From contig JAEOTO010000006.1 in NCBI GenBank assembly GCA_016839805.1, positions 62,001 to 126,000 on the forward strand: 64,000 bases of DNA, written 5' to 3'. Under the pieces are notes generated by a model. The model was not told the origin of the DNA, did not search any database, and saw only the letters and a list, made by a program, of their open reading frames with translations. Positions within the stretch are counted from its first letter, which is position 1; each line of letters begins with the position of its first letter. This stretch comes from Candidatus Hermodarchaeota archaeon. Its GTDB lineage: Archaea; Asgardarchaeota; Hermodarchaeia; Hermodarchaeales; Hermodarchaeaceae. Shown in pieces: positions 1 to 64,000 of this stretch. The position numbers and the translations under genes are program-made.

Positions 1-2
1 GC

Positions 3-410
3 ATACCTGTTACATTTTTCACAGATTTTGCCGCACGGATTTTTCTTCCTGATATGCATGTGATGCTAGCAGGAGGCGAAGCTATTGCTGCAAGCGGGGC
101 CATTGTTTCCAAGGTTGGAACCGCAACACTTGCAGAGCTGTGTCATGATGCGCGAGTCCGTGTTCTCATCGCCGTAGGAAGCTACAAGTTTTCCCATGAA
201 ACCATTTTGGGACGTCTAGTGGTTCTAGAAGAAGGAAATCCAGAACAAGTAGTACATAGTGACAAAATTGACTCTAAAGTAACGGTTCGTAATCCCCTCT
301 TTGATGTTACCGGGCCTGAACACATAGACGCCTTCATAACTGAACGTGGCATCATTCCTCCCCAAGGAGCCTATCTACTTTTTACAACGAACCAAGAAAA
401 CAAGCATTAG
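3..410 (+). CDS. IF2B-alpha/beta/delta family protein (ribose-1,5-bisphosphate isomerase or aIF2B-like), C-terminal part
   Basis: The reading frame is open from the window edge, so the N-terminus is missing; about 135 residues remain. The visible part carries the family pattern of a Rossmann-like C-terminal half: a hydrophobic strand and Asp (IPVTFFTDFAAR), then MLAGGEAIAASGAIVSKVGT, matching the usual 'GAd-x-i-x-x-nG-x-v-x-nK-x-GT' segment, then the late Lys (VGSYKF). Archaeal members are either ribose-1,5-bisphosphate isomerases of the AMP/RuBisCO pathway or eIF2B-related proteins; the missing N-terminal half is needed to choose. It lies 61 bases before the ferredoxin gene on the same strand. 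Family call is firm, exact activity is not. Confidence 0.75.
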   Translation: MPVTFFTDFAARIFLPDMHVMLAGGEAIAASGAIVSKVGTATLAELCHDARVRVLIAVGSYKFSHETILGRLVVLEEGNPEQVVHSDKIDSKVTVRNPLFDVTGPEHIDAFITERGIIPPQGAYLLFTTNQENKH

Positions 411-471
411 AAAGGCTCAAAAACCTTAAACTACCGTGTTCTTCGAGAGTAACACGCTGGAAGTAAAACCC

Positions 472-687
472 ATGCCTCCTACAACTACCACTAAAAAAAG
501 TACAAAGAAATTAGCTGACATTGACGGCGAACTCTGTGGTGTTTGTCAAGCATGTGCCACAGTCTGTCCAGTCAACGCAATCGAGGTTACTGAAAGTTAC
601 CTTATTGTTATTCCCGAAAAATGTACTGGCTGTGGAGTTTGCGTTACAGTGTGTCCTGTGGGAGCCATTACCCTAATAGAACGCTAA
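472..687 (+). CDS. 2[4Fe-4S] ferredoxin next to geranylgeranyl reductase
   Basis: A short protein of about 71 residues with two cluster-binding motifs, CGVCQACATVCP and CTGCGVCVTVCP, each CxxCxxCxxxCP, so it should hold two [4Fe-4S] clusters and act as a soluble electron carrier. I start it at the ATG at 472, preceded by a purine-rich GGAAG; a GTG at 436 would add 12 residues of no recognisable kind. The gene ends 31 bases before a geranylgeranyl reductase. In some archaea a ferredoxin encoded beside this reductase supplies the electrons for saturating the lipid chains, so this is the likely partner (inference from position). Confidence 0.88.
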   Translation: MPPTTTTKKSTKKLADIDGELCGVCQACATVCPVNAIEVTESYLIVIPEKCTGCGVCVTVCPVGAITLIER

Positions 688-718
688 AATTGGTTAGAAC
701 TTCTCAGAAGGTGTTAAT

Positions 719-1936
719 GTGTCAAATGAAAACCGTGTTATCGTTGTTGGTGCGGGACCAGCGGGTTCATCCACAGCAATGGGCGCCTTACGGGCTGGAG
801 CGGCTGTAACGATTATTGATAGAAAAACCAATGTTGGGATTCCAGTCCAATGTGGAGAAGCCATTGGAAAAACGGGACCCGGGCTAGCAGAAATTAATGT
901 TCCAGACGAATCAATTCGAGCTTCTGTTCGAGGGTTCCGTGTGTATAGCCCAGGTCAAATTACAGTAGATTACGCAGAAAAAGAACCAAGCGGGTACATT
1001 GTTGATCGACGCGTTTTCGACAAGGAACTCTTCGCCCGTGCTACCGAAGCTGGCGCTGATAGCCTCCTCGGAGCCCGAGTTCTGGACATCACACGATCTA
1101 ACGGAGTTGTTACTGGGGTAATTGTTCGCCACGACGGCCGACGCAACACCCTGAAAGCAAAAGTGGTCATAGGTGCAGATGGCGTAAACAGTCAGATTGC
1201 TCGCCTTACTGGACTTCGAAAATCTTACAAACCCGCAGATATTGATTCTTGTTTCGCCTATGAAATGGCAAATAGTGAACTTGAAGTCACAGATCTTATG
1301 GAATTCCTTCTAGGAAATGAAGTCTCACCACGAGGATACATTTGGATCTTCCCCAAGGGAAATGGTCGTGCAAATGTAGGTATTGGAATCGGCGGAACAG
1401 TCAAAACGAAGACAGCAAAAGAATACCTCGATCATTTCCTCAAGCATCATGATGTCGCTAAACGACAGCTAAGCCAGGCAAAAGTCATTGAAACTCGAGT
1501 GGGAGCTCTTCCTGTCTGTGGACCGAACAAAAAAAATGTGGTTGATGGCGCGCTTTTAGTCGGTGATTCCGCAGGTCATGTGCATCCCATTACAGGTGGT
1601 GGAATGGGGTATGCGATGGTTTGTGGTAACATCGCAGGAAGAGTTGCAGCTGAGTGCATCATGAAGGAGCAAGTAAGTGCTAAACATCTTCAAAAATACG
1701 AAGATGAATGGCGTAAGATCTATGGATCTGAGTTCGAGCAATCTCTCAAACTCCGCGAACTCATACTAAAAACTGATGATGCAACTTTGGATAAACTTGC
1801 AGGTATTGTTACCGGAGAATCGATTGTGCGCATGACGGCTGGAAAAAAGGTAAAAATCTTCATGAAAGCCATGGCGACTGGTGATAAACACCTTATTGCA
1901 TTAATGAACGAATTACGAAAACTTCGTATGGTATAA
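719..1936 (+). CDS. Geranylgeranyl reductase family FAD-dependent oxidoreductase (archaeal lipid saturation)
   Basis: A flavoprotein of 405 residues. The dinucleotide motif GAGPAG sits at residues 11-16, followed by the GGR-type segment PVQCGEAIG and, in the second half, GDSAGHVHPITGGGM, the FAD-contacting motif of the family. Such enzymes reduce the isoprenoid double bonds of archaeal ether lipids. The start is GTG at 719: AAGGTG at 708-713 lies five bases upstream, and an overlapping ATG at 717 is in a different, quickly closed frame. It follows a ferredoxin gene that probably donates its electrons. A second member of the family is at 48451-49659 beside a prenyl synthase, so the two probably differ in substrate. 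Confidence 0.9.
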   Translation: MSNENRVIVVGAGPAGSSTAMGALRAGAAVTIIDRKTNVGIPVQCGEAIGKTGPGLAEINVPDESIRASVRGFRVYSPGQITVDYAEKEPSGYIVDRRVFDKELFARATEAGADSLLGARVLDITRSNGVVTGVIVRHDGRRNTLKAKVVIGADGVNSQIARLTGLRKSYKPADIDSCFAYEMANSELEVTDLMEFLLGNEVSPRGYIWIFPKGNGRANVGIGIGGTVKTKTAKEYLDHFLKHHDVAKRQLSQAKVIETRVGALPVCGPNKKNVVDGALLVGDSAGHVHPITGGGMGYAMVCGNIAGRVAAECIMKEQVSAKHLQKYEDEWRKIYGSEFEQSLKLRELILKTDDATLDKLAGIVTGESIVRMTAGKKVKIFMKAMATGDKHLIALMNELRKLRMV

Positions 1937-2009
1937 CGTGGATAATTTAGGGTAAACAACTTTAAATCATCATTCTCCTCTCATAATCAGGATAATCGAG
2001 GTAAGCTCC

Positions 2010-2492
2010 ATGGCATCCTCAACAACTGGCACAATAATTGGTGTAATCGTTGGCTTTTTCGCCTGCTTAGGCATCTCTTTTGGAATCTTGTATGCTGCTG
2101 CTATGGGATTTCCACTTACAGGTCCTGGTCTTATACCGCCCAATGTTGCAGCTACCTTCCTTAGTCTACCCGTGTTGAATCAACTGCAAACAGTCTATAC
2201 GGAGGTTCTCTTAAACATCCTCATTGTCTTCATCCTAGCGCCCATTGTCTGGCTCATTAGCGGGCTGATTGGAGGACTAATTGTCCGTGATATGATGAAA
2301 GGGGCCGCTGCAGGGTTAATTGCGGCTATCATCGCGCCTTTCGTAACCCTGGCAATTAACTGGGTTATCGCTCCTGGATTAAACTTTGATCTTCTCCTCG
2401 GCTGGGTTATCAATGCAATTCTAGCCGGGTTAATCGCTGCTGTCGGTGGAGTCATCGGTGGAACACTCACCTCCCGATTCGAAGCACACTAG
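2010..2492 (+). CDS. Small glycine/alanine-rich integral membrane protein
   Basis: A 160-residue hydrophobic protein with about four predicted membrane segments: one at residues 8-32, one near 65-90 and a pair near 95-155. The last part is rich in Gly, Ala and Ile (GLIAAVGGVIGGTLTSRF), a pattern of small-residue packed helices. A TATA-like AACTTTAAATC lies near 1957-1967 and a Shine-Dalgarno GAGGTAAG at about 1999-2005, so it seems to have its own promoter downstream of the reductase. I recognise no catalytic motif and give no function. The next gene encodes another membrane protein on the same strand. Confidence 0.7.
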   Translation: MASSTTGTIIGVIVGFFACLGISFGILYAAAMGFPLTGPGLIPPNVAATFLSLPVLNQLQTVYTEVLLNILIVFILAPIVWLISGLIGGLIVRDMMKGAAAGLIAAIIAPFVTLAINWVIAPGLNFDLLLGWVINAILAGLIAAVGGVIGGTLTSRFEAH

Positions 2493-2530
2493 AGCCACAT
2501 TAATAAACCCACATCCCAAGGCTCCATATC

Positions 2531-3124
2531 ATGCCTAAACCCAGGAGTTCCTACACTGTTTCTTTTGGACTCTTTGTTGGGGTGACTCTCTCCATTCTTG
2601 TTTTTTTCTTGCAGTCAGCTTTAATCCAAACTCTTGTATACACCACATACGCAGGACTAATTGACGTTTTCCAATTATATGAATTAGCCTGGATTCTCGC
2701 CACTATTGACTATCTTCTGAACTTTACTTTCATAATTCCATTAAGTCTCTGGATTGCGCTATCCATAGTAATAGCACTTCTCATTCGAAACATGACTGCA
2801 ACTCTCACCACAATCAGTATAGGAATATTACTACCTGGTTGTATCTGGTTGCTCTTCACAATCAAATACGCTATTATCGCTGGGTTCACAATCAGCTTCA
2901 TATTTTCCTTCGTCCTGTGGCATATAGTAGTACCCCTCACAATTACGCTAAGCATTGCTTCGCTGATTTCCCTTCCATTTTGGGCATTACAACGTCGTCA
3001 ACCTGATGTTACTACTGCACCAGCAACCATGAGCTTTGTCTGTTCACAGTGTGGCACCGAATACCGTTCTAAACCACTAATCTGTGTCCAATGTGGTGAA
3101 GAAGGTACAATCGAAGAAGCCTAG
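2531..3124 (+). CDS. Membrane protein with C-terminal zinc ribbon
   Basis: A 197-residue protein. Residues 1-155 contain about four hydrophobic segments; residues 168-190 form a zinc-ribbon-like hairpin with CSQCG and CVQCG, two CxxCG knuckles 18 residues apart. A cytoplasmic zinc ribbon on a small membrane protein is common in archaea but gives no function. It follows the previous membrane gene by 38 bases, with a TATA-like ATTAATAAA in that gap, so the two may be transcribed together or separately. The start ATG has no strong Shine-Dalgarno site. A stretch without genes, holding the RNA candidate at 3232, follows. Confidence 0.7.
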   Translation: MPKPRSSYTVSFGLFVGVTLSILVFFLQSALIQTLVYTTYAGLIDVFQLYELAWILATIDYLLNFTFIIPLSLWIALSIVIALLIRNMTATLTTISIGILLPGCIWLLFTIKYAIIAGFTISFIFSFVLWHIVVPLTITLSIASLISLPFWALQRRQPDVTTAPATMSFVCSQCGTEYRSKPLICVQCGEEGTIEEA

Positions 3125-3200
3125 CATATGTTGCGGTTTTATTAATCGTTATTGTGATAATCTCAAAAAAACATTAAGTCTGTTGAGAAAAACATAAAGA

Positions 3201-3208
3201 CTTATTTA
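3201..3208 (+). promoter_or_regulatory. TATA box for the ncRNA candidate
   Basis: CTTATTTA, centred about 27 bases before the first base of the long closing stem at 3232. This is the spacing expected between an archaeal TATA box and the transcription start. An A-rich stretch precedes it. Confidence 0.5.
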
Positions 3209-3231
3209 TGTTCTTTGGCGATTATTCAGTA

Positions 3232-3378
3232 GCCGGTAGGGCAAGCGACACAATTTTAAAAAACCGAAAACTCCTCATAGGCAGAATCCTCCCAAGGAGG
3301 CCTCAGGCCCGAGTCGTCCTCGCCCTCCAAAACAACATCCCTCCTCCCTCGACTGCCCTTCCGGCGTCATTTTTTTTA
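3232..3378 (+). ncRNA. Candidate structured non-coding RNA with closing stem and T-tract terminator
   Basis: In a 300-base gap without a protein gene, GCCGGTAGGGCA at 3232-3243 pairs with TGCCCTTCCGGC at 3354-3365 (11 of 12 pairs, one T-T mismatch). The stem closes a 134-base domain containing CCTCC-CAA-GGAGG (3288-3300), an alternative GGCC-TCA-GGCC (3299-3309) and CGAG-TCGTC-CTCG (3310-3322). Eight T follow at 3370-3377 and a TATA box lies 27 bases before the stem. Promoter, closing stem and T-tract together suggest a small RNA gene. I cannot assign a family: it is much shorter than usual archaeal SRP or RNase P RNA, and I do not find their conserved motifs. The plus orientation rests on the TATA box and the T-tract. 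Confidence 0.5.
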
Positions 3379-3424
3379 TTATAATGATTTGACAAAATAG
3401 CGCGTAGCTACTAAATGAAACAGG

Positions 3425-4288
3425 TCAAGTGGCTACTGGTTTGGCGAGGATGTTGTTGGTAATTGCAAATTCTAAGACTTCAACGATAGCATATTCAGGT
3501 AATCCTAGTAGAAAGGCGATTGTTTTGACATCTCGTTTCCCATCGACTAGAAATAGAATGTCTCGAGCAAAGGGACCAAATTTATCATAGAGATTACCAC
3601 CCACAGGTGATCCTTTGTCGAGAGCGGCGAGTAGGGCCTCGCCTCCTTGTGGGACAAAGGTTAGATCTATTCGAGATTCTGGTGATGTGGGTGTTGGGGG
3701 AGGTATAGATTCGATGGATTCAACTGGTGGGGGTTCTAATGGTGGGGGAAGCGATTCTTCATCAGAAATAGGAGAAACTGGTTCTATCGGTATTGTTGGT
3801 TCTGGTGGTGTAGCTGGGACCGGAGTGGGTGGTGGAGTGGGGGGAGGTTCAGTTTTTGTCTCTGGTGGGAGTGTTTCTGGTGGAGGTGGAGCAGGTGTTG
3901 GTGTTGTAGGTTGTGGGGGAGGTGTAGGTTTGGGTTCAGCAGGAGCTACAGGCATGGTTTTTAAGATTTCCAGATCCAGCTCACGGAGAGCAAGAAGGGT
4001 AGCTTTGGTTTTTACTACAGCTATTCCTAGTGAGAGATTGGGTGGAAATAGAACTGCGAGTAACCAATTGTTAGCAATTTTTGATATAACTACGAGCCCA
4101 GCTTCGGTGTTGACTGTGAGCTGGCTTATTTGCCCCTTGTAGAGACTCACAGTCTGTTTTACCATGGCTTCGGTGTCTGGATCAAGTTTGCTTTGATAGA
4201 CGACATTATCGGGTGATATAATACAGAATGCTTTGACCATCCGGTCAAACCGAAGGTTATCAAGTGCCCGCTGGACATCCTCTGCCAT
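3425..4288 (-). CDS. Roadblock/LC7-like protein with proline-rich linker and C-terminal helical domain
   Basis: A 287-residue protein in three parts. Residues 1-110 look like a roadblock/LC7 domain: a hydrophobic strand (FCIISPDNVVYQS), a helix, and later strands ending in WLLAVLFPPNLSLGIAVV. Residues 115-205 are a linker very rich in Pro, Thr and Glu. Residues 215-287 form a compact domain with the pattern 'K-x-SP-x6-L-x3-FG ... DG-x6-I-x3-L-x-LP', which recurs at the end of the longin-like protein at 54303-54980. Roadblock domains usually bind small GTPases as regulators or scaffolds, and this window encodes three such GTPases. A role as a GTPase partner is inference. Confidence 0.65.
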   Translation of the reverse strand: MAEDVQRALDNLRFDRMVKAFCIISPDNVVYQSKLDPDTEAMVKQTVSLYKGQISQLTVNTEAGLVVISKIANNWLLAVLFPPNLSLGIAVVKTKATLLALRELDLEILKTMPVAPAEPKPTPPPQPTTPTPAPPPPETLPPETKTEPPPTPPPTPVPATPPEPTIPIEPVSPISDEESLPPPLEPPPVESIESIPPPTPTSPESRIDLTFVPQGGEALLAALDKGSPVGGNLYDKFGPFARDILFLVDGKRDVKTIAFLLGLPEYAIVEVLEFAITNNILAKPVAT

Positions 4289-4367
4289 TGCTAGAGCTAT
4301 ACCCCCGAATGCGCATTTTGACTATACGGTACTGGGAATTAGCGCTCTAAAATCTTTGCGCCTTTAA

Positions 4368-6098
4368 TTATTCAGTCATGTTAATGTTGACTTTCTCCCC
4401 ATTTCCATCAATAAATCCAAAACCTTTACGTTCTAATTGAATAATTGTGCCTGGTTTTACCTCTCGAATTGCGTGTTCTGCTATTCCCTCCACCTTCCGT
4501 AGACTCGAAGAATTCAATTCACCTTTAATAAAGAGAACATCGGGATAACGCAATTCCATAGGAATCGAGTCATCTATGACCCATTGAATTCTAAATTCCG
4601 CCTGATCTAAGTCATCCCCTGCATAACTACAGTATATTGCTTTCTTTGTTTTTCTTTGAACCTGAATATTATAGCCGTGTTTCAATCGGAATATGTCTCC
4701 ATTCTTCAGTCGATTTGCATCTTGTCCATCAATATAGACGCTGTCCTTTATTGTGATGGTTCGAGTTCCTCGGTCTTTGAAATCAGGATGAAAAGGAATC
4801 TTCGCTGTGTGAGGCTTTGCATTAGAAATCTCAACCAGACTGGGTTGTGTAACAGCATAATAACGGTTAGCAATCGGGTCAACCAAGCGGCGATTGATGC
4901 CCAGAAGGACAGACCAATCTAATACAGGTTGTGCGACACTCAGTCCGACTTCCCGAGTCATTTCCCTAATCGCTTCAGGTATAATCCCTCGCCGTCGAAG
5001 AGCGGCTAGTGTGGTTAGACGAATGTCGTTCCATCCACTGATGAATCCAGATTTTATCAATGGTCGAATCTTACGTTTACTGACAGGACTACCTTCAATG
5101 GTAAATCGCGACCATTCTTGAATTAGAGGTTGGGGCAACTGAAAGAGATCTCGAATATATGCTTGGAGTTCATCTCTACTTGCAAATTCGTTACTCCGCA
5201 GTATGTGGCTGATCCCATTGCGGTGATCTTCTAATGCATTAGCAAAGTCATAGGTGGGCCATAGTCGGTATTGGGTTCCTTGAAATGGATGGGGATAATC
5301 GATAATACGGAAAATGTTAGGGTCGCGCATTACTGCGTTTGGGTGGTTCATGTCCACGCGCAAGCGACACACAATTTCCCTTTCTTTATATTTTCCATCA
5401 ATTATCTTATCCCAAATTGCTACATTCTTGTCACCTATATCTTGGCGATGTGGGCAAGGTGTACCGGCTCGGCGACCTTCTTTGATGACATCTGCTTGGC
5501 AAGTGCAAAAATACGCTTCCTGGCGTTCGAGTAGTTCTCGGGCCTTTTCATAGAAGTATGGCATGTCATCGGAAACCTTTAGCTCTTCATCCCAATCAAT
5601 CTCCATCCATTGATAGCCTTTTTTGAAAGCTTCATAGTACTCTTTTTGGACGTTTCGCGGGTTGGTGTCTTCAAATCGGAGGATTAACCGACCCCTGTAT
5701 TTCCGCGCATAATACCAGTTAATGTACCCTGCGTATGCATGCCCAATATGTGGGTAGCCACTTGGTTCAGGGGGTAATCGCGTCACCACTTTTCTCATTT
5801 TCGCGTCTTGTAGAGCTGGAAGCTCTTTGACACGACGTTCCTTGGACGCTTCTAGCAAATCGGGAGCCAAGTCCTGCAGTTCAGCTATTTGGTCAGCCAG
5901 AGGTATCTTATTGACCTCAGTTACAATACGGTTTACCTGCTCAATGATATCCTGAGCTTGTGATCGCAATTCAGGTCGTTCTGCAAGTAACTTTCCAATC
6001 ACGGCTTGTGAATTTGCCGTTCCGTGGAATTTAATGGCATTCGCTAGACTATATTTTCGAATAATGGGTCCTACTGGTATTTTGGAATCTTTATTCAA
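4368..6098 (-). CDS. gltX: Glutamyl-tRNA synthetase (archaeal type)
   Basis: Charges tRNA-Glu (and, where a GatDE pathway exists, tRNA-Gln) with glutamate in the cytoplasm. The 576-residue protein has the class I signature HIGH at residues 117-120 (PHIGHA), RFEDTNPRNV right after the first Rossmann part, and the KMSKS equivalent VSKRK at 339-343. Possible zinc ligands are C198, C200 and C215. The long N-terminal extension before HIGH and the all-beta C-terminal anticodon domain are typical of archaeal and eukaryotic GluRS/GlnRS. It lies 48 bases before the AK6-like kinase end in genome order and probably follows it in transcription. I see no sign that it is a GlnRS. Confidence 0.93.
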   Translation of the reverse strand: MNKDSKIPVGPIIRKYSLANAIKFHGTANSQAVIGKLLAERPELRSQAQDIIEQVNRIVTEVNKIPLADQIAELQDLAPDLLEASKERRVKELPALQDAKMRKVVTRLPPEPSGYPHIGHAYAGYINWYYARKYRGRLILRFEDTNPRNVQKEYYEAFKKGYQWMEIDWDEELKVSDDMPYFYEKARELLERQEAYFCTCQADVIKEGRRAGTPCPHRQDIGDKNVAIWDKIIDGKYKEREIVCRLRVDMNHPNAVMRDPNIFRIIDYPHPFQGTQYRLWPTYDFANALEDHRNGISHILRSNEFASRDELQAYIRDLFQLPQPLIQEWSRFTIEGSPVSKRKIRPLIKSGFISGWNDIRLTTLAALRRRGIIPEAIREMTREVGLSVAQPVLDWSVLLGINRRLVDPIANRYYAVTQPSLVEISNAKPHTAKIPFHPDFKDRGTRTITIKDSVYIDGQDANRLKNGDIFRLKHGYNIQVQRKTKKAIYCSYAGDDLDQAEFRIQWVIDDSIPMELRYPDVLFIKGELNSSSLRKVEGIAEHAIREVKPGTIIQLERKGFGFIDGNGEKVNINMTE

Positions 6099-6146
6099 GT
6101 CTTGTCCGATCCTAGTTCACATATTTGTCAAAGTGTTGAGGCGCAC

Positions 6147-6755
6147 TTATGCTTTTTGTGGTTTTAAGGGAAGCGTCCGCTCTTCCATTATTTGATGTAG
6201 AAGTTTTGGATCTAAGGTGTGTAGCCACGAGATTTGCCCAACGACAAACTGATTTCCTTTTCCTGATAAAATTGCTTCGATGGCTTCTACTACTTCTTCA
6301 AGTGTTAGACTGGTGGTATCGACTTCGAAGACCTTGGAACTGTCATGGCGAGTCATTGCCTGAGCCGTGCATTCACTCAGTATTTCTGCTTGGATATTCT
6401 CCAAAATTTTCTCATGCGTCCAACCACGTTGAAGCAGTCGTTGGGTTAAGACAACAGGATTACACCGCAATACTACTATCAATTCCAGAAATTCAACAGG
6501 TACTTCATCAGCAAAATGGCCAACAGCGATATAACGCTCATCTGCCTTACGAGCCAGATCAACGAGAAAATGTCGCAGCTGATCAACATCTACTATGAAG
6601 GTATCTCGCTCCTGATCTCTTCCTAGGAGCAGTTGTTTCTGTTTTGCAAGGTCACTGAGCTCTAGGATTTGAGCATTAAGGCGCTTAGCTAATAGTTGAC
6701 CTACTTCGGTTTTACCAGTGCCAGGAGTTCCTGAAATCGCGAGTATGCGGTTCAA
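6147..6755 (-). CDS. AK6/Fap7-type adenylate kinase-like protein
   Basis: A 202-residue P-loop kinase. Walker A is GTPGTGKT at residues 9-16. The short LID-less architecture, the central strand 'RYIAVGHFADEVPVEF' and 'IVVLRCNPVVLTQRLLQRGW' match the archaeal/eukaryotic AK6 (hCINAP, Fap7) family, whose usual length is about 170-190. Family members act as broad adenylate kinases or ATPases and, in yeast and some archaea, assist the last 18S/16S rRNA maturation step with ribosomal protein uS11. It is followed on the same strand by gltX, in keeping with a translation role. Specific ribosome-assembly function is inferred from the family. Confidence 0.8.
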   Translation of the reverse strand: MNRILAISGTPGTGKTEVGQLLAKRLNAQILELSDLAKQKQLLLGRDQERDTFIVDVDQLRHFLVDLARKADERYIAVGHFADEVPVEFLELIVVLRCNPVVLTQRLLQRGWTHEKILENIQAEILSECTAQAMTRHDSSKVFEVDTTSLTLEEVVEAIEAILSGKGNQFVVGQISWLHTLDPKLLHQIMEERTLPLKPQKA

Positions 6756-6908
6756 TCTGCTTCACCAATTGGCTTTATGTGTATAACATGAAGTAGCTCA
6801 TTAGATCCCATATGATTCTGGGAAAATACTTGATAAGGCTAATGCCCAGAACGCAAAAACACCTTTTTTATTACTGCATCTATGCTGAAAATCTTTTCAC
6901 AAAAAGTT

Positions 6909-7094
6909 TTACCGGTTCTCCCTTTCGTAGTCCTCGAGGGCTGCTAATTCACGTTGAAGGCGAATTCGATGAGGACCTGTTGAGGCTGCAATGGCTTGGC
7001 GAAGTAAACGTTTCTCCCGGCGAATATCCCGGTGAGGAAACTCGTCACGGGATCTTGAATGACCTCGTACAACCTCTATATAATCTGTGCTCAC
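6909..7094 (-). CDS. Small basic/acidic hypothetical protein (61 aa)
   Basis: A short charged protein that I do not recognise: an N-terminal stretch with several His, Arg and Asp, then an amphipathic helix rich in Arg, Glu, Ala and Leu (residues 22-60). The start is GTG at 7094. On the minus strand a TATA-like TTTAAATA lies near 7127-7134 and GGTG a few bases before the start, giving a short leader, so a real gene is plausible. An open frame of 114 codons on the other strand (6812-7156) covers the same bases but has an unlikely composition and no comparable promoter. Function unknown. Confidence 0.5.
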   Translation of the reverse strand: MSTDYIEVVRGHSRSRDEFPHRDIRREKRLLRQAIAASTGPHRIRLQRELAALEDYERENR

Positions 7095-7170
7095 TTATCT
7101 TGCACCGACTAAAACCACGAATGGAGCTATTTAAAACCAGAGAGGGGTTCGTATAAGTAAAGAAGGGTCA

Positions 7171-7836
7171 TTAAGGTTCTTCTGGCACCTGATAACGAGT
7201 GCCACCTAAAAAGCTCTTCTTTTTAACTACCATTTTCTTAGCAATCAATGCATCAAGAGTCAGCTGCACCCGTATTTGAGGCCATTGAGTGGACAGCATA
7301 ATTTGTTCTAGCGATACTTTTCCTGATTTTCGTGCTGCGATATCAAGAATAGTGGCTTCATCTTCGCTGAGAAACTCATCATGTAATTGCACGACAAGAG
7401 TTCCTTGTACTTCGGAGATGTGCAGTACTTTTTCGTTTTTGAGCTTCTTTAGAACTTTTTGAAGTTCTTTACTCGAGAGTTTACTATACTGGTCGATTGC
7501 ATGAATTTGAGTGTATAAATCCGCTGCTGTTAGAGGTGCCTTGGTTTTTTTGCCGGTAGAGTCAGTTGCTAATAAGTGCACAATTGATTCTTCTAGAGTT
7601 TGGGGGAGCTGGATTTCGATATGGAATTCTTCTTTCAGTTGCTTGAGCTGTGGTTCAATATCGGAAAATAATTGGGTTTTCGAAGGGGCTTGGCTGTCGA
7701 GTTCTTCGAGTCGGGTACGAAGCTCTGTATCTTTGGTAGGATCACCTGCTTCGACTTTTTTCTTCAATCGTTTGCCGAATCGCTGAAAGGCTTCATCAAG
7801 GTCATCTTGGTTATCTTGTTCAGCAGGCATTGACAT
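7171..7836 (-). CDS. Winged-helix protein, possibly two tandem domains
   Basis: A 221-residue protein with a charged N-terminal helix (residues 10-75), then two segments that look like winged helices: about 80-150 and 155-221. The last ends 'LTLDALIAKKMVVKKKS..GGTRYQVPEEP', a helix followed by a beta wing. There is no membrane segment. Tandem winged helices with such an ending occur in transcription factors, in SMC-kleisin partners and in ESCRT-II subunits (Vps25/EAP30); since Asgard archaea encode ESCRT-II-like proteins the last is worth testing, but the sequence alone does not decide. It lies 77 bases from the small gene at 7094 and has its own start ATG with weak ribosome-binding signal. 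Confidence 0.55.
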   Translation of the reverse strand: MSMPAEQDNQDDLDEAFQRFGKRLKKKVEAGDPTKDTELRTRLEELDSQAPSKTQLFSDIEPQLKQLKEEFHIEIQLPQTLEESIVHLLATDSTGKKTKAPLTAADLYTQIHAIDQYSKLSSKELQKVLKKLKNEKVLHISEVQGTLVVQLHDEFLSEDEATILDIAARKSGKVSLEQIMLSTQWPQIRVQLTLDALIAKKMVVKKKSFLGGTRYQVPEEP

Positions 7837-7987
7837 AACTCCCAGGGATTACTTCATTTACTCTAAGAAGTGTCACACTTTTAAAGAATTGGAGCTGTGA
7901 CCTCCTTTTAGTGCAGTGATGGGGTTGATTGAGAAATACCCAATGCAAAACCATTAACGTCTTTTCCCGACATCAGGAATTAAATTA

Positions 7988-9388
7988 TTATGGTAATAAC
8001 CATCGGCGTAAACTGGATATTATTGGAATGATTAGTAACCCAGGTTCTGTGGAATCAGTGTAAACAGAATGTACGGGGTGTTCTTTTTTGCTAACTAGTG
8101 TATTTTTCATACCAAATGAAGCAGTTGGTGGACACTCTAGTGATCTGCTTGTTGGCATTCGTAGAGAAATAGCAGAGCCAATCAAACCTGGGGTCGAGTT
8201 TCCAGGCGGAGTTACATTGACCCATACTTGGGGGAACCGGAACCAAAGGTTGGTTATATTCTGTTTCCAGTCAATATCACGAGGAGTATGAATCGTGATA
8301 TCGGCTTTGGGGAAATGCATGGGCTGGTCTAATATTGTTCCTGTATACCCTGACTGAAGGAAGTATTCGTTATCAGGTGTCGTAAAATCTAGGAGACAGA
8401 ATGAGGAATTTGTGAATGTCGTTACATTGAGATCAAAGACTAATCCCCAAGAGGTGTTGGCTGACAAGGCGATATCGAAGTTCGCATGAAACCCAAGGTG
8501 AGTTTCATTGTCTACAGCTGGTGTTAGGTCCCCACCTGTGGGTCTTCCCACTTGGATTACATCATCAAGTGTAATATTCGCTATCAGAGTCGTTTCATTG
8601 TAGATCTGTTTTGGGAAAAGGAGGGTGCAATTACCATAGTTATATTCGTTAGTGTCAGGTCCCGTATTGAACGTGACGTTGCAATGGACTATGGTTGGTG
8701 TATTGTAGATGAGAGTATCGTTTTCCATGGAAATTGTGAAGTTGAAAGAGAACAAGTCACTTAGGGCATCCTCAGCTAGGAAGGTGTTGTCACTACTGTT
8801 GAGATAAAAGTCCCAAAATAGTGACCAATAGCCTGTCATCTGAGGTCCACCTACGAGGGGGATCTCAGGGTCATCCTCTAAGAAATTCGGATTTATCCAG
8901 TTAACTGAATATTCCACACTATTTGCATCAGTGTTTGGCACAATATTATACTCATTACCATAATAATCGTAAAAGACAGTAAATTCCGGAAAGGTGAAAT
9001 TCACTTCTGGTTCTTCGAAAACACGCTGAAACGTAACATTTAGTGGCTGATTACCTGTATGCGTACCAGCACCATACCGGCTTCGTAGATAATCAACGTT
9101 CACTTGACCCGTTTCATTGATGAAAATGAAAAAATTATCCTGTTGCAGGATTTCAACTCTGCCTGGGTCAAGCTCTGGAGGTGGGGGAACATATCTTGGC
9201 CAAAGAATGATGGCACCTGTAATAATGATAATAAGAACTGCAACTATAAGACCGCTGCGTATCCATCCAGGCATCCGTTGGACTCGGTATCGTTCTTGGC
9301 GTTCTCGTTTGCGCTGTAGTTTTTCAGGAATACGTTCCAAACGTTTCTTTTCTTTACGTTTCTTGTCTTTCCGTCGTCGAGACACCAC
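7988..9388 (-). CDS. Membrane-anchored extracellular protein rich in N-glycosylation sequons
   Basis: A 466-residue protein. Residues 1-43 are strongly basic (Lys/Arg-rich), residues 44-63 form one membrane helix, and a PPPPE turn leads to an outside domain of about 395 residues. That domain is rich in Asn-x-Ser/Thr sites and in Trp, Tyr and Phe, as expected of a glycosylated beta-rich archaeal surface protein. The orientation (basic side in, domain out) follows the positive-inside rule. The last 70 residues change to a Ser/Thr- and basic-rich composition. No known domain is recognised. The polyprenyl-phosphate recycling enzyme UppP at 17799-18662 would support its glycosylation only in a general way. 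Confidence 0.65.
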   Translation of the reverse strand: MVSRRRKDKKRKEKKRLERIPEKLQRKRERQERYRVQRMPGWIRSGLIVAVLIIIITGAIILWPRYVPPPPELDPGRVEILQQDNFFIFINETGQVNVDYLRSRYGAGTHTGNQPLNVTFQRVFEEPEVNFTFPEFTVFYDYYGNEYNIVPNTDANSVEYSVNWINPNFLEDDPEIPLVGGPQMTGYWSLFWDFYLNSSDNTFLAEDALSDLFSFNFTISMENDTLIYNTPTIVHCNVTFNTGPDTNEYNYGNCTLLFPKQIYNETTLIANITLDDVIQVGRPTGGDLTPAVDNETHLGFHANFDIALSANTSWGLVFDLNVTTFTNSSFCLLDFTTPDNEYFLQSGYTGTILDQPMHFPKADITIHTPRDIDWKQNITNLWFRFPQVWVNVTPPGNSTPGLIGSAISLRMPTSRSLECPPTASFGMKNTLVSKKEHPVHSVYTDSTEPGLLIIPIISSLRRWLLP

Positions 9389-9585
9389 AAACTACCTACC
9401 TTTCTTGGCGAGACCGTCGTGTATGTTTCTATATTTCAACCTTACGGCTACGGTAAGCGAAGTGAACTACGGTTTTATTATTTTGCTTTCGATTATGAAA
9501 TGAGCCATCAGAAAATTTAAATGACCCACTGTGAACTGAGGTCGCGCCATCTAAAACTATGATCCATAGAATCTAAGAGTGTGAA

Positions 9586-9954
9586 ATGTTCATGTCTGAA
9601 GAAGAAAAGCCCTCCGAAGAAACCCCGAAAGAACCCACAGCTGAAGAACCTAAAGACGAGCAAGAGGTATTAGAGCCAGAAGAAGATAGTGATGACATCG
9701 ACGAGGAGCCAATCAAGGAAAAGAAGACTAAACCGAAGAAGACTTCAAAGCAACGGGCAAAATTGACTGTTCTCCAGGCGGCAGTCTTAGAAACTGTTCG
9801 TGAACGACCACAACGTCCACGTGCCATTCAGACCATTATCTATAGTGCGGGTGGTGTAGAGATTCCACGAAATGAAATCATTCGTTCCCTAAATGAATTA
9901 CGTGCAAAGGGTCTTGTTGATAAAGTCTCAGCAAAAGCCTGGCAAGCGAAATAG
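9586..9954 (+). CDS. Small winged-helix protein with acidic N-terminal tail
   Basis: A 122-residue protein. Residues 1-50 are almost wholly Glu, Asp, Pro and Lys, so probably disordered; residues 60-122 form a short winged helix (VLQAAVLETVRERPQRPRAI, then NEIIRSLNELRAKGLVDKV). The domain could bind DNA or RNA, or serve as a protein-interaction module. Either ATG at 9586 or 9592 may start it. It is convergent with the HerA-like gene, whose end is 18 bases away. The antisense frame here is Ser-rich and reads as a shadow. Function unknown. Confidence 0.7.
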   Translation: MFMSEEEKPSEETPKEPTAEEPKDEQEVLEPEEDSDDIDEEPIKEKKTKPKKTSKQRAKLTVLQAAVLETVRERPQRPRAIQTIIYSAGGVEIPRNEIIRSLNELRAKGLVDKVSAKAWQAK

Positions 9955-9971
9955 TCACGGTAATACAGGTT

Positions 9972-11510
9972 CTATTTCTTCTTTCCTTTTAATTCAGCGA
10001 GTGCTCGTTCTGCAATATTCATCGCTTTTTGGTATTTTTTCTCAGTTTTTTCTAATTCAATTTGCAGTTTCCGAATCCGGACAGCTAACTTGTTATTTTC
10101 ATCTCGAAGTTGATGGAGTTTTTGTTCAGCTGCTTGGAGTTCGGTTCGTAAGGCATGAACATGTTGTGGGGCTTGACCCCCGTTGGCATCAGCACTAAGC
10201 TGTTGGAAACGTTCAACAGCCGCTTTAATTCGTCCTGCAAAATCTGTTCGGAGACGTATTCTGCGTTTTTCAAGCTCCTCAAGGGTTTGTGGTTCAGCGA
10301 AATCCAGAGGATTAAAGCCTGTGGCACCATGTGTTGTTTCACGGGCGCGAACATCAAGAATTACAGGGACCTGTACCGCATCACCAGCAATAACGGCTTG
10401 ACCCGTATCAAGGCGTTGGATATCTTCACCCCAATCCTTAGAGATGCCTTCTGTACTTGTTACAGTGATATCCACATCTCTGACATCAGTAAGTTGATGA
10501 ATGATCCATGTGCCTACTTGACTGCGAACTGTAGTATCTAGGAGCTGTGGTTTCTGAGTGATTACTACTAGATTAGCTGCAAATTTTCTTCCTTCTTGGG
10601 CAATGAGCCGCATCATGCCGGTTGTTGCGGCTTTTCCTCGGTTTGGTGCGAGAAGATGTGCCTCATCGACAAAACAATAGAAGGGTGGTATTTCACGATT
10701 TACTGCGGCTTGATACAGGTCATTTAATATTTCCTGGGATAGCGCTTCTTGAATACCTAAATCTAATCCTCGGAAGTTGATAATCGTTCCTTGACCAGAG
10801 ACAATCAAATCCTTTGGGTGAGTTCCAAGAAGAGCTTCGATAGGAAGGTCTGCGCCAGGATTTGCATGCAGATCAGCAAATTCAATGACGCTCATCTCAT
10901 AACTTCGTGGTTCCACATTAAACCGTTCATTACCCTCCTCTGCAGGAATCTTCAAACTAGAATACTCGCCATGTCGGTCCAAGACAACTATCGGAATTCC
11001 TTTCTTCAAGAATTCTTCCATAATCACCGCAGTGGTGTAACTCTTTCCACTACCCGTTTTTCCAACAATAAATAATCGACCGAGCTGTTTAACAGGTAAA
11101 CGTACAGGAACTGTATGGTCTGAAAGTTGACCTGCATACACTGACTCCTCAATAGGGATATCGATGCCTAAGGCTGCGCTAACAATTCGTGGGCTGGCCT
11201 TATAGACTAACATCTCAGGATTAAAAGGTGTCCGAGGCATCGGACCAACAACACTACACTGTCCAGTAGTTTTCCCTTTCTCGCGCCATAATTCCTTACA
11301 GAGGAGCAAATACTCTTCGCCCTGATGTGTAATTGAGAGAAAATCATTTCGTCCTACTTCTCCCGGCTTCGTTACCTGAATTCTAAGTGTATGTGTCGTC
11401 GTTTTACCGATGATTTCAGCGACTGGATCCATTTTCTCAGCCTTGGCTGATAAGGCTGAAGAGTTCTCGATCTTAGTAGGTGGTTCATCAGGTGGATTTG
11501 AAGACATCAA
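9972..11510 (-). CDS. HerA-like P-loop ATPase (DUF87 family)
   Basis: A 512-residue hexameric-type ATPase. The N-terminal 130 residues form a small beta-barrel (HAS-like) domain; Walker A is GKTGSGKS at residues 150-157 and Walker B is FYCFVDEAH with D282 and E283. The C-terminal 90 residues are coiled coil. HerA family members pump or translocate DNA, usually with the NurA nuclease and Mre11-Rad50 in end resection; no nurA is visible nearby, so it may be one of the many HerA paralogues with another partner. The start codon is preceded by GAGGTAA. A palindrome surrounds the TATA box upstream (see 11541). Confidence 0.87.
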   Translation of the reverse strand: MMSSNPPDEPPTKIENSSALSAKAEKMDPVAEIIGKTTTHTLRIQVTKPGEVGRNDFLSITHQGEEYLLLCKELWREKGKTTGQCSVVGPMPRTPFNPEMLVYKASPRIVSAALGIDIPIEESVYAGQLSDHTVPVRLPVKQLGRLFIVGKTGSGKSYTTAVIMEEFLKKGIPIVVLDRHGEYSSLKIPAEEGNERFNVEPRSYEMSVIEFADLHANPGADLPIEALLGTHPKDLIVSGQGTIINFRGLDLGIQEALSQEILNDLYQAAVNREIPPFYCFVDEAHLLAPNRGKAATTGMMRLIAQEGRKFAANLVVITQKPQLLDTTVRSQVGTWIIHQLTDVRDVDITVTSTEGISKDWGEDIQRLDTGQAVIAGDAVQVPVILDVRARETTHGATGFNPLDFAEPQTLEELEKRRIRLRTDFAGRIKAAVERFQQLSADANGGQAPQHVHALRTELQAAEQKLHQLRDENNKLAVRIRKLQIELEKTEKKYQKAMNIAERALAELKGKKK

Positions 11511-11540
11511 AATTACCTCATGCGTGTAAAGCCTTTGAAA

Positions 11541-11565
11541 GCACGCCCTTATAGACTTCGCGTGC
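11541..11565 (-). promoter_or_regulatory. TATA box enclosed in an inverted repeat (possible operator of the HerA-like gene)
   Basis: GCACGC at 11541-11546 and GCGTGC at 11560-11565 are a perfect inverted repeat. On the minus strand the 13-base spacer contains CTATAAGG, centred about 26 bases before the likely start of transcription of the HerA-like gene, which begins at 11510 with GAGGTAA just upstream. A repressor binding the palindrome would cover the TATA box. The symmetry and position are seen; regulation is inferred. Confidence 0.4.
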
Positions 11566-11732
11566 TATGAAAAGCTTCATCTTTTTCGACCATTTTCTCG
11601 TAGAGAACCAAATGAGCTTCGCTTCTCCTACATCAATTGCATTAACACCTTGATGACGTAAATTCCTATAGTCAGGTGCAACAGAACACTTTTTTCCTCA
11701 TTATCCACAGTTCTGTAAGAGGGTTTTTTGCC

Positions 11733-12368
11733 TTGTCAACAGAGATTCCAATCGGGGAACTATCACCTAGCCTTGCCTTTGGGGCCGCCTACTTCTGCAT
11801 TTCTTCCATTGGTACACGCCTCACAAATATTGCGGAAACCTATACAGAGGAGGGCTTCTTTGGCACAGCCACAGTGGCCTTCCGTATGCCTAACACTGAG
11901 GATCGATTAGAAGTAACACTCCTTGTCGACTCAAAATCTCCCGCTATTCAACTTGAACTTAGTGGAGGAGATGAAGAAAAACAACCAGAATACCTAAAGG
12001 AAATTGCACAACGCATCACTGAAACCCTGGAACTCTTCAGTAATGTTCCAGGCGTCAAATTGTCCCATGCCTCTAAAGCTGTCGTTGTTGAACGGAAAAT
12101 TGACGAGTCACTCAATCAACTCCTTACTGACCCCGATTATCAAAAGGTCTATGTTAAAGTCGCTGACGCTCGTGAACGCCTAATTCGTATTGGTGGTGAC
12201 TTCCAACCCGCTACCCTCGAAATGGGCGCCATCTTGACGCCCCTTGCTGGCAAAACCGGACCCATACCACCAGAGGCGCATGAAGAGCTCGCTTTGAACC
12301 TGCTCCGATGGAAAAAAGAGATTAAGAAAGTCGTAAACCAGCTAACAACAGAAACGGATGAAGAATAA
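11733..12368 (+). CDS. Conserved-looking hypothetical protein, possible aIF2B/longin-unrelated alpha-beta fold
   Basis: I do not recognise this protein. From TTG at 11733 it has 211 residues: an N-terminal 100-residue alpha/beta part (strands ATVAFRMP, LEVTLLVDSKSPAIQLEL), then mainly helical sequence ending in a charged helix (LLRWKKEIKKVVNQLTTE). The TTG is preceded by GAGGG about 11 bases away; a GTG at 11676 would add 19 hydrophobic residues that look untranslated. There is no membrane segment or signal peptide in the shorter form. It is divergent from the HerA-like gene and convergent with the zinc-finger gene at 12604. Confidence 0.6.
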   Translation: MSTEIPIGELSPSLAFGAAYFCISSIGTRLTNIAETYTEEGFFGTATVAFRMPNTEDRLEVTLLVDSKSPAIQLELSGGDEEKQPEYLKEIAQRITETLELFSNVPGVKLSHASKAVVVERKIDESLNQLLTDPDYQKVYVKVADARERLIRIGGDFQPATLEMGAILTPLAGKTGPIPPEAHEELALNLLRWKKEIKKVVNQLTTETDEE

Positions 12369-12379
12369 CCCTCACAAGG

Positions 12380-12604
12380 CTATGCGCCATACCGCCACTT
12401 TTCCACTTTTTTATCCTTCTTTGTCTGCTTCTTGAATAGCTTGTAGTGTTTTTGACATAAATAGGTCCGTCGAGCCCGATTATCCTTCAACGATATCCCT
12501 GTTGACTGAAGTGCCTCTCTTGCTTTATCAGTGGCGAAGGATCGAACCGCCTTCTCCTCACATCCTTCCACACTGCAAACTGCGCCCTGCTTCACCTTAC
12601 CCAT
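12380..12604 (-). CDS. Small zinc-binding protein (C-x4-C ... C-x2-H)
   Basis: A basic protein of about 74 residues. The likely zinc ligands are the pair CSVEGC near the N-terminus and CQKH about 35 residues later, with a Lys-rich C-terminal tail. The start I choose, ATG at 12604, has GGTGTGG just upstream; a start at 12619 would add five residues. It follows the NapH-like polyferredoxin by about 20 bases on the same strand and is probably the last gene of that operon. Small zinc proteins like this are widespread in archaea and often bind nucleic acid; no role is claimed here. Confidence 0.68.
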   Translation of the reverse strand: MGKVKQGAVCSVEGCEEKAVRSFATDKAREALQSTGISLKDNRARRTYLCQKHYKLFKKQTKKDKKVEKWRYGA

Positions 12605-12625
12605 TCGACCACACCCCAAGTAGCT

Positions 12626-13732
12626 CTAAGCATACTCCACCTTGATAGCATCATGACCACATTTTGCTGTACAATCTAAACACAGAATGCAGTCAGGACT
12701 GTAGATTTTTCCAAAAGGACGTTCAATCACATCAATACCTACTGGACATGCAGTTTTGCATCGTTGTCGATCGCAGGTGGGTCCCAGACATTCAGTGGCT
12801 GATCGGGACACGGTGAGGAAACTGAATTGCCCAACAAGGCCCATCATGGCACCAACCGGGCAGATCCAACGGCAATAGGGGCGCCGGATAAAGAGAGCAA
12901 TGAAAATGATAATTGCAAGGAAAATAATTCGAATCCACATAAGAGGGTTCCAAAAAATGGGTGGGGGATTCCACTGCGTCAGGATTGGAGAGACAATTCC
13001 AAATATCCAGAGGTAAGGAAGGATGACGAAGAATGTTCCTGATGGGCTAAGGACAGCCCAGAAGGCAGTACCGAAGGCTCCAAGAGTGGTCACCAACCCT
13101 TGTTCTATTCCAAGAAATGTCGAACTCCCGACCCAAGCTACCATGAATAGGGTGATGAAAAGGATGATGTATTTAATTCGAGAGAGTTGACGATCAGTAT
13201 TTTTTGAGGGATATCGAGTTCGAATCGGAGTGAGAGCGAAGAGGTCTTGAACAAAACCGAAGGGACAAATCCATCCGCAGAAACTTCGACCTACTAAAAT
13301 AGGAACAATAAAAATAACGCCGACAGCGATGAAGGGAAACACGCCTGCTTGACCGATGAATTGAATCATGTCAAAGTACCCAGTTGCGGTGCCTTGTGCT
13401 ATTCCTTGTGGCATATCAAAAGGCATAGGAATATACCCAAAAATTGGGATTAGATACGCGACCCCTGCAAAGATAGTGGAGAACAAGGGGTCGTATCCTA
13501 ATACAAAAACAATACCTGCATAGAATAATAATAGAAAGGCGATGAGCTGGACTACGAATCGAATAATGCGAATGGCAAGCAATTCGTCAAAGGCTTTCTT
13601 CACCCAGTAGTGGAGGGTTTTATGTGGACGGCTCTTTTCTAGAAGGATTTTCTTCCATCGGGTAAATACTCGGCCAATGCGGACCCAGAAGCGTTCTGTT
13701 TCCTCTGGTGTTTCGGCTTCGTTTTCGCTCAT
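12626..13732 (-). CDS. NapH/MauN-like membrane polyferredoxin
   Basis: A 368-residue membrane protein with five or six hydrophobic segments, two cytoplasmic CGWICPFG and CRWICPVG motifs (CxxxCP pairs) that follow membrane helices, and a C-terminal ferredoxin-like part with CDRQRCKTACP and CILCLDCTAKCG. This is the layout of NapH, MauN and related quinol- or electron-transfer proteins. The start at 13732 (MSENEAE) is fixed by GAGGAG seven bases upstream; the longer frame to 13822 overlaps the small gene before it. Electron transfer across or along the membrane is likely; the donor and acceptor are not evident. Confidence 0.82.
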   Translation of the reverse strand: MSENEAETPEETERFWVRIGRVFTRWKKILLEKSRPHKTLHYWVKKAFDELLAIRIIRFVVQLIAFLLLFYAGIVFVLGYDPLFSTIFAGVAYLIPIFGYIPMPFDMPQGIAQGTATGYFDMIQFIGQAGVFPFIAVGVIFIVPILVGRSFCGWICPFGFVQDLFALTPIRTRYPSKNTDRQLSRIKYIILFITLFMVAWVGSSTFLGIEQGLVTTLGAFGTAFWAVLSPSGTFFVILPYLWIFGIVSPILTQWNPPPIFWNPLMWIRIIFLAIIIFIALFIRRPYCRWICPVGAMMGLVGQFSFLTVSRSATECLGPTCDRQRCKTACPVGIDVIERPFGKIYSPDCILCLDCTAKCGHDAIKVEYA

Positions 13733-13745
13733 TTTCTTACTCTCC

Positions 13746-13901
13746 TCAGGGTAGTAGCGGTTGTGGGAAGTAAGGTGCATATGCATCGGAGAAGACTTGG
13801 AGCCATGAGCGAACGATCTCATGTTGCCCGAGACTTAATCCGAAAGCGAGGGCTGCAAAACCTATGCAGAGGATGGCAATAGCAATGACTCGTCGGTTCA
13901 T
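13746..13901 (-). CDS. 51-residue single-span membrane protein upstream of the polyferredoxin
   Basis: A small gene easily missed because of its size. ATG at 13901 begins MNRRVIAIAILCIGFAALAF, a basic end followed by a membrane helix (residues 5-24), then an outward polar tail ending in PQPLLP before TGA at 13748-13746. GAGGTAAG lies eight bases before the ATG and a TATA-like ATTTTATACG at 13941-13950 about 45 bases before it. Its stop codon touches the GAGGAG that serves the polyferredoxin gene, so the two are probably translated together. It could be a small subunit of a membrane redox complex; that is inference. Confidence 0.7.
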   Translation of the reverse strand: MNRRVIAIAILCIGFAALAFGLSLGQHEIVRSWLQVFSDAYAPYFPQPLLP

Positions 13902-13940
13902 GAATACTTACCTCTGGTGAGAGGTTCAGAAATGCACTAG

Positions 13941-13950
13941 CGTATAAAAT
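13941..13950 (-). promoter_or_regulatory. TATA box of the polyferredoxin operon
   Basis: On the minus strand ATTTTATACG, centred about 45 bases before the ATG at 13901. A start of transcription about 26 bases downstream would give a leader of roughly 18 bases containing GAGGTAAG. Confidence 0.45.
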
Positions 13951-13995
13951 GTTTTGCGTTGGGTCGAGCTTTTCTACTTCACGAGGAAAATTTGG

Positions 13996-14748
13996 TTAGA
14001 AATCGCGTAGAACGGTTTCGAAGATTTCGACTTGGTGTCCAAGAACTTTGGACCGTTTCTCTAATTTTGTTTTCCGAGACTTATAATCCGTTTCTTTGAC
14101 TTCACCCACAGAGTGACGGGCATCTAAAAGCGATAATTCATCTCGGACTGCCTTATACTGAGCTTTGAGTAGTGCCAACCATTCACGGGCTATGACGACT
14201 TGTTCCTGATATTGAGCATCAGTTTCAGATTGGTTCTTCTTATACTCTTCCTGGAGCCGTAGATAGACACTTTCACGAACTTTGCCCTCCTCCTTAAGCC
14301 CCTCCAGTTTCTCAATCCGATCTTTCCATCGGTGGCGCTCCTTGCCTGCCTTTTCAAAATTAAATTCTTTGACCTTAGCTTTCAGTTTCTTTTCACGGGC
14401 CTTCAAAGCCTTAATCTTCTTTTGCAAAGGTTTGATTTCCTTTTCTAACTCAGCAATCGACCGATCGCCTTGCTCTAACTCTTTATCGAGCTTTTCTAAT
14501 TCTTTAAGAAGCTCTGTTTCTTCTTCTTCCAAGCTCATTATTTCAGATCGAGCTTCCAACTGTCTAAGCACTTCGGCAGGCACTTCAGTAACAGGCTCTC
14601 GATCTGGCACCACAGGTACTGCCCGACTAGTAGTCACTGGGCGAGATACCGGAGTCGACACAGATGGACCTAATTTGGCACCGCAATATTTACAAAACTT
14701 CGCTGAATCCTTCACCGATTGCCCGCAGTTAGAACATATACGTGGCAT
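13996..14748 (-). CDS. Zinc-ribbon plus coiled-coil protein
   Basis: A 250-residue protein with a double zinc knuckle at residues 5-23 (CSNCG and CKYCG), a Pro/Val/Thr-rich linker to about residue 55, and then near-continuous coiled coil rich in Glu, Lys and Leu to the end. Two short segments, 'EGKVRESVYLRLQEEYKK' and 'VGEVKETDYKSRKTKLEKR', repeat the same 'G-x-V-x-E-x-x-Y' pattern, like SHOCT-type endings. It has no membrane segment. Such zinc-ribbon coiled coils are common in Asgard genomes and their roles are unknown. It is divergent from the SPFH gene. Confidence 0.7.
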   Translation of the reverse strand: MPRICSNCGQSVKDSAKFCKYCGAKLGPSVSTPVSRPVTTSRAVPVVPDREPVTEVPAEVLRQLEARSEIMSLEEEETELLKELEKLDKELEQGDRSIAELEKEIKPLQKKIKALKAREKKLKAKVKEFNFEKAGKERHRWKDRIEKLEGLKEEGKVRESVYLRLQEEYKKNQSETDAQYQEQVVIAREWLALLKAQYKAVRDELSLLDARHSVGEVKETDYKSRKTKLEKRSKVLGHQVEIFETVLRDF

Positions 14749-14869
14749 ACACTCACCTGCCGAATCTCTTATAATTTCACACCTAAAATCCTTCGCTAAC
14801 CCAAATTTTACATTACAAAAAATATCAAAATTTCCGTAAAGTATATGCCCACGAAGTTAGCACCACTAC

Positions 14870-15784
14870 ATGAACATAAGAGGGACAGGAACGATGCAAT
14901 TCGATCTGTTTAGCTTCATCCTAACCTATTGGTGGATTATCGTAATCCTCGTCTTCATCATCATACTCCTTCTCATCGTCCCCTTCATCAAAATCCTCAA
15001 AGAGTACGAACGAGCCGTCATCTTCCGCCTCGGACGCGCCGTACCCGGCGTCAAAGGCCCCGGAGTTGTCATCCTACTACCAATTCTGGACAAAATGGTC
15101 AAAGTCGATCTCCGCGAACAATACTTCGAAATCGAACACCAACGCTGTATCACCAGTGACAACGCCCCCGTCGACATCGACCTCCTCATCTACCACCGCG
15201 TCATCAACGCCCGAGACAGCGTCCTCCGCATCCGCGACTTCAGCGGCGCCGCCCTCGGCATCAGCCAAACCACCCTACGCGCCGTCGTCGGCGACATCAC
15301 CCTCGACGACGTCCTCGCCAAACGCGAATACATCAACAGCATACTCCGAGAAAAACTCGACGAAAACACTGAGCCATGGGGTGTCAAAGTTACTAAGGTG
15401 GAAATCCGTGAGATTCTTCCTCCTACGAAGGTAAATGAGGCGATGATCATGCAGATGGAAGCCGAGAGGCGACGTCGTGCTATGGTCACGGAGGCTGCGG
15501 GTAAACGTGAGGCGACGATTGCTGTTGCTGAGGGTGATAAGCGGTCTGCGATTCTGAAAGCTGAGGGTGACAGGGAGGCTTCTATTCTTCGGGCTGAAGG
15601 TGAAGCGCTGGCTTTACAGAAGGTCTTCGATGTTGCGAAGGGTATTGATGAGAAGACAATGACGCTTCAGTACCTGAATACCTTACAGGTTATTGGCGCA
15701 AGTGAGAGTACGAAGTATGTGATTCCCATCGAGTTTACCCAGCTCATTTCGCCGATTCAAAAATTCTTGAAGGCTGTCAAGTAG
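14870..15784 (+). CDS. SPFH/Band 7 (slipin/stomatin-like) membrane protein
   Basis: A 304-residue protein. A membrane hairpin or helix lies near residues 12-42, then comes the Band 7 domain with YERAVIFRLGRAVPGVKGPG and the later ITLDDVLAKREYIN, then a coiled coil with the repeating 'AEGDKRSAILKAEGDREASIL' type pattern (residues 215-250). SPFH proteins oligomerise on membranes and organise lipid domains or scaffold proteases. Slipins are often next to nfeD, but no nfeD is seen here. The first half uses mainly C-ended codons and the second half mainly G- or T-ended ones, with a sharp change near 15365. Start: ATG 14870, or ATG 14894 after GAGGGACAGG. Confidence 0.88.
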   Translation: MNIRGTGTMQFDLFSFILTYWWIIVILVFIIILLLIVPFIKILKEYERAVIFRLGRAVPGVKGPGVVILLPILDKMVKVDLREQYFEIEHQRCITSDNAPVDIDLLIYHRVINARDSVLRIRDFSGAALGISQTTLRAVVGDITLDDVLAKREYINSILREKLDENTEPWGVKVTKVEIREILPPTKVNEAMIMQMEAERRRRAMVTEAAGKREATIAVAEGDKRSAILKAEGDREASILRAEGEALALQKVFDVAKGIDEKTMTLQYLNTLQVIGASESTKYVIPIEFTQLISPIQKFLKAVK

Positions 15785-15850
15785 GACTGGTTTACGATAT
15801 TCCCTGAGCCAGGTAGACGTTCTACCTGGTTCCTCGTCTCATATTACGTG

Positions 15851-16162
15851 CTATTTGGCCGCGGCTTGAATCTTTTCCTTGGCTGTTTCTCGGGTATCGT
15901 TATCCAAGACAGTGGTGTAGGAGTCATAGCCAGGTAGGCCGGTGGTGATTTCTTCGATGAGGAGCATGAGGGCTTTTTCGGCATCAAGGTCCCGTACTTC
16001 AAGGCTGGCATCATCAAAGATGAAACTTGCTTCTTTCCATTTCCCTTCTCCGATTTGATACATCAAATACAGGTAATCATCAGTCATGAGTATGGCGGAT
16101 TTGACTTTCCATGCTTCTTCTAAGATTTCGAGAGTTTTGTTGGCGTTCTCCTCTTTGCTCAT
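15851..16162 (-). CDS. Acidic hypothetical protein (103 aa)
   Basis: A soluble protein of 103 residues that I do not recognise. It has an N-terminal helix (residues 5-20), a strand rich in aromatic residues (DDYLYLMYQIG, then WKEASFIFDD), and two C-terminal helices with many Glu. The size and helix-strand alternation suggest a small alpha/beta fold. It lies 66 bases after the convergent SPFH gene and 81 bases after the start of endA on the same strand. Confidence 0.6.
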   Translation of the reverse strand: MSKEENANKTLEILEEAWKVKSAILMTDDYLYLMYQIGEGKWKEASFIFDDASLEVRDLDAEKALMLLIEEITTGLPGYDSYTTVLDNDTRETAKEKIQAAAK

Positions 16163-16243
16163 GAGACATCACTTCAGTGTAAGTGTACTTTACATTGGCG
16201 CATAAAAATCCGGTGGTAAAAAAGTGGTGGTTCTTACAAGGAT

Positions 16244-16804
16244 TTAGGGTTTGATCCAGGAGAAAACGAAGTAGCGGATTTTCCCTTTTTCGGTGGAAGT
16301 GGCTAGGACAAATCGTTTCCGTACGGAGGTGGCGAGTCGACCAGCACGGACAACTTCGATGGCTGAGACTTCATCGGATTTCGCAATTACCTCGACGATG
16401 AAAAGCGAATGATCGATACCCGGACCTTGCCGGTAAACTGCAAAATCTGCTCCAAATTTGAGTCCCGGGCGAACGACGAATCCGCGTTTTCTGAGGTCCT
16501 CATACACCTGGTACTTCCGACTGAAATCTTGATGGTGCTCCTCAGCGATGGCAATTAGTCTCCTTTCGTCTAATGGAGCTTTAGGGTCCTCTATGAATAT
16601 CTCGATGGTGCCCTTACGAAGTAGGTGAAGAGCTTCGAAGAAGGATAGTTGGGAGGGGCGGTCGAATTCAGTGGTTTTAGGCTTTCGAATGCCAAGTGGT
16701 TTGCCATAGAATCCATTGCTATATAGCTTTGAACCGTCTGCGGGGTCCCAGACAATGACTTTGTTTTCTACAATTTGGGTTGGAATACGTTGCGTGGCTG
16801 GCAT
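16244..16804 (-). CDS. endA: tRNA-splicing endonuclease, short archaeal homomeric type
   Basis: Cuts introns from precursor tRNA at bulge-helix-bulge sites. The 186-residue length fits the short alpha form that works as a homotetramer. The C-terminal catalytic domain carries GLKFGADFAVY with the catalytic Tyr at about residue 124, the His at about 132 (GIDHS), and the Lys at about 163 (VRKRFVLAT), the usual Tyr/His/Lys triad. The N-terminal domain (residues 1-85) has no catalytic motif. Its neighbours are the unknown gene at 15851 and the DUF47 gene. Confidence 0.9.
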   Translation of the reverse strand: MPATQRIPTQIVENKVIVWDPADGSKLYSNGFYGKPLGIRKPKTTEFDRPSQLSFFEALHLLRKGTIEIFIEDPKAPLDERRLIAIAEEHHQDFSRKYQVYEDLRKRGFVVRPGLKFGADFAVYRQGPGIDHSLFIVEVIAKSDEVSAIEVVRAGRLATSVRKRFVLATSTEKGKIRYFVFSWIKP

Positions 16805-16862
16805 TATAAATTACCTGGAATTCGACTGAGGTATTCAGAGGATTGGTGATTTAAAAGGAGTC

Positions 16863-17516
16863 CTATGGAATCCGAGCAATTGCGATAATTCTGACTGCGT
16901 CAGCAGCATCTTCAGCAGCGTCCGCAATTTCCTCAAGATGTTGTCCTAAATCCTTTAGGCGTAATAAGACTTTGATATCAAGATTGGACTGATAGAGGAA
17001 CTGTCCAAATTTGCGATGAGCAGCATCAGCATCTCGCTCAGCTGAATCAACTTCCATGGCCATTTCAACGGCTTTGTCAGAGTTCTGCTTTAAGAACAGA
17101 ATAGCCTGCCTCATCTTATATACAGCATCAGAAAGCGCATCCAACATCGCTTTGAAGTGTCCTCGTGTCTTCTTATCAGGTTGAAATTCTTCAAGACCTG
17201 AAAGGTCCCAGGCTGAAGCCTCACAAAGATCAGCGATATCGTCAGTTCGCATGACTAAACGGAAGTAATCACTTCGTCGGAGCATCGTTTCTGCAACGGA
17301 TAATTCATCCAAAATTACTCGTTTGATACTGTCAGCTTTCCGTTCCAGTTTCGCTAGTTTGTTAAAATGGTCACGGTGTCGTCCCTTTTTTCCTTCCATC
17401 CAGTCTTCAATCATGACGCGGAGGGCTTTTGCCGCTTGTAGAACAACACCCGCATGATCTTGAGCAATAGCTATTGCTTTGTATTCAGCACGATTTCCTG
17501 CGCGTTCTAAGGTCAC
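16863..17516 (-). CDS. DUF47 family (PhoU-like) protein
   Basis: A 217-residue all-helical protein with the alternating charged helices of the DUF47/PhoU-like family: 'KLERKADSIKRVILDEL' in helix two, 'RTDDIADLCEASAWDLS' in the middle and 'LRLKDLGQHLEEIADAAEDAADAVRII' at the end. The D/E-x-x-D/E spacing of PhoU-like metal sites is present. Such genes often sit by Pit phosphate transporters and modulate phosphate uptake, but no pit gene is adjacent here. The gene is followed by the IS605-type remnant in genome order. Confidence 0.8.
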   Translation of the reverse strand: MTLERAGNRAEYKAIAIAQDHAGVVLQAAKALRVMIEDWMEGKKGRHRDHFNKLAKLERKADSIKRVILDELSVAETMLRRSDYFRLVMRTDDIADLCEASAWDLSGLEEFQPDKKTRGHFKAMLDALSDAVYKMRQAILFLKQNSDKAVEMAMEVDSAERDADAAHRKFGQFLYQSNLDIKVLLRLKDLGQHLEEIADAAEDAADAVRIIAIARIP

Positions 17517-17596
17517 GTTCGTTCAACCTCTCGGCGTGGGTGGGTCAGGTACACCTCTATTAAAGCCTATCGTATGCACTTTATCAAAAGTTGTGA

Positions 17597-17802
17597 GAAG
17601 AACCCGTCCGTCAGGGCGGGGAGGAATCGCGGAGTTTAAAAGGCTCGATAAATAGACACGGGTGAGGTCCCGGTTGGGAGCCGAGAACCAAGGCGTACTT
17701 GACCGGGCAATATCGCCGGAACGGTGAGTAGAGCCTGTGGACCAGTCGGCACTAGTCGATGGCGTGAAGCAGGAAACCCCCCTTCAGGTCGGGGTAGTTC
17801 AC
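17597..17802 (+). mobile_element. TnpB-less IS200/IS605-type 3' end with omega-RNA-like region
   Basis: The stretch ends with TGAAGCAGGAAA, a hairpin ACCCC..GGGGT (17776-17795) and GTTCAC at 17797-17802, the classic right end of archaeal IS605/tnpB elements. A second hairpin, CCCGTCC-GTCA-GGGCGGG at 17603-17620, marks the left part. Between them one frame encodes what looks like a decayed TnpB tail (TRVRSRLGAENQG..., a TGA, then VEPVDQSALVDGVKQE) but no tnpB body. In intact elements this region is transcribed as the omega (re) RNA guiding TnpB. The last bases overlap the stop codon of uppP. Confidence 0.65.
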
Positions 17803-18662
17803 CATGGAACTCCGAAAATTATTGTAGGAATCGTGAGAATCAAGACAATGGCTCCTAAAATGACACAAAAGATCCACCATGGAATACGTACGGCGGAGTA
17901 TCGAAGTACCGTTAGTACTCCTAAACCAGTGAGAAAAGCTACTATCACCATCATTGCGAAAAATGTCCAAGGTAGAACAAAAAGTGCTTCGCCAAAGATG
18001 AGGTCAAGAGCCACTACACCAAAAGTCGCGGGAACGGCTAAAATGAAGCTCAAGCGAAGTGCTTCTTCGCGCTTTACGCCCCGAACTAGTAACCAGGTTA
18101 ATGTCATTCCCGACCGGCTAATTCCTGGTAACACGGCAATTCCTTGAAGTAATCCTAACACGAAGGCTTCTCTAAGGGAGATGTCGATTAGTAACAAATC
18201 ACCCTGAACACCTCGCTGAAAATACAACACCACACCTGTAACAATCAAAAGGATTCCAACAAAAGCCGTGATCACATTTCCCAAGAAGTATGTTACAAAT
18301 CCTTGGAGAAAAAAGTACAACGGCAAAGCCACAACAACAGTACCAAGTGTGCCTACAATTACAAAAACAAAGAGTGGACCAAACAACTTCTTTGAGCTTG
18401 TTTTTGTAGTCATTTCTTCCTTTGTTGGAGGTGATATTCGCGCGTATAACGGACTAAAAATATCGCGGTGATAAAAGACAATGATTGTGAAAGCTGTACC
18501 AAGATGCAACCAGAAGATAAGCGAGAGTGTAAAAGCGGCGTCAAAATGATATATGTTAACAGCAACAAGCAATATCTGCCCCTCACTGCTCACTGGTAGA
18601 AACTCAAGCAGACCCTGCATCAGCGCTAGCAAAAGAAGCGGAATAATCATACTCGCCTTCAC
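17799..18662 (-). CDS. uppP: Polyprenyl-diphosphatase UppP/BacA-like
   Basis: An integral membrane enzyme of 287 residues with about eight hydrophobic segments. It carries the two family motifs: QGLLEFLPVSSEGQ near the N-terminus (Glu-rich site and the PVSS loop) and GISRSGMTLTWLL in the second half (Gly-x-SRSG). Bacterial UppP removes a phosphate from undecaprenyl diphosphate; in archaea the likely substrate is a dolichyl- or related polyprenyl diphosphate used in glycosylation. Its stop codon TGA (17801-17799) is supplied by the end of the IS605-type remnant, so the native C-terminus may have been replaced by a few new residues (FGVPW). Confidence 0.85.
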   Translation of the reverse strand: MKASMIIPLLLLALMQGLLEFLPVSSEGQILLVAVNIYHFDAAFTLSLIFWLHLGTAFTIIVFYHRDIFSPLYARISPPTKEEMTTKTSSKKLFGPLFVFVIVGTLGTVVVALPLYFFLQGFVTYFLGNVITAFVGILLIVTGVVLYFQRGVQGDLLLIDISLREAFVLGLLQGIAVLPGISRSGMTLTWLLVRGVKREEALRLSFILAVPATFGVVALDLIFGEALFVLPWTFFAMMVIVAFLTGLGVLTVLRYSAVRIPWWIFCVILGAIVLILTIPTIIFGVPW

Positions 18663-18833
18663 CTATGCTAGTCACCGATGAGACGAACTTCACCTATAAG
18701 GATTATCAGTCAAACCGCGGACCAAAAAGCACACAATCAATCCAAACAGTTACCCCTTATTGTTCCTTTCTGCTTTTTATTGAAGGCGAATCGCTTAAAA
18801 CCTGCCGTTGTCAAATTCTTTCGAGGATTGGCA

Positions 18834-19196
18834 GTGGATAACGATCAGAAGACCCCCTCAATTAAAAATAAGAAATTAACTGTCCTTCGTGAAATCGTAC
18901 AAGGAGATCTCACCAGACGCGAAATTCTACGGTGTCTTAGCGATGGGATGTGGCACACAACTTCCGAACTAGCACGGTACGCGCGAAAAACCAATCCTGT
19001 CATGGGGCTGGTGACAGTTGGTACCATTCTTAGTCGAATGCGAGAACAACTGGGGGAACACTTCTTAGAACAAATGGTCCAGAAAGCGGAAGAAGGCATT
19101 ACTTCTTGGCGGATTGGTGTGGATTGGCTGGATATTGTTAACGAAGCCCTTAAAGAAGATGAAACGCCATCGAGTTCATCAATTTTTAACGCTTGA
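18834..19196 (+). CDS. Winged-helix DNA-binding-like protein
   Basis: From GTG at 18834 it has 120 residues: a basic N-terminus, then a helix-turn-helix (LTRREILRCLSDGMWHTTSELARYA) and a second helix-strand unit ending in SWRIGVDWLDIVNEAL. It looks like a small transcription regulator. TTAAAAC about 37 bases upstream suggests a short leader. A longer frame from 18678 would add 52 basic and hydrophobic residues that look like read-through of the promoter region. It is divergent from uppP and upstream of the histone gene, but the two have separate promoters. Confidence 0.65.
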   Translation: MDNDQKTPSIKNKKLTVLREIVQGDLTRREILRCLSDGMWHTTSELARYARKTNPVMGLVTVGTILSRMREQLGEHFLEQMVQKAEEGITSWRIGVDWLDIVNEALKEDETPSSSSIFNA

Positions 19197-19273
19197 GCTA
19201 ACCCTTTTACTTCATTTGGAAAACACAGGGCTTAACACAGCCTCCACTAATAATCGGTCTTTTTATCGGTGTA

Positions 19274-19282
19274 AAACTTAAG
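19274..19282 (+). promoter_or_regulatory. Histone gene promoter (TATA-like AAACTTAAG)
   Basis: AAACTTAAG lies 46-54 bases before the histone ATG; transcription about 26 bases further on would give a leader near 25 bases that includes AGGGTG at 19316-19321, six bases before the ATG. Confidence 0.35.
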
Positions 19283-19327
19283 TAGGAGCAGTAAGAACGG
19301 TTATTTTAGAAAAAAAGGGTGTAGTAA

Positions 19328-19567
19328 ATGCCGAGAGAAAAAACCACTCGTGTTATTCCGCTTGCTCCCATTGATCGCCTTATCCGGAAAGCCGGTGCCG
19401 AACGGGTTAGTGAACATGCAGCTACTGAACTAGGTGAAGTCCTCGAGGAACTAGGGATTGATATCGCAACTATAGCGAAAGAACTCTCTGAATTTGCTGG
19501 GCGAAAAACCGTTACCCGTAAAGATGTGCGACTTGCCTATAAACAGTGGAAGAAGACCCGACGCTAA
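19328..19567 (+). CDS. Archaeal histone
   Basis: A 79-residue histone-fold protein. It has the core pattern IPLAPIDRLIRKAGAERVS, the central helix with 'ELGEVLEELGIDIATIAKELSEFAG', then RKTVTRKDVRLA, which is the conserved L2-alpha3 end of archaeal histones. Short basic ends (MPREKTTR, KQWKKTRR) replace the eukaryotic tails. It should wrap DNA into hypernucleosomes of variable length. AGGGTG six bases before the ATG gives a strong ribosome-binding site. Confidence 0.95.
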   Translation: MPREKTTRVIPLAPIDRLIRKAGAERVSEHAATELGEVLEELGIDIATIAKELSEFAGRKTVTRKDVRLAYKQWKKTRR

Positions 19568-19651
19568 TTCCCTGACTAGACAAGGAACATTCTCAAGACT
19601 TTAAATGGGTTCAATAGCACAATCTTAGTCAATATTCTTTTTTAGGTGAAC

Positions 19652-20872
19652 ATGATGCCAGACAATACATTACGTAATAACCTCGTGACCGAACGCACTA
19701 AGACAATTCATTATGCTATTCGTGATGTTGTAGTTGCTGCGAAAAAACTTGAAGCCAAAGGTCAAAAAATCACGTTTCTAAACATAGGTGATCCTATCGT
19801 CTATGACTTTGAAACTCCACACTTCATGATCGAAGCCTTTTGCAAGGCTGCAAAACAAGGGTTTAATGGATATTCTGCCTCGCAGGGAATCCCTGAGTTC
19901 CGTGAGGCTGTTGTTGAAAAGGAGAAACGAATCAACCAGGTCTCAATTCTCGCGCAAGATGTCATCGCAACTGCTGGAATTTCCGAAGGGATTCAAATGA
20001 TGATGGCAGCTCTTGTCCACCCTAAATCCGAGGTATTAGTCCCCGGACCAACTTATCCACCTTATCTCGCATTTGTCAGGTTCTTTAATGGAAAAGCAGT
20101 CACCTATCGTTGTATCGAAACCGAAGGGTGGCGACCAGATATCGAAGATATACGCGCCAAAATCTCCGATAAAACTGCTGCCATGGTGCTCATCAATCCT
20201 AACAACCCTACTGGCGCGATTTATCCCCCCAAAACCCTCCAAGCTTTCATCGATCTTGCTGGCGAATACAGGATTCCCCTTATTTCCGATGAGGTTTATG
20301 ACCGCTTAACCTATGATCAAACGGCAGCGAGTACGGCTTCTCTAGCGAAGGATGTCCCTATCATCGGTTTTAATGGACTATCCAAAGTATTTCTTGTTCC
20401 TGGATGGCGGATTGGTTACATGTACTTCCATCATCAAAACCAGGAATTGAACGAGCTCAAAGAACACATACTCAAACAAGCCCGAATCCGCATTTGCACT
20501 AACGCTCCTGCCCAATATGCAGCAGCTACTGCCTTGCACGAATCAGATGCCTATCTTCAGGATGTATTATCCCGTCTTCGAGAACGCCGAGATCTTGTCT
20601 GGAACCGCCTCAACGAAATTAACGGAATTTCTGCAACCAAGCCTGAAGGGGCTTTCTACATTTTTCCCAGTATCGATTTACAGAAAAGATGGTCAACAGA
20701 TGAAGCGTTCGTCATGGCCCTGCTAAAAGAAACTGGTGTTTTAGTTGTTCATGGTTCAGGCTTTGATCCCATTTTTGGTGCTGGACATTTTCGTTTAGTT
20801 TTTCTCGCTCCGCCAACTACACTCAACTCAGCGTTGAATGCCATTCAGCGGTTCGTTGAAAAAAGTCACTAA
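19652..20872 (+). CDS. Class I/II aminotransferase, alanine-aminotransferase-like
   Basis: A PLP enzyme of about 406 residues close to the archaeal alanine aminotransferase type (the N-terminal YAIRDVV..AKKLEAKG and LNIGDPIVYDFETP agree with that subfamily). INPNNPTGAIY, SDEVYDRLTYD and the PLP lysine in GLSKVFLVPGWRIGY (Lys near residue 245) are all present, as is the C-terminal phosphate/carboxylate Arg (GHFRLVFL). It likely interconverts alanine or a similar amino acid with its keto acid. AGGTG at 19644-19648 precedes ATGs at 19652 and 19655; GTG 19646 is possible but overlaps the ribosome-binding site. Confidence 0.88.
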   Translation: MMPDNTLRNNLVTERTKTIHYAIRDVVVAAKKLEAKGQKITFLNIGDPIVYDFETPHFMIEAFCKAAKQGFNGYSASQGIPEFREAVVEKEKRINQVSILAQDVIATAGISEGIQMMMAALVHPKSEVLVPGPTYPPYLAFVRFFNGKAVTYRCIETEGWRPDIEDIRAKISDKTAAMVLINPNNPTGAIYPPKTLQAFIDLAGEYRIPLISDEVYDRLTYDQTAASTASLAKDVPIIGFNGLSKVFLVPGWRIGYMYFHHQNQELNELKEHILKQARIRICTNAPAQYAAATALHESDAYLQDVLSRLRERRDLVWNRLNEINGISATKPEGAFYIFPSIDLQKRWSTDEAFVMALLKETGVLVVHGSGFDPIFGAGHFRLVFLAPPTTLNSALNAIQRFVEKSH

Positions 20873-20887
20873 ATATCATACTCGCAT

Positions 20888-21193
20888 TTAAGGGGGTTGT
20901 GAGCTGGACTCCGGATCTGATGGTCCAGCTGTATTTATCCTCGCCTCTTGAACCATCCGACCAATCGCACCAAACATTCGCTCAGGAGAGAATTGTGGCA
21001 TACTGACATTGTTTTGAATAGCATTGAAAATCTCGTTATGATTCAAGTCTGTCATCAATGGAGTAGTTGCGATTTCGGTTTTGCCCCGGAAAATCCGTAT
21101 TGCCCAGCGATCTCCAATACGACCCAGTTCTACAAGATAGGATGTCAGTGGGAGTAGGTATTTCTGGGTGATAGGTTGGTATTCTTGGGACAT
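20888..21193 (-). CDS. Hypothetical protein (101 aa)
   Basis: A small soluble protein that I do not recognise. Residues 10-45 alternate strands (YLLPLTSYLVELGRIGDRWAIRIF, two strands around a turn), followed by a helix near 50-60, a Met/Phe-rich stretch and a Ser/Pro-rich tail (SDPESSSQPP). It lies 66 bases before the end of the coiled-coil gene at 21259 on the same strand and probably follows it in one transcript. No motif points to function. Confidence 0.6.
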   Translation of the reverse strand: MSQEYQPITQKYLLPLTSYLVELGRIGDRWAIRIFRGKTEIATTPLMTDLNHNEIFNAIQNNVSMPQFSPERMFGAIGRMVQEARINTAGPSDPESSSQPP

Positions 21194-21258
21194 GAACTGT
21201 CGCCTCTATCTATCGTATCCACCCATATGGGCTAAAAAGCCTTTGTGCACTTGTTTTT

Positions 21259-22509
21259 CTAAGACTTAGGTGTTGAACCTTCAACAAGGACTGTCTGTAC
21301 TGCTTCGGGAAACTCGATAGTGATGTCATTTCGAGTCACCTTTGATAACGACTTTTGAAGACGTTTTTGAAGAGTCTTCAGCTGTGAAGAAATCCTTTTG
21401 ATTTGTTCTTTATTATGAGTTAATTCCGATTTTACATCGCGATGTTCCCATTGCGCCCGTTCTAATGACTTTTCTAATTCCCGCCGCTCATCAGAAGACA
21501 CTGAAGCTTTCAAATCGGTTTTCCGTGACTCAAGATTAGTAAAACGATGCCGATACTCATCCAATGACCCTTTCTCACATATCTCCTCTTTACGCTCCAA
21601 CACTTTCCTTTCTAAGCTAGCTTTAAATTTGATTTTACTCCCTTGCAAAGCTTCTGCCAAGGCCCTCAATCCCGCCTTTAATTTCTCCAAGGATTCTGTA
21701 TCATTTTGAAAAGCCTGCCACGGATCTGCCGAATATGCATCAGCTCCTTCACCTGCTGTTGATGAAATCATCACAGCTCGTCCAGCAGCTTGACTTAATT
21801 TCTTGAACGGTTTTTTCAAAAAGTTCAGCTGGTTGGTGACAATCATCCGAACGCTGTCAATTTCCTTCCCAATCCCATCAATCTCATCCAGCCCTGAATC
21901 CATACGAAACTGCTCAATATCCCCCTTCTGTTCCTCAATCTTTCCTACCTTTTCCTCCTCCACCTTTTCAAGCTCAGACAATTGCTCTACCAACGACAAT
22001 AACTGACGAGACCTGTACTCAATCTCCTCTACTTCTCCCCCAATCTGATCCAATTGCTTCGGTACCTTTTCCTTCTCCCAAATCTTTCGAATCTTCTGGT
22101 AACTCTGTCCCACCACCCGAAACTGGTAATCAAACTCTTTGACAATCTTCTTATGGACTTTTGGCAACCGCGGAATATACCGTCTTCCAGCATCCGTAGC
22201 TTCGCGCAAATAGTCCTCTAAATCATCTAACAATTCCTGAACCGACGAATAGATAATTTCTTCAGGAATCATCATATCTTCAGCAATACTCTTTAACCGA
22301 CTTGACAACTTTGCCGCGGCTCCAGGCACTGTCAACTCTCCATCAATTACAACTTCTGCTAAAAGTTGATCCGAGGTTTCTACCGTCTTCGCCAAAGCGC
22401 CTTCAATCCGATCAGTTTGACGTTTAATGTCCGATCGATAGTTAAAGAGCAGCTCCTCAGCCCGCTTTTCAAACCATTCCGGTAATTCATATACACCAAT
22501 CGAAGTCAC
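21259..22509 (-). CDS. Coiled-coil protein beside the longin-GTPase gene
   Basis: A 416-residue protein, mostly coiled coil from residue 15 to the end, with two breaks near 245-275 (AVMISSTAGEGADAY and neighbours) and one near 390. The last 25 residues form a short strand-like part (DITIEFPEAVQTVLVEG). The start GTG at 22509 has GAGGAT 11 bases before. It is divergent from the longin-GTPase gene at 22673, with only 163 bases between them, so the pair may share a regulated region. Coiled-coil partners of small GTPases are common effectors; this is only a positional hint here. Confidence 0.65.
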   Translation of the reverse strand: MTSIGVYELPEWFEKRAEELLFNYRSDIKRQTDRIEGALAKTVETSDQLLAEVVIDGELTVPGAAAKLSSRLKSIAEDMMIPEEIIYSSVQELLDDLEDYLREATDAGRRYIPRLPKVHKKIVKEFDYQFRVVGQSYQKIRKIWEKEKVPKQLDQIGGEVEEIEYRSRQLLSLVEQLSELEKVEEEKVGKIEEQKGDIEQFRMDSGLDEIDGIGKEIDSVRMIVTNQLNFLKKPFKKLSQAAGRAVMISSTAGEGADAYSADPWQAFQNDTESLEKLKAGLRALAEALQGSKIKFKASLERKVLERKEEICEKGSLDEYRHRFTNLESRKTDLKASVSSDERRELEKSLERAQWEHRDVKSELTHNKEQIKRISSQLKTLQKRLQKSLSKVTRNDITIEFPEAVQTVLVEGSTPKS

Positions 22510-22672
22510 ACTGATATCCTCGCCTCACAAATCAGAAACAAGTATTAAAAAAACTACCTCAAAGAGAACCTTATACACCCCTACTACACCAAGCAATCCG
22601 CCAAAAAGCTTATCAGCGCCCTCCCATAGTCAACAATAGCAGAACCAACGCATCCTGGGATGTGAGCGGGCA

Positions 22673-23563
22673 ATTATCCATAACGCAATACTTTTCACCA
22701 TCAGCCCTCGCACAGACGAAGTCGGACTCCAAGCCAACGTCATCTTCCGCAAACAATACTGGCGCGTCGCCCTCAACGACGACATGATCCGCGAATTCCT
22801 CCGCGCCTACAAAGAATTCATGAGCCACGTCCAAAGTACCGACATCCCCACCCTCCCCATCCACATCCAAGGCGCCAAATACATCTTCACCAACATCGAA
22901 GACCTCCTCCTCGTCTTCATCAGCCACATGCAAGACGAAGACAACCGCGTCGCCGAAAAAGTCAAAACCGCCCTCCGCATGCTCGTCGGCAAATACGGCA
23001 CCGAACACATCAAAGAACTCGGCAACAACGACACCGCCGAACCCATCGAAGACCTCATTGACAACTACATCATGAGCAAACTCAAAGTCAGCCTCGTCGG
23101 CGAAGGCGGCGTCGGCAAAACCACCCTCCTCCGCCTCCTCAAAGGCAGCGCCCCACCCACCGAATACGTCCCCACCATCGCTCTCAGCATCGAACAAATC
23201 GAAGCCACCCGCTACGGAACCTACTCAATAATTTTATGGGACTTCGCAGGACAAGAGCGGTTTCGCCGGCTCTGGACCATTTATTTCAGGGGCTCAGACA
23301 TCGTATTCATCATCACCGACTCCACCCTCAACAACGTCATTGCCACAAAAGAAATCCTAGATGTCATCCGAAAAGACGCACCGGGTGTCCCTGTCTGGGC
23401 GATTGCCAACAAACAAGACCTCGAAGGCGCCCTCAGCCCCGAACTCGTCGAACGCATCCTCGGCATCCCCGCCTTCGGCATGGTCGCCATCGACCAAACC
23501 CGCAAAGAAGAAATGCTCCAAATTTTGCTCGATGCCGTCGATCGCTACATCGGGACGGAATAA
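22673..23563 (+). CDS. Longin-like domain fused to Arf/Ras-like small GTPase (paralogue 1), apparent AUU start
   Basis: A 296-residue protein. Residues 1-100 match the longin-like N-terminus of the paralogue at 27870; residues 135-296 are the GTPase: G1 GEGGVGKTT, switch-2 WDFAGQERFR (DxxGQ), G4 ANKQDL. The Trp-x-x-Phe/Leu after G3 and the ANKQDL are most like Arf/SR-beta. No ATG fits the N-terminus: the paralogue begins ATG ATT CAC AAC and this gene has ATT ATC CAT AAC at 22673, seven bases after GGATGTGA, a near-perfect ribosome-binding site. The first internal ATG (22784) would cut the longin domain in half. The gene uses mostly C-ended codons except at 23216-23400. Confidence 0.8.
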   Translation: MIHNAILFTISPRTDEVGLQANVIFRKQYWRVALNDDMIREFLRAYKEFMSHVQSTDIPTLPIHIQGAKYIFTNIEDLLLVFISHMQDEDNRVAEKVKTALRMLVGKYGTEHIKELGNNDTAEPIEDLIDNYIMSKLKVSLVGEGGVGKTTLLRLLKGSAPPTEYVPTIALSIEQIEATRYGTYSIILWDFAGQERFRRLWTIYFRGSDIVFIITDSTLNNVIATKEILDVIRKDAPGVPVWAIANKQDLEGALSPELVERILGIPAFGMVAIDQTRKEEMLQILLDAVDRYIGTE

Positions 23564-23753
23564 AGACTATCACTTTAATTCAGACTAGTCACTTGTTTCA
23601 TGTAATTCTCCCAAGTACTCCGATAGAAATTCTAAGCGCATGTCTTGATCAGGCTTGGGTCATGGTCTTCCATCGTTGCGTAGGTTAAGCGGTGAACGCT
23701 TTTGTGTTGCCTCCTGCCATCAAGTTATAAGTTGGAACTTGAAAGGTAACTTT

Positions 23754-24110
23754 GTGACTGATCCGATGATTGTTTATTGTGGTCTTAACTGCAGTGAATG
23801 CCCTGCCTTTATTGCTTATCAAACTGATGATGATGCATTACGGAAAGAAACGGCGAAAAAGTGGTCAACACCGGATCATCCGGTTTCTGTTGAAGACATA
23901 AATTGTATGGGATGCAAATCAACGGAACCTCCTATCCATAGTTTTTGTTCAAAATGTGAAGTCCGAAGTTGTGCCATTGAACATGAGGTCGAAACTTGTA
24001 CCCATTGCCCAGAATACTCTTGTGAAAAACTCGATAAAATAATCGAAATGGTTGGCGATGAAGCAAGAAATCGACTCGAAAACATACGGAAACAGTTGTC
24101 TAAATCCTAA
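23754..24110 (+). CDS. DUF3795 family cysteine-rich protein
   Basis: A 118-residue protein with the DUF3795 pattern: MIVYCGLNCSECPAFIA near the start, TDDDALRKETAKKWS, then CMGC and CSKC, CAIEHEVETCTHCPEYSCEKL. The ten Cys are arranged in CxxC or CxxxC pairs, typical of a metal-binding role, though the family's reaction is unknown. AGGTAAC lies six bases before GTG 23754; ATG 23766 is also possible. A longer frame to 23655 adds a low-complexity N-terminus I do not believe. The neighbours on both sides are unrelated. Confidence 0.8.
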   Translation: MTDPMIVYCGLNCSECPAFIAYQTDDDALRKETAKKWSTPDHPVSVEDINCMGCKSTEPPIHSFCSKCEVRSCAIEHEVETCTHCPEYSCEKLDKIIEMVGDEARNRLENIRKQLSKS

Positions 24111-24254
24111 ATTTGTTACCGAAAAAAACTGCTGAACTATTTGAGAGGAAGCCTTGTTGTTTGGGTGCTCTTTTTTCGGATTGGTTTATTCGAAATGAAT
24201 TTTATTGGCTAATAGGTGCGTCTTCTGAATTCGAAACGTGGAGAATGTATAAAG

Positions 24255-24671
24255 ATGGAACCAAGTAGGCTGGCTCGTCGGCTTGGAATGGCACTGATTG
24301 CCTGGAGTATTACAAGTATTGTTATTGGTTTGGTGTTACTGTTTGTTCCGATTAGTGTGCTTCAGGGGATTGGTCTACAAGCATTGCTGTGGGGTATTAT
24401 TGATGCTATAATCGCGGTGGTGGGGGTCTTCAGGAAGCAGGAGCAATCAGCGGACAAAGCGACGCGGTTTCTGAGAATTAACGTGTTTTTGGATGTCGGC
24501 TATCAGCTTGTGGGAATTCTGTTGATTGTGTTTTTGTGGCAAGATGCGTTCCTGTTAGGGAATGGGATTGGTATCATAATCCAAGGGGCGTTTTTGTTCG
24601 TATTGGATCTGTACTTTTACCGAAAATTTAGAAACATGGACATATCTACGCCTTCAAATAATGGAATGTGA
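24255..24671 (+). CDS. Four-span small membrane protein (DUF6992-like)
   Basis: A 138-residue membrane protein with four hydrophobic segments near residues 10-32, 42-60, 78-98 and 103-120. The pattern 'RxLGMxLIAWSI..IVIG' followed by 'GLQALLWGIIDAIIAVVGV' is like the DUF6992 family, in which two Trp-rich helices face each other. Between segments two and three is a charged loop (FRKQEQSADKATRFLR). I start it at ATG 24255, after GGAGAAT; GTG 24216 would add 13 residues. Function unknown. Confidence 0.68.
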   Translation: MEPSRLARRLGMALIAWSITSIVIGLVLLFVPISVLQGIGLQALLWGIIDAIIAVVGVFRKQEQSADKATRFLRINVFLDVGYQLVGILLIVFLWQDAFLLGNGIGIIIQGAFLFVLDLYFYRKFRNMDISTPSNNGM

Positions 24672-24775
24672 TTAAAAAATCCACAGCTTTAGCTCCGTAG
24701 TTGAAAAAAATAAGTCTGGAAGACGTCGGGTTGTTCTATTACAGATTTTTGTGCTAATTGTGACTTAGATTAAGT

Positions 24776-25351
24776 ATGGATAAGTTGTCAGAGCTTCCTG
24801 ATCGGCTTGAAGCAGAACGCGTAGTAGTTAGGCGTTACCAGCAAGGCGATGGCAAAGCGCTGTTCGCCCTTCTTGAACGGAATAATAATCGTGAGTTTCT
24901 TCACGCGAATGTGGAGGAGGTTGCCTCGCTTGCCACGGTGAGAGACGCAGAGACTAAGGTTCAACGGCATATCACTGAATGGGTAGCGCGAGAACGTTTT
25001 GTTATGGGAATCTGGTTAAAATCAGATCTGAACTATGTGGGAGAGATATGGATTGAACCAAAGCGATGGGAGGTTCCCTCCTTTGAACTGGGATGGTTTT
25101 TAGATCAAGGTTATCAGGGAAAGGGACTCGCCACTGAAGCAGCCAAGCGGGCGTTGGGATTCCTGTTTTCTGATTTACATGCCCACAAAGTCATTGTCAT
25201 TACACGGGATACGAACCAAAGAAGCGCGAAATTAGCTGAGCGTTTAGGATTTACAAAAGAGGGACATTTTCGTGAATGCAGAGCAGAAAATGGCATTCAC
25301 TATGGTCTGGTCTATTATGGACTGCTCAAAACAGAATTTTCCCATGAATAA
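24776..25351 (+). CDS. GNAT family N-acetyltransferase, RimJ/RimL-like
   Basis: A 191-residue acetyltransferase. The GNAT motif A lies near residues 100-130 (ELGWFLDQGYQGKGLATEAAKRAL, with the Q/RxxGxG/A acetyl-CoA loop QGKGLA) and is followed by HKVIVITRDTNQRSAKLAERLGF and a C-terminal strand-helix, the usual RimJ/RimL-type order. Substrates include protein N-termini, aminoglycosides and small metabolites; none can be chosen here. It begins at ATG 24776 without a clear ribosome-binding site, so it may be leaderless. Confidence 0.85.
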   Translation: MDKLSELPDRLEAERVVVRRYQQGDGKALFALLERNNNREFLHANVEEVASLATVRDAETKVQRHITEWVARERFVMGIWLKSDLNYVGEIWIEPKRWEVPSFELGWFLDQGYQGKGLATEAAKRALGFLFSDLHAHKVIVITRDTNQRSAKLAERLGFTKEGHFRECRAENGIHYGLVYYGLLKTEFSHE

Positions 25352-25452
25352 TACTCCAGTGACAAAGAGTTGACTTCAAACACATTTACGACTTCCGTGT
25401 GAATAATTACGTATTTGTAATCACCGACTGCTAGCCCTTATCCTAAAAAGGA

Positions 25453-26118
25453 ATGGTGAGTAGAATTATTGGGGAGACTCTTTTGTCTATTGGAAATGTT
25501 GATGGGCTTATCCAAGAGTGGAGAAGAGATAAAAAGCGGAGGTCTAGGAGGGGAACGTTTGCTCAGGATCCGAAGGGCTACCAGCAGTTCGTTGCTACAG
25601 TAGCGGGTCAATATCTTCCAAAGATCAGAGCTTTCCTTACGTCGGATTACCATGATCGAAAAGCGGCTCTTAAGACGTGGAGAGAGCTTATCGCTGAGTT
25701 TGGGGAGGATATGAGGATGTTGGATGCATTTGATCCAACTGGTAACACTCAGTTCTTCGCTGCCATTGTCACTGCTCAGGGAGCCCTGCGAGATAAGGAG
25801 GCTAAGAAGGCATTTGAGCAATCGAAAAAAGAGCCTAGTGACGCCTTCGGGAATCCTGAATTCATCAGCAGTATAGCAGCTTCAATCGACACAATTCTCG
25901 ATCAGACGTTCCATGCGATGCGGGGGATGATTGGCAAGGATTTACGGCGCTCATTGATTAGAAAAGCTTCCCAGAAGCTGCATAATACCTTAGCACAAGG
26001 ATTGGTTGAAGCCATTAATGATCTAACTGCTCTTCTTCTCCCCTCGTTGGTCATTGTAGAAATGGAATTAGAGAAATTCCACATTAAGAAACTGAAGGTT
26101 CCTGAACGGGGTCAGTGA
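25453..26118 (+). CDS. Helical hypothetical protein (221 aa)
   Basis: I do not recognise this protein. It is mostly helical and basic-acidic balanced, with a conserved-looking core 'FHAMRGMIGKDLRRSLIRKASQKL' near residues 155-180 and a hydrophobic segment 'ALLLPSLVIVEMELE' near 195-210 that could be a buried helix rather than a membrane span. The start ATG has GGA immediately before it and GGTGAG just after, so an ATT 12 bases further is a possible alternative start. No operon partner. Confidence 0.58.
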   Translation: MVSRIIGETLLSIGNVDGLIQEWRRDKKRRSRRGTFAQDPKGYQQFVATVAGQYLPKIRAFLTSDYHDRKAALKTWRELIAEFGEDMRMLDAFDPTGNTQFFAAIVTAQGALRDKEAKKAFEQSKKEPSDAFGNPEFISSIAASIDTILDQTFHAMRGMIGKDLRRSLIRKASQKLHNTLAQGLVEAINDLTALLLPSLVIVEMELEKFHIKKLKVPERGQ

Positions 26119-26282
26119 ATAGATTCTAAGTATTTTTCTCCGATCCACTATTTGCCGTTTTATTAACATTAACTAGGTAGGTTTATTTTTCATCATAAAA
26201 CTGAGCGAAGTTAACACTAGGTAGCCGAAACCAATACATACAAATCATGCTTGAATTGTAACGGATTCCACTTACTACTAGG

Positions 26283-26648
26283 GTGTGCTTTAAAATACCT
26301 CGAGTAATAGATTTTGAAATTCCAGCTGATGATATTGAACGTATTACGCAGTTTTATACGACAGTGTTTGGCTGGAAGATCGAAAAGTGGCCAGGACCAG
26401 TAGATCACTGGTTTTTAATTACCGGTGATGATTCGGAGCTAGGAATTAATGGTTCCTTTGCAATGCGTGAGGATTTTCCCGAAGGTACTACTGTGAATGT
26501 GATTGGTGTGGATGATGTGGACAAGTATGCAGCGTTAGTGGAGGCGCATGGGGGTCAATTGGTTGGTGACAAGATTGTGATTCCTGGTGTAGGTTGTTAT
26601 CGCTATTTCAAAGATACCGAAGGGAATCTAATGGGAATGATGCAATAA
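26283..26648 (+). CDS. VOC (glyoxalase/bleomycin-resistance) family protein
   Basis: A 121-residue VOC-fold protein: VIDFEIPADDIERITQFYTTVFGWKI begins the first beta-alpha-beta unit and the second ends in 'GCYRYFKDTEGNLMGMMQ', where the Glu-x-Asn-Leu pattern matches the usual metal-site region. The family has lyases, dioxygenases and antibiotic-binding proteins. Family relatives normally begin MPRVIxFEIPADD; here the matching position is ATA at 26295 after AGGGTG at 26279, while a GTG at 26283 gives four extra residues. I give the GTG coordinates and note that an AUA start is possible. Confidence 0.8.
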   Translation: MCFKIPRVIDFEIPADDIERITQFYTTVFGWKIEKWPGPVDHWFLITGDDSELGINGSFAMREDFPEGTTVNVIGVDDVDKYAALVEAHGGQLVGDKIVIPGVGCYRYFKDTEGNLMGMMQ

Positions 26649-26828
26649 GATTCTTCTTCAAGATAATCAGCCAAAAAGTGACATTTTCGGATTCAGTATC
26701 TCGGAATGAATGCACCTAATCCGCTATAAGTGCAAAAACCTTTTCTGCGCCGTTTCTTAACGTTGGTTGAAGCCAAGACATTGAACTTGATTTGGTCTAC
26801 ACAATTCCAGGCTAGAAGGTGAGTTATC

Positions 26829-27848
26829 ATCCCTCGGGGGCTCGTATTAAGTCATTGGGATACTAAGGAAGGATTAGAAATTTTAGCGAAATTTCCGACC
26901 TCCCTGGACTTCGATGTTGAACATCTATCCATGATGTTTTACAGCTGTGCCCTAGAAGAGCCTGGAACCGTTTTTCAAGTATTTCCAACTAAAGATGTGA
27001 CAGAAAGGGCAGCAATCACCTGTACACGGACCATCCGAGATGGAGTCGAAGACGACTTCTGTATCACCGCGTTGCTCACTTCCGAAGAAGAGGGATCTGC
27101 TTATGAAGCAATCCTCAACTCTACTCTAAAACGAATTTTAAATGCGAAAAGTGATTCTCCCAAACGTTCACGCCGCTATCGACAAATTCTCTCAGATAGC
27201 TATCGCAAAATTGAACGGCGGGGTGGTTCACGTGACCGCTCATTGTGTCCCTACAAATATGAACGACCAGTCAAGGGTGATAAACTCACCTCCTATTGCC
27301 GTGTCGTGAAAAAACAATGCTATCTCACCATTTACGAAATGTCGGGTTATCCCCAATGTCCCCGGTATATTCGGCGTGAACGGCAAATCCAACTCGCTAA
27401 TGCCCGACGATTAGTACGTGCTGGCATCAACCGTATTCTCGAAGAATACGATCAAGAACGACAAAAGTCTAAAAAGCATAAACCAGGAGCCTGGAGCGAA
27501 CCGGTTCACGCCATCCTCGAGAGGCTATTCGCCATTCTCTCAGTTTCTCCTGAAACTGAAAACTACTCCCACCGTATTGTTGAACATGTTGGCAAAGAAG
27601 GGTTTTTCCAGGGGCATCCTCGTCCAATTATAGCCGCATCAATTGCTTATTATAGTGCCAAACAGACCGGTGATTCCTTACCCGAAAACGATATAATCGA
27701 ACTTGTGGGATGTTCCCGTACTTCCCTACGTCGAAATTACAGGGAACTCCGAAACCTCCTCGGTTCGGACGATAAAAAACTCCCGCAGCATAAACGACGT
27801 CAGCGTCGCACATCAAGACGAGAAAAAGCCGCTACTCGTGCAGAATAA
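26829..27848 (+). CDS. PRG-domain protein with cysteine cluster and TFIIB-like cyclin fold; apparent AUC start
   Basis: A 339-residue protein. Residues 1-105 are the same domain as the start of the protein at 29518: IPRGLVLSHWDTKEGLEI and MPRGLSVCRWDDKVGLRI align over about 100 residues. Residues 140-185 hold four Cys in CPYKYERPVKG, YCRVVKKQC and YPQCPRYI, a probable metal site. Residues 225-310 (AASIAYYSAKQTGDSLPENDI, then GCSRTSLRRNYREL) resemble the second cyclin repeat of TFIIB, and a very basic tail follows. The start is ATC at 26829, five bases after AAGGTGAG; the first ATG (26931) would remove a third of the shared domain. A transcription role is inference. Confidence 0.75.
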   Translation: MPRGLVLSHWDTKEGLEILAKFPTSLDFDVEHLSMMFYSCALEEPGTVFQVFPTKDVTERAAITCTRTIRDGVEDDFCITALLTSEEEGSAYEAILNSTLKRILNAKSDSPKRSRRYRQILSDSYRKIERRGGSRDRSLCPYKYERPVKGDKLTSYCRVVKKQCYLTIYEMSGYPQCPRYIRRERQIQLANARRLVRAGINRILEEYDQERQKSKKHKPGAWSEPVHAILERLFAILSVSPETENYSHRIVEHVGKEGFFQGHPRPIIAASIAYYSAKQTGDSLPENDIIELVGCSRTSLRRNYRELRNLLGSDDKKLPQHKRRQRRTSRREKAATRAE

Positions 27849-27869
27849 AACACAGGAGAATTAACTCGC

Positions 27870-28739
27870 ATGATTCACAACGTCTTCATCATGACCCGCG
27901 AAGGACGCATGGCCTTCCACCGTCAATACTGGTCCGTCGATATCACCACCGAAGATCGACAAGAATTCGTCGCCACTTACAAACACTTCGAAAAAGACCT
28001 CGGAGCCACCGTCGACCTCCCCATACATGTTAAAAACAACAAATTCATCTACACCGATGCTGGCACTCACCTCCTCCTCGTTTTCGCCGTTGACATCTCC
28101 GACGAAGACGAAAAAATCCGAGAACTCCTCAAAAAAACTCGCGAACTCCTCATCGACAAATACGGTCACGAAATCGACGCCTACATCCAAAAACCCGCTC
28201 CCCTAGGCCAAGCCTTCCAAGGCTTCGAAAAAGAACTCGACAGCGTCATCGTCACCATGCTCAAAATCTGCCTCCTTGGTCAAGGTGGCGTCGGCAAATC
28301 CACCATGCTCAAACTACTAACCGCCGACAGCATCCCCGGCGAATACTACCCCACCATCGCCGTCGACATCGAAACCCTCCAAGGCGTGCGCTTTGGCCCC
28401 TACGAACTCGCCGTCTGGGACTTCGCAGGACAAGACCGCTTCCGCTCCCTCTGGAACTACTACCTCCGGAACGCAGACGCCGTCTTACTCGTCACCGATT
28501 CCACCTTGAAAAATGTCTTAGAAACCCGTGATATTTTAGAAATCGTCCGCAAGAATGCACCCGCCTGCATTGCCTGGGCCATTGCCAACAAACAAGACCT
28601 CCCCGGCGCCCTCGCCCCCAAACTCGTCCAACGCATCCTCGGCGTCCAAGCCTACGGCCTCGTCGCCATCGACCCTCGCTATCGCGAAACCCTCTACAAA
28701 ATCATCCTCGGCGCCGTCGCTGAAGCCACCACCGATTAA
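27870..28739 (+). CDS. Longin-like domain fused to Arf/Ras-like small GTPase (paralogue 2)
   Basis: A 289-residue protein in two parts. Residues 1-100 have the longin pattern seen in adaptor small chains and TRAPP: IHNVFIMTREGRMAFHRQYW, then NNKFIYTDAGTHLLLVFAVD and a helix. Residues 130-289 are the GTPase, with GQGGVGKST, WDFAGQDRFRSLWNYYLRNA and ANKQDLPGAL, closest to Arf/SR-beta. The start ATG follows AGGAGA by 11 bases. Almost all codons end in C. It sits 22 bases after the PRG/TFB-like gene and before a second PRG-domain gene, so the GTPase and both PRG proteins probably work together. Longin-GTPase fusions fit a membrane-linked switch. Confidence 0.88.
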   Translation: MIHNVFIMTREGRMAFHRQYWSVDITTEDRQEFVATYKHFEKDLGATVDLPIHVKNNKFIYTDAGTHLLLVFAVDISDEDEKIRELLKKTRELLIDKYGHEIDAYIQKPAPLGQAFQGFEKELDSVIVTMLKICLLGQGGVGKSTMLKLLTADSIPGEYYPTIAVDIETLQGVRFGPYELAVWDFAGQDRFRSLWNYYLRNADAVLLVTDSTLKNVLETRDILEIVRKNAPACIAWAIANKQDLPGALAPKLVQRILGVQAYGLVAIDPRYRETLYKIILGAVAEATTD

Positions 28740-28747
28740 ACAGTGAA

Positions 28748-29281
28748 TTATCCCTTTTTTAGCTGGTTTCGTTTTAATTGGATACCTACCATAGGAATTA
28801 TGGTGATAGTTCCCATTAAAAGAAATACGGCTGCAGATAAAACATATGGAGTTAGTAACATCAGGAGGGCTCCGGTCACAAAGACCATTATAATGATCAG
28901 CATGGCTGCGATCCAAAACCCCGGGAGTTCATGCTTGGACACATACTGCATTCGCCATAACGCCCAAACCAGATGAACCACGGCAAACATGACAAACCAC
29001 CCTAGAATATAATCCAACCACGGAATCACATCCATCGGTAACCATCCATACGCAACCCATGAATACGGGCTCAACAAAATAAAAGCTCCAGATACAAGAG
29101 CCCCTCCAATCCATGTAGCTAGAGCCAACGGCACAAACAACCATTTACTCCACCTTTCCACCTCCCTCCCGCCCAACGTCGGTCGAAGTAACCAATTAAC
29201 CCACAAAGTAAACCCCCAACTCCCAAGTAAAATACAAACAAATGGAAGAAAGAACGTTAAACCCGGAATCACATTCAACAT
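28748..29281 (-). CDS. Membrane protein with four or five spans
   Basis: A 177-residue hydrophobic protein: helices near residues 5-28, 48-68, 82-105, 120-145 and 148-168. Trp and Tyr cluster at the membrane borders. The C-terminal tail is basic (LKRNQLKKG), so it faces the cytoplasm. It lies on the opposite strand between the longin-GTPase and the second PRG-domain gene, ending eight bases after the GTPase. No motif points to function, but its place inside the GTPase locus suggests a membrane partner. Confidence 0.65.
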   Translation of the reverse strand: MLNVIPGLTFFLPFVCILLGSWGFTLWVNWLLRPTLGGREVERWSKWLFVPLALATWIGGALVSGAFILLSPYSWVAYGWLPMDVIPWLDYILGWFVMFAVVHLVWALWRMQYVSKHELPGFWIAAMLIIIMVFVTGALLMLLTPYVLSAAVFLLMGTITIIPMVGIQLKRNQLKKG

Positions 29282-29517
29282 CTCCTGAAACCAATTTCTA
29301 TTCCTTCATTCAAATATCCGTTGGTGTCGACAATTCAACCTAGTAAAACAGTTCTTATCCCGTTTAGATAAAGAAAGCAGCAACGAATATACACGAAACG
29401 GCAACGACGACAAACAAGTTAAATACGGGAAATCCGATAGTCAAAACGAAGTGCCAATAGGTCACTTTAAGTAATAAAGCTACAGGAAACTTTTAACCAA
29501 ACGGGAGGCTAAAAGAA

Positions 29518-31095
29518 TTGCCACGTGGTTTATCAGTCTGCAGGTGGGACGATAAAGTTGGCCTGCGTATTGTGGGTGTGTACCCGCGGAACCTAGAGGT
29601 TTCTGAGGATGATATGTTACGTGTTTTTACGGCGCACGCTATGGGTAAGCCGGAAGCTGGTTTTCTCACTATGACTCTTGAAGGAACGAACCTGGCGGTA
29701 GCGTCTTTTTACACTGGCATTCTCCGTGGGCGTGATCAGTTTTGTATTATGATGTTTATGGATTTGGATGAAGAACCGCGGAGTTTTGAAGAGGGGTTGA
29801 CGCTTGCGTCGAGTGAGATTGTGGAGAATATTGGTGAGCCGGAGTTTGTTGAGTATCTGGGTGAAGTGTTTGAGAAGCTGAAGCGGATGGTGGAGCTGTC
29901 CGTGGAGCAGCGGCTTGCTAAGGTGTTTGTGGATCAGGAAACGCGGTTGTTGATGCATAAGTTGGCTCGTGGTGGTATTTCCGCAGAAGAGCTCCGGGAA
30001 TGGCTTGAGTTACAGACAGGGAAGCATTACCCCGATTTAGGGCTAGTAACTCTGCCTTTGTTACGAAGTGGACTAGTGGAAGAGGATTGGATTAACGCGG
30101 TGTCAGACAACTGTGTCTTTCTAGTAAACGATTTGTTGGGTGCACGGTTTCCGCCAGAGCAGGTGATTAAACTTGCTAAAGGTGGCGGGTTAAACAAGGA
30201 GCAATACAACGAATTAGAAACGCGTGTGAAGAGTTTCTTTGAGGGTTATCAGTGGACTGAAGAAGATACGATTATTATTGGTCAGTTGCTGCTAGATCCG
30301 GATATTTATGACGTGACGAAGACGTTACGGCGGAAAATTGCGCATAAATCCGAGTTGGCGGGAGTGGTCGAAAAGGAAGCATCATTGGATAATGTGCTTC
30401 GACGTCTAGAGCAGGTACAAGTGATTACGAAATTTGGTGAAAATGCTGTTGACGTAGCTGCTAACGACGATCCGTTGATTGTGTTAATGGCGGATGTACA
30501 CTTTGAGTCTTTCTTCCCGGAATTTCTAGTATTGCGTATTCAGGAACGGTTAGAGGCTAAGGATATTCATCCGGATATTGCGAAGCGGCATCTAGAGTTG
30601 CTTAGTGAAATGTATATGCGTATGCGAGAGAAGATGAAAGAACGCAAGAAGCGAAAGAAGGAAGAGGAAGAAGAGGAACTTCCTGAAATCGAAGCTGAAA
30701 TGGTTCACCCGCCCGAAGTCGCTGAGGAGGAACCTCTAGAAACCGCTGAAATGCCTCCACTTGACGAAAAAGAAGCGAAACGCATTCGAAAAGAGGAGGA
30801 GAAAGCACGTAAGGAAGAGGAAAAACGTCTAAAAGTCGAGGAGAAGAAGCGGAAGAAGGAAGAGGCGCAAAAGAAGAAGGAAGAGGAGAAGCAGAAGAAA
30901 GAGGAAGAGAAGCGTCGCAAGGAAGAGGAGAAGCAGAAGAAGGAAGAGGCGCAAAAGAAGAAGGAAGAGGAGAAGCAGAAGAAAGAGGAAGAGAAGCGTC
31001 GCAAGGAAGAGGAGAAGCAGAAGAAAAAGGAAAAAGAGAAGAAGCAAAAAGAGGAAAAAAAGAAAGAAAAGGAACCTGAAGCTGAGGCTACCTAA
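29518..31095 (+). CDS. PRG-domain protein with helical middle and long Lys/Glu coiled-coil tail
   Basis: A 525-residue protein. Residues 1-105 are the PRG domain (MPRGLSVCRWDDKVGLRI to MMFMDLDEEPRSFEEGL), shared with the protein at 26829. Residues 110-360 are helical, with winged-helix-like units; residues 365-525 are nearly all Lys, Glu and Arg, a long coiled coil or single alpha-helix. The tail contains a perfect 84-base tandem duplication. Start TTG at 29518, nine bases after GGGAGG, with TATA-like CTTTAAG 50 bases upstream. It follows the longin-GTPase paralogue 2 and probably belongs to its system; function unknown. Confidence 0.75.
   Translation: MPRGLSVCRWDDKVGLRIVGVYPRNLEVSEDDMLRVFTAHAMGKPEAGFLTMTLEGTNLAVASFYTGILRGRDQFCIMMFMDLDEEPRSFEEGLTLASSEIVENIGEPEFVEYLGEVFEKLKRMVELSVEQRLAKVFVDQETRLLMHKLARGGISAEELREWLELQTGKHYPDLGLVTLPLLRSGLVEEDWINAVSDNCVFLVNDLLGARFPPEQVIKLAKGGGLNKEQYNELETRVKSFFEGYQWTEEDTIIIGQLLLDPDIYDVTKTLRRKIAHKSELAGVVEKEASLDNVLRRLEQVQVITKFGENAVDVAANDDPLIVLMADVHFESFFPEFLVLRIQERLEAKDIHPDIAKRHLELLSEMYMRMREKMKERKKRKKEEEEEELPEIEAEMVHPPEVAEEEPLETAEMPPLDEKEAKRIRKEEEKARKEEEKRLKVEEKKRKKEEAQKKKEEEKQKKEEEKRRKEEEKQKKEEAQKKKEEEKQKKEEEKRRKEEEKQKKKEKEKKQKEEKKKEKEPEAEAT
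30852..31025 (+). repeat. 84-bp perfect tandem duplication inside the Lys/Glu-rich tail
   Basis: 30853-30936 and 30937-31020 are identical (84 bases, 28 codons), the copy continuing a few bases beyond. The unit encodes the pattern KKEEAQKKKEEEK..., so the frame is kept and the coiled coil simply grows by 28 residues. A perfect copy suggests a recent event or ongoing slippage. Confidence 0.9.
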
Positions 31096-31102
31096 CGCTT
31101 TC

Positions 31103-31759
31103 TCAATCCTTCAAACTCCGTTGTTGTTTTGTTGAGAGAATATCACGGGCCGTTTCCCAAGTTTGCCGGACAACCTCAGGAAATGTATCATGTGTGCTAA
31201 TCCATTTCGTGAGAAATTGTCGTGTTTTTGGATCGTTTGGGTAGCCACTGCCAAAATCACCAAATTGCTTATGTAATTCTTTGATACGTTGATCTCTTCG
31301 TACTTTTGCGATAATCGAAGCTGCAGCAACAACAGGATAACGACTATCTGCCTTATGTTCACTGATTACCTTCTTTTTGGTGAATAATTGTGATTGAATC
31401 ATCCGTCCATAGCGGTCAGCATTAACGTCCGAAGCATCAATGTACGCTGTGTGCCACTGGAGTTGATTCAGTACCTGCGCCATCCATTGGGCTTCAAGGG
31501 TGTTGAGTGTCCGTTTTTGCCGGCGTTGATCATCAATTTCTTGAGCACTAATTTCTAATACTTCCACTTGATTCGCAAGGCGTCGTATTTGCTGGTTAAG
31601 GGTTTCTCGTCGTCGGGGGGTCAACTGTTTTGAATCTCGAATTCCCCATTCAATCAGTGCTTCTTCTTGAGATTCTATAATAACAATTCCTGCGATTACT
31701 AATGGTCCAATGACTGGACCCCGACCTGCTTCATCAACACCTGCAATTCGCTGCGACAT
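31103..31759 (-). CDS. rnhB: Ribonuclease HII
   Basis: Removes RNA primers and single ribonucleotides from DNA. The 218-residue protein starts RIAGVDEAGRGPVIGPLVIA, where Asp and Glu of DEAGRG are the first two metal ligands; YIDASDVNADRYG supplies the next Asp, and SEHKADSRYPVVAAASIIAKV the last Asp with the GRG/AD pair that reads the 5' ribonucleotide. Start ATG at 31759, seven bases after GGTG; a GTG at 31771 would add four residues. It is convergent with the PRG-domain gene. Confidence 0.95.
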   Translation of the reverse strand: MSQRIAGVDEAGRGPVIGPLVIAGIVIIESQEEALIEWGIRDSKQLTPRRRETLNQQIRRLANQVEVLEISAQEIDDQRRQKRTLNTLEAQWMAQVLNQLQWHTAYIDASDVNADRYGRMIQSQLFTKKKVISEHKADSRYPVVAAASIIAKVRRDQRIKELHKQFGDFGSGYPNDPKTRQFLTKWISTHDTFPEVVRQTWETARDILSTKQQRSLKD

Positions 31760-31854
31760 ACTCAACACCAATTACGCAATATCGATTGCTCCGAAACCAT
31801 TAACAGGTACGCATTCTTTTAAATTCGTACTTAGATGCTTTGCTTGTGACTTTC

Positions 31855-32139
31855 ATGGAAGAATGTAAATACGCTGAAATATGGCTCAGTATGTATGAGG
31901 GACAATTTCGTGTCTCCAGCCGACTGCCCTCCCATGTTGAAGTTCCATCTGATTTTCAATGTTTAACACCTGAGGGAGAAAGCATACCCGTTTGTGTTTC
32001 ACAATTATACTCCTCAATTCACGACGCTAAGGGACGCGCAGCAACTTTACAAGATACTCTTCAACAACAAGGCTGTAAGGTCATCTTCTATTTTGAGCTA
32101 CGTCCACCGATTATCGGAAATCCTCATGGTCCTAGCTAG
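31855..32139 (+). CDS. Small hypothetical protein (94 aa)
   Basis: A short protein that I do not recognise: two strand-like parts (EIWLSMYEGQFRVSSRL and ESIPVCVSQLYSSIHDAKG), then a helix and a last hydrophobic strand (CKVIFYFELRPPII). It may fold as a single beta-alpha domain. The frame opens five codons earlier (31840) but ATG 31855 fits better. It overlaps by eight bases the end of the DedA gene on the other strand. Weakest of the small calls in this part. Confidence 0.4.
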   Translation: MEECKYAEIWLSMYEGQFRVSSRLPSHVEVPSDFQCLTPEGESIPVCVSQLYSSIHDAKGRAATLQDTLQQQGCKVIFYFELRPPIIGNPHGPS

Positions 32140-32872
32140 ATTCCCCGGATTCTTTCACAGTAGTATTGATTTCATTAACTTTTGCCTGCTTTGCTCGACG
32201 ACGGATAATAATTCGATAGACCAAGAAAACGACAAAGAAGATAATGAGTATGACTAAGATCATAGTTTCAAAGAGGTCTATTAACTCAGCTAAATTAAAG
32301 AATGCAATACCAACTACCCACCCTAACACCCCTAAAATCAAACATCGTGGTAATGCGCCAAGAAAAGTTATGAAAGTAAACCGTTTGATGTCCACTCGAA
32401 TAGCTCCATAAAGAAGGGAGACGACTGAAAGCGGGATAATCGGTATGGCTCGTGCCGTAAAAAGATAGATTTCGTCGCGAGAAGATTGTTGCATGCGTTG
32501 ACGCATATACTCAATTTCATCTATGGAAGTTCCCAAGTATTTCCCATATCGTTCAATTATAGGATATCCTCCAAAGTAAGCGATTCCATACCCAAAGAAA
32601 GAACCAATAGTAACGGCAAATGCGCCAACTAACATCACATTAACAATAATGCTAAGAATTGCAGCATAGGGGTCTAATCCGATGGTCAAGATAAACCCCG
32701 CTGCCATCATGATAATCGGAGAGGGGATTGGTGCAATGAAGGTCTCTATCATAACACCAAGGAACACTCCAAGTGGTCCTAGGGCATGGACCCATGAAAT
32801 TATTAACCAAATGAGGCCTTCAATCCATGCATCAATAATATGTAGCCAATCAAGGATAATGTTCATTATCAA
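32132..32872 (-). CDS. DedA/VTT family membrane protein
   Basis: A 246-residue integral membrane protein with the DedA/VTT architecture: helices near residues 25-45, 55-85, 95-115, 165-190 and 205-230, and the family motif region 'RYGKYLGTSIDEIEYMRQRM' with 'FTARAIPIIPLSVVSLLYGA' after it, where the FTARxIPxxP pattern is diagnostic. Family members are lipid scramblases or transporters (VTT domain, TMEM41/VMP1 in eukaryotes). Its C-terminal tail is basic then acidic. It is convergent with the SSB gene. Confidence 0.85.
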   Translation of the reverse strand: MIMNIILDWLHIIDAWIEGLIWLIISWVHALGPLGVFLGVMIETFIAPIPSPIIMMAAGFILTIGLDPYAAILSIIVNVMLVGAFAVTIGSFFGYGIAYFGGYPIIERYGKYLGTSIDEIEYMRQRMQQSSRDEIYLFTARAIPIIPLSVVSLLYGAIRVDIKRFTFITFLGALPRCLILGVLGWVVGIAFFNLAELIDLFETMILVILIIFFVVFLVYRIIIRRRAKQAKVNEINTTVKESGESS

Positions 32873-32919
32873 TTACAAAACGCCCCGAAATGACCCATTA
32901 TCGAAAGATTCTCTACATA

Positions 32920-33258
32920 TCATTCTCCAGGATGAGCACTTGAAATTTCATCCCGGGAAGGAAATTCCGAGTCATCAACGAGCACAATTTCTCCATAGCG
33001 ACCCGCTGAGAGCTCCATTTCTCCCCGAAAAGTTTTCACAAATCCGTTGTTGATTTCTACCACCACGTCTTCATCAACTTTGTCAATATCATCGTTCCAT
33101 AGGGATAATTTAATGGTGCCGGTTTCATCTCCCGCCTGAGCAGTGGTTACGCGGGCCTTTCCATAGCGTGTCTGCACTTCTCTTACTGGCTCTAGAGAAA
33201 GGATGCGTAACCGTATGTCAACGCGACGGGAAGCAGAGGATAATTCATTTACTTTCAT
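32920..33258 (-). CDS. Single-stranded DNA-binding OB-fold protein (SsoSSB/SOSS-B1 type)
   Basis: A 112-residue protein: MKVNELSSASRRVDIRLRIL, then GKARVTTAQAGDETGTIKLSLW, matching the OB fold of the SOSS-B1/SsoSSB family (the GDETG turn followed by a strand with LSLW is typical). The C-terminal end is acidic, as in bacterial SSB tails. It should bind single-stranded DNA. Start ATG at 33258, after GAGGGTTTCC; the longer frame to 33336 adds basic residues from the promoter side. It lies 48 bases after the DedA gene on the same strand. Confidence 0.82.
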   Translation of the reverse strand: MKVNELSSASRRVDIRLRILSLEPVREVQTRYGKARVTTAQAGDETGTIKLSLWNDDIDKVDEDVVVEINNGFVKTFRGEMELSAGRYGEIVLVDDSEFPSRDEISSAHPGE

Positions 33259-33407
33259 TATTCTGGAAACCCTCGTTACAAGATTTATCAAGGATGTACT
33301 AATACACACTTTTAAAACTTGTTTGCAAGTTCTCACTTTTCAAGGCGGGATTAAATTGACCCAAGACCAGCAGACTGAAAAACAACGAATACGGTCATAT
33401 CCTTAGA

Positions 33408-34727
33408 ATGCGCCCGCTGCCACTCACCCGGAAAATTCGCATCTTTCCCACACCCCAACAAGAATACGTTCTGTGGGCCCTATCCGAGAAATGCCGTCTT
33501 CTCTACAACTTTGCCTTGGTTGAACGACAGCAATATTGGGAAGCCAACCGGACGAAACCACCCGAGGCGCGCACTTATATAACCTACATAAAGCAGCAAA
33601 ATGACCTTCCAACCATCAAAGAACAGTATCCCGAATACGCCTGGGTTTATTCCAAGGTTCTCCAGATGGTCTTACGACGCTTGGATGCCGACTACAAGTC
33701 CTTCTATGCCCGCTGGAACAATGGTGATCACCACGCACGTCCACCCCGTTTCAAAGGCAAGCAGTATTTCACCACCCTTTGCTACAACCAATCGGGATTT
33801 ACCATTGACATAGAAAATAAGCGGATCCGCCTCTCCCACAATCACCCCTCCGGTGTGGAACTCCTATTTGACCTACCATGGCTAACAAAAATTACAGGCA
33901 AGGTCAAACAGGTAGAACTCTTTCAGGATCGGCGACGTAGGTGGTTCGTAGCTATCACTACTGACGAGACGGTACCTGCCTATGTGGACAACGGGTTATA
34001 CCAAGCAATCGATTTGGGCATCGTTAATCTGGTCACCGCCGTTAACCTCCACGGCAAGTTCGTGCAGATTCGGAATCGTCGCCCTGACCGCTATTGGCGG
34101 TCAAAGATTCGGGAGGTGCAATCGAAACGCGACCATTGTAAACAATTTAGCAAAAAATGGTACTGGTATACTGTCAAATTACAAAAGATGCAACGCAAAC
34201 TGACCAATCAGTTGCGCGACTTCCAACACAAAATCTCTAAGTGCATCGTGGAAAATACCCGGGCCAATACACTTGTTCTCGGTGCTCTGGACATCAAAGC
34301 AATGGCGCGAAAGAAAAAAATCATAGCTAGTCCACGAGTAATTAAGGCCTATAGGACTTTGAACCATTCGCTGCAGAATACAGGGTTCTTGGGGCGCTTC
34401 GCCGAATTCTTGACCTACAAGGCACAGAAAGTAGGGAAAAGAGTGATAAGAATTGACGAAGCGTACACCACGAAAACTTGTTGTGTCTGTGGTAAGATCC
34501 GAGATCGGCAATTGTCTGAGCGCCGTATTCAGTGCGATTGTGGAACCCCTCTTGACCGTGACCAGAACGCGGCGGTCAACATCATGGTACGGTTCCTATC
34601 GCAGCAACCCCCTGTGAACGGGGAGCCATTACAAACTTTCTTGAATGGCTTGCATCGACACACAGCCTTACCCCACCTCCACCGGGTAACGGACTCGATG
34701 GAAGTTCCTGCATTAATGCAGGGATAG
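33408..34727 (+). CDS. tnpB: TnpB (IS200/IS605 family), RuvC-II acidic residue not in place
   Basis: A 439-residue TnpB. N-terminal helical lobe, then RuvC-I IDLGIVNLVTAV (D202), zinc site CCVCG and CDCG (C358, C361, C376, C378), and RuvC-III DRDQNAA (D385). The RuvC-II strand reads LVLGALDIKAM: the usual E or D two positions before Leu is G292/A293, while D295 is nearby. TnpB uses an omega-RNA from the element's 3' end to cut DNA. With the usual acidic residue displaced the nuclease may be rearranged or inactive. No tnpA is present. The element's right end is a palindrome 34707-34722 followed by GTTCAC at 34727-34732. Confidence 0.88.
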   Translation: MRPLPLTRKIRIFPTPQQEYVLWALSEKCRLLYNFALVERQQYWEANRTKPPEARTYITYIKQQNDLPTIKEQYPEYAWVYSKVLQMVLRRLDADYKSFYARWNNGDHHARPPRFKGKQYFTTLCYNQSGFTIDIENKRIRLSHNHPSGVELLFDLPWLTKITGKVKQVELFQDRRRRWFVAITTDETVPAYVDNGLYQAIDLGIVNLVTAVNLHGKFVQIRNRRPDRYWRSKIREVQSKRDHCKQFSKKWYWYTVKLQKMQRKLTNQLRDFQHKISKCIVENTRANTLVLGALDIKAMARKKKIIASPRVIKAYRTLNHSLQNTGFLGRFAEFLTYKAQKVGKRVIRIDEAYTTKTCCVCGKIRDRQLSERRIQCDCGTPLDRDQNAAVNIMVRFLSQQPPVNGEPLQTFLNGLHRHTALPHLHRVTDSMEVPALMQG

Positions 34728-34732
34728 TTCAC
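34707..34732 (+). mobile_element. IS605-type right end of the tnpB element
   Basis: A perfect 16-base palindrome CCTGCATTAATGCAGG (34707-34722), then GATAGTTCAC ending at 34732, overlapping the last codons and stop of tnpB. The same GGG-x-TAGTTCAC end closes the solo element at 17797-17802, and both are preceded by TCGATGG and GAAG. Confidence 0.7.
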
Positions 34733-34742
34733 AACTTGTAGG

Positions 34743-36506
34743 ATGGCAAGTTTTTCTGAAAAGGAAGGGAAACTTTGGATGCCTGTGTCGTCGTCAACGC
34801 CTTTTGAAAAACTCGCTAAAGTGTCTGAAGCAATCATGACAACATCAAAACGCTTACAGAAGATGGATTTTGCAGGCGATTTCCTTTCTGCGCTTCCTCA
34901 AGAAGAGATTGAAGCAGCGGCGCTACTTCTTATTGGGCATCCCTTTCCACGAACCAGTCAACGGACGTTAGCACTGGATTGGTCGGCGTTATACCAGATT
35001 CTCCAAGAATTGTTACAACCTGCACCTGAATTAATGAATGAACTCTTCGCCCAGTCAGGTGACATTGGAGAAGTGGTTCATCAATTATTTTTACGATCAG
35101 GGAAAATCCGACAAACCCCTCTCTTCACCACACCTCTTATGCTAATGGAGGTATATGCAACATTCATTGAAATCGCCGATGTTCAGGGATTTGGTTCACG
35201 GAAACGAAAAACTGCATTACTTCGATCTCTCTTTACACAAGCGGTCCCACTGGAAGCAAAATATCTTGCTAAACTCTTAGTTGGTGATCAACGAATTGGC
35301 TTCAGTGAAGGAATGTTAGAAAGTGCAGTCTCACGTAATCTTAACTTGCCACTCGAATTAGTCTGTCGCGCTAATATGCTCACAGGAAATATCGGTGAAG
35401 TGACACGGATCGCCTATTCACAGGGTGCAAAAGGACTTGAAAAAGTCAGATTACGACCGTTTACACCTCTCCTTCCGATGTTAGCCGCACAAGCAGAGGA
35501 TGTGGAAGATGCACTCCGTACCCATGAGGTGCAATCAGCTTTTGAGATGAAACTCGATGGTGCTCGTGTTCAGATTCACAGGCAACAAAAGAAGGGTGAA
35601 TCTCGAATACGCATTTATAGTAGACGCTTAACGGATGTCACCACAAGTTTACCTGATCTTATTGATCTTGTGAGAACTCAGGTTACTGTTCAAAGTTGTA
35701 TCCTTGAAGGTGAAGTTCTGGCGGTGGATCAGGATGGCCGCCCCTTTCCATTTCAACATTTAATGAGGAGATTTCGTCGAGTTCGAAATGTTGAGAAAAT
35801 GGTTGAAGAAATCCCTGTTACTCTTTATCTCTTCGATTTACTTATGCTGAATGATGAAGTGCTTATTGATACACCTTACACAAATCGTAGGAAACAGTTA
35901 GAAAGAATAAGTGGTACAATACCATTAGTTGAGCAATTAATTCCCTCAAATCTTGATCAAGCAAAGGAATTCTTCGAGAAGACAGTACAAATTGGTCATG
36001 AAGGTCTCATTGCTAAGCGCTTAGATAGTCTCTATCAACCTGGAATCCGTGGAAAAGCCTGGTTAAAGGTTAAAAGAAGTATGGAAACTCTGGATCTCAT
36101 AATTATTGCCGCAGAATGGGGGACGGGTCGTCGACATAAATGGCTTAGCGATTATCATTTAGCTGCTCCGGATCCTGAATCAGGTGAATACCATATGCTA
36201 GGAAAGACTTTCAAGGGTCTTACTGACGCAGAATTTGAAGACATCACCCAACGCTTATTGGAAATAAAAATTGAGCAAACACGTGGTGTTGTAAGGGTTC
36301 AGCCCCGGATAGTAGTCGAAGTCGAGTTTGATGAAATTCAGCGGAGTCCCACATATAAATCTGGAATGGCCCTTCGATTTGCACGGATTAAACGGCTTCG
36401 TTACGATAAAGATCCCACTGATGCTGATACTATTCACCGAGTTCAAGAACTGTATGATTCTCAATTTCAACGCAAAGCATTTAGTGATCGTGTTGGACGA
36501 ACCTAA
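34743..36506 (+). CDS. lig: ATP-dependent DNA ligase (archaeal)
   Basis: Seals nicks with ATP as cofactor. The 587-residue protein has the adenylation lysine in FEMKLDGARVQIH (K270), motif III 'CILEGEVLAVDQDG', motif IV 'HEGLIAKRLDSLYQPG' and motif V 'AWLKVKR', then the OB domain with 'VVVEVEF' and basic end. The N-terminal domain (residues 1-240) is the DNA-binding part of archaeal/eukaryotic ligases. The start at 34743 is only 10 bases after the end of the tnpB element; ATG 34779 is a second candidate. Its native promoter may have been displaced by the insertion. Confidence 0.93.
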   Translation: MASFSEKEGKLWMPVSSSTPFEKLAKVSEAIMTTSKRLQKMDFAGDFLSALPQEEIEAAALLLIGHPFPRTSQRTLALDWSALYQILQELLQPAPELMNELFAQSGDIGEVVHQLFLRSGKIRQTPLFTTPLMLMEVYATFIEIADVQGFGSRKRKTALLRSLFTQAVPLEAKYLAKLLVGDQRIGFSEGMLESAVSRNLNLPLELVCRANMLTGNIGEVTRIAYSQGAKGLEKVRLRPFTPLLPMLAAQAEDVEDALRTHEVQSAFEMKLDGARVQIHRQQKKGESRIRIYSRRLTDVTTSLPDLIDLVRTQVTVQSCILEGEVLAVDQDGRPFPFQHLMRRFRRVRNVEKMVEEIPVTLYLFDLLMLNDEVLIDTPYTNRRKQLERISGTIPLVEQLIPSNLDQAKEFFEKTVQIGHEGLIAKRLDSLYQPGIRGKAWLKVKRSMETLDLIIIAAEWGTGRRHKWLSDYHLAAPDPESGEYHMLGKTFKGLTDAEFEDITQRLLEIKIEQTRGVVRVQPRIVVEVEFDEIQRSPTYKSGMALRFARIKRLRYDKDPTDADTIHRVQELYDSQFQRKAFSDRVGRT

Positions 36507-36530
36507 TTCTTCCGCATTTAGGTAAGTGAT

Positions 36531-39500
36531 TTATTTTCGAAGTAAAATCTCTTCTGAAGCAGAAATCCATCGGGGACCAAGAGTTTGATTGAAAAGCGCT
36601 ATATAGCTTGGTTGATCACTAACTACAGCCACGGTTTCTCCTTGATTACCGTAGGTTGGGGCAATTAGGACCTCCTCACCATCTCGCGATCCTCCATAAA
36701 ATTCCATGTTTGGATTATTCCAGATGCGGATATTACCTTGTTGTAAAAGTTTACGTGCATTAGTTCGTTGTTTTTCACCATCAAGAGTAGTAATAACATG
36801 GATGCGGGTTTGAGGTTGGACTTTACTCAACTCCACAACTGGAACTTCGTCAAAGGACGGATAAACTAAGGTGATAGTATTACTAACACGGCGAAACATA
36901 TCCAGGAGATGATTTTGAATTCCCTCACAGGATACAATCCGCCATGTCCGCTCTGCCTCGGAAGGTTCAAGGCTTAAGAGGGTCTCCCATAAACCAGTTA
37001 GGATGTTTTCAGTACTAGTAGCTTGGTTTCGAAGGCGATCCAAAATTGGTTCAGTTTTTTGTGAAAAAAGCTGTAAAGTGTTGATAGATGTAGTTTCAGC
37101 TGTTTTGGCTCGGGTAGTAATTTCCTTAGCAAGGGTTTGGTATTCCGTTTTCAGTGTTTGACGCTCTTTACTTAACGTTTGACTAATACGTCTTCCCGTC
37201 TGCTGAGTCTGAGTTACTAAACTTTCTTTGGCTGTGTCAATAATCTGTTTCGTGGTGGCGATGAGAGTTTCATTCTTTTGTTGAACATCGATTGAAGCTG
37301 ATTCTTCAAATGTGTGCATGGTCTCTCTGATATGGCGTAGGCTATCCTGGATAGCACGGATTAACCTTGTCTTGGTTAAATCAATGGTTTGTTTAAAGCT
37401 TTGGAGAGTTTTTTCAATTTCTTGACCGAATCCAGTCCTGGCTTTAAGATTATCTTCTTCAATTACTTGGCTAGTCTCAGAGAGGATTCTATTAAGCTCT
37501 GTTTGTGAATCGGTGAACATGGAAGTCAGCTTCTGAATGAGTTGCTCCGACGTTGTATTCACCTTGTCACTAATACTAGACAGGTTGGTTTGAATCTGCG
37601 TAGCAAATGTACCTGTTTTGGAAGTTAGACTCGTTTGCAGGTTTTGGTTAATTTCTGTACTCTTAAATTCAGTTTGGTCTAGAATTTCGTCTAAGGCTGT
37701 ATCTATTTGTGTATTCGATAGATCTAACGCTTCTTTTCCTTCCTCTGCCTCCTGAGTCAGTGTTGAAAGTAATTTAGTTTGAGAGGTGTTGATGTATTCA
37801 ACAAAGTTTTGAAAAGTTGTGGTGACCTCCTTGCTTAGTGAGTTTTGCATTTCGTCAATGGCGGTTAGTTTTTGTACCCTATTTACCTCAATTGCCTGTT
37901 GCAGTTCAGTATCAATAGTTGCACCTGTAAGCTTGACTTTTTCCACCAGTTTCGAAGCAACAGTTTGCAGCTGGACTATCTCTTCCTGTAAATTAGTGAT
38001 GTAGTTCTCAGTTTCTTCTGATAAGGCATTAGTATATGTATCAAGGTGCTTGTCAATTGCTGCCCGTTGTTCATCGATTTTTTCAGCACAAGTTAGTCCA
38101 ATTTCCTCAATGATATTCTGGGCTTTCGGGATCTGGTTTTGAGTGAATTCTTCTAGTTTTGTTTGTATGCCCGTCAGCGTATCGATAACATTGGTACTCT
38201 GTTGAAGAATCATGTCATGAATGCTCTTTCTAAGATTTTCTACACGTTCTTCTTGTTCTTCAAGTTCTCTTTGGAGACTTTCAACAAAACTATCTGCCGT
38301 TTCACGAATGGCGGCGAGATTGGCAAGAGTAAGAGATTCAATCTTACCAGTCATGGTTTCCATTTTCTGGCTTGATGTATTTTTTTGAGCCGTAATGTCG
38401 TTACCTAAAACCTCAAGAAGCGTTTGGGTCTCTTGGAGCTGTGCTAGGCAATCCTCCTGCATTTCATTAATTCCCTGGATGATTTGTTCATTAAACCCGG
38501 TTTTTTCTCGATCAAAGGCCTGGGCAGTTGCTGTAAGAAGATTGTTCGCATCATCACTGTAATTAGTAAGGCTGGTCGTTACATTCACGGTTGCTTGATC
38601 AACTGCCGTTCCACTGGCTGTACTAAGGGCATTTAGGTTGCTTACAACCGTATTAGTATATTCATCGATAATTTGGGTAAGAGGAAGCCAGTGTTTGTCT
38701 ACGAGCGTCTTAGCTTCATTATCGTAAATGTCAATAGTCTCGTTAAGCTTGGTTTTGAATTTATCAAGGAGAGGTTTGATTTCAGGGGCTTCAGTAGTTA
38801 GGTATTCTTGGAGTGTCCTCTGTAATTGGTTTTGTAGGCGGTTCTCAAGAATCGTTTGAAAAGCACTTTGGGCTTGGTTTTCTAGTTCTTCACGGTTAAT
38901 TATCAAAGTATCTTGGTAAGTTTTTATCGCTGAACTAGTAGCGTTTTTCAGAATCTTAGAAAGAGCAGTTTCCAAGCCTTTAGCATAATTTACTTTGAGG
39001 AGCTTCTTGTGGAAAGATTGTGTTTCAGTATTGATACTCTCTCCATATGCTTTCAATTTATTCCCGAGTAAAGATTGGAACTTCATTAAGGACGATTCAA
39101 AATTATTGACCTGACTGTTAAGGTTTTGTGCCAAAGTTTTGGAGAGTAACTCTTGAGGAAATTGTGTGAGCTTATCTTGAGTTGATTTAAGAATGGCTGT
39201 AATTTGTTTATCACGTAGTGTTTGATTTTTCAACTGCTTGCCGAATTCTATCAAAATTGTTTCTAATTCTTGTCTTATTTTAGTTCGTACAACTTTTGAC
39301 TCTCTTTTTAGAGTTGTTGGGAGTTTTAGTATTTGGCTGGTTGTTGCCTGAAAGAGTTCGTCAATCTGGCTTTCTCGATTGGTCTGCCGAGTCAGCCTTG
39401 CCTTACAGTTACGAAAAATAGCATTAATCTGCGTTTTGAATTCCTTCTCAAACTGATCTTTAATTTGAATAGTCTGTTGATTTTGTATTTTGGTAACTTC

Positions 39501-41909
39501 TTTCCGGGTCTGTGATAACGCCGAGTCTGACTGTTTCTGAAATTGAGTATTTTGTGTTGTTATGAAATCTTGAATTGTTGCTGTGATGGCATTCAGCTGT
39601 GCCCCCAAGGCTTTGGTCAGTGAAGTATTGATAATTTCAAGCTGTTTGGGTGTAACATGTTCATTGAGAGTGGATTTCGCGGTAGTCATTGCCTGAGTTT
39701 CGAGGATTGCCTGATTTTCATCAATTGTGTTTTGATACTTGTTTAATGCAGCCAGAGCATATTCAGGTATTACCTCTTGAAGTGAGATTGCTAAACCAGT
39801 AATTATTTTCTGATCTCTTTTTATTAGTTGGGTCGAGTGTGACCTAAGTGCTCGATTAACTGCGTTATTCCGCTTTTTCTGAATTTTTTTGCTTGACAGC
39901 GAATAACCTGTGGTTGCTGTATTGATCTTGATTGCCTGCTCTTCTCGCAGTCGATCCGCTGTGTTTTCTATGCCTTCAGAATATTGTTTAATGATGTTTT
40001 GAAGTTGAGTGAATTCCTGGCGTAATTCCGAGCTTGTTTCCTTAGTCATCTTCTTCAAAGCGGCTTGGAATGCCTGTAATTGTCTCTCAATATCCTTCTG
40101 ACGCTTAGTAGCTTTCGCGATATTTTCTTGTGCAGCTTGTTTTACTGAGTCTCTAGTACGATTAATCCGCTCTTCAGCATATTGACCGATTTGCTCTTCC
40201 GTAGTTGCTAACGTATTTAGCACAATACCAATTTGTTGTTTAAGCAGATTTTCGGTCCGTTTACAAAAGGTACGTGTTTGTTCTTCTTGGAGGGCGATTT
40301 TGGATTGGAAATCAGAAAGAAAGGCGTTTGCAGTGTTTAGGATAGTAGTTAATCGTCTTTTCAGACGTGTTCCAACTTGGTTGGCTATGGACTCAAAATT
40401 TCCAGGCAGGGTGGTCTTTTGTTTTTTGAGATCTTTAATGAGCGTTTGGCTGAGAGTATTTAATTCGAGCAGTTGGGCGAGATATGTATCCCGCATTTCA
40501 ACTCCCAGTCCCTCACTGGCGGCTTCGAGAAGGCGCTCGTGATCGGTTTTAACTTGTTCTGTAAGTGTGTTCAAATCGGATTGAATTTTAGAAAACTGTG
40601 AAAAAGGTAAAGCCGTCGGAGGCCACTGTGAGATGGTACTTTCAACCTCTTTTTGTAACCGCTTATATTCCTGGCTACCTGTTTCAAGGGACTTTTGTAG
40701 ATCTTGGATGAGGGTTTCGGTAATTTGGGTTAAATTTTCACGTGCAACTTTTATTATTGAATCCATATCAGCTGCAATTTTGTCACTGTTCTTTTGCTGT
40801 CGCCGGGTCTCTTTCTGAAGGAGCTTCTCAATGCGAGATAACATTTCATCTATGGATTGCGTTCGTTGTGTCCAGGTTTCACGAATTTGTGATTTGGCGT
40901 CCTTATTCTGTTTAAAGAGAATTTGTTTGATTTCCTTTTGAAGTGTGTTGATATCCTCTTGCGTTTCTTGAGTGAAAGTTTCGAGGTTGGTGTTAATGGT
41001 GGCGGTTGTCTCTTCGGCAATTTCTGAGATTCCTTCTTTTTCTGATGTAATTTCAGTTGTTAGGGTTTTAACACTTGAATCGATGTTTCGCTTTTGTAAA
41101 GAATTCGCCTCTTCAAGATGTGTTTTAATCTGCTGTGTAAGTGTGTCTGACTGATCAAGTAAACGACCGGCAATTGTTGTTAACCATTGTTCAGCTTCTT
41201 CTTCATGAGCCTCTAGCCCCTTGTTTACATCTGCTAAGGCAAGATTCTGAGTCTCATCTATTTGGCTAACTCCTTCTGCAATAGACTTTTTGAGTGATTG
41301 TTGAAGAGTAGTGATCGACTTAGAAAATCCATCTACAGTTGAAGTGGATAGGTTAGTCAAAGATTTCTGCAAATTCTCAGCGACGTTATTCAATACAATA
41401 TTCGTCGCCATGGCTGCCTCACTTAGGGCTATTCCCTGCCGCTCTAGATTGTCTACAGCCGTTTTAGTCTGTCTAGTCATTGATTGTAGTTCATGATGAA
41501 TTTTATCCATTGTCTTATTCTGAAGTTTTTGCAGTTCCTTCCAAGAGGCTTGAGTCTCTTTTGTGAAGGCTTTTACTTCAGCAGATAATTCCCTGTAGGG
41601 TGCATAGGCCTGGTATCGAGTTACAACACCGGGTAAGGGTTTCACGAGCTCTCTTTTCTTCAGCATTTCAAGGACAGTCTGAACCTTTACAAAAGTAACA
41701 CCTGAATACCGACTAATTTCATCAGGAGTTAATTGCCTCATAACCAGCAAAGCGATATAAACACGACTCTGAGACTCGGTGAGCTTAAACCGAGCCCGAA
41801 CTGCTTTGAATAGATCTGGGGAAATCTCAAAAGCCGTAGGACCTTGGAGAGGGGCAAATTCTCCGCTTTTAGAAGTGGGGGGTTTGGAATCATCTTTTTG
41901 TGGTGTCAT
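36531..41909 (-). CDS. Giant coiled-coil protein with TrmB-like winged helix and PLD-like C-terminal domain
   Basis: One open frame of 1792 residues. Residues 30-110 form a TrmB-type winged helix (FKLTESQSRVYIALLVMRQL, then LVKPLPGVVTRYQAYAP). Residues 110-1640 are almost unbroken coiled coil rich in Gln, Glu, Lys, Thr and Leu. Residues 1650-1792 (TWRIVSCEGIQNHLLDMF, then NTITLVYPSF and TRIHVITTLDG) look like the PLD-like effector domain that follows the winged helix in TrmB regulators. The family is usually about 250-350 residues, so a coiled coil of about 1500 has been placed between its two halves. It might link DNA to a distant site; function is inferred. Confidence 0.8.
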   Translation of the reverse strand: MTPQKDDSKPPTSKSGEFAPLQGPTAFEISPDLFKAVRARFKLTESQSRVYIALLVMRQLTPDEISRYSGVTFVKVQTVLEMLKKRELVKPLPGVVTRYQAYAPYRELSAEVKAFTKETQASWKELQKLQNKTMDKIHHELQSMTRQTKTAVDNLERQGIALSEAAMATNIVLNNVAENLQKSLTNLSTSTVDGFSKSITTLQQSLKKSIAEGVSQIDETQNLALADVNKGLEAHEEEAEQWLTTIAGRLLDQSDTLTQQIKTHLEEANSLQKRNIDSSVKTLTTEITSEKEGISEIAEETTATINTNLETFTQETQEDINTLQKEIKQILFKQNKDAKSQIRETWTQRTQSIDEMLSRIEKLLQKETRRQQKNSDKIAADMDSIIKVARENLTQITETLIQDLQKSLETGSQEYKRLQKEVESTISQWPPTALPFSQFSKIQSDLNTLTEQVKTDHERLLEAASEGLGVEMRDTYLAQLLELNTLSQTLIKDLKKQKTTLPGNFESIANQVGTRLKRRLTTILNTANAFLSDFQSKIALQEEQTRTFCKRTENLLKQQIGIVLNTLATTEEQIGQYAEERINRTRDSVKQAAQENIAKATKRQKDIERQLQAFQAALKKMTKETSSELRQEFTQLQNIIKQYSEGIENTADRLREEQAIKINTATTGYSLSSKKIQKKRNNAVNRALRSHSTQLIKRDQKIITGLAISLQEVIPEYALAALNKYQNTIDENQAILETQAMTTAKSTLNEHVTPKQLEIINTSLTKALGAQLNAITATIQDFITTQNTQFQKQSDSALSQTRKEVTKIQNQQTIQIKDQFEKEFKTQINAIFRNCKARLTRQTNRESQIDELFQATTSQILKLPTTLKRESKVVRTKIRQELETILIEFGKQLKNQTLRDKQITAILKSTQDKLTQFPQELLSKTLAQNLNSQVNNFESSLMKFQSLLGNKLKAYGESINTETQSFHKKLLKVNYAKGLETALSKILKNATSSAIKTYQDTLIINREELENQAQSAFQTILENRLQNQLQRTLQEYLTTEAPEIKPLLDKFKTKLNETIDIYDNEAKTLVDKHWLPLTQIIDEYTNTVVSNLNALSTASGTAVDQATVNVTTSLTNYSDDANNLLTATAQAFDREKTGFNEQIIQGINEMQEDCLAQLQETQTLLEVLGNDITAQKNTSSQKMETMTGKIESLTLANLAAIRETADSFVESLQRELEEQEERVENLRKSIHDMILQQSTNVIDTLTGIQTKLEEFTQNQIPKAQNIIEEIGLTCAEKIDEQRAAIDKHLDTYTNALSEETENYITNLQEEIVQLQTVASKLVEKVKLTGATIDTELQQAIEVNRVQKLTAIDEMQNSLSKEVTTTFQNFVEYINTSQTKLLSTLTQEAEEGKEALDLSNTQIDTALDEILDQTEFKSTEINQNLQTSLTSKTGTFATQIQTNLSSISDKVNTTSEQLIQKLTSMFTDSQTELNRILSETSQVIEEDNLKARTGFGQEIEKTLQSFKQTIDLTKTRLIRAIQDSLRHIRETMHTFEESASIDVQQKNETLIATTKQIIDTAKESLVTQTQQTGRRISQTLSKERQTLKTEYQTLAKEITTRAKTAETTSINTLQLFSQKTEPILDRLRNQATSTENILTGLWETLLSLEPSEAERTWRIVSCEGIQNHLLDMFRRVSNTITLVYPSFDEVPVVELSKVQPQTRIHVITTLDGEKQRTNARKLLQQGNIRIWNNPNMEFYGGSRDGEEVLIAPTYGNQGETVAVVSDQPSYIALFNQTLGPRWISASEEILLRK

Positions 41910-42028
41910 ATCTCTTCACCAATCCAATCTCACGGTTACTTACGTAGGATTATTTTGGACTTGACTGCTGCGACGCTAATGTTTCTCTTCACCAGCTATA
42001 AGGGTGCCGCGTCGAAAGTCAAAGGAAT

Positions 42029-43192
42029 CTAGAATTTTTCCTTGAGTAGTTGCTCTTGGGCTGCTAAAACACCAGAACCGATTGGCACCTCATATCCTAA
42101 GCGTTTCAATACAATTTCGATGATTGCTATAGTTGCAAGCACGTCGCGTTCAGTACAGACGTTCATATGGTTTGTTCGCCAAATCTTCCCTTTCACTGGT
42201 CCTTGTCCACCAGCAATTAGGATTCCTAAATTGCGTACTTGCGCCCGAAATTCTTTGTCAGTAATCCCTGAAGGATATTTAACAGCAGTAACGGTATTCG
42301 AATAATGAGCTGGGTCTGCTAACAAATCCAGACCCATACCTAGATAACCTGCACGAGTGATTCGTCCAAGTCGATGATGTCGCTCAATTCGCTGCTCATA
42401 ACCTTCTTCAAACATGATTATTAAGGATTCACGTAAGCCATACATAAGGCTGACAGCAGAGGTGAAGGGGGAATCTCCAAATCCGTCATAGCGTTTCTTA
42501 GCTTTAAGTAAATCAAGATAATAGGTTGGATTACGTTGTTTACGGGTTTCTATCTTCTTCCACGCCCGAGATCCGACCCAAATCATACCCAGTCCTGGTG
42601 GCACTCCAAGACATTTTTGACTGCCTGTAACAAGCATATCGAAGTTCCACTTATCAGGATATACGTAATCTCCTCCAACGGACGTGATACCGTCCACAAT
42701 AAAAAGCCGATCATAATCTCGGACGATTTGTCCAATTTCCTTGGCAGGATTAAGGACTCCTGTTGATGTTTCATTATGGCAGATAGTTACGGCGCGGATA
42801 CTCTGATCGGATGCCAATGATTCACGTATGGCGTCAGGTTCTGCTGCTTGACCATAAGCAAATTCTTGCACCAAAGATTGTGCACCAAATGCTGTGGTGA
42901 GTTCCGACCAACGTTCACTAAACTTGCCATTAACCACATTTAGGACTTTTTCACCAGGTTCAATAGCGTTTGCTGTTGCTGCTTCCATTGCTGCTGTTCC
43001 TGAGCCAGCGAAAATCAAGACGTCTTGTTCGGTATGAAGTAATCGTTGTAAGAGGGCAACCGTTTCTTTATACGTAGTCTGGTACTCCTTGGTTCTATGA
43101 CCATATAATACTCGGGACATAGCCCGGTATACTCGTGGGTGAACTGGAACAGGTCCAGGAATCATCAACGTCGTGAGCTCTTCATCGTACAT
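42029..43192 (-). CDS. Class V aminotransferase (serine/alanine-glyoxylate type)
   Basis: A 387-residue PLP enzyme of the small-subunit class V group. Near the start is MIPGPVPVHPRVYRAMS, then GSGTAAMEA, and the lysine that binds PLP is K193 in GSQKCLGVPPG, all typical of alanine-glyoxylate/serine-pyruvate aminotransferases. Substrates probably include serine or alanine with glyoxylate or pyruvate; homologues also make phosphonates or act on cysteine. It follows the aldehyde dehydrogenase gene on the same strand after 106 bases. No ribosome-binding site is obvious before ATG 43192. Confidence 0.85.
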   Translation of the reverse strand: MYDEELTTLMIPGPVPVHPRVYRAMSRVLYGHRTKEYQTTYKETVALLQRLLHTEQDVLIFAGSGTAAMEAATANAIEPGEKVLNVVNGKFSERWSELTTAFGAQSLVQEFAYGQAAEPDAIRESLASDQSIRAVTICHNETSTGVLNPAKEIGQIVRDYDRLFIVDGITSVGGDYVYPDKWNFDMLVTGSQKCLGVPPGLGMIWVGSRAWKKIETRKQRNPTYYLDLLKAKKRYDGFGDSPFTSAVSLMYGLRESLIIMFEEGYEQRIERHHRLGRITRAGYLGMGLDLLADPAHYSNTVTAVKYPSGITDKEFRAQVRNLGILIAGGQGPVKGKIWRTNHMNVCTERDVLATIAIIEIVLKRLGYEVPIGSGVLAAQEQLLKEKF

Positions 43193-43298
43193 GCTTAAAC
43201 AGCACCAATTCGTTTTAATGCCCCAGCAGAACTAACAACGCTATAAGCCTTTGCGTCAGGAAAACGTCCCGAAATATAAGATTCTATCGAACTAGAAA

Positions 43299-44957
43299 TT
43301 ACGCCGGGAAGTGTCGGTACTTCAAGTACGATAAAGCTTCATAGAAGTATTTTCCACCAAAAATACCACTCGTTTTGAGTCCCCCAAGGTGTGGATAAAA
43401 GGTATCGAAGTGAAGATGATCTGTATTAATTGCTACACCCGGTGCCTCGATTTCATCAAAAAAGCGTTGCCAAATTTCAGGATTTTCACTGTAAACAGAA
43501 GTCCGCATCCCATAAGGAGAGTTATTAGCTTGGTTAATAGCCTGATCAAATGAATGAACCTTCATAATGGGCAAGACCGGACCAAAAGTCTCTTGATACC
43601 ACATTTGGCAATCAAGAGGAACCTCACTTAGAACGGTTGGCTTGAAAAACAATCCCGCATCATCACGTTCACCATGAACGTTGATACGGTATCCACCGGA
43701 TTCAATTTTTGCTCCTTTTCTCACTGCCTCCTTTGTCATATCAATTATTTGATACAGCGCTCGGCTACCCATGATTGGAAGATCTGTCTCTGGATCTACT
43801 GGAACTCCGGGTTTCAATTTTTCACTCTGTTCAACTAATGCAAGAATGAAATCATTATAAATGGCCTCATGAAGAAAAAGTCGTTTTGCAGCCAGGCAAA
43901 TCTGTCCGGAACCAAAGAAGCGGGCATGACTAACGAAAGCTGCAACTTTCTCAATATTCACATCCTTCCAAACTAGGCTCGCTCCACTTCCAGCGAGTTC
44001 AGGTACGAAGTGTTTTCCTTGTCTTATCGCTTGAGCCATTAGCTCTAGACCAATTTTCGAATCACCGTAATATGTCATTGCATTAAGCGGCGATTCATTG
44101 ACCATATAATTTGCTATGGGTCGGGCAGGACCGATCACTGCTTGGAAAGCACTAATTGGAAAATCTAGAGAGTCCATAGCATCTCGAAGAACATATGCTA
44201 ATTCCATGTTGGTGAGGGGCATTCGAGTCGGTGTACGTGTTACGTTAGCATTTCCAGCATAATATGAACTGAGAATCGCTGTAAATCCTAGACCTAAAGC
44301 AGCATTATAAGGTGGGAAAATACCAACTGCGCCAAAAGGGTATCTAGTCAAAATAGTCCTTTCCCCCTCAACAGAACACAGTATTTCCTTATGCTCTAAA
44401 CGCTCTGTAATAAAATCCGCCTTTTCTTTACACAGAGTATCAAACGCTTTCTTGGTCTGCCAATCGAAGAGCTTCACAGGCGTTCCCTCCGCGATAGCAA
44501 TTTTCTTAAATTCGTCATAATGGTTCCACATGAAATCGCTCAAAGAAAGAATGCTTTTCATTCGATCTCCGAGCGTCAACCCTTTTCCATTTTCGAATAA
44601 TTCGCGATGCATTAAATGACGAATTTTCGCCGCTTCTTCACACGCGATAGCTGCTTCTTTCACTCCACCAATAGCATATTCAGCAAAAATTAGTTCATCC
44701 ATTTCATCCTTTGTCGCTTCCGGAAATCCATGTACTCGAATATAATCCTTCAATAAACGTATTTCCGGTGATTTTTCAGGTAAACCACGAGTGAAGTATC
44801 GTGCAGCAAACCGTCTAAGGGAACCCTGTCCACGCAATGCCATGGCAAATAGAATTCGTGGATTATTGATCGCTTCATTCATGTCTGGAAATATGCCAGT
44901 TCGTCCCTGTTGGGGTTGTGTAATTTTACCTTTAATTAGATGCCCGAAGAACCGCAT
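43299..44957 (-). CDS. Aldehyde dehydrogenase family protein
   Basis: A 552-residue NAD(P)-dependent aldehyde dehydrogenase. The catalytic pair is E320 (FVPELAGSGASLV) and C354 (FFGSGQICLAAK), and the C-terminal 'QETFGPVLPIMKV' fits the family. Residues 1-60 are an extra basic N-terminus not usual for the superfamily; the ATG at residue 26 (MNEAINN) is a possible true start. The 'VVFxPPYN' oxyanion region near residue 215 is present as GIFPPYNAALG. Substrate unknown; its neighbours suggest amino-acid or acyl metabolism. Confidence 0.85.
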   Translation of the reverse strand: MRFFGHLIKGKITQPQQGRTGIFPDMNEAINNPRILFAMALRGQGSLRRFAARYFTRGLPEKSPEIRLLKDYIRVHGFPEATKDEMDELIFAEYAIGGVKEAAIACEEAAKIRHLMHRELFENGKGLTLGDRMKSILSLSDFMWNHYDEFKKIAIAEGTPVKLFDWQTKKAFDTLCKEKADFITERLEHKEILCSVEGERTILTRYPFGAVGIFPPYNAALGLGFTAILSSYYAGNANVTRTPTRMPLTNMELAYVLRDAMDSLDFPISAFQAVIGPARPIANYMVNESPLNAMTYYGDSKIGLELMAQAIRQGKHFVPELAGSGASLVWKDVNIEKVAAFVSHARFFGSGQICLAAKRLFLHEAIYNDFILALVEQSEKLKPGVPVDPETDLPIMGSRALYQIIDMTKEAVRKGAKIESGGYRINVHGERDDAGLFFKPTVLSEVPLDCQMWYQETFGPVLPIMKVHSFDQAINQANNSPYGMRTSVYSENPEIWQRFFDEIEAPGVAINTDHLHFDTFYPHLGGLKTSGIFGGKYFYEALSYLKYRHFPA

Positions 44958-45141
44958 CGTCTATCACTTCAATTTAATAGTGTTTTTTCTGGTATCTTTG
45001 ATGTGTTTAAGGGCACTTACTCTTATGCGTATCACTTGGTCAAACACTCTATTCTGATAAAAATCACTAAATTATAGAACAAGATCAATCTCTAAAGTCT
45101 AAGGGACGCTTCAACTAGACTCCTCGGGTGGAAAATAAGCG

Positions 45142-47172
45142 ATGACTCTCATTAATGATGATGAATTAATCTATACACAAGATGAACTCACCTTCCGCCG
45201 GCAAATTCGCGAATTTGTAGAGCGTGAGATTAAGCCGATGAAGCTCAAGATTGAAACACGCGATTTTAACCATCGGTCCTTTTTCAAGAAACTTGCAGCC
45301 GCTGGATTGTCTGGGTTACTCATCCCAGAAGCGTATGGCGGTTCAAACAAACCCTTTATGTATCAACTTATTGCAGGTGAAGAACTCTCGACAGTGTCTC
45401 CCTCTGCAACGATGATGTTTGGGGCCAGCTGCACTCTAAGTGCGATACCCATCTTAAGATTCGGCACCGAGGAACAAAAAAAGAAATACCTTGCTCCATT
45501 AGCCAAAGGGGATAAAATCGGGGCTCTAGCTATCACGGAACCCTCTGTGGGGAGCGATACAGCTGGTATGGAAACTAATGCAGTCTGGAATAGTAAAGAC
45601 CAATGCTGGGTACTCAATGGTGAAAAACGTTACATTACTAATGGGAGTATTGCTGACCAAATTGTTGTCTTCGCGATAACAGATCTCACAGTAGATAGTA
45701 AAAGTGGGATGTCTGCGTTTATCATTGAAACCTCATGGAAAGGATTCTCTGTTGAACGCGATTTCTCATTAATGGGGCGCGGTGGAGTTCACGCTTCTCA
45801 TATTAAATTTAGAAATATGAAAGTGCCCAAAAACAATCTGTTAGGAAAAGTCAACCAAGGTTTTCTAATTTTAATGGATGAATTAGATTCTGAACGAATT
45901 GGCATTGCCGCAGAAGCATTAGGATGCATGCGACCATCATTTGAAATTGCAGTTGACTATTCACAGCAACGCATTCAGTTTGATCAACCCATTTCTAGGT
46001 TTGAAGGTGTATCATTCAAAATCGCCGATATGGCTACCAAGATGCGTGCCGCCCGACTACTCGTAGTGACCGCAGCACGAATGATGGACAAAGGGCTTCC
46101 TTGTACCAAAGAAGCGACAATGGCGAAACTTTATGCAACTGAAGCATCAGTCGAAGTCTGTGATTTAGCCATTCAAATCTGCGGAGGGGCAGGTTATGTC
46201 AAAGACTTCTTCCCTCTCGAACAATTTTACCGCGACGCCCGACTAGGCACCATCGGCGGTGGCACATCAGAAATCATGCGCTTCCTCATCCAACGAGAGG
46301 TCTACATTGAACATAAAAGAGCCAAAGCCCAAGAGCACACTCTACCAGATATCGAAACTATTGATTTCGATATGCTCATGACCGCTATCCCCAATGGATT
46401 CCGACCCGAACGCGCAGAAGGCATAACAGCCCAGATTCAATTTCTCTTCACCAACGAGGATACCTGGTTGCTTTCAATCAAAGACCAAAAATGTACAATC
46501 ACCAAGAAACGGATCAAGCAGCCTACGATGACCATAGAAACCGATTCAACAACATGGAAACGCATTCTACTGGGTCGGCTCGATGCCATGCAAGCAATGA
46601 CGGCAAAAAAAGTCACTATTGATACCGATAACATGGACTTACTCCTCAGATTCGCTCGAATGTTTCGCTTCACTTCCGAAATTCTAACGGGGTATCAAAT
46701 TACCCATGAACCTTCTAGGAAGACACCAATCAAAGACGCTCCCAAATTTCAACTCGGTAAAAGCCTTGACGAAATCAAAATAGGTGAAACCGCCAAAGGT
46801 TCCATGAAGGTAACCGAAGACCACATTCAGTGGTATGCAAAAATGTCTGGCGATTATAATCCCCTACACATGGATGACGAGTATGCCGCAACAACTATCT
46901 TTGGCCGTCGCATCGCCCATGGTCCCATTGGGGGAGCCTTAGTCGCTCGAGTAATTGGAATGCAATTACCGGGACTAGGCACTTTAGCCTTCAATATGAA
47001 GGTGACATTCACAGCCCCTGTTTACCCCGATGATGAACTCACTGCAACCATTGAAGCAACTGAAAAAGTACCTGAGAAGAACCTCCTTCGGCTTAGCTTC
47101 ACCGTTGAAAATCAAGAGGGACAAGAAGTTATGAATGGTTATGCCAACGTTCTTCCTCCAATTAATAAATGA
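45142..47172 (+). CDS. Three-domain acyl-CoA dehydrogenase / SCP2-like / MaoC hydratase fusion
   Basis: A 676-residue fusion. Residues 1-395 are an acyl-CoA dehydrogenase with ITEPSVGSDTAG and ICGGAGYV; the catalytic base is probably E251 (LDSERIG), as in isovaleryl-CoA dehydrogenase, because the later site reads GGGTSEIM. Residues 410-520 look like an SCP2 sterol-carrier domain. Residues 545-676 are a MaoC-type hydratase with the R-hydratase motif GDYNPLH (D571, H576). Oxidation and hydration of an enoyl-CoA would then be in one chain, with SCP2 perhaps holding lipid. GGGTGG lies 12 bases before ATG 45142. Confidence 0.85.
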   Translation: MTLINDDELIYTQDELTFRRQIREFVEREIKPMKLKIETRDFNHRSFFKKLAAAGLSGLLIPEAYGGSNKPFMYQLIAGEELSTVSPSATMMFGASCTLSAIPILRFGTEEQKKKYLAPLAKGDKIGALAITEPSVGSDTAGMETNAVWNSKDQCWVLNGEKRYITNGSIADQIVVFAITDLTVDSKSGMSAFIIETSWKGFSVERDFSLMGRGGVHASHIKFRNMKVPKNNLLGKVNQGFLILMDELDSERIGIAAEALGCMRPSFEIAVDYSQQRIQFDQPISRFEGVSFKIADMATKMRAARLLVVTAARMMDKGLPCTKEATMAKLYATEASVEVCDLAIQICGGAGYVKDFFPLEQFYRDARLGTIGGGTSEIMRFLIQREVYIEHKRAKAQEHTLPDIETIDFDMLMTAIPNGFRPERAEGITAQIQFLFTNEDTWLLSIKDQKCTITKKRIKQPTMTIETDSTTWKRILLGRLDAMQAMTAKKVTIDTDNMDLLLRFARMFRFTSEILTGYQITHEPSRKTPIKDAPKFQLGKSLDEIKIGETAKGSMKVTEDHIQWYAKMSGDYNPLHMDDEYAATTIFGRRIAHGPIGGALVARVIGMQLPGLGTLAFNMKVTFTAPVYPDDELTATIEATEKVPEKNLLRLSFTVENQEGQEVMNGYANVLPPINK

Positions 47173-47324
47173 GAAAGGAAGGGAGCTAGAATTCACAAAT
47201 TCTCCTCAAGATCCAATACGCCTTATTCCTAGATTCTTCCTTTACCTCATCTTTTGCAATGTTTTATCAAGGTAAACTCTAATAGCAATCAAAACGATTG
47301 TGATAATAGTTCGGTGCACAATTC

Positions 47325-48398
47325 ATGCCAAAATCCTCAAATTCTAACGAAATCAAGCCGACTTCAACAAAACCAGAGATCTCAGCAGTATCTCAAGAGA
47401 ATAGTGCCACTAATACCCTCACAGTTTCGGAAGGTCTTTCAGAAAATGGAGAACTCTCAACCAGGTTAGAAATGATAAAGCAAGAAATCCAGCAATATTT
47501 GGAAACAGACAAAGGTCAACCATTAGTTCTCTATGAAGCAGCTCATCATTTAATTCAGGGAGGTGGCAAGCATATTCGGTCACTACTAACTCTTCTCTGT
47601 TGTGAAGCTGTTAATGGCGACATCGATAAGGCGTTAAAAGCCGCTTTAGCTGCCGAATTACTACAAACAGCCAGCCTAATTCATGATGACATAATTGATG
47701 ATGATCAATATCGTCGAGGGGTTCAATCTGTGCACCGACAATATGGGCGAGACATCGCCCTACTAGCTGGTGACCTGTTAATCGCTCAAGCTGTTCGAGT
47801 AATAGCTGAAATTGGAGTACCTGAACTCGTCGTACAAATGGCGATTGGTGGAGTAAGGATGTGTGAAGGGGAGGCTGCAGATCTCAATATGAATGCGGCA
47901 GATCAAATCACTTTCACTGAAAACCACTATTTACGCATGGTTGAGAACAAAACTGTTGCTTTCATGAAGCAAGCTGCGATAATTGGAGCTTTGGTTGGTG
48001 GTGCTACCACTTCCCAAATTCAAGCCCTCACCTCATACGCTGAAGGATTGGGCTATGTATTTCAACTCCGTGATGATATTCTTGATATCAAAACAACTCC
48101 AGAAATCGCTCAAAAGACGACACACTCAGATATTCGACTGAAACGCGGCAATCTTCCACTTATTCATGCCCTCGAAGTTGCACAAGAAGCTGAACGAAAA
48201 CGTTGTCTTGTAGCCTTAGAAGCAGGTGACTTTACTCCAGTTCTTGAGTTAATCAAAAAAACCAAATCTATTGATTACACTTTTGATGTAGCAAAAAAAT
48301 TCAATGAAAAAGCCATCAATATGCTTGGAGGGCAGGGATTCAGCAAAGAAGAATTATTGGTACAACTAGCTAATTATGCTCTTCTACGTAAACATTAA
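47325..48398 (+). CDS. Isoprenyl diphosphate synthase (geranylgeranyl-type)
   Basis: A 357-residue trans-prenyl synthase. The first aspartate-rich motif is DDIIDDDQYRRG (D121, D122, D125), the second is LRDDILD near residue 255, with GKHIRS and KTxxKxG-like sequence between. It should join isopentenyl diphosphate to allylic diphosphates, probably making geranylgeranyl diphosphate for the archaeal core lipids; product length cannot be read surely from the sequence. The first 45 residues are Ser/Thr/Glu-rich and look like a disordered extension. It lies 53 bases before a geranylgeranyl-reductase-family gene. Confidence 0.88.
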   Translation: MPKSSNSNEIKPTSTKPEISAVSQENSATNTLTVSEGLSENGELSTRLEMIKQEIQQYLETDKGQPLVLYEAAHHLIQGGGKHIRSLLTLLCCEAVNGDIDKALKAALAAELLQTASLIHDDIIDDDQYRRGVQSVHRQYGRDIALLAGDLLIAQAVRVIAEIGVPELVVQMAIGGVRMCEGEAADLNMNAADQITFTENHYLRMVENKTVAFMKQAAIIGALVGGATTSQIQALTSYAEGLGYVFQLRDDILDIKTTPEIAQKTTHSDIRLKRGNLPLIHALEVAQEAERKRCLVALEAGDFTPVLELIKKTKSIDYTFDVAKKFNEKAINMLGGQGFSKEELLVQLANYALLRKH

Positions 48399-48450
48399 TT
48401 TTCCATAATTAGTTTCATTCATAGAGTCATCATTTCGGGAGCTCCTCGCG

Positions 48451-49659
48451 ATGGTTTATGACGTAATTATCGCAGGGTCAGGACCTGCTGGATCAATGGC
48501 TGCGTTTGTCTGTGCTAAAGCAGGTCTTGAAGTGCTCTTAATTGACAAGGTTCGATTTCCACGGAATAAACCCTGTGGGGGGGCTCTTTCCGTTCGATCT
48601 CAACAGGTCTTACAATCTGTAGGAATCTCCTTACCACCTGAAATCATTGATCAAGTAATTTCAGGAATTGAATTTATGGGACCAGATTTGAAACCCTTTG
48701 TGGCGCGTACTACTCAACCCCTTGCAAAGATTGTCAGGAGATCTCTTTTTGACGATTATCTAGCGAGGCAAGCAGCTGCCGCAGGAGCCCAATTTATTGA
48801 TAACTGTCCTGTGGTCCGACTTGAAACATCTACTGATGGAGTTGTGTGTCACACAAACCAAGGAAAATTTAGCGGCCAACTTCTCATTGGAGCAGATGGA
48901 GCGGCAAGTAGGGTTGCGCGCATAACAGGACTTCGTGGTCCGGAAAAATCAGATGAAATCGGCATAGCACTTGAGGTAGATGTTCCCTTATCAGACCAAG
49001 TCTGGAATACGTTTCTTAATCCATCGATTCTCGTTGTATGGATGCTTAACATCCCTTATGGTTATTTCTGGGCCTTTCCAAGAAAAATGAGTCTTTCATT
49101 GGGTCTTGGTGGTATGGCAACCGGGTTCAAAAATATGAGAAATTTACTAAAAGGGATTGCCCAAATGTTTACTACGCAAAAAGGATTACCATCTTTTGCT
49201 CTTCATGGCATTCGAGGGCATATGTTACCCCTCTTTAAACACCAAAGACCTATTACCTCGAACCGTGTGCTTCTTACAGGGGATGCAGCTGGATTTGTCG
49301 ATACATTCTCTGGACAAGGAATCTATTATGCCCTGGAAAGTGGCTTGCTCGCTGCCCAAGCAGTAATTAACGTTATTAAACAGAATCAAGATCCTAGCAA
49401 GTCGCTTGATCAGTATTCACAACTGGTGCAACTACGGTTTGGAGAAGAACTCCGCTGCAGCTATTCTGTTGCACGTTTTATCCATTCACGTGTCCATGGA
49501 TTTATACAGACAGGTCGACGTTTGAAATCTTTTGGCAAAGTCATTTTTGATTTAGCAAGTGGAAACACCGATTACTATCAAATAATTCATAATCCACTGC
49601 GTTTCAGTGTATCATTGTTCGTACATGAACTGCAACACCGAATACATCGACGGACATAA
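48451..49659 (+). CDS. Geranylgeranyl reductase family flavoprotein (second copy)
   Basis: A 402-residue FAD-binding oxidoreductase of the same family as the one at 719-1936. GSGPAG is at residues 9-14, the FAD contact GDAAGFVDTFSGQG lies near residue 275, and the diagnostic KPCGG motif is near residue 40. It follows a prenyl synthase gene by 53 bases, so the two form a small lipid operon. The window holds two such enzymes; they may act on different lipid steps (diphosphate versus glycerol-bound chains). Confidence 0.88.
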   Translation: MVYDVIIAGSGPAGSMAAFVCAKAGLEVLLIDKVRFPRNKPCGGALSVRSQQVLQSVGISLPPEIIDQVISGIEFMGPDLKPFVARTTQPLAKIVRRSLFDDYLARQAAAAGAQFIDNCPVVRLETSTDGVVCHTNQGKFSGQLLIGADGAASRVARITGLRGPEKSDEIGIALEVDVPLSDQVWNTFLNPSILVVWMLNIPYGYFWAFPRKMSLSLGLGGMATGFKNMRNLLKGIAQMFTTQKGLPSFALHGIRGHMLPLFKHQRPITSNRVLLTGDAAGFVDTFSGQGIYYALESGLLAAQAVINVIKQNQDPSKSLDQYSQLVQLRFGEELRCSYSVARFIHSRVHGFIQTGRRLKSFGKVIFDLASGNTDYYQIIHNPLRFSVSLFVHELQHRIHRRT

Positions 49660-49682
49660 GTGAAGAAGTTCCAAACCATCTA

Positions 49683-51596
49683 TTACGATGGTAATAACCC
49701 ACGAGTAGAGAGATCTTTAGCAATTTCTTTTAGCCCTAAGGAGTCGAGGGTCTCCTTTGTTGGGACTCCTGTTGTCAAATCCCAGCCGTATAGGGAATAG
49801 TACTCGTCCAGCATAGGTTCTAAATTAACAGTTTGGCCCTTACTAGGACCACTGGGAAACGGCTCGTGGGTAAAACGCCGGGGTAATCTATCATCTTTTC
49901 GAGTAAGACCTTCACGGACATTGAAGCACCGCTTCAGCGTCACTAACCGTGCTCCAATCTGCATCAGTTCCTCAACACTACCAAAGGCTGATTCCCCGGT
50001 GACCGATGTTAGAAGTTGGGCAAAGTCTTCAATCCAGAAAATTGGTGGCCATGAGCAAGTATACCAGCACACAATTAGACTATCACGTATGGTATAGACC
50101 TTTTCTGTAACGACCGTAGCAAGGGCCTTGTACGTTTCAACATAGGGGTCACAGATGTCCGGTAGTTTGTCCTCACCAAACCGTTCAGCAGCAACATCCT
50201 TGTAGGCTAATTGATCCATTGTTACCAAGTTACGTAAATGATCCGCACCACGTGCCGCTACTGCGTGCCCTAAAGCCATAGATCGGTGTGCGCGACCATC
50301 CTGTCCGGATATTTCCATTCCCTTCACTGTCATGTCATAGGGTTCAGCTTCACTCCCTATTTGTCTGGCAATACGGTGACTACCTTCTGCCGCCATATCT
50401 CCCAATCCGTTGCGTTGTGCGATGGCGTGCATAAGCTGAATTAGCCCATTATTATTTCCCCATTGGAGGTCTAATTCCTCTAATTCATCTTCTGAAAGTA
50501 AGTCGTGTTCCACCAATTCCATGAGAAATGCTGCAGTGCAGCCTGCACTGATTACATCCAATCCATACTCGTTACACAAATGTTGAGCTTGCAGAATGGT
50601 TGGGATATCATCTATCCCCACGTTACTCCCCATAGCCATAATGCCCTCGTATTCAGGTCCCTCAGTGATGAGGCCCTTATAGGGGCCTTCATCTACTTTG
50701 AAGGCTTTTTTACAGGCTAATCGACAAGTTCCACAGGCTCGACTAGTATGGTAGTAATAATCGTGAAAAGTCTCTGCAGATATCCGATCCCACCCTTCGT
50801 ATACACCTTCCCGGTGATTATACGTGGGCAGTTCCCCGATGTTCTGCTTCGTTGCCACCAGGATGGCCGTGCCATATTTACGCATTTCGAGGGCCTGTGG
50901 GTTCTCTTGAACTCGTTGGTGGCCTTCTTCCCAGAAGGATTTGAACTGCTGTGGATCCGCGACATCCACACTGCCGGTTCCGCGTACTAATATGGCTTTT
51001 AGATTCTTACTTCCCATAACGGCTCCAAGACCCGTTCGCCCAGCAGCTCGTGCCCCATCTACCATAATCGCCGAAAACTTCACCAGATTTTCTCCAGCAG
51101 GTCCTATAACTGCGACGTGTCCGTGTTGCTGTTCTAACTCCTTTCTAATCTCCTTTGATGCCCTGAGAGTATTTTGCCCCCAATACGGTTTCCCTGAATG
51201 GAACTCAACATTTTGATCCACTACTGAAAGAACTGTGGGTTTTTCCGCTTGACCTTCAATAATGATGAAATCATATCCTGCATATTTCATCTCAGGCCCA
51301 AGGTGTCCACCCACATGGCTCTCCGCCCAAATCCCAGTAAGTGGCGATTTACTCACAACAGCCATTCGACCAGCAGTAGGCCATATCGTTCCAGTCGCCG
51401 GACCCGTGCAGAAAAACAGTTTGTTGCTCGGTCCCAGTGGATCAATCCCCTGCGGAATTTCTTGATATAGAAGGTATCCAGCTAAGCCGGTTCCACCAAT
51501 AAAACGTCGAGCAAGATCCGGCGATGTTGCGTTAATCTGTGTTTGTAGGTTCGAGAGGTTAATACGCAATATCTTCCCGCTATATCCTTTATACAT
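49683..51596 (-). CDS. aor: Aldehyde:ferredoxin oxidoreductase (tungsten)
   Basis: A 637-residue AOR. The N-terminal domain begins YSGKILRINLSN and contains GRTGLGAVMGSKNLKAI, the pterin-binding signature. The [4Fe-4S] cluster ligands are in RACGTCRLACKKAF, with a later Cys in VCWYTC. The enzyme oxidises aldehydes to acids, passing electrons to ferredoxin; tungsten and bispterin are the family's cofactor. The gene begins two bases after the end of a ferredoxin-like gene, and both are cotranscribed. The same arrangement is seen for other archaeal AOR-like operons. Confidence 0.92.
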   Translation of the reverse strand: MYKGYSGKILRINLSNLQTQINATSPDLARRFIGGTGLAGYLLYQEIPQGIDPLGPSNKLFFCTGPATGTIWPTAGRMAVVSKSPLTGIWAESHVGGHLGPEMKYAGYDFIIIEGQAEKPTVLSVVDQNVEFHSGKPYWGQNTLRASKEIRKELEQQHGHVAVIGPAGENLVKFSAIMVDGARAAGRTGLGAVMGSKNLKAILVRGTGSVDVADPQQFKSFWEEGHQRVQENPQALEMRKYGTAILVATKQNIGELPTYNHREGVYEGWDRISAETFHDYYYHTSRACGTCRLACKKAFKVDEGPYKGLITEGPEYEGIMAMGSNVGIDDIPTILQAQHLCNEYGLDVISAGCTAAFLMELVEHDLLSEDELEELDLQWGNNNGLIQLMHAIAQRNGLGDMAAEGSHRIARQIGSEAEPYDMTVKGMEISGQDGRAHRSMALGHAVAARGADHLRNLVTMDQLAYKDVAAERFGEDKLPDICDPYVETYKALATVVTEKVYTIRDSLIVCWYTCSWPPIFWIEDFAQLLTSVTGESAFGSVEELMQIGARLVTLKRCFNVREGLTRKDDRLPRRFTHEPFPSGPSKGQTVNLEPMLDEYYSLYGWDLTTGVPTKETLDSLGLKEIAKDLSTRGLLPS

Positions 51597-51597
51597 C

Positions 51598-52137
51598 CTA
51601 TTTACCCTCCTGTCCTGGTAATGACAGTTCCTTTTGCTGGAGAAAATATTCCAGCGCCTCCATCATTTCCTCTACGGAAAATTCACCCTCAACCGGCTTT
51701 TTAGTAAAAATCAGTGCTTCCGTGGGACAGAACTTTACACATTGCGGATCTCCATCACAAAGATCACATTTCAACAGCATCTGACTTTTCTCATCAAGGC
51801 GAATCGCAAGTTTCTGCTGCGGGTCCACGGCATCCAACCCAATCACACATACGCTCACACACGTTCCGCATTGAATACACAACTCCTGATCCACTACTAC
51901 TGCATTGGTCTTAATATCACGGGATATCGCCTCTTGCGGGCACGCCTCTAGACATGGTGCATCAACACATTGCTGACAAACAACAGGAACATCTTGAACC
52001 GTCTCATCAAACGACAACACTTGGATCCGCGCTTTGCTCGGCTGAAAAGTCCCCTCATGTACCTCACTGCAGACCAACTCACAGACACGGCATCCAGTGC
52101 ACCGACTCGGAATCACAGCAACCCGCACACTTACCAC
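51598..52137 (-). CDS. Polyferredoxin partner of aldehyde:ferredoxin oxidoreductase
   Basis: A 179-residue electron carrier of the DMSO-reductase iron-sulfur subunit (four-cluster) type. Cys clusters appear as CTGCRVCELVC, CQQCVDAPCLEACP, CIQCGTCVSVC and CDLCDGDPQCVKFCP, so four [4Fe-4S] clusters can be bound. It should take electrons from the oxidoreductase made by the next gene; the stop is one base before that gene's start. The last 30 residues form an acidic helix. GTG at 52137 is the likely start. Confidence 0.9.
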   Translation of the reverse strand: MVSVRVAVIPSRCTGCRVCELVCSEVHEGTFQPSKARIQVLSFDETVQDVPVVCQQCVDAPCLEACPQEAISRDIKTNAVVVDQELCIQCGTCVSVCVIGLDAVDPQQKLAIRLDEKSQMLLKCDLCDGDPQCVKFCPTEALIFTKKPVEGEFSVEEMMEALEYFLQQKELSLPGQEGK

Positions 52138-52288
52138 ATTCCTAAAAAATACCAGCTAGAAGGCTGTAACATGCCAAAAAAACGTTGTGAATCAACCTCG
52201 AGATTTTCATCTCAAAGGACTCGTCACCGAACAGTTTTTTAGCGTTTGTCCCTAAACTCAAAGTTAGAACCATCGGAAGCGTCAAACA

Positions 52289-52834
52289 GTGGAAGACGAA
52301 GGAATCATGCTCAAACTCGTCGTCGCTGGCGAAGGCGGCGTCGGCAAAACCACCCTCATCCGAAGATACGTCGAAGGCGTATTCCATGATTCCAAAATGA
52401 CCGTAGGCGCAGGCTTTGCCGCAAAACGACTAATTATAAATGACGGACATGGTCCCACCGCACTAAAGCTCCAGCTATGGGATTTTGGCGGCGAGAAACG
52501 CTTCAGGTTTTTGTTGCCGAAGTTTTGTTTGGGCTCACGGGGAGCGATGTTAGCCTTTGATTTGAACCGGTTTAGTACCTTTCTCAAAATAGACCAGTGG
52601 CTAGATTTGATTCGAGAAAATACCGAGGATATTCCAATCGTTTTGATTGGAATGAAGGCAGACCTTCAGCGGGCTGTGAATCAGAAGGAAGTTATTCAAT
52701 TTGCGAAAAAGCATGGGTTGAAAGCGTATTTTGAGACGAGTTCTAAGAATGATCTGAATGTGACTCCAGCCTTTGAGTATATTGCGAAACAGATGCTGGA
52801 GTATGTTCGGAATCGAATATCACAAGCCTCTTAA
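52289..52834 (+). CDS. Rab/Ras-like small GTPase
   Basis: A 181-residue GTPase with G1 GEGGVGKTT, switch-1 Thr in MTVGAGF, G3 WDFGGEKRFR (DxxG, with Glu in place of the usual Gln), a G4 of MKAD rather than NKxD, and SSK near residue 150 for G5. The Asp needed for guanine is present, but the Asn is not. It lacks a longin domain and a Cys-rich prenylation tail. The start is GTG 52289, or ATG 52307 after GAAGGA. It overlaps asnS by the TAATG overlap. The first 110 bases use C-ended codons, then usage changes. Confidence 0.82.
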   Translation: MEDEGIMLKLVVAGEGGVGKTTLIRRYVEGVFHDSKMTVGAGFAAKRLIINDGHGPTALKLQLWDFGGEKRFRFLLPKFCLGSRGAMLAFDLNRFSTFLKIDQWLDLIRENTEDIPIVLIGMKADLQRAVNQKEVIQFAKKHGLKAYFETSSKNDLNVTPAFEYIAKQMLEYVRNRISQAS

Positions 52835-54198
52835 TGGCTTGCGGTATTCTGATTTTAGGTAATAATCAGATGGGTGAGTACAGCTTGACAGACAAAGTTC
52901 TCAAAATGTATGGAAAAACCCATTATGTATCTGAGCTTGCTCCCTCAATGGAAGGAAAAGTCGTTACACTTACTGGGTGGGTGCATCGGAAGCGGGAACA
53001 TGGTGGAGTCATCTTTATTATTGTCCGAGATCCTTCGGGGGTCATACAGGCCGCGGGGCACCGAGAGAAGTTGTCTGCGGCAATCTTTGATGAAATGCAG
53101 AAAGTGACCCTGGAATCGTCAATTCTTGTGACAGGGAGCATTGCTGTCGATAAACGGGCTCCTTCTGGTATCGAACTAAAAGTAACCCATTTTGAAGTAG
53201 TAAATCTCGCAGATTCTGAATGGCCCCTTGATAAGGATGCTGGCGAATCTTTTCTGTTTGATAAACGCCATCTCTATCTTCGAAGTCCTAGTCAAACATC
53301 GATTATGCAAATCAAAGCAGGTATCAGTCGGGCTGCGCACCAGTTCTTTGATGGCGAAGGGTTCACTGAAATCTTTCCTCCAATTATGGTAGGGGCCAGT
53401 GTGGAAGGTGGGGCGACGCTCTTTCCATTCAAATATTTTGGCGGTACTGCCTATCTTAGTCAAAGTGCTCAATTGTATGAAGAGGCAGCTATTTGTGGCC
53501 TTGAAAAAGTCTATCTTCTTTCTCCCAGTTTTCGGTCCGAAAAACATCGAACTCGACGGCATCTCACAGAGTATTGGCATCTGGAAGCTGAGATTCTCTT
53601 TGGAGATCATGATGATATCATGGGGGTTCAAGAGCGGCTTGTGCATGCAATGGTAATGTATGTAACAAAATATTACCAACGTCAGTTGGATATTCTTGCT
53701 GTGAAGGTTCGCGTGCCTAAACTACCCTTTAAAAGAATAACCTATGATTCAGCTCTGGAGATTGCGGAGCAACAGGGATTCAAGATCACTTGGGGAGAAG
53801 ATTTAGGTACTGAAGCTGAACGTGCTGTGTCAAAGCAATTCAAAGATCCATTCTTTATCACAGGTTATCCAACGGAGGCTCGATCATTCTATCACATGCC
53901 TGATCCTGACCGCCAAGAAGTAACTTTGAGTAGTGATCTCATTGCTCCAAAAGGATATGGAGAATTAACCAGCGGGGGCCAGCGGATTCATGATTTGGAC
54001 CTACTTCTTAAACGGATAAAGAAGGAGAAACTTGATCCCACAGCATATAATTGGTATCTAGAACTCCGGAAATTTGGTTTACCTCCCCATTCTGGTTTTG
54101 GCATGGGATTAGAACGCTTCCTTGTCTGGCTTCTGGAGCTCAAACATATCCGAGAAGCGTGCCTTTTCCCGCGCACACCTAGTCGAATCCATCCCTAA
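52834..54198 (+). CDS. asnS: Asparaginyl-tRNA synthetase
   Basis: Joins asparagine to tRNA-Asn. The 454-residue protein has an N-terminal anticodon-binding OB domain (VTLTGWVHRKREHGGVIFI) and the class II core: motif 1 near residue 150, EGGATLFPFKYFGGTAYLSQ, motif 2 as FRSEKHRTRRHLTEYWHLE, and motif 3 as GFGMGLERFL. The 'GGATLF..YFG' and 'EYWHLEAE' forms are those of AsnRS rather than AspRS. The first 25 residues look untranslated; ATG near 52909 is a likely start. It is coupled by TAATG to the GTPase gene. Direct Asn-tRNA charging suggests that a GatCAB route is not required. Confidence 0.88.
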   Translation: MACGILILGNNQMGEYSLTDKVLKMYGKTHYVSELAPSMEGKVVTLTGWVHRKREHGGVIFIIVRDPSGVIQAAGHREKLSAAIFDEMQKVTLESSILVTGSIAVDKRAPSGIELKVTHFEVVNLADSEWPLDKDAGESFLFDKRHLYLRSPSQTSIMQIKAGISRAAHQFFDGEGFTEIFPPIMVGASVEGGATLFPFKYFGGTAYLSQSAQLYEEAAICGLEKVYLLSPSFRSEKHRTRRHLTEYWHLEAEILFGDHDDIMGVQERLVHAMVMYVTKYYQRQLDILAVKVRVPKLPFKRITYDSALEIAEQQGFKITWGEDLGTEAERAVSKQFKDPFFITGYPTEARSFYHMPDPDRQEVTLSSDLIAPKGYGELTSGGQRIHDLDLLLKRIKKEKLDPTAYNWYLELRKFGLPPHSGFGMGLERFLVWLLELKHIREACLFPRTPSRIHP

Positions 54199-54302
54199 AT
54201 TTAATGCGAGCTCAATCTTTAACAAAAGAAAATGAATCCAGGACAAGCTTTTAGTGAGATTCCTGTTCTAGTAATCAACGCGCGGATATCCTGGTGCCTT
54301 AT

Positions 54303-54980
54303 ATGGTAGTACATGCAGTGTGGATTATCGATACTAGCGGAATACCGCTTTACCATAAGGCATATTCGCCCCTTGAATTTGATCCAACACTCTTTAGTAG
54401 TTTCTTTTCTTCATTGGTGCATTTCCAAAATGAATTAATGGGACGGCAACTACAGGATATAACCTTTGAAGATATTTCATTCAGCTATATCGTTGATACC
54501 GGTCTTGTTTTCCTGGCCTGTGTGAAAAAAGACGCTGTTACAGGAAAATTGCTGGAAACTTTGCGTGATGTGTTTTTCAGGTTCTTTAAAGATGATTTGA
54601 TCCTGCTTAGCAGTATGCTTCGAACAAGTCCGAGGGCGCGTGAGTTATTACAGCAGTTTGAACTTGAGGTTGATAGACTAGTGGGATACGCACCTCAAAA
54701 GGAACCTGTTCCCGTTCGAGTGACGGCACTCCCTCGACTTTTACATAAGGACTCGCCGATTCGACAGGATCTTCTAAACCGTTTTGGTATGAATGCGATT
54801 CTGGTAATTACCCTCTCTGATGGTCAGCATCGGATTAAAGATATTTCAGACGCCTTAGATATTCCTCTCCAAGAAGTAGAAAGTATTGTACGTCATGCAG
54901 ATCGACGAGGGTACTTGAAAGTCGTTTCAGCCTATAAAACAGATGAACCTAGTCCTGAATCTTATTTTCCAGAAGAATAA
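54303..54980 (+). CDS. Longin-like domain protein with C-terminal helical domain
   Basis: A 225-residue protein. Residues 1-120 have a longin-like pattern (HAVWIIDTSGIPLYHKAYS, then FEDISFSYIVDTGLVFLACV and a long helix), as in Asgard proteins proposed to partner small GTPases. Residues 140-215 share with the roadblock protein at 3425-4288 the domain with pattern 'K-x-SP-x4-L-x3-FG ... DG-x5-I-x3-L-x-IP'. ATG 54303 is six bases after GGTG; GTG 54294 is also possible. It is 96 bases after asnS and two bases before the PLD-like gene on the opposite strand. Confidence 0.62.
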   Translation: MVVHAVWIIDTSGIPLYHKAYSPLEFDPTLFSSFFSSLVHFQNELMGRQLQDITFEDISFSYIVDTGLVFLACVKKDAVTGKLLETLRDVFFRFFKDDLILLSSMLRTSPRARELLQQFELEVDRLVGYAPQKEPVPVRVTALPRLLHKDSPIRQDLLNRFGMNAILVITLSDGQHRIKDISDALDIPLQEVESIVRHADRRGYLKVVSAYKTDEPSPESYFPEE

Positions 54981-54981
54981 A

Positions 54982-55830
54982 TTACTTCGTTTCTTCATAA
55001 CTGCGGCGGGGATCCTCAGCTTTGAATTTAGCAAGACATGTTTTTTCATAGCACTGAGAGCAAGTCTCATCACTTTGTTCCCATCGAGCTCGGAAAAGTG
55101 TTAGATAAACGGCTTTAAGCCAGTTTGCTGTCGAATATTCCACAACATCATCTAGACCAGCCAATCCCTTCTCAGTAAGGGGGGCTGTTCCCCGCCATAC
55201 ACCAGTATCATCGACTAATACGCCATTAAAATGAAGATGTGAACATAAGCGAAATTCTATTCCATTGTTGGCTAGGATTCGGAGCGCATCGGCTTGTTTC
55301 CATCGTTCTACTCCCTGTATATGACCAGGGGGAGTAGTTAGAATCCGGATTCTAACTCCGGCTTCATGTAATTCCTTCAATACTGTAAGCATATTCACCG
55401 CGGGTTTTTGTTGTTCTGGGTCGATTAAATCGACGGCATGAAGTTGGTGTGTAACAATGAGCACACGATATTGGGCCGATTGTAACATCTTTAGTAGTTG
55501 TGCAGCGACTGTTGGTCCACGGAGAATCTGAACCTCAGTAACCCCCTCCTGATCGGGTAAGCCCTCCGTGGTTGCATCTCGTCCCAGATATTTTCGTTTC
55601 AATTGTGTTGCGTTATTCGCATATTCTAGACTGCGTTGCATTAGAACTCCACGTAATGAAGAGGTATTGGCCCGTTCAGCTAACGTACGAAGCTCTTGCG
55701 AGAGTTGAGTGAGAAGTTCAATTGCTTCAGGGATTTTTCCTTCCTCTTCAAGACGATGAGCTTCACTGGTTCTGATTCCAATTTCGCGGAGCTCTTTATC
55801 CAGGGACAAATTTATTCCTCCCAGAATCAA
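54982..55830 (-). CDS. PLD-like protein with MIT-like N-terminal helices and C-terminal Cys cluster
   Basis: A 282-residue protein. Residues 10-80 form three helices (KELREIGIRTSEAHRLEEEG, then IELLTQLSQELRTL, then MQRSLEYANNATQLKRKY), the size and pattern of an MIT domain. Residues 95-245 are a PLD-like fold: VRIRILTTPPGH, CSHLHFNGVLVDDTGVWRG and LTEKGLAG. The PLD motif reads HLHFNGVLVDD, so the catalytic Lys of HxK is Asn and it is probably not an active phospholipase. A Cys cluster (CSQCYEKTC) closes the protein. Eukaryotic MITD1 also joins MIT with a PLD-like domain, but I see no close match to its C-terminal form. Confidence 0.6.
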   Translation of the reverse strand: MILGGINLSLDKELREIGIRTSEAHRLEEEGKIPEAIELLTQLSQELRTLAERANTSSLRGVLMQRSLEYANNATQLKRKYLGRDATTEGLPDQEGVTEVQILRGPTVAAQLLKMLQSAQYRVLIVTHQLHAVDLIDPEQQKPAVNMLTVLKELHEAGVRIRILTTPPGHIQGVERWKQADALRILANNGIEFRLCSHLHFNGVLVDDTGVWRGTAPLTEKGLAGLDDVVEYSTANWLKAVYLTLFRARWEQSDETCSQCYEKTCLAKFKAEDPRRSYEETK

Positions 55831-55973
55831 GCCTACGATTCGCTAGGTATTCGGGAATTTAATGCTTTGCTTATATGGTTTACAGTAACTGCCGATGAAC
55901 TTTAAGCCCACTCTGTAGTATGACGAGTGGATGAAACGCGCACTAGCACTCAGATTATAGGAGGGCAAAGTCA

Positions 55974-57614
55974 ATCCCCCAGGTTCTTCGGAAAAGTTCA
56001 CCATATTTTGAGGTCAATACGGTCGATGCTGATCTCATTGAGCAACTTAGTCAAGTCGCTGAACTCCTCACACCCCGTGAAGATGAGAAACCGATTCGAT
56101 TCAAGTTGATTTTACAAAAAGCCGCAAAACAACCACTCAAAGACCTTCAACAGCTCTTTGTGCAGGTAGATTACAAAATATCTCCCAGTCTTCAGAAGGC
56201 GATCCTTACCAAACAAGGTGTGACCCGATTCGCGGAACTTCGACTGCGGAAAAGTGACTTGATTCTTAAACCAACTGGATTCTTAGAACTTGCAGAAATT
56301 AAACTAATTTTAACTTACAATCCCAAAGAGCGAATTTTTCACGCCAGAATAATGGATTACTACACCATCCACCAATTTTTACAAAATAAAGGATATCCCG
56401 TCATTACTCATTTTACACTCAACTTCAGCCTGCCTGGAGAAGTCACTGACTCTCTCCAATTGGATATGGTGCTACGAGAATATCAAGAAGAAGCATTACG
56501 TCGCTGGGAAGGATCGAAATGCCGTGGGGTTGTTGTACTACCAACGGGTAGTGGAAAAACGATTGTAGCCTTGGAGGCAATTCGGAAGTTAGCAGAAAAA
56601 ACACTCATCGTTGTTCCTACACTCGATTTAGTGAGTCAGTGGCGTGAAGATCTGCAACTGCTGCTTCATGTTCCCGAAATCGGAATTTTAGGTGGAGGAA
56701 AAAAGGTACCTAAACCCATTACAGTCGCTACTTATGATTCTGCCTCATTAATGGCTCATCAGTTGACCACCAGCTTCGGGCTTTTAGTCTTTGATGAAGT
56801 TCACCATCTTCCTAGCCCCACTTATCGATTAGCTGCAGAACTCTCGTTAGCACCTCATCGTCTTGGTTTGACAGCTACTCCAGAAAGATATGATGAGTTG
56901 CATCATGATTTGGACCGACTTGTGGGTCCTACGGTTTACCGCATAGCTCCTCAGCTTCTAGAAAAAAATGGTTATCTCGCTCCGTATGCGATTCACCAAA
57001 TTCAAGTCACACTCAAACCCGAAGAAAAAACTCGATATGATTCTCATATGCGAATTTTCCGTAACTATACCCGCCGGCTTGATGATATTGAACCTGGTTG
57101 GCGATTCGAAACGATTGTAAAACGAACCATATTCGACCCAGAAGCACGGAAAGCTCTCTCAAATTTAGAGAAAGCTCGACGTGTTGCTCTAGAGGCATCA
57201 GCAAAACTCGACCAGATGGAGTCTCTTCTTGAACAATATCGAGACGCAAAAGTTATCATTTTCTCACGTTACACACGAATCGTAGAAAAGATATCAGATC
57301 TTTTTGGTATTCCTTTGATAACTCATAAAACCAAAGTCTCGGAACGCGAACGGATCCTATCGAAGTTCAAAGAGGGGACTTTTACTAAAATCGTAACTGG
57401 ACAGGTTCTGGATGAGGGTGTTGATGTACCGGATGCCTCCGTTGGTATAATCATTTCCGGAACGGGTAGCAAACGGGAGTTCATTCAACGCTTGGGACGA
57501 CTGCTACGTCCTCAAAAAGAACAAGCTATCTTATACGAACTTATCACCGAATCAACGCTTGAAGATGGCATTTCTCAGCGAAGACAACTAGAGGATGAAG
57601 AAAATACCGATTAG
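55974..57614 (+). CDS. XPB-like SF2 helicase, apparent AUC start
   Basis: A 546-residue superfamily 2 helicase close to XPB. Walker A is PTGSGKT, motif II is DEVH (FDEVHHLPS), motif III GLTATPER, then VTGQVLDEGVDVPDASV and QRLGRLLRPQ in the second RecA domain; the N-terminal 120 residues are the DRD-like part. ATC at 55974 lies nine bases after AGGAGG, while the TTG at 56106 has no ribosome-binding site and would remove 44 residues of open frame. XPB opens DNA in nucleotide excision repair or transcription. The Bax1-like nuclease gene at 60026 is its usual partner, here separated by one gene. Confidence 0.85.
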   Translation: MPQVLRKSSPYFEVNTVDADLIEQLSQVAELLTPREDEKPIRFKLILQKAAKQPLKDLQQLFVQVDYKISPSLQKAILTKQGVTRFAELRLRKSDLILKPTGFLELAEIKLILTYNPKERIFHARIMDYYTIHQFLQNKGYPVITHFTLNFSLPGEVTDSLQLDMVLREYQEEALRRWEGSKCRGVVVLPTGSGKTIVALEAIRKLAEKTLIVVPTLDLVSQWREDLQLLLHVPEIGILGGGKKVPKPITVATYDSASLMAHQLTTSFGLLVFDEVHHLPSPTYRLAAELSLAPHRLGLTATPERYDELHHDLDRLVGPTVYRIAPQLLEKNGYLAPYAIHQIQVTLKPEEKTRYDSHMRIFRNYTRRLDDIEPGWRFETIVKRTIFDPEARKALSNLEKARRVALEASAKLDQMESLLEQYRDAKVIIFSRYTRIVEKISDLFGIPLITHKTKVSERERILSKFKEGTFTKIVTGQVLDEGVDVPDASVGIIISGTGSKREFIQRLGRLLRPQKEQAILYELITESTLEDGISQRRQLEDEENTD

Positions 57615-57638
57615 AGGGAAGTCACGTTAATGGCTGAG

Positions 57639-57983
57639 TTAATATCCTCTACCCGGTCCCGCCATGATGAAAATTAATCCGATTAAGATTAAGATACCTG
57701 CACCCAATGAAATTATTGCAGGAATTAATAGAGTTCCTCCACTGGTTAAATAAAACCATCCGACAAACCCGACAGCTACTGCAATGCAAATTCCACCGAT
57801 AGCTAATTCAGCATAATGAGCTTCCTCACCAAGTGTTCCAGCTAAGAATAACCCAGCAAGAAAGAACAGACCAGGAATTGCTGCAAGTTGCCAGACGACT
57901 GGGGTCAAAAAGAAGATGACAAATACTTGTAACCAGGCTGCTGCACCAATCATGATACCGCCATAAAGAGCTGGACGAGCCAT
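57639..57983 (-). CDS. Small membrane protein (114 aa)
   Basis: A hydrophobic protein with four membrane segments: near residues 5-24, 30-48, 55-76 and 80-108. The sequence after the second helix (GTLGEEAHYAELAIGG) has two acidic residues between helices, as in small transporters or redox proteins, but I see no family motif. The start at ATG 57983 (MARPALYGG) fits better than ATG 57992. It lies between the helicase and the PIN/TPR gene on the opposite strand. Confidence 0.62.
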   Translation of the reverse strand: MARPALYGGIMIGAAAWLQVFVIFFLTPVVWQLAAIPGLFFLAGLFLAGTLGEEAHYAELAIGGICIAVAVGFVGWFYLTSGGTLLIPAIISLGAGILILIGLIFIMAGPGRGY

Positions 57984-58085
57984 AAATATCACCGTTTATA
58001 TTAGGTGAACTAGACACACAAATCTGACTATTTATCTTTTAGGTAGCAAGTGTAATAGTAAGTAAGATTTCAAGGAGTTCGGACC

Positions 58086-60026
58086 GTGCCAAAAACTGCT
58101 ACATCAAAAGGTGCCGCGTCAAAACGCCCGAAGAAAGCAGAACAAAAAGAAGTACAAACAGAAGTAACCTCCATGAAAACCTGGTCTCGGGTAGCGGTTG
58201 ATGCGAATTTCTTTATTCTGGCTTTTGCTCAGGATCCATCAACACTGCATCGGTTTAAAGAGATTGCTGACCGAGTTGCGTTTAAACTCTATACGTCCCA
58301 TCAAATTCTAAAAGAATTACGTGGGAAATTGCGACGACAAGTGCAGAAGGTTGTCGAAATCGTTGAAGTTAGTCAGGTGGATTTAGATGCCTACATTAAA
58401 AAGGCGCGTGATATAGTCGATCGGATTCCCCAAGCGCCTGATCTATCCTTGCTTCTGGTTCTCAAGAAATTAAATGAGAATCGGCTAATTAGTTCAGACT
58501 TCCAGTTATTACAAACACTCCGCAATTTGGAGCCTGAAATTGAAGGATTAATGGGTAGTGCTTTTCTATTACACCTCCTCGAACGTAGCCATGAACACGA
58601 AGAGGATACCGCTTTTCTCGAAACACTGCGAGAAAAAGTGTTACACACAGAGATTAAGTATAGTATCAATCGACGCAGCATGTATGATCCTACAACGCGT
58701 ATCAAATTAATTGAGAATCAAGCTTTTCAGGTTGTTCGCTCGTTAAGGGGACCCCGGATTGCCGAGGAAGACCTTATCGGCATGACTGACCAAGAGGCAC
58801 TTGGACTCCGGACGTTTCTACAAGAACTTCGCCGTAATTATGCGAGTTATGTGAATAAGATTCAAGAACAAAATTATCGAGAGGCTTTAAACGAAATTGA
58901 TGAGGCTCGAGAAGAATTGTATAACCATTTGGTCCTTCTTTCTTGGGAACTTTCAGCCACATCCCATCGAAGACTTATCCGACGGATTACACCGGACCTA
59001 GTCCTTCTGAATTACCTAACGGCTCTTTGTTATTTATATCTGGGTGAGAAAAATAATTTAGAAAAAGCCAAAGAAGCCATAGAGGAATGTAACCGCATTC
59101 TATTAAGCGTTCGACCTGATGCTACCAATTATCGCCGTCTTATGATAATGACTCACATGCTTCGCATCACGATCAATCTGCTTATAGAAGATTTCGAATC
59201 TGCGACGATGTATTTCACTATTTTTGCCCGTAAAACCCAAGAATGGGGATTCGCAAACGAACAGGCTACTGCTCAAGCCCTCTATCTTGCCCTTTTAGTA
59301 ATCCGTGGAGAAATCACATCAACGGAATTTCCATCAATTACAGACCCTGGAGAAGTGATCCGTTTTCTGATTGACCTATCCTCCATTTATTTTGCACTTC
59401 GACGGTTTGAAGAAGCCTGGAAGTTGCTCTATCAAGTACTTCTTATCATCCAATATTTTGAATTATTTGAAGTGCTTGAACCTGTTCTCCAACGTTTGAT
59501 ACTTGTCTACTATGCCGAGGGAACCCAAAGGAAGGACGAATTTGAAGAAATTGTCTCATCGCTACTCCCTTGGCTTCAGGAGCATGACAGTTCATCTTCT
59601 CTAGTTGAAGAATTAAAGGCAGAATTAGCAGAAGAGATGGAACCCCCATCTGGCTATTTCACAGATACAAGTATTCCATCGGAAAAACTTCATCCCGATT
59701 TACAGGAATGGTTTTTTGTAATTGACCGAGTTGACTCAGTCTTTCTAGAGGGCAGTATCCTAATTTGTCGTAGTCGCAAGCTCATGTGGAATATCGCCTT
59801 ACTGATTCAGGGGGTTCTCCAAGAAGAAAAAGCGAAATGTGGCGAGCAAGTTCGGTTGGGCGAAGGAAAATTCAAGGTCGTTGATCCTCCACCTAGTCTA
59901 AAAGAGCGCTATCGGATTCTAGCTTTGATTCATTCTGATCCCACTGGGAGTAGCCGAATCTATGTTCAGGGAGGTCAAGGTCTTCGGTTACTTCAGTTAG
60001 GAACCCTCTTAGATGACCAAACCTAA
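58086..60026 (+). CDS. PIN-like nuclease domain fused to TPR-like repeats
   Basis: A 646-residue protein. After a basic N-terminus, residues 35-165 form a PIN-like domain with acidic residues in order: VAVDANFFILAF (Asp), LKELRG (Glu), APDLSLLLVLK (Asp) and ISSDFQLLQ (Asp). Residues 250-530 are helix pairs like TPR (LTALCYLYLGEKNNLEKAKEA, for example), and residues 560-640 a small strand-rich end. GTG 58086 has AGGAG 10 bases upstream; the stop overlaps the next gene's ATG. It lies between XPB-like helicase and Bax1-like nuclease genes, so it may be a third part of the repair system. Confidence 0.72.
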   Translation: MPKTATSKGAASKRPKKAEQKEVQTEVTSMKTWSRVAVDANFFILAFAQDPSTLHRFKEIADRVAFKLYTSHQILKELRGKLRRQVQKVVEIVEVSQVDLDAYIKKARDIVDRIPQAPDLSLLLVLKKLNENRLISSDFQLLQTLRNLEPEIEGLMGSAFLLHLLERSHEHEEDTAFLETLREKVLHTEIKYSINRRSMYDPTTRIKLIENQAFQVVRSLRGPRIAEEDLIGMTDQEALGLRTFLQELRRNYASYVNKIQEQNYREALNEIDEAREELYNHLVLLSWELSATSHRRLIRRITPDLVLLNYLTALCYLYLGEKNNLEKAKEAIEECNRILLSVRPDATNYRRLMIMTHMLRITINLLIEDFESATMYFTIFARKTQEWGFANEQATAQALYLALLVIRGEITSTEFPSITDPGEVIRFLIDLSSIYFALRRFEEAWKLLYQVLLIIQYFELFEVLEPVLQRLILVYYAEGTQRKDEFEEIVSSLLPWLQEHDSSSSLVEELKAELAEEMEPPSGYFTDTSIPSEKLHPDLQEWFFVIDRVDSVFLEGSILICRSRKLMWNIALLIQGVLQEEKAKCGEQVRLGEGKFKVVDPPPSLKERYRILALIHSDPTGSSRIYVQGGQGLRLLQLGTLLDDQT

Positions 60027-61336
60027 TGGCTATCAGTTCAATGGGGATTGCAGCATTGGTGTTACGTTTACAGTACATAAAATATCAAATTAAAGGAACA
60101 CACCTGCTGCCTTATTTTCTAACGACTCCCCTTGATCAATCCCTCCCACAACGACTAATTGATTATTTCGAATCTCATATCGATAAAATCCGCGATAACA
60201 TTGATTTCGAAGAACCCTTAACTTGGGCACCAGATAATCGTGTGGTTCGTGCACTCACTGCAACTTTGTTAAACCGGTTCTATTCATTCTCCTCGCATCA
60301 ACTCGAAGACTACCTTGATCAAACTCAACTTACCGCATTGAAACGACAAGGGATTGCTTCATTAGAGGATTTCCGTCTCTGGTTTTGGCAATATGTACAA
60401 GATCACCAAGGAGGATTCTTTGCTCGTGAAAATCGACAAAAAACCTTCAGCGATGTCAGTGAAAATCTTGGATTATCCCCCAAATCTATTGAATCACTGC
60501 TTACTGCACACCGCGAAGAACAAATGCTTTTACAACGGAAAAACTCTCCACCATCCGCTGAACAATTAATCGCCGCCTATAATTATGAGGTGTTCGAAAC
60601 CTTTCTTTATCATTGCGACTCGGTGAATCTTACTGTCAGCGGAACTAGTTTGGGGACAACAGCTCGATCCCTTCTTAAATATACAAAGCGCTATGGGGTC
60701 TTAGTCGAACTAGAATCCGACAACGGTACTATCCGCGCAACTCTTGCAGGTCCCCAGGTATTTTTTGGTCGTGCAACATCTTTTGGATGGAATATTGCCC
60801 AAGTCATAACTCATTTGTTGCAAGAAGCCCCAAGCCTAAAAATTCGTGTCGAGAAGGTTTCTATTGATGTGATTCTTCGAGATCATCATTATATTGTGCA
60901 ATTGGACTCAAAATCGATACCCGTGCTACTCCCACGAGGACAGATTCGCGAAGATATGGCGTTCCTTGATTCTAAAGTGGAGAAACAATTCTATTGGAGT
61001 TGGCACAACAACAAATTTCGTGGCTGGGATATCATTCGTGAGCCTGAGGCATTCATTTTTGGTTCTTATTTGATTATTCCAGATTTTGCTCTAGTGAAAG
61101 GAGAACACCGAGTTCTTGTTGAAATCATCGGCTATTGGCGCGAAGAATATACACAAAAGAAACGTGTTCAGTTAGAACTATTGAAGCAGCACGGTTTGAA
61201 ACACATGATACTCCTTGTTGATACTAAACATCGCAAATACTTCACAAAGTCAATTTATCCTGTGGTCTTCTACCGAATAAGAAGTAAACGGTATGAGATT
61301 CCATATGGAAAAATCTTGAACGCCCTTCCAGACTAA
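60026..61336 (+). CDS. Bax1-like nuclease (DUF790)
   Basis: A 436-residue protein of the DUF790/Bax1 family: an N-terminal helical domain and a C-terminal PD-(D/E)xK-like part, with IPDFALVKGEHRVLVEIIGYWREEYTQKK, where the Asp, Glu-x-Ile-Gly and later Lys are the likely catalytic set. In other archaea Bax1 binds XPB and cuts bubble DNA as an alternative to XPG in excision repair. An XPB-like helicase is two genes upstream; the ATG overlaps the stop of the PIN/TPR gene (TAATG), so they are cotranslated. Confidence 0.82.
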   Translation: MAISSMGIAALVLRLQYIKYQIKGTHLLPYFLTTPLDQSLPQRLIDYFESHIDKIRDNIDFEEPLTWAPDNRVVRALTATLLNRFYSFSSHQLEDYLDQTQLTALKRQGIASLEDFRLWFWQYVQDHQGGFFARENRQKTFSDVSENLGLSPKSIESLLTAHREEQMLLQRKNSPPSAEQLIAAYNYEVFETFLYHCDSVNLTVSGTSLGTTARSLLKYTKRYGVLVELESDNGTIRATLAGPQVFFGRATSFGWNIAQVITHLLQEAPSLKIRVEKVSIDVILRDHHYIVQLDSKSIPVLLPRGQIREDMAFLDSKVEKQFYWSWHNNKFRGWDIIREPEAFIFGSYLIIPDFALVKGEHRVLVEIIGYWREEYTQKKRVQLELLKQHGLKHMILLVDTKHRKYFTKSIYPVVFYRIRSKRYEIPYGKILNALPD

Positions 61337-61524
61337 ACTCATAAAGCATTTTAAACGGATGGTTTAAATACATGAACCCGGAACGATTGCTCCAGTCAAA
61401 CATTGATGGGCTGATGCCTTGGAATTTCCTCACTCCTAACCAATCATTGCTCGTTCTTAATCCCTACTTATTTAGCTTCCTCAGCCCCTCAAGGTATTCA
61501 TTCTCTTCTTAGGATGGAGGTCAT

Positions 61525-63066
61525 ATGAAGTACAGATTATCAAAAAAAGCTCGGCAAATTCTTTCCCATCTTAAAACTACAAAAACCCCCCTTTCTTCTT
61601 CATCAATTGCAAAATCTCTGGCTTTACCAGATGAAACGGTCCGGAGTCTCTTGGAAAGTCTTCGTCAGCAGAAACTCATTGAAGACTACGAAACAACGCA
61701 AACCGAATATTATCAATTGACAACTGAGGGGAAGCAATTTGCTACTAAGGGACTACCAGAGATACGGTTAGTAAAAATATTGACCAAACAAGGGGGAGAA
61801 GGTTCTGTTATTTCTGTGGCAAATGATAAGACTCTCGAACTTTCTGAACAACAACTAGCCTTAGGTTGGGCGCGCCGAAACGGGTGGATTACTGTTTCGA
61901 AACGCGATGGTCAAACATGGATGAAATTGAAAGCGAATGCAGTGAAAGCCGTTAAACAGCACCTCCTTCAGCGAGCCTTAAATGTCGCTTCCAAGTCTGG
62001 AAGACTTCAACAAGAGAATATGAGTATAGATGTGAAAGAATGGACAGCGATTCAACGCGATCTTATTAAACGGAGTCTAGCAGAACTTGTCACACATCAA
62101 AGTGTTTCTGTAATTATCACCTCCGAAGGAAACCAGGCACTTGAAACATCACTGGCCCAAAAAGACTCAATTCAGGATTTATCTCCCGAAATAATCAAAT
62201 CTGAAGCCTGGAAGGATCAAACTTTTTTGCCATATAATCTCGCTGCCCCAACTTCTCGACTTTTTCCAGGGAAAAAACATCCTTATATTGAGTTTATCGA
62301 TCGCGTGAAACGAATTCTTCTTGGCTTAGGGTTCCAAGAAGCTAAAGGACCTCTCGTTGAGGTGGAATTCTGGAACAGCGATGCTCTCTTTATGCCCCAA
62401 GACCATGTAGCTCGGGAAGTCCACGATCTCTATCATATTAAAAATCCCAAGGGACCTGGCAAAATAATTGATCAGTCAGCCTTAGAACATGTAGCTAAGA
62501 CGCATGAAAATGGCTGGAAGACGGGATCAACTGGATGGCGTTATACCTATAGCTTCGACATTGCTCAACAACTTGTTTTACGTAGCCAAACTACTGCGGT
62601 TTCTGTTCGTTTTCTATCCAAACATAAGCAAGCTCCATTACGTATGTTCAGTATTGACCGGAATTTCCGTCCAGAAAAATTTGATGCAACTCACTCTGCT
62701 GAATTTCTTCAATGTGAAGGAATTATTGGAGGTGAAGGTCTTACCCTCCGGGATCTTATGGGTTACCTTCGGGCAATTGCAGAAGGTGTAGGTATTGAAC
62801 AACTTAAATTCAAACCCGGATTCTTCCCTTTCACCGAACCATCCATTGAAGGATTCATTTACATACCGGGACTTGGCTGGAAAGAAGCACTTCCAGGGGG
62901 AATATTTCGTCCAGAAGTCACTCTTCCTTTTGGTATCGACTTTCCTATTCTAGCTTGGGGAATCGGTATTGATCGGTTAGCCATGGCGGCATTGGGAATA
63001 AATGATATTCGTGAACTGGCTACCCGAAATCTTGGTTGGCTTAGAAAAGTCTCGATGAGATTCTAA
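61525..63066 (+). CDS. pheS: Phenylalanyl-tRNA synthetase alpha subunit
   Basis: A 513-residue archaeal PheRS alpha chain. The N-terminal 160 residues are winged-helix parts (RQILSHLKTTKTPLSSSSIA) that bind tRNA; the class II core has motif 2 in VRFLSKHKQAPLRMFSIDRN and motif 3 in AWGIGIDRLAMAALG. The Phe-binding region includes FNGxxL-like and SAEFLQCEG. It makes Phe-tRNA with the beta chain encoded 13 bases downstream. GGATGGAGG just upstream of ATG 61525 is a strong ribosome-binding site. Confidence 0.94.
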   Translation: MKYRLSKKARQILSHLKTTKTPLSSSSIAKSLALPDETVRSLLESLRQQKLIEDYETTQTEYYQLTTEGKQFATKGLPEIRLVKILTKQGGEGSVISVANDKTLELSEQQLALGWARRNGWITVSKRDGQTWMKLKANAVKAVKQHLLQRALNVASKSGRLQQENMSIDVKEWTAIQRDLIKRSLAELVTHQSVSVIITSEGNQALETSLAQKDSIQDLSPEIIKSEAWKDQTFLPYNLAAPTSRLFPGKKHPYIEFIDRVKRILLGLGFQEAKGPLVEVEFWNSDALFMPQDHVAREVHDLYHIKNPKGPGKIIDQSALEHVAKTHENGWKTGSTGWRYTYSFDIAQQLVLRSQTTAVSVRFLSKHKQAPLRMFSIDRNFRPEKFDATHSAEFLQCEGIIGGEGLTLRDLMGYLRAIAEGVGIEQLKFKPGFFPFTEPSIEGFIYIPGLGWKEALPGGIFRPEVTLPFGIDFPILAWGIGIDRLAMAALGINDIRELATRNLGWLRKVSMRF

Positions 63067-63079
63067 AGAGGTGAACGTG

Positions 63080-64000
63080 ATGAATGTAGAAGTTAGGATA
63101 TCAGATCTTCTGGCACTGATCGGAAAGAACCTGTCCCTTGAAGAACTAGAAGAACACCTCTTCTTACTCAAATGTGAAATTGACAGTCAAATTAATGACG
63201 TTGTTATTATCGAAGTAAATCCTGACCGTGTTGACATGCTTTCAACCGAGGGTATTGCACGGGGACTACGTGGCTTCTTAGAAATTGAAACAGGGGCGCC
63301 TTCCTATGTGGTTCGAAAATCTGATTGGCAAGCTATTGTAGATCCATCTGTAGCACAGGTTCGTCCTTACTTAGCTTGTGGAATCATCCGCGACCTTCAA
63401 TTAGATGATGACCTAATTGCCGAATTCATGCAACTTCAAGAACGCCTTACAGGTACCTTTGGTCGGAATCGAAAGCGAACCAGTATTGGACTTTATGTCT
63501 TAGACCTCATTACGCCTCCGATTCATTATCGAACCGAACCTCCAGATGTGATCAAGTTTGTTCCGCTTGAATTTCAGACTCCACTAACAGCTAAACAGAT
63601 TCTCCGTCAACATCCCAAGGGGCAAGAATTTGGGAAAATAATCAAAGATTTTCCACAATATCCCCTCCTCGTTGATGCAGAGAACCAAGTGCTAAGTTTA
63701 CCGCCAGTAATTAACAGCAACGATTTGGGTCGACTAGTTGAAACCACAAAAGACATCTTTGTCGAAGTCACTGGAACTCACAAGTTAACTACAATTCAAA
63801 CTTTGAACATAATGATCACGGCCCTAGCTGAACGAGGGGGTATTCTTGAGGATGTTGAGGTGGTGTATCCTAAAGAACGTGAACGGCTTCCGGACCTTTC
63901 CTCGACGCATCGCGAACTTTCAATACAGAATATTAACCAGATTATCGGTTACGATTTTGATGGAACTACCATCGAGAAAGCGTTAGGACGGATGCGAATA
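63080..64000 (+). CDS. pheT: Phenylalanyl-tRNA synthetase beta subunit, N-terminal part
   Basis: The start of the beta subunit, cut by the window end (about 307 residues visible). It begins MNVEVRISDLLALIGKNLSLEE, followed by ECEID-like LLKCEIDSQ and EVNPDRVDMLSTEGIARGLRGF, typical of the archaeal/eukaryotic PheT B1 domain, and later the tail of the B3/4 editing part (FVEVTGTHK). AGAGGTGA lies six bases before ATG 63080. It is encoded 13 bases after pheS. Confidence 0.93.
   Translation, partial: MNVEVRISDLLALIGKNLSLEELEEHLFLLKCEIDSQINDVVIIEVNPDRVDMLSTEGIARGLRGFLEIETGAPSYVVRKSDWQAIVDPSVAQVRPYLACGIIRDLQLDDDLIAEFMQLQERLTGTFGRNRKRTSIGLYVLDLITPPIHYRTEPPDVIKFVPLEFQTPLTAKQILRQHPKGQEFGKIIKDFPQYPLLVDAENQVLSLPPVINSNDLGRLVETTKDIFVEVTGTHKLTTIQTLNIMITALAERGGILEDVEVVYPKERERLPDLSSTHRELSIQNINQIIGYDFDGTTIEKALGRMRI

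Follow-up and report, generated by a model that had tools for sequence, protein, structure and literature searches.

The window analysed here, a stretch of 64,000 nucleotides from a Hermodarchaeota genome, carries the reading frames 26829-27848 (+, 339 aa; P0001) and 29518-31095 (+, 525 aa, TTG start; P0002). The longin-GTPase that the initial annotation had placed between them is present at 27870-28739 (+; P0003), and another longin-Arf-like GTPase, with 43% identity to P0003, is encoded at 22640-23563 (+; P0004). The order P0001-P0003-P0002 was found in G000, G001, G002, and G005-G007, and contig-cut pieces from G003 and G004 are consistent with it; the order recurs wherever the contigs permit a check. 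In three genomes of a sister genus (G005-G007), a second GTPase gene of the P0004 type immediately precedes the P0001 orthologue, and P0004 (22640/22784-23563) is a member of the cassette gene set. The reading frame at 28748-29281 (-), between P0003 and P0002, encodes a four-TM protein that had been counted as part of the same system. Relatives with contigs spanning this interval (G001, G002, G005, G006, and G007) showed no four-TM gene between the genes for the GTPase and P0002, so we regard the membrane protein gene as an insertion and rejected it as a cassette component.

The genes for P0001 and P0004 have conserved AUC or AUU (once ACG) starts. P0001 has no ATG, GTG, or TTG start; its first codon is ATC, and together with an SD-like AAGGTGA it forms an element at 26816-26831 (+) that is kept across eight orthologs. 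The start was ATC in seven of these and ATT in one, with AGGTG(A/T) six bases upstream in all eight and an in-frame TGA within the SD in seven. Differences in codons 2-33 fell mostly at third positions, and from this codon-position pattern the part upstream of ATG 26931 is coding. That ATG was rejected as the start, since the first 34 conserved residues would be lost. The start of P0004 is probably ATT near 22673 and not ATG at 22784.

P0001 was found in only one family (eight genomes) and consists of a longin domain, an invariant four-Cys region, and the second cyclin repeat of TFIIB/TFB. The longin domain (residues 1-131, 26829-27221, +) was assigned with AlphaFold, Foldseek, and hhalign; the model, built from 26 sequences, had pLDDT mostly 82-93 in this domain, and its top Foldseek match was the Loki longin 8yqg_B with TM(target) 0.61. 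PRGL, WD, and GL are among the longin residues that are invariant in the orthologs. In the region that follows (27222-27383, +; modelled pLDDT about 55-75), alignments showed C140, C157, C164, and C177 to be invariant in all eight orthologs, a pattern that probably reflects metal binding. No relative of this region was found in the PDB, a known zinc finger was rejected for want of any match, and the Cys spacing differs from that of a CxxC zinc ribbon.

The cyclin repeat of P0001 (residues 223-311, 27495-27761, +) was recognised by Foldseek, NCBIfam, Pfam, and TFB alignment. It superimposed on archaeal TFB bound to BRE+TATA DNA (1d3u_B) with an rmsd of 1.2 over 86 columns in Foldseek, and the NCBIfam TFIIB profile NF001658 aligned to it over profile positions 224-306 of 312 (E 0.009). 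PF00382 matched four of the eight orthologs (best E 0.0022), and the C-terminus aligned with the second repeat of the TFBs of the same genome. P0001 thus carries cyclin repeat 2 with a BRE-type HTH, whose recognition-helix segment is GCSRTSLRRNYREL. The Cys cluster and the TFIIB-derived domain proposed at first both stood, but the domain is a single (second) repeat and not a complete fold. P0001 shares the second repeat and the HTH with archaeal TFB, whereas it lacks the Zn ribbon, B-reader, and first cyclin repeat and has instead a longin domain and a different Cys cluster. Without these parts of TFB, P0001 would act as a regulator bound at promoters and not as a general initiation factor, and its TFB-derived domain would be expected to bind DNA. 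In the literature searched, no TFIIB-family protein was reported to bear a longin domain.

The core of P0002 is a longin domain followed by two winged-helix domains, and this core is encoded by 162 of 228 Asgard genomes but by essentially none of 165 others. The longin domain (residues 1-125, 29518-29892, +; AlphaFold, Foldseek) was modelled from 57 sequences with a mean pLDDT of 90.8. The first winged helix (residues 140-211, 29935-30150, +) showed HHH-EEE secondary structure in the model, and the second (residues 261-332, 30298-30513, +) was identified from AlphaFold and HTH profile matches; profiles of the ArsR, TrmB, and TFIIE-alpha type matched members of the family. Beyond them lies a Lys/Glu-rich coiled-coil tail (30640-31095, +) that is long only in the genus of P0002 (g1), short and K/E-rich in g2, and absent from most other aligned members. 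The protein had been described as helices plus a very long coiled coil; the tail is there, but the middle is two winged helices and the long form is confined to one genus. A coiled-coil scaffold role was rejected, as the tail is not conserved and the conserved part is the longin domain with two winged helices.

The N-terminal domain said to be common to P0001 and P0002 was borne out. Residues 1-101 matched with 28% identity (E about 1e-6), and profile against profile in hhalign the N-termini aligned over 138 columns (E 8.4e-15, probability 98.4). Both proteins, predicted singly as monomers, showed b-b-a-b-b-b-a-a topology in the AlphaFold models and structural similarity to the solved longins 8yqg, Lst4, and NPRL2 in Foldseek, so by its modelled structure this "PRG domain" is a longin domain. 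Unrelated N-terminal structures and a gene order confined to one genome had been named beforehand as evidence against a common system; the N-termini are alike and the order recurs. Pfam gave no longin match for P0001 or P0002, and the longin profile A7 recovered no longin from the PDB. The longin superfamily is defined by fold, and the missing sequence-profile match therefore lowers confidence in membership but does not exclude it.

The fold class typically binds small GTPases, and longin domains regulate small GTPases in human cells. The domain is not an undescribed fold, and a class named "NPRL2-like longin domain", which appears only as the label of a category in the legend of a figure, is already listed in asCOG for Asgards (Lokiarchaea; PMC9834061). 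The P0002 family very probably coincides or overlaps with these proteins; no report that pairs them with a GTPase, a surface protein, or a TFB was found in the literature searched.

P0003 contains a longin domain (about residues 1-110) and an Arf-like GTPase domain (about 130-283), as judged from Pfam, the PDB, and alignment A5. Its GTPase domain matched PF00025 Arf (E 5e-20) and PDB Arf1 (E 3e-18) and only weakly Gtr1_RagA. With G1 GQGGVGKS, G3 DFAGQ, G4 NKQD, and an intact catalytic Gln, P0003 is by its motifs (G1-G4, NKxD, catalytic Gln) an Arf-like small GTPase. The N-terminus weakly matched the longins of AP-3/AP-4 sigma, AP-2 mu, and VAMP7, and no sequence similarity was found between this longin and the PRG longin of P0001 and P0002.

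Outside the family of P0001, 63 longin-wHTH genes were examined, and for 22 of them a P0003-like GTPase gene lay no more than 2 kb away, against 0.42 expected, with the GTPases identified by P0003 sequence alone. The 22 linkages span 15 of 21 genomes and 11 further families, and in f5, f7, f11, f12, and f29 the paired genes share a strand and their frames abut or overlap. G010, G067, and G196 had no P0003-like GTPase near a longin-wHTH gene. The gene pair recurs in other families beyond chance. The proposed tie between the shared domain and GTPases is upheld by this phylum-wide linkage of the P0002 family and by the GTPase-binding habit of the fold class; the domain may sense the GTPase state. 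In other Asgard families, longin-wHTH genes are coupled to giant one-TM surface proteins or fused behind a TM segment. In the window, the 1794-aa reading frame at 36534-41915 was rejected as such a surface-protein partner, because it lacks a TM segment and opens with an HTH-like region, after which comes coiled coil.

We consider it slightly probable that these genes form a GTPase signalling cassette, with a longin-Arf-like GTPase, its cognate longin-wHTH partner, and a lineage-specific longin-TFB output to DNA. The phylum-wide core would be a GTPase of the P0003 type and a partner of the P0002 type, which we strongly infer to associate physically. The partner longin may form a homodimer or pair with the longin of the GTPase, giving a platform where the small GTPase sits, and the partner would thereby read or set the nucleotide state, like the longin GAP, GEF, and effector complexes GATOR1, FLCN, Mon1-Ccz1, and TRAPP. 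In several Asgard families the partner is joined to a giant single-pass surface protein at its cytosolic tail, and from this attachment the input there is probably a signal from outside or at the membrane; dependence on the GTPase state and this direction of signalling are what the arrangement suggests. The Hermodarchaeota cassette would have gained the second GTPase and P0001, whose longin, of the same family as that of the partner, is fused to the Cys cluster and the second TFB cyclin repeat; most likely P0001 binds to the same GTPase/longin platform and relays the switch to DNA. A stronger version, in which the nucleotide state of the longin-Arf-like GTPase directly controls, via the longin, promoter binding by a TFIIB-family fragment in Hermodarchaeota, and the core is a receptor-coupled GTPase pathway that predates eukaryotic longin-Rag/Arf regulation or runs parallel to it, is tentative and somewhat doubtful.

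The winged helices allow another reading, in which P0002 and its relatives are primarily DNA-binding regulators that use the longin for dimerisation, with the GTPase an output gene or otherwise linked. The ArsR/TrmB/TFIIE-type profile matches and the DNA-type paralogue P0001 agree with it, but members fused behind the TM of giant surface proteins would be held at the membrane, and winged helices of eukaryotic longin complexes serve protein contacts; we judge it quite unlikely. P0001 itself could have arisen by local duplication and have no part in GTPase signalling, being a TFB fragment with a borrowed longin dimerisation tag, as it occurs in one family and its interaction with a GTPase is putative. 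It adjoins the GTPase gene in every genome with a checkable contig, however, PRGL, WD, and GL, among other residues of its longin, are invariant, and it shares a rare type of start codon with the second GTPase, which makes this explanation very unlikely.

Foldseek placed P0002 nearest to GATOR1 NPRL2/NPRL3 and Npr2, and its longin matched those of NPRL2/3, Npr2, Lst4, the FLCN complex, and 8yqg. The cassette could accordingly be an Asgard forerunner of GATOR1-Rag, with P0002 a true NPRL2/NPRL3 homologue that serves a Rag/Arf-like GTPase as GAP or as inhibitory platform. NPRL2/NPRL3 (yeast Npr2/Npr3) have the same order of N-terminal longin and then winged helices, the asCOG class bears the NPRL2 name (PMC9834061), and P0002 shares with the GATOR1 and FLCN-FNIP/Lst4 complexes on Rag/Gtr GTPases an N-terminal longin and a small-GTPase association, in its case from gene linkage. 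Against this, homology by sequence is unsupported: the P0002 profile gave an hhalign probability of 0.2 with human NPRL2 (query identical to PDB 6ces_N), and PF06218 matched none of the longin-wHTH genes. Whole-chain TM was 0.20-0.26 with rmsd 18-22. Unlike Rag/Gtr, the cassette GTPase is of the Arf-like type and carries a longin of its own. The longin part of alignments A1 and A3 contains no invariant arginine and so offers no evident candidate for the Arg finger of an NPRL2-type GAP. Such an ancestry is unlikely.

The proposed signalling cassette resembles a GTPase switch of a kind not described before, and its reach may extend to DNA and, elsewhere among the Asgards, to a giant protein at the cell surface; the surface-protein fusions suggest its input and the longin-TFB chimera its output. 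Asgard archaea have dozens of small GTPases. According to published work, their regulators are not easily matched from genome layout; in strain MK-D1, GTPase genes are reported generally not to share operons with longin genes, so that partners were not assignable (PMC10933270). MK-D1 also has longin-GTPase fusions (longin plus Arf/Rag-like GTPase) of an architecture like that of P0003 and P0004 (PMC10933270). In contrast to that study, our data link a specific GTPase-longin pair throughout the phylum. The match by position between a single GTPase family and a single family of longin partners gives defined pairs for purification and testing, and makes the origin of eukaryotic longin-based GTPase control (GATOR1, FLCN, Mon1-Ccz1) testable. 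MglA-MglB of Myxococcus likewise joins a small GTPase to a roadblock/longin-class regulator, but MglB is a roadblock protein, and within the fold class roadblock and longin are separate branches.

Both reading frames named in the initial annotation, and the GTPase and membrane frames between them, exist in the window, which is part of contig C26 in an Asgard genome of 2.3 Mb. P0001 (26829-27848) is followed by the longin-Arf-like GTPase P0003 (27870-28739), a membrane ORF on the opposite strand (28748-29281) and P0002 (29518-31095); a GTPase paralogous to P0003, P0004, lies at 22640-23563. The order P0001-GTPase-P0002 was found in G000, G001, G002, G005, G006 and G007, and the pieces remaining in G003 and G004, where contig ends interrupt the cassette, were consistent with it. 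In the sister genus (G005, G006 and G007) the order was GTPase (P0004 type)-P0001-GTPase (P0003 type)-P0002, on a single strand throughout. The membrane gene was absent from the cassette in the sister genus and also in G001 and G002, and is therefore an insertion. A helical 221-aa protein (25453-26118, + strand) lies near the cassette and was kept across the genus.

The claim that P0001 and P0002 have a common N-terminal "PRG domain" held. The two N-termini aligned over 101 residues with 28% identity in a single-sequence search (E about 1e-6), and over 138 columns when profile was compared with profile (E 8.4e-15). The AlphaFold model of P0002, built on an alignment of 57 sequences (mean pLDDT 90.8), showed the longin order b-b-a-b-b-b-a-a in residues 1-125, followed by two winged helices (residues 140-211 and 261-332). 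Its Foldseek matches in the PDB were GATOR1 NPRL3/NPRL2, yeast Npr2, the FLCN complex, the Lst4 longin and the Lokiarchaeal longin 8yqg. A separate model of P0001 (pLDDT 80) gave longins as top matches, with 8yqg_B at a TM by target of 0.61. Since sequence searches matched no known longin family, the identification of the common domain as a longin rests on the predicted fold. The G motifs and catalytic Gln were intact in P0003 and P0004, both Arf-like by sequence, and weak matches of their N-terminal 110 residues to AP sigma/mu chains and VAMP7 were consistent with a longin domain there as well.

P0001 is a longin-TFB chimera. After the longins, its next Foldseek match was the archaeal TFB 1d3u_B (1.2 A over 86 columns). 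Its last 90 residues aligned with cyclin repeat 2 of the TFBs encoded in the same genome, recognition helix included, and also with the final section of NCBI's TFIIB model. P0001 has neither the zinc ribbon nor the first repeat of TFB, and four invariant cysteines (C-x16-C-x6-C-x12-C) lie between its longin and TFB parts. The eight orthologs all belonged to one family; no full-length P0001 was found outside it among the 228 genomes of the phylum searched. The P0001 profile also picked up a complete but divergent TFB of the sister genus (L137:4278-5234, L138:3987-4985 and L139:4124-5062), by way of that TFB's cyclin repeats. At G000:C23:51205-51842, TFIIB repeats were split over two short open frames of 96 and 101 aa, which may be a disrupted TFB gene, in a genome that also carries several intact ones.

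The first codon of P0001 was ATC (seven) or ATT (one) in all eight orthologs, with a conserved AGGTG(A/T) six bases ahead and, in 7/8, an in-frame stop immediately upstream. The start regions of P0001 (26816-26831) and P0004 (about 22655-22675) lacked ATG, GTG and TTG. The nearest canonical start of P0001 was 15 to 35 codons inside, and the stretch before it was conserved, varying mostly at third codon positions. Four P0004 orthologs began with ATT and one with ACG. When some two dozen conserved genes of the region were compared, P0001 and P0004 were the only ones with non-canonical starts; P0003 and P0002 began with ATG or TTG, except for one contig-edge P0002 with ATT. The weak starts suggest that translation of P0001 and P0004 may be low or regulated.

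P0002 is a member of an Asgard-wide family. Its profile matched in 162/228 genomes of the phylum, frequently in multiple copies per genome, and gave a single match, right at threshold, in 165 genomes outside it. The long coiled-coil tail of P0002 was confined to one genus. The longin domain of this family also stands alone, in proteins of 126-136 residues; three of these (126-127 aa; L123:6248-6625, L143:7688-8068 and L156:7801-8181) adjoin longin-GTPase genes and are the minimal form of the pairing between longin partner and GTPase.

Linkage was measured in 21 genomes outside the window's family (f1), with longin-winged-helix genes located by profile and GTPases found with the P0003 sequence alone. 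A P0003-like GTPase lay within 2 kb of 22/63 longin-winged-helix genes, where 0.42 were expected under uniform placement with genomes taken as independent. The 22 were spread over 15 genomes and 11 families, so that counting once per family still gives 11. The GTPase and longin-winged-helix frames directly adjoin or overlap each other, on the same strand, in five families (f5, f7, f11, f12 and f29). The linked neighbour was the genome's best P0003 match in 9/21 genomes, and unlinked longin-GTPases therefore exist besides.

A same-strand ORF of >800 residues with a TM segment lay within two genes of 32/50 longin-winged-helix loci outside the window's family, the 50 having been chosen non-randomly for diversity and long contigs. 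Most of these proteins were long, with a hydrophobic N-terminus, an ectodomain giving weak Ig/FG-GAP/carboxypeptidase-regulatory-like matches, and one TM segment 50-220 residues (usually near 80) before the C-terminus. Overlaps of a few bases between gene ends were common. Among the giant single-pass proteins of surface type that are coupled to the longin-winged-helix protein, or fused with it, in other Asgard families are L127:4369-8751, L117:10190-17302 and L124:2090-10123. Two genomes, G091 and G159, had the longin-winged-helix unit fused downstream of the TM segment, and further genomes contained large open frames resembling these fusions. At the window locus, the Hermodarchaeal P0002 copy had no giant surface-protein neighbour.

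In the simplest model, a GTPase would act with a cognate longin partner, and outputs or inputs would differ by partner: giant surface proteins may be the partner-specific input or output in several families, and a TFB-derived putative DNA-binding module the partner-specific part in Hermodarchaeota. As modelled, the cassette would work like longin-GTPase regulatory complexes. An identity with GATOR1 was not supported: sequence tests of P0002 against NPRL2 failed, and the fold match was at domain level only (whole-chain TM 0.20-0.26). The P0002 family is probably already catalogued, because the asCOG annotation has the term 'NPRL2-like longin domain' (PMC9834061). No description of the longin-TFB chimera, the GTPase pairing or the surface-protein coupling was found in the searchable literature, a scope that excludes subscription papers and bioRxiv. 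The observation in the initial annotation was confirmed and its interpretation was supported in part.

Downstream of the cassette, a TnpB/IS605-like ORF (33360-34727, + strand) lies between an OB-fold gene and a DNA ligase gene; it is probably a recent insertion, because it was missing from the matching place in the relatives L034 and L035. A 1794-aa protein (36534-41915, - strand) has an HTH-like N-terminus, then ~1500 residues of coiled coil and a different C-terminal domain; throughout the family its homologues adjoin the gene for DNA ligase, and those of the sister genus were far more diverged.
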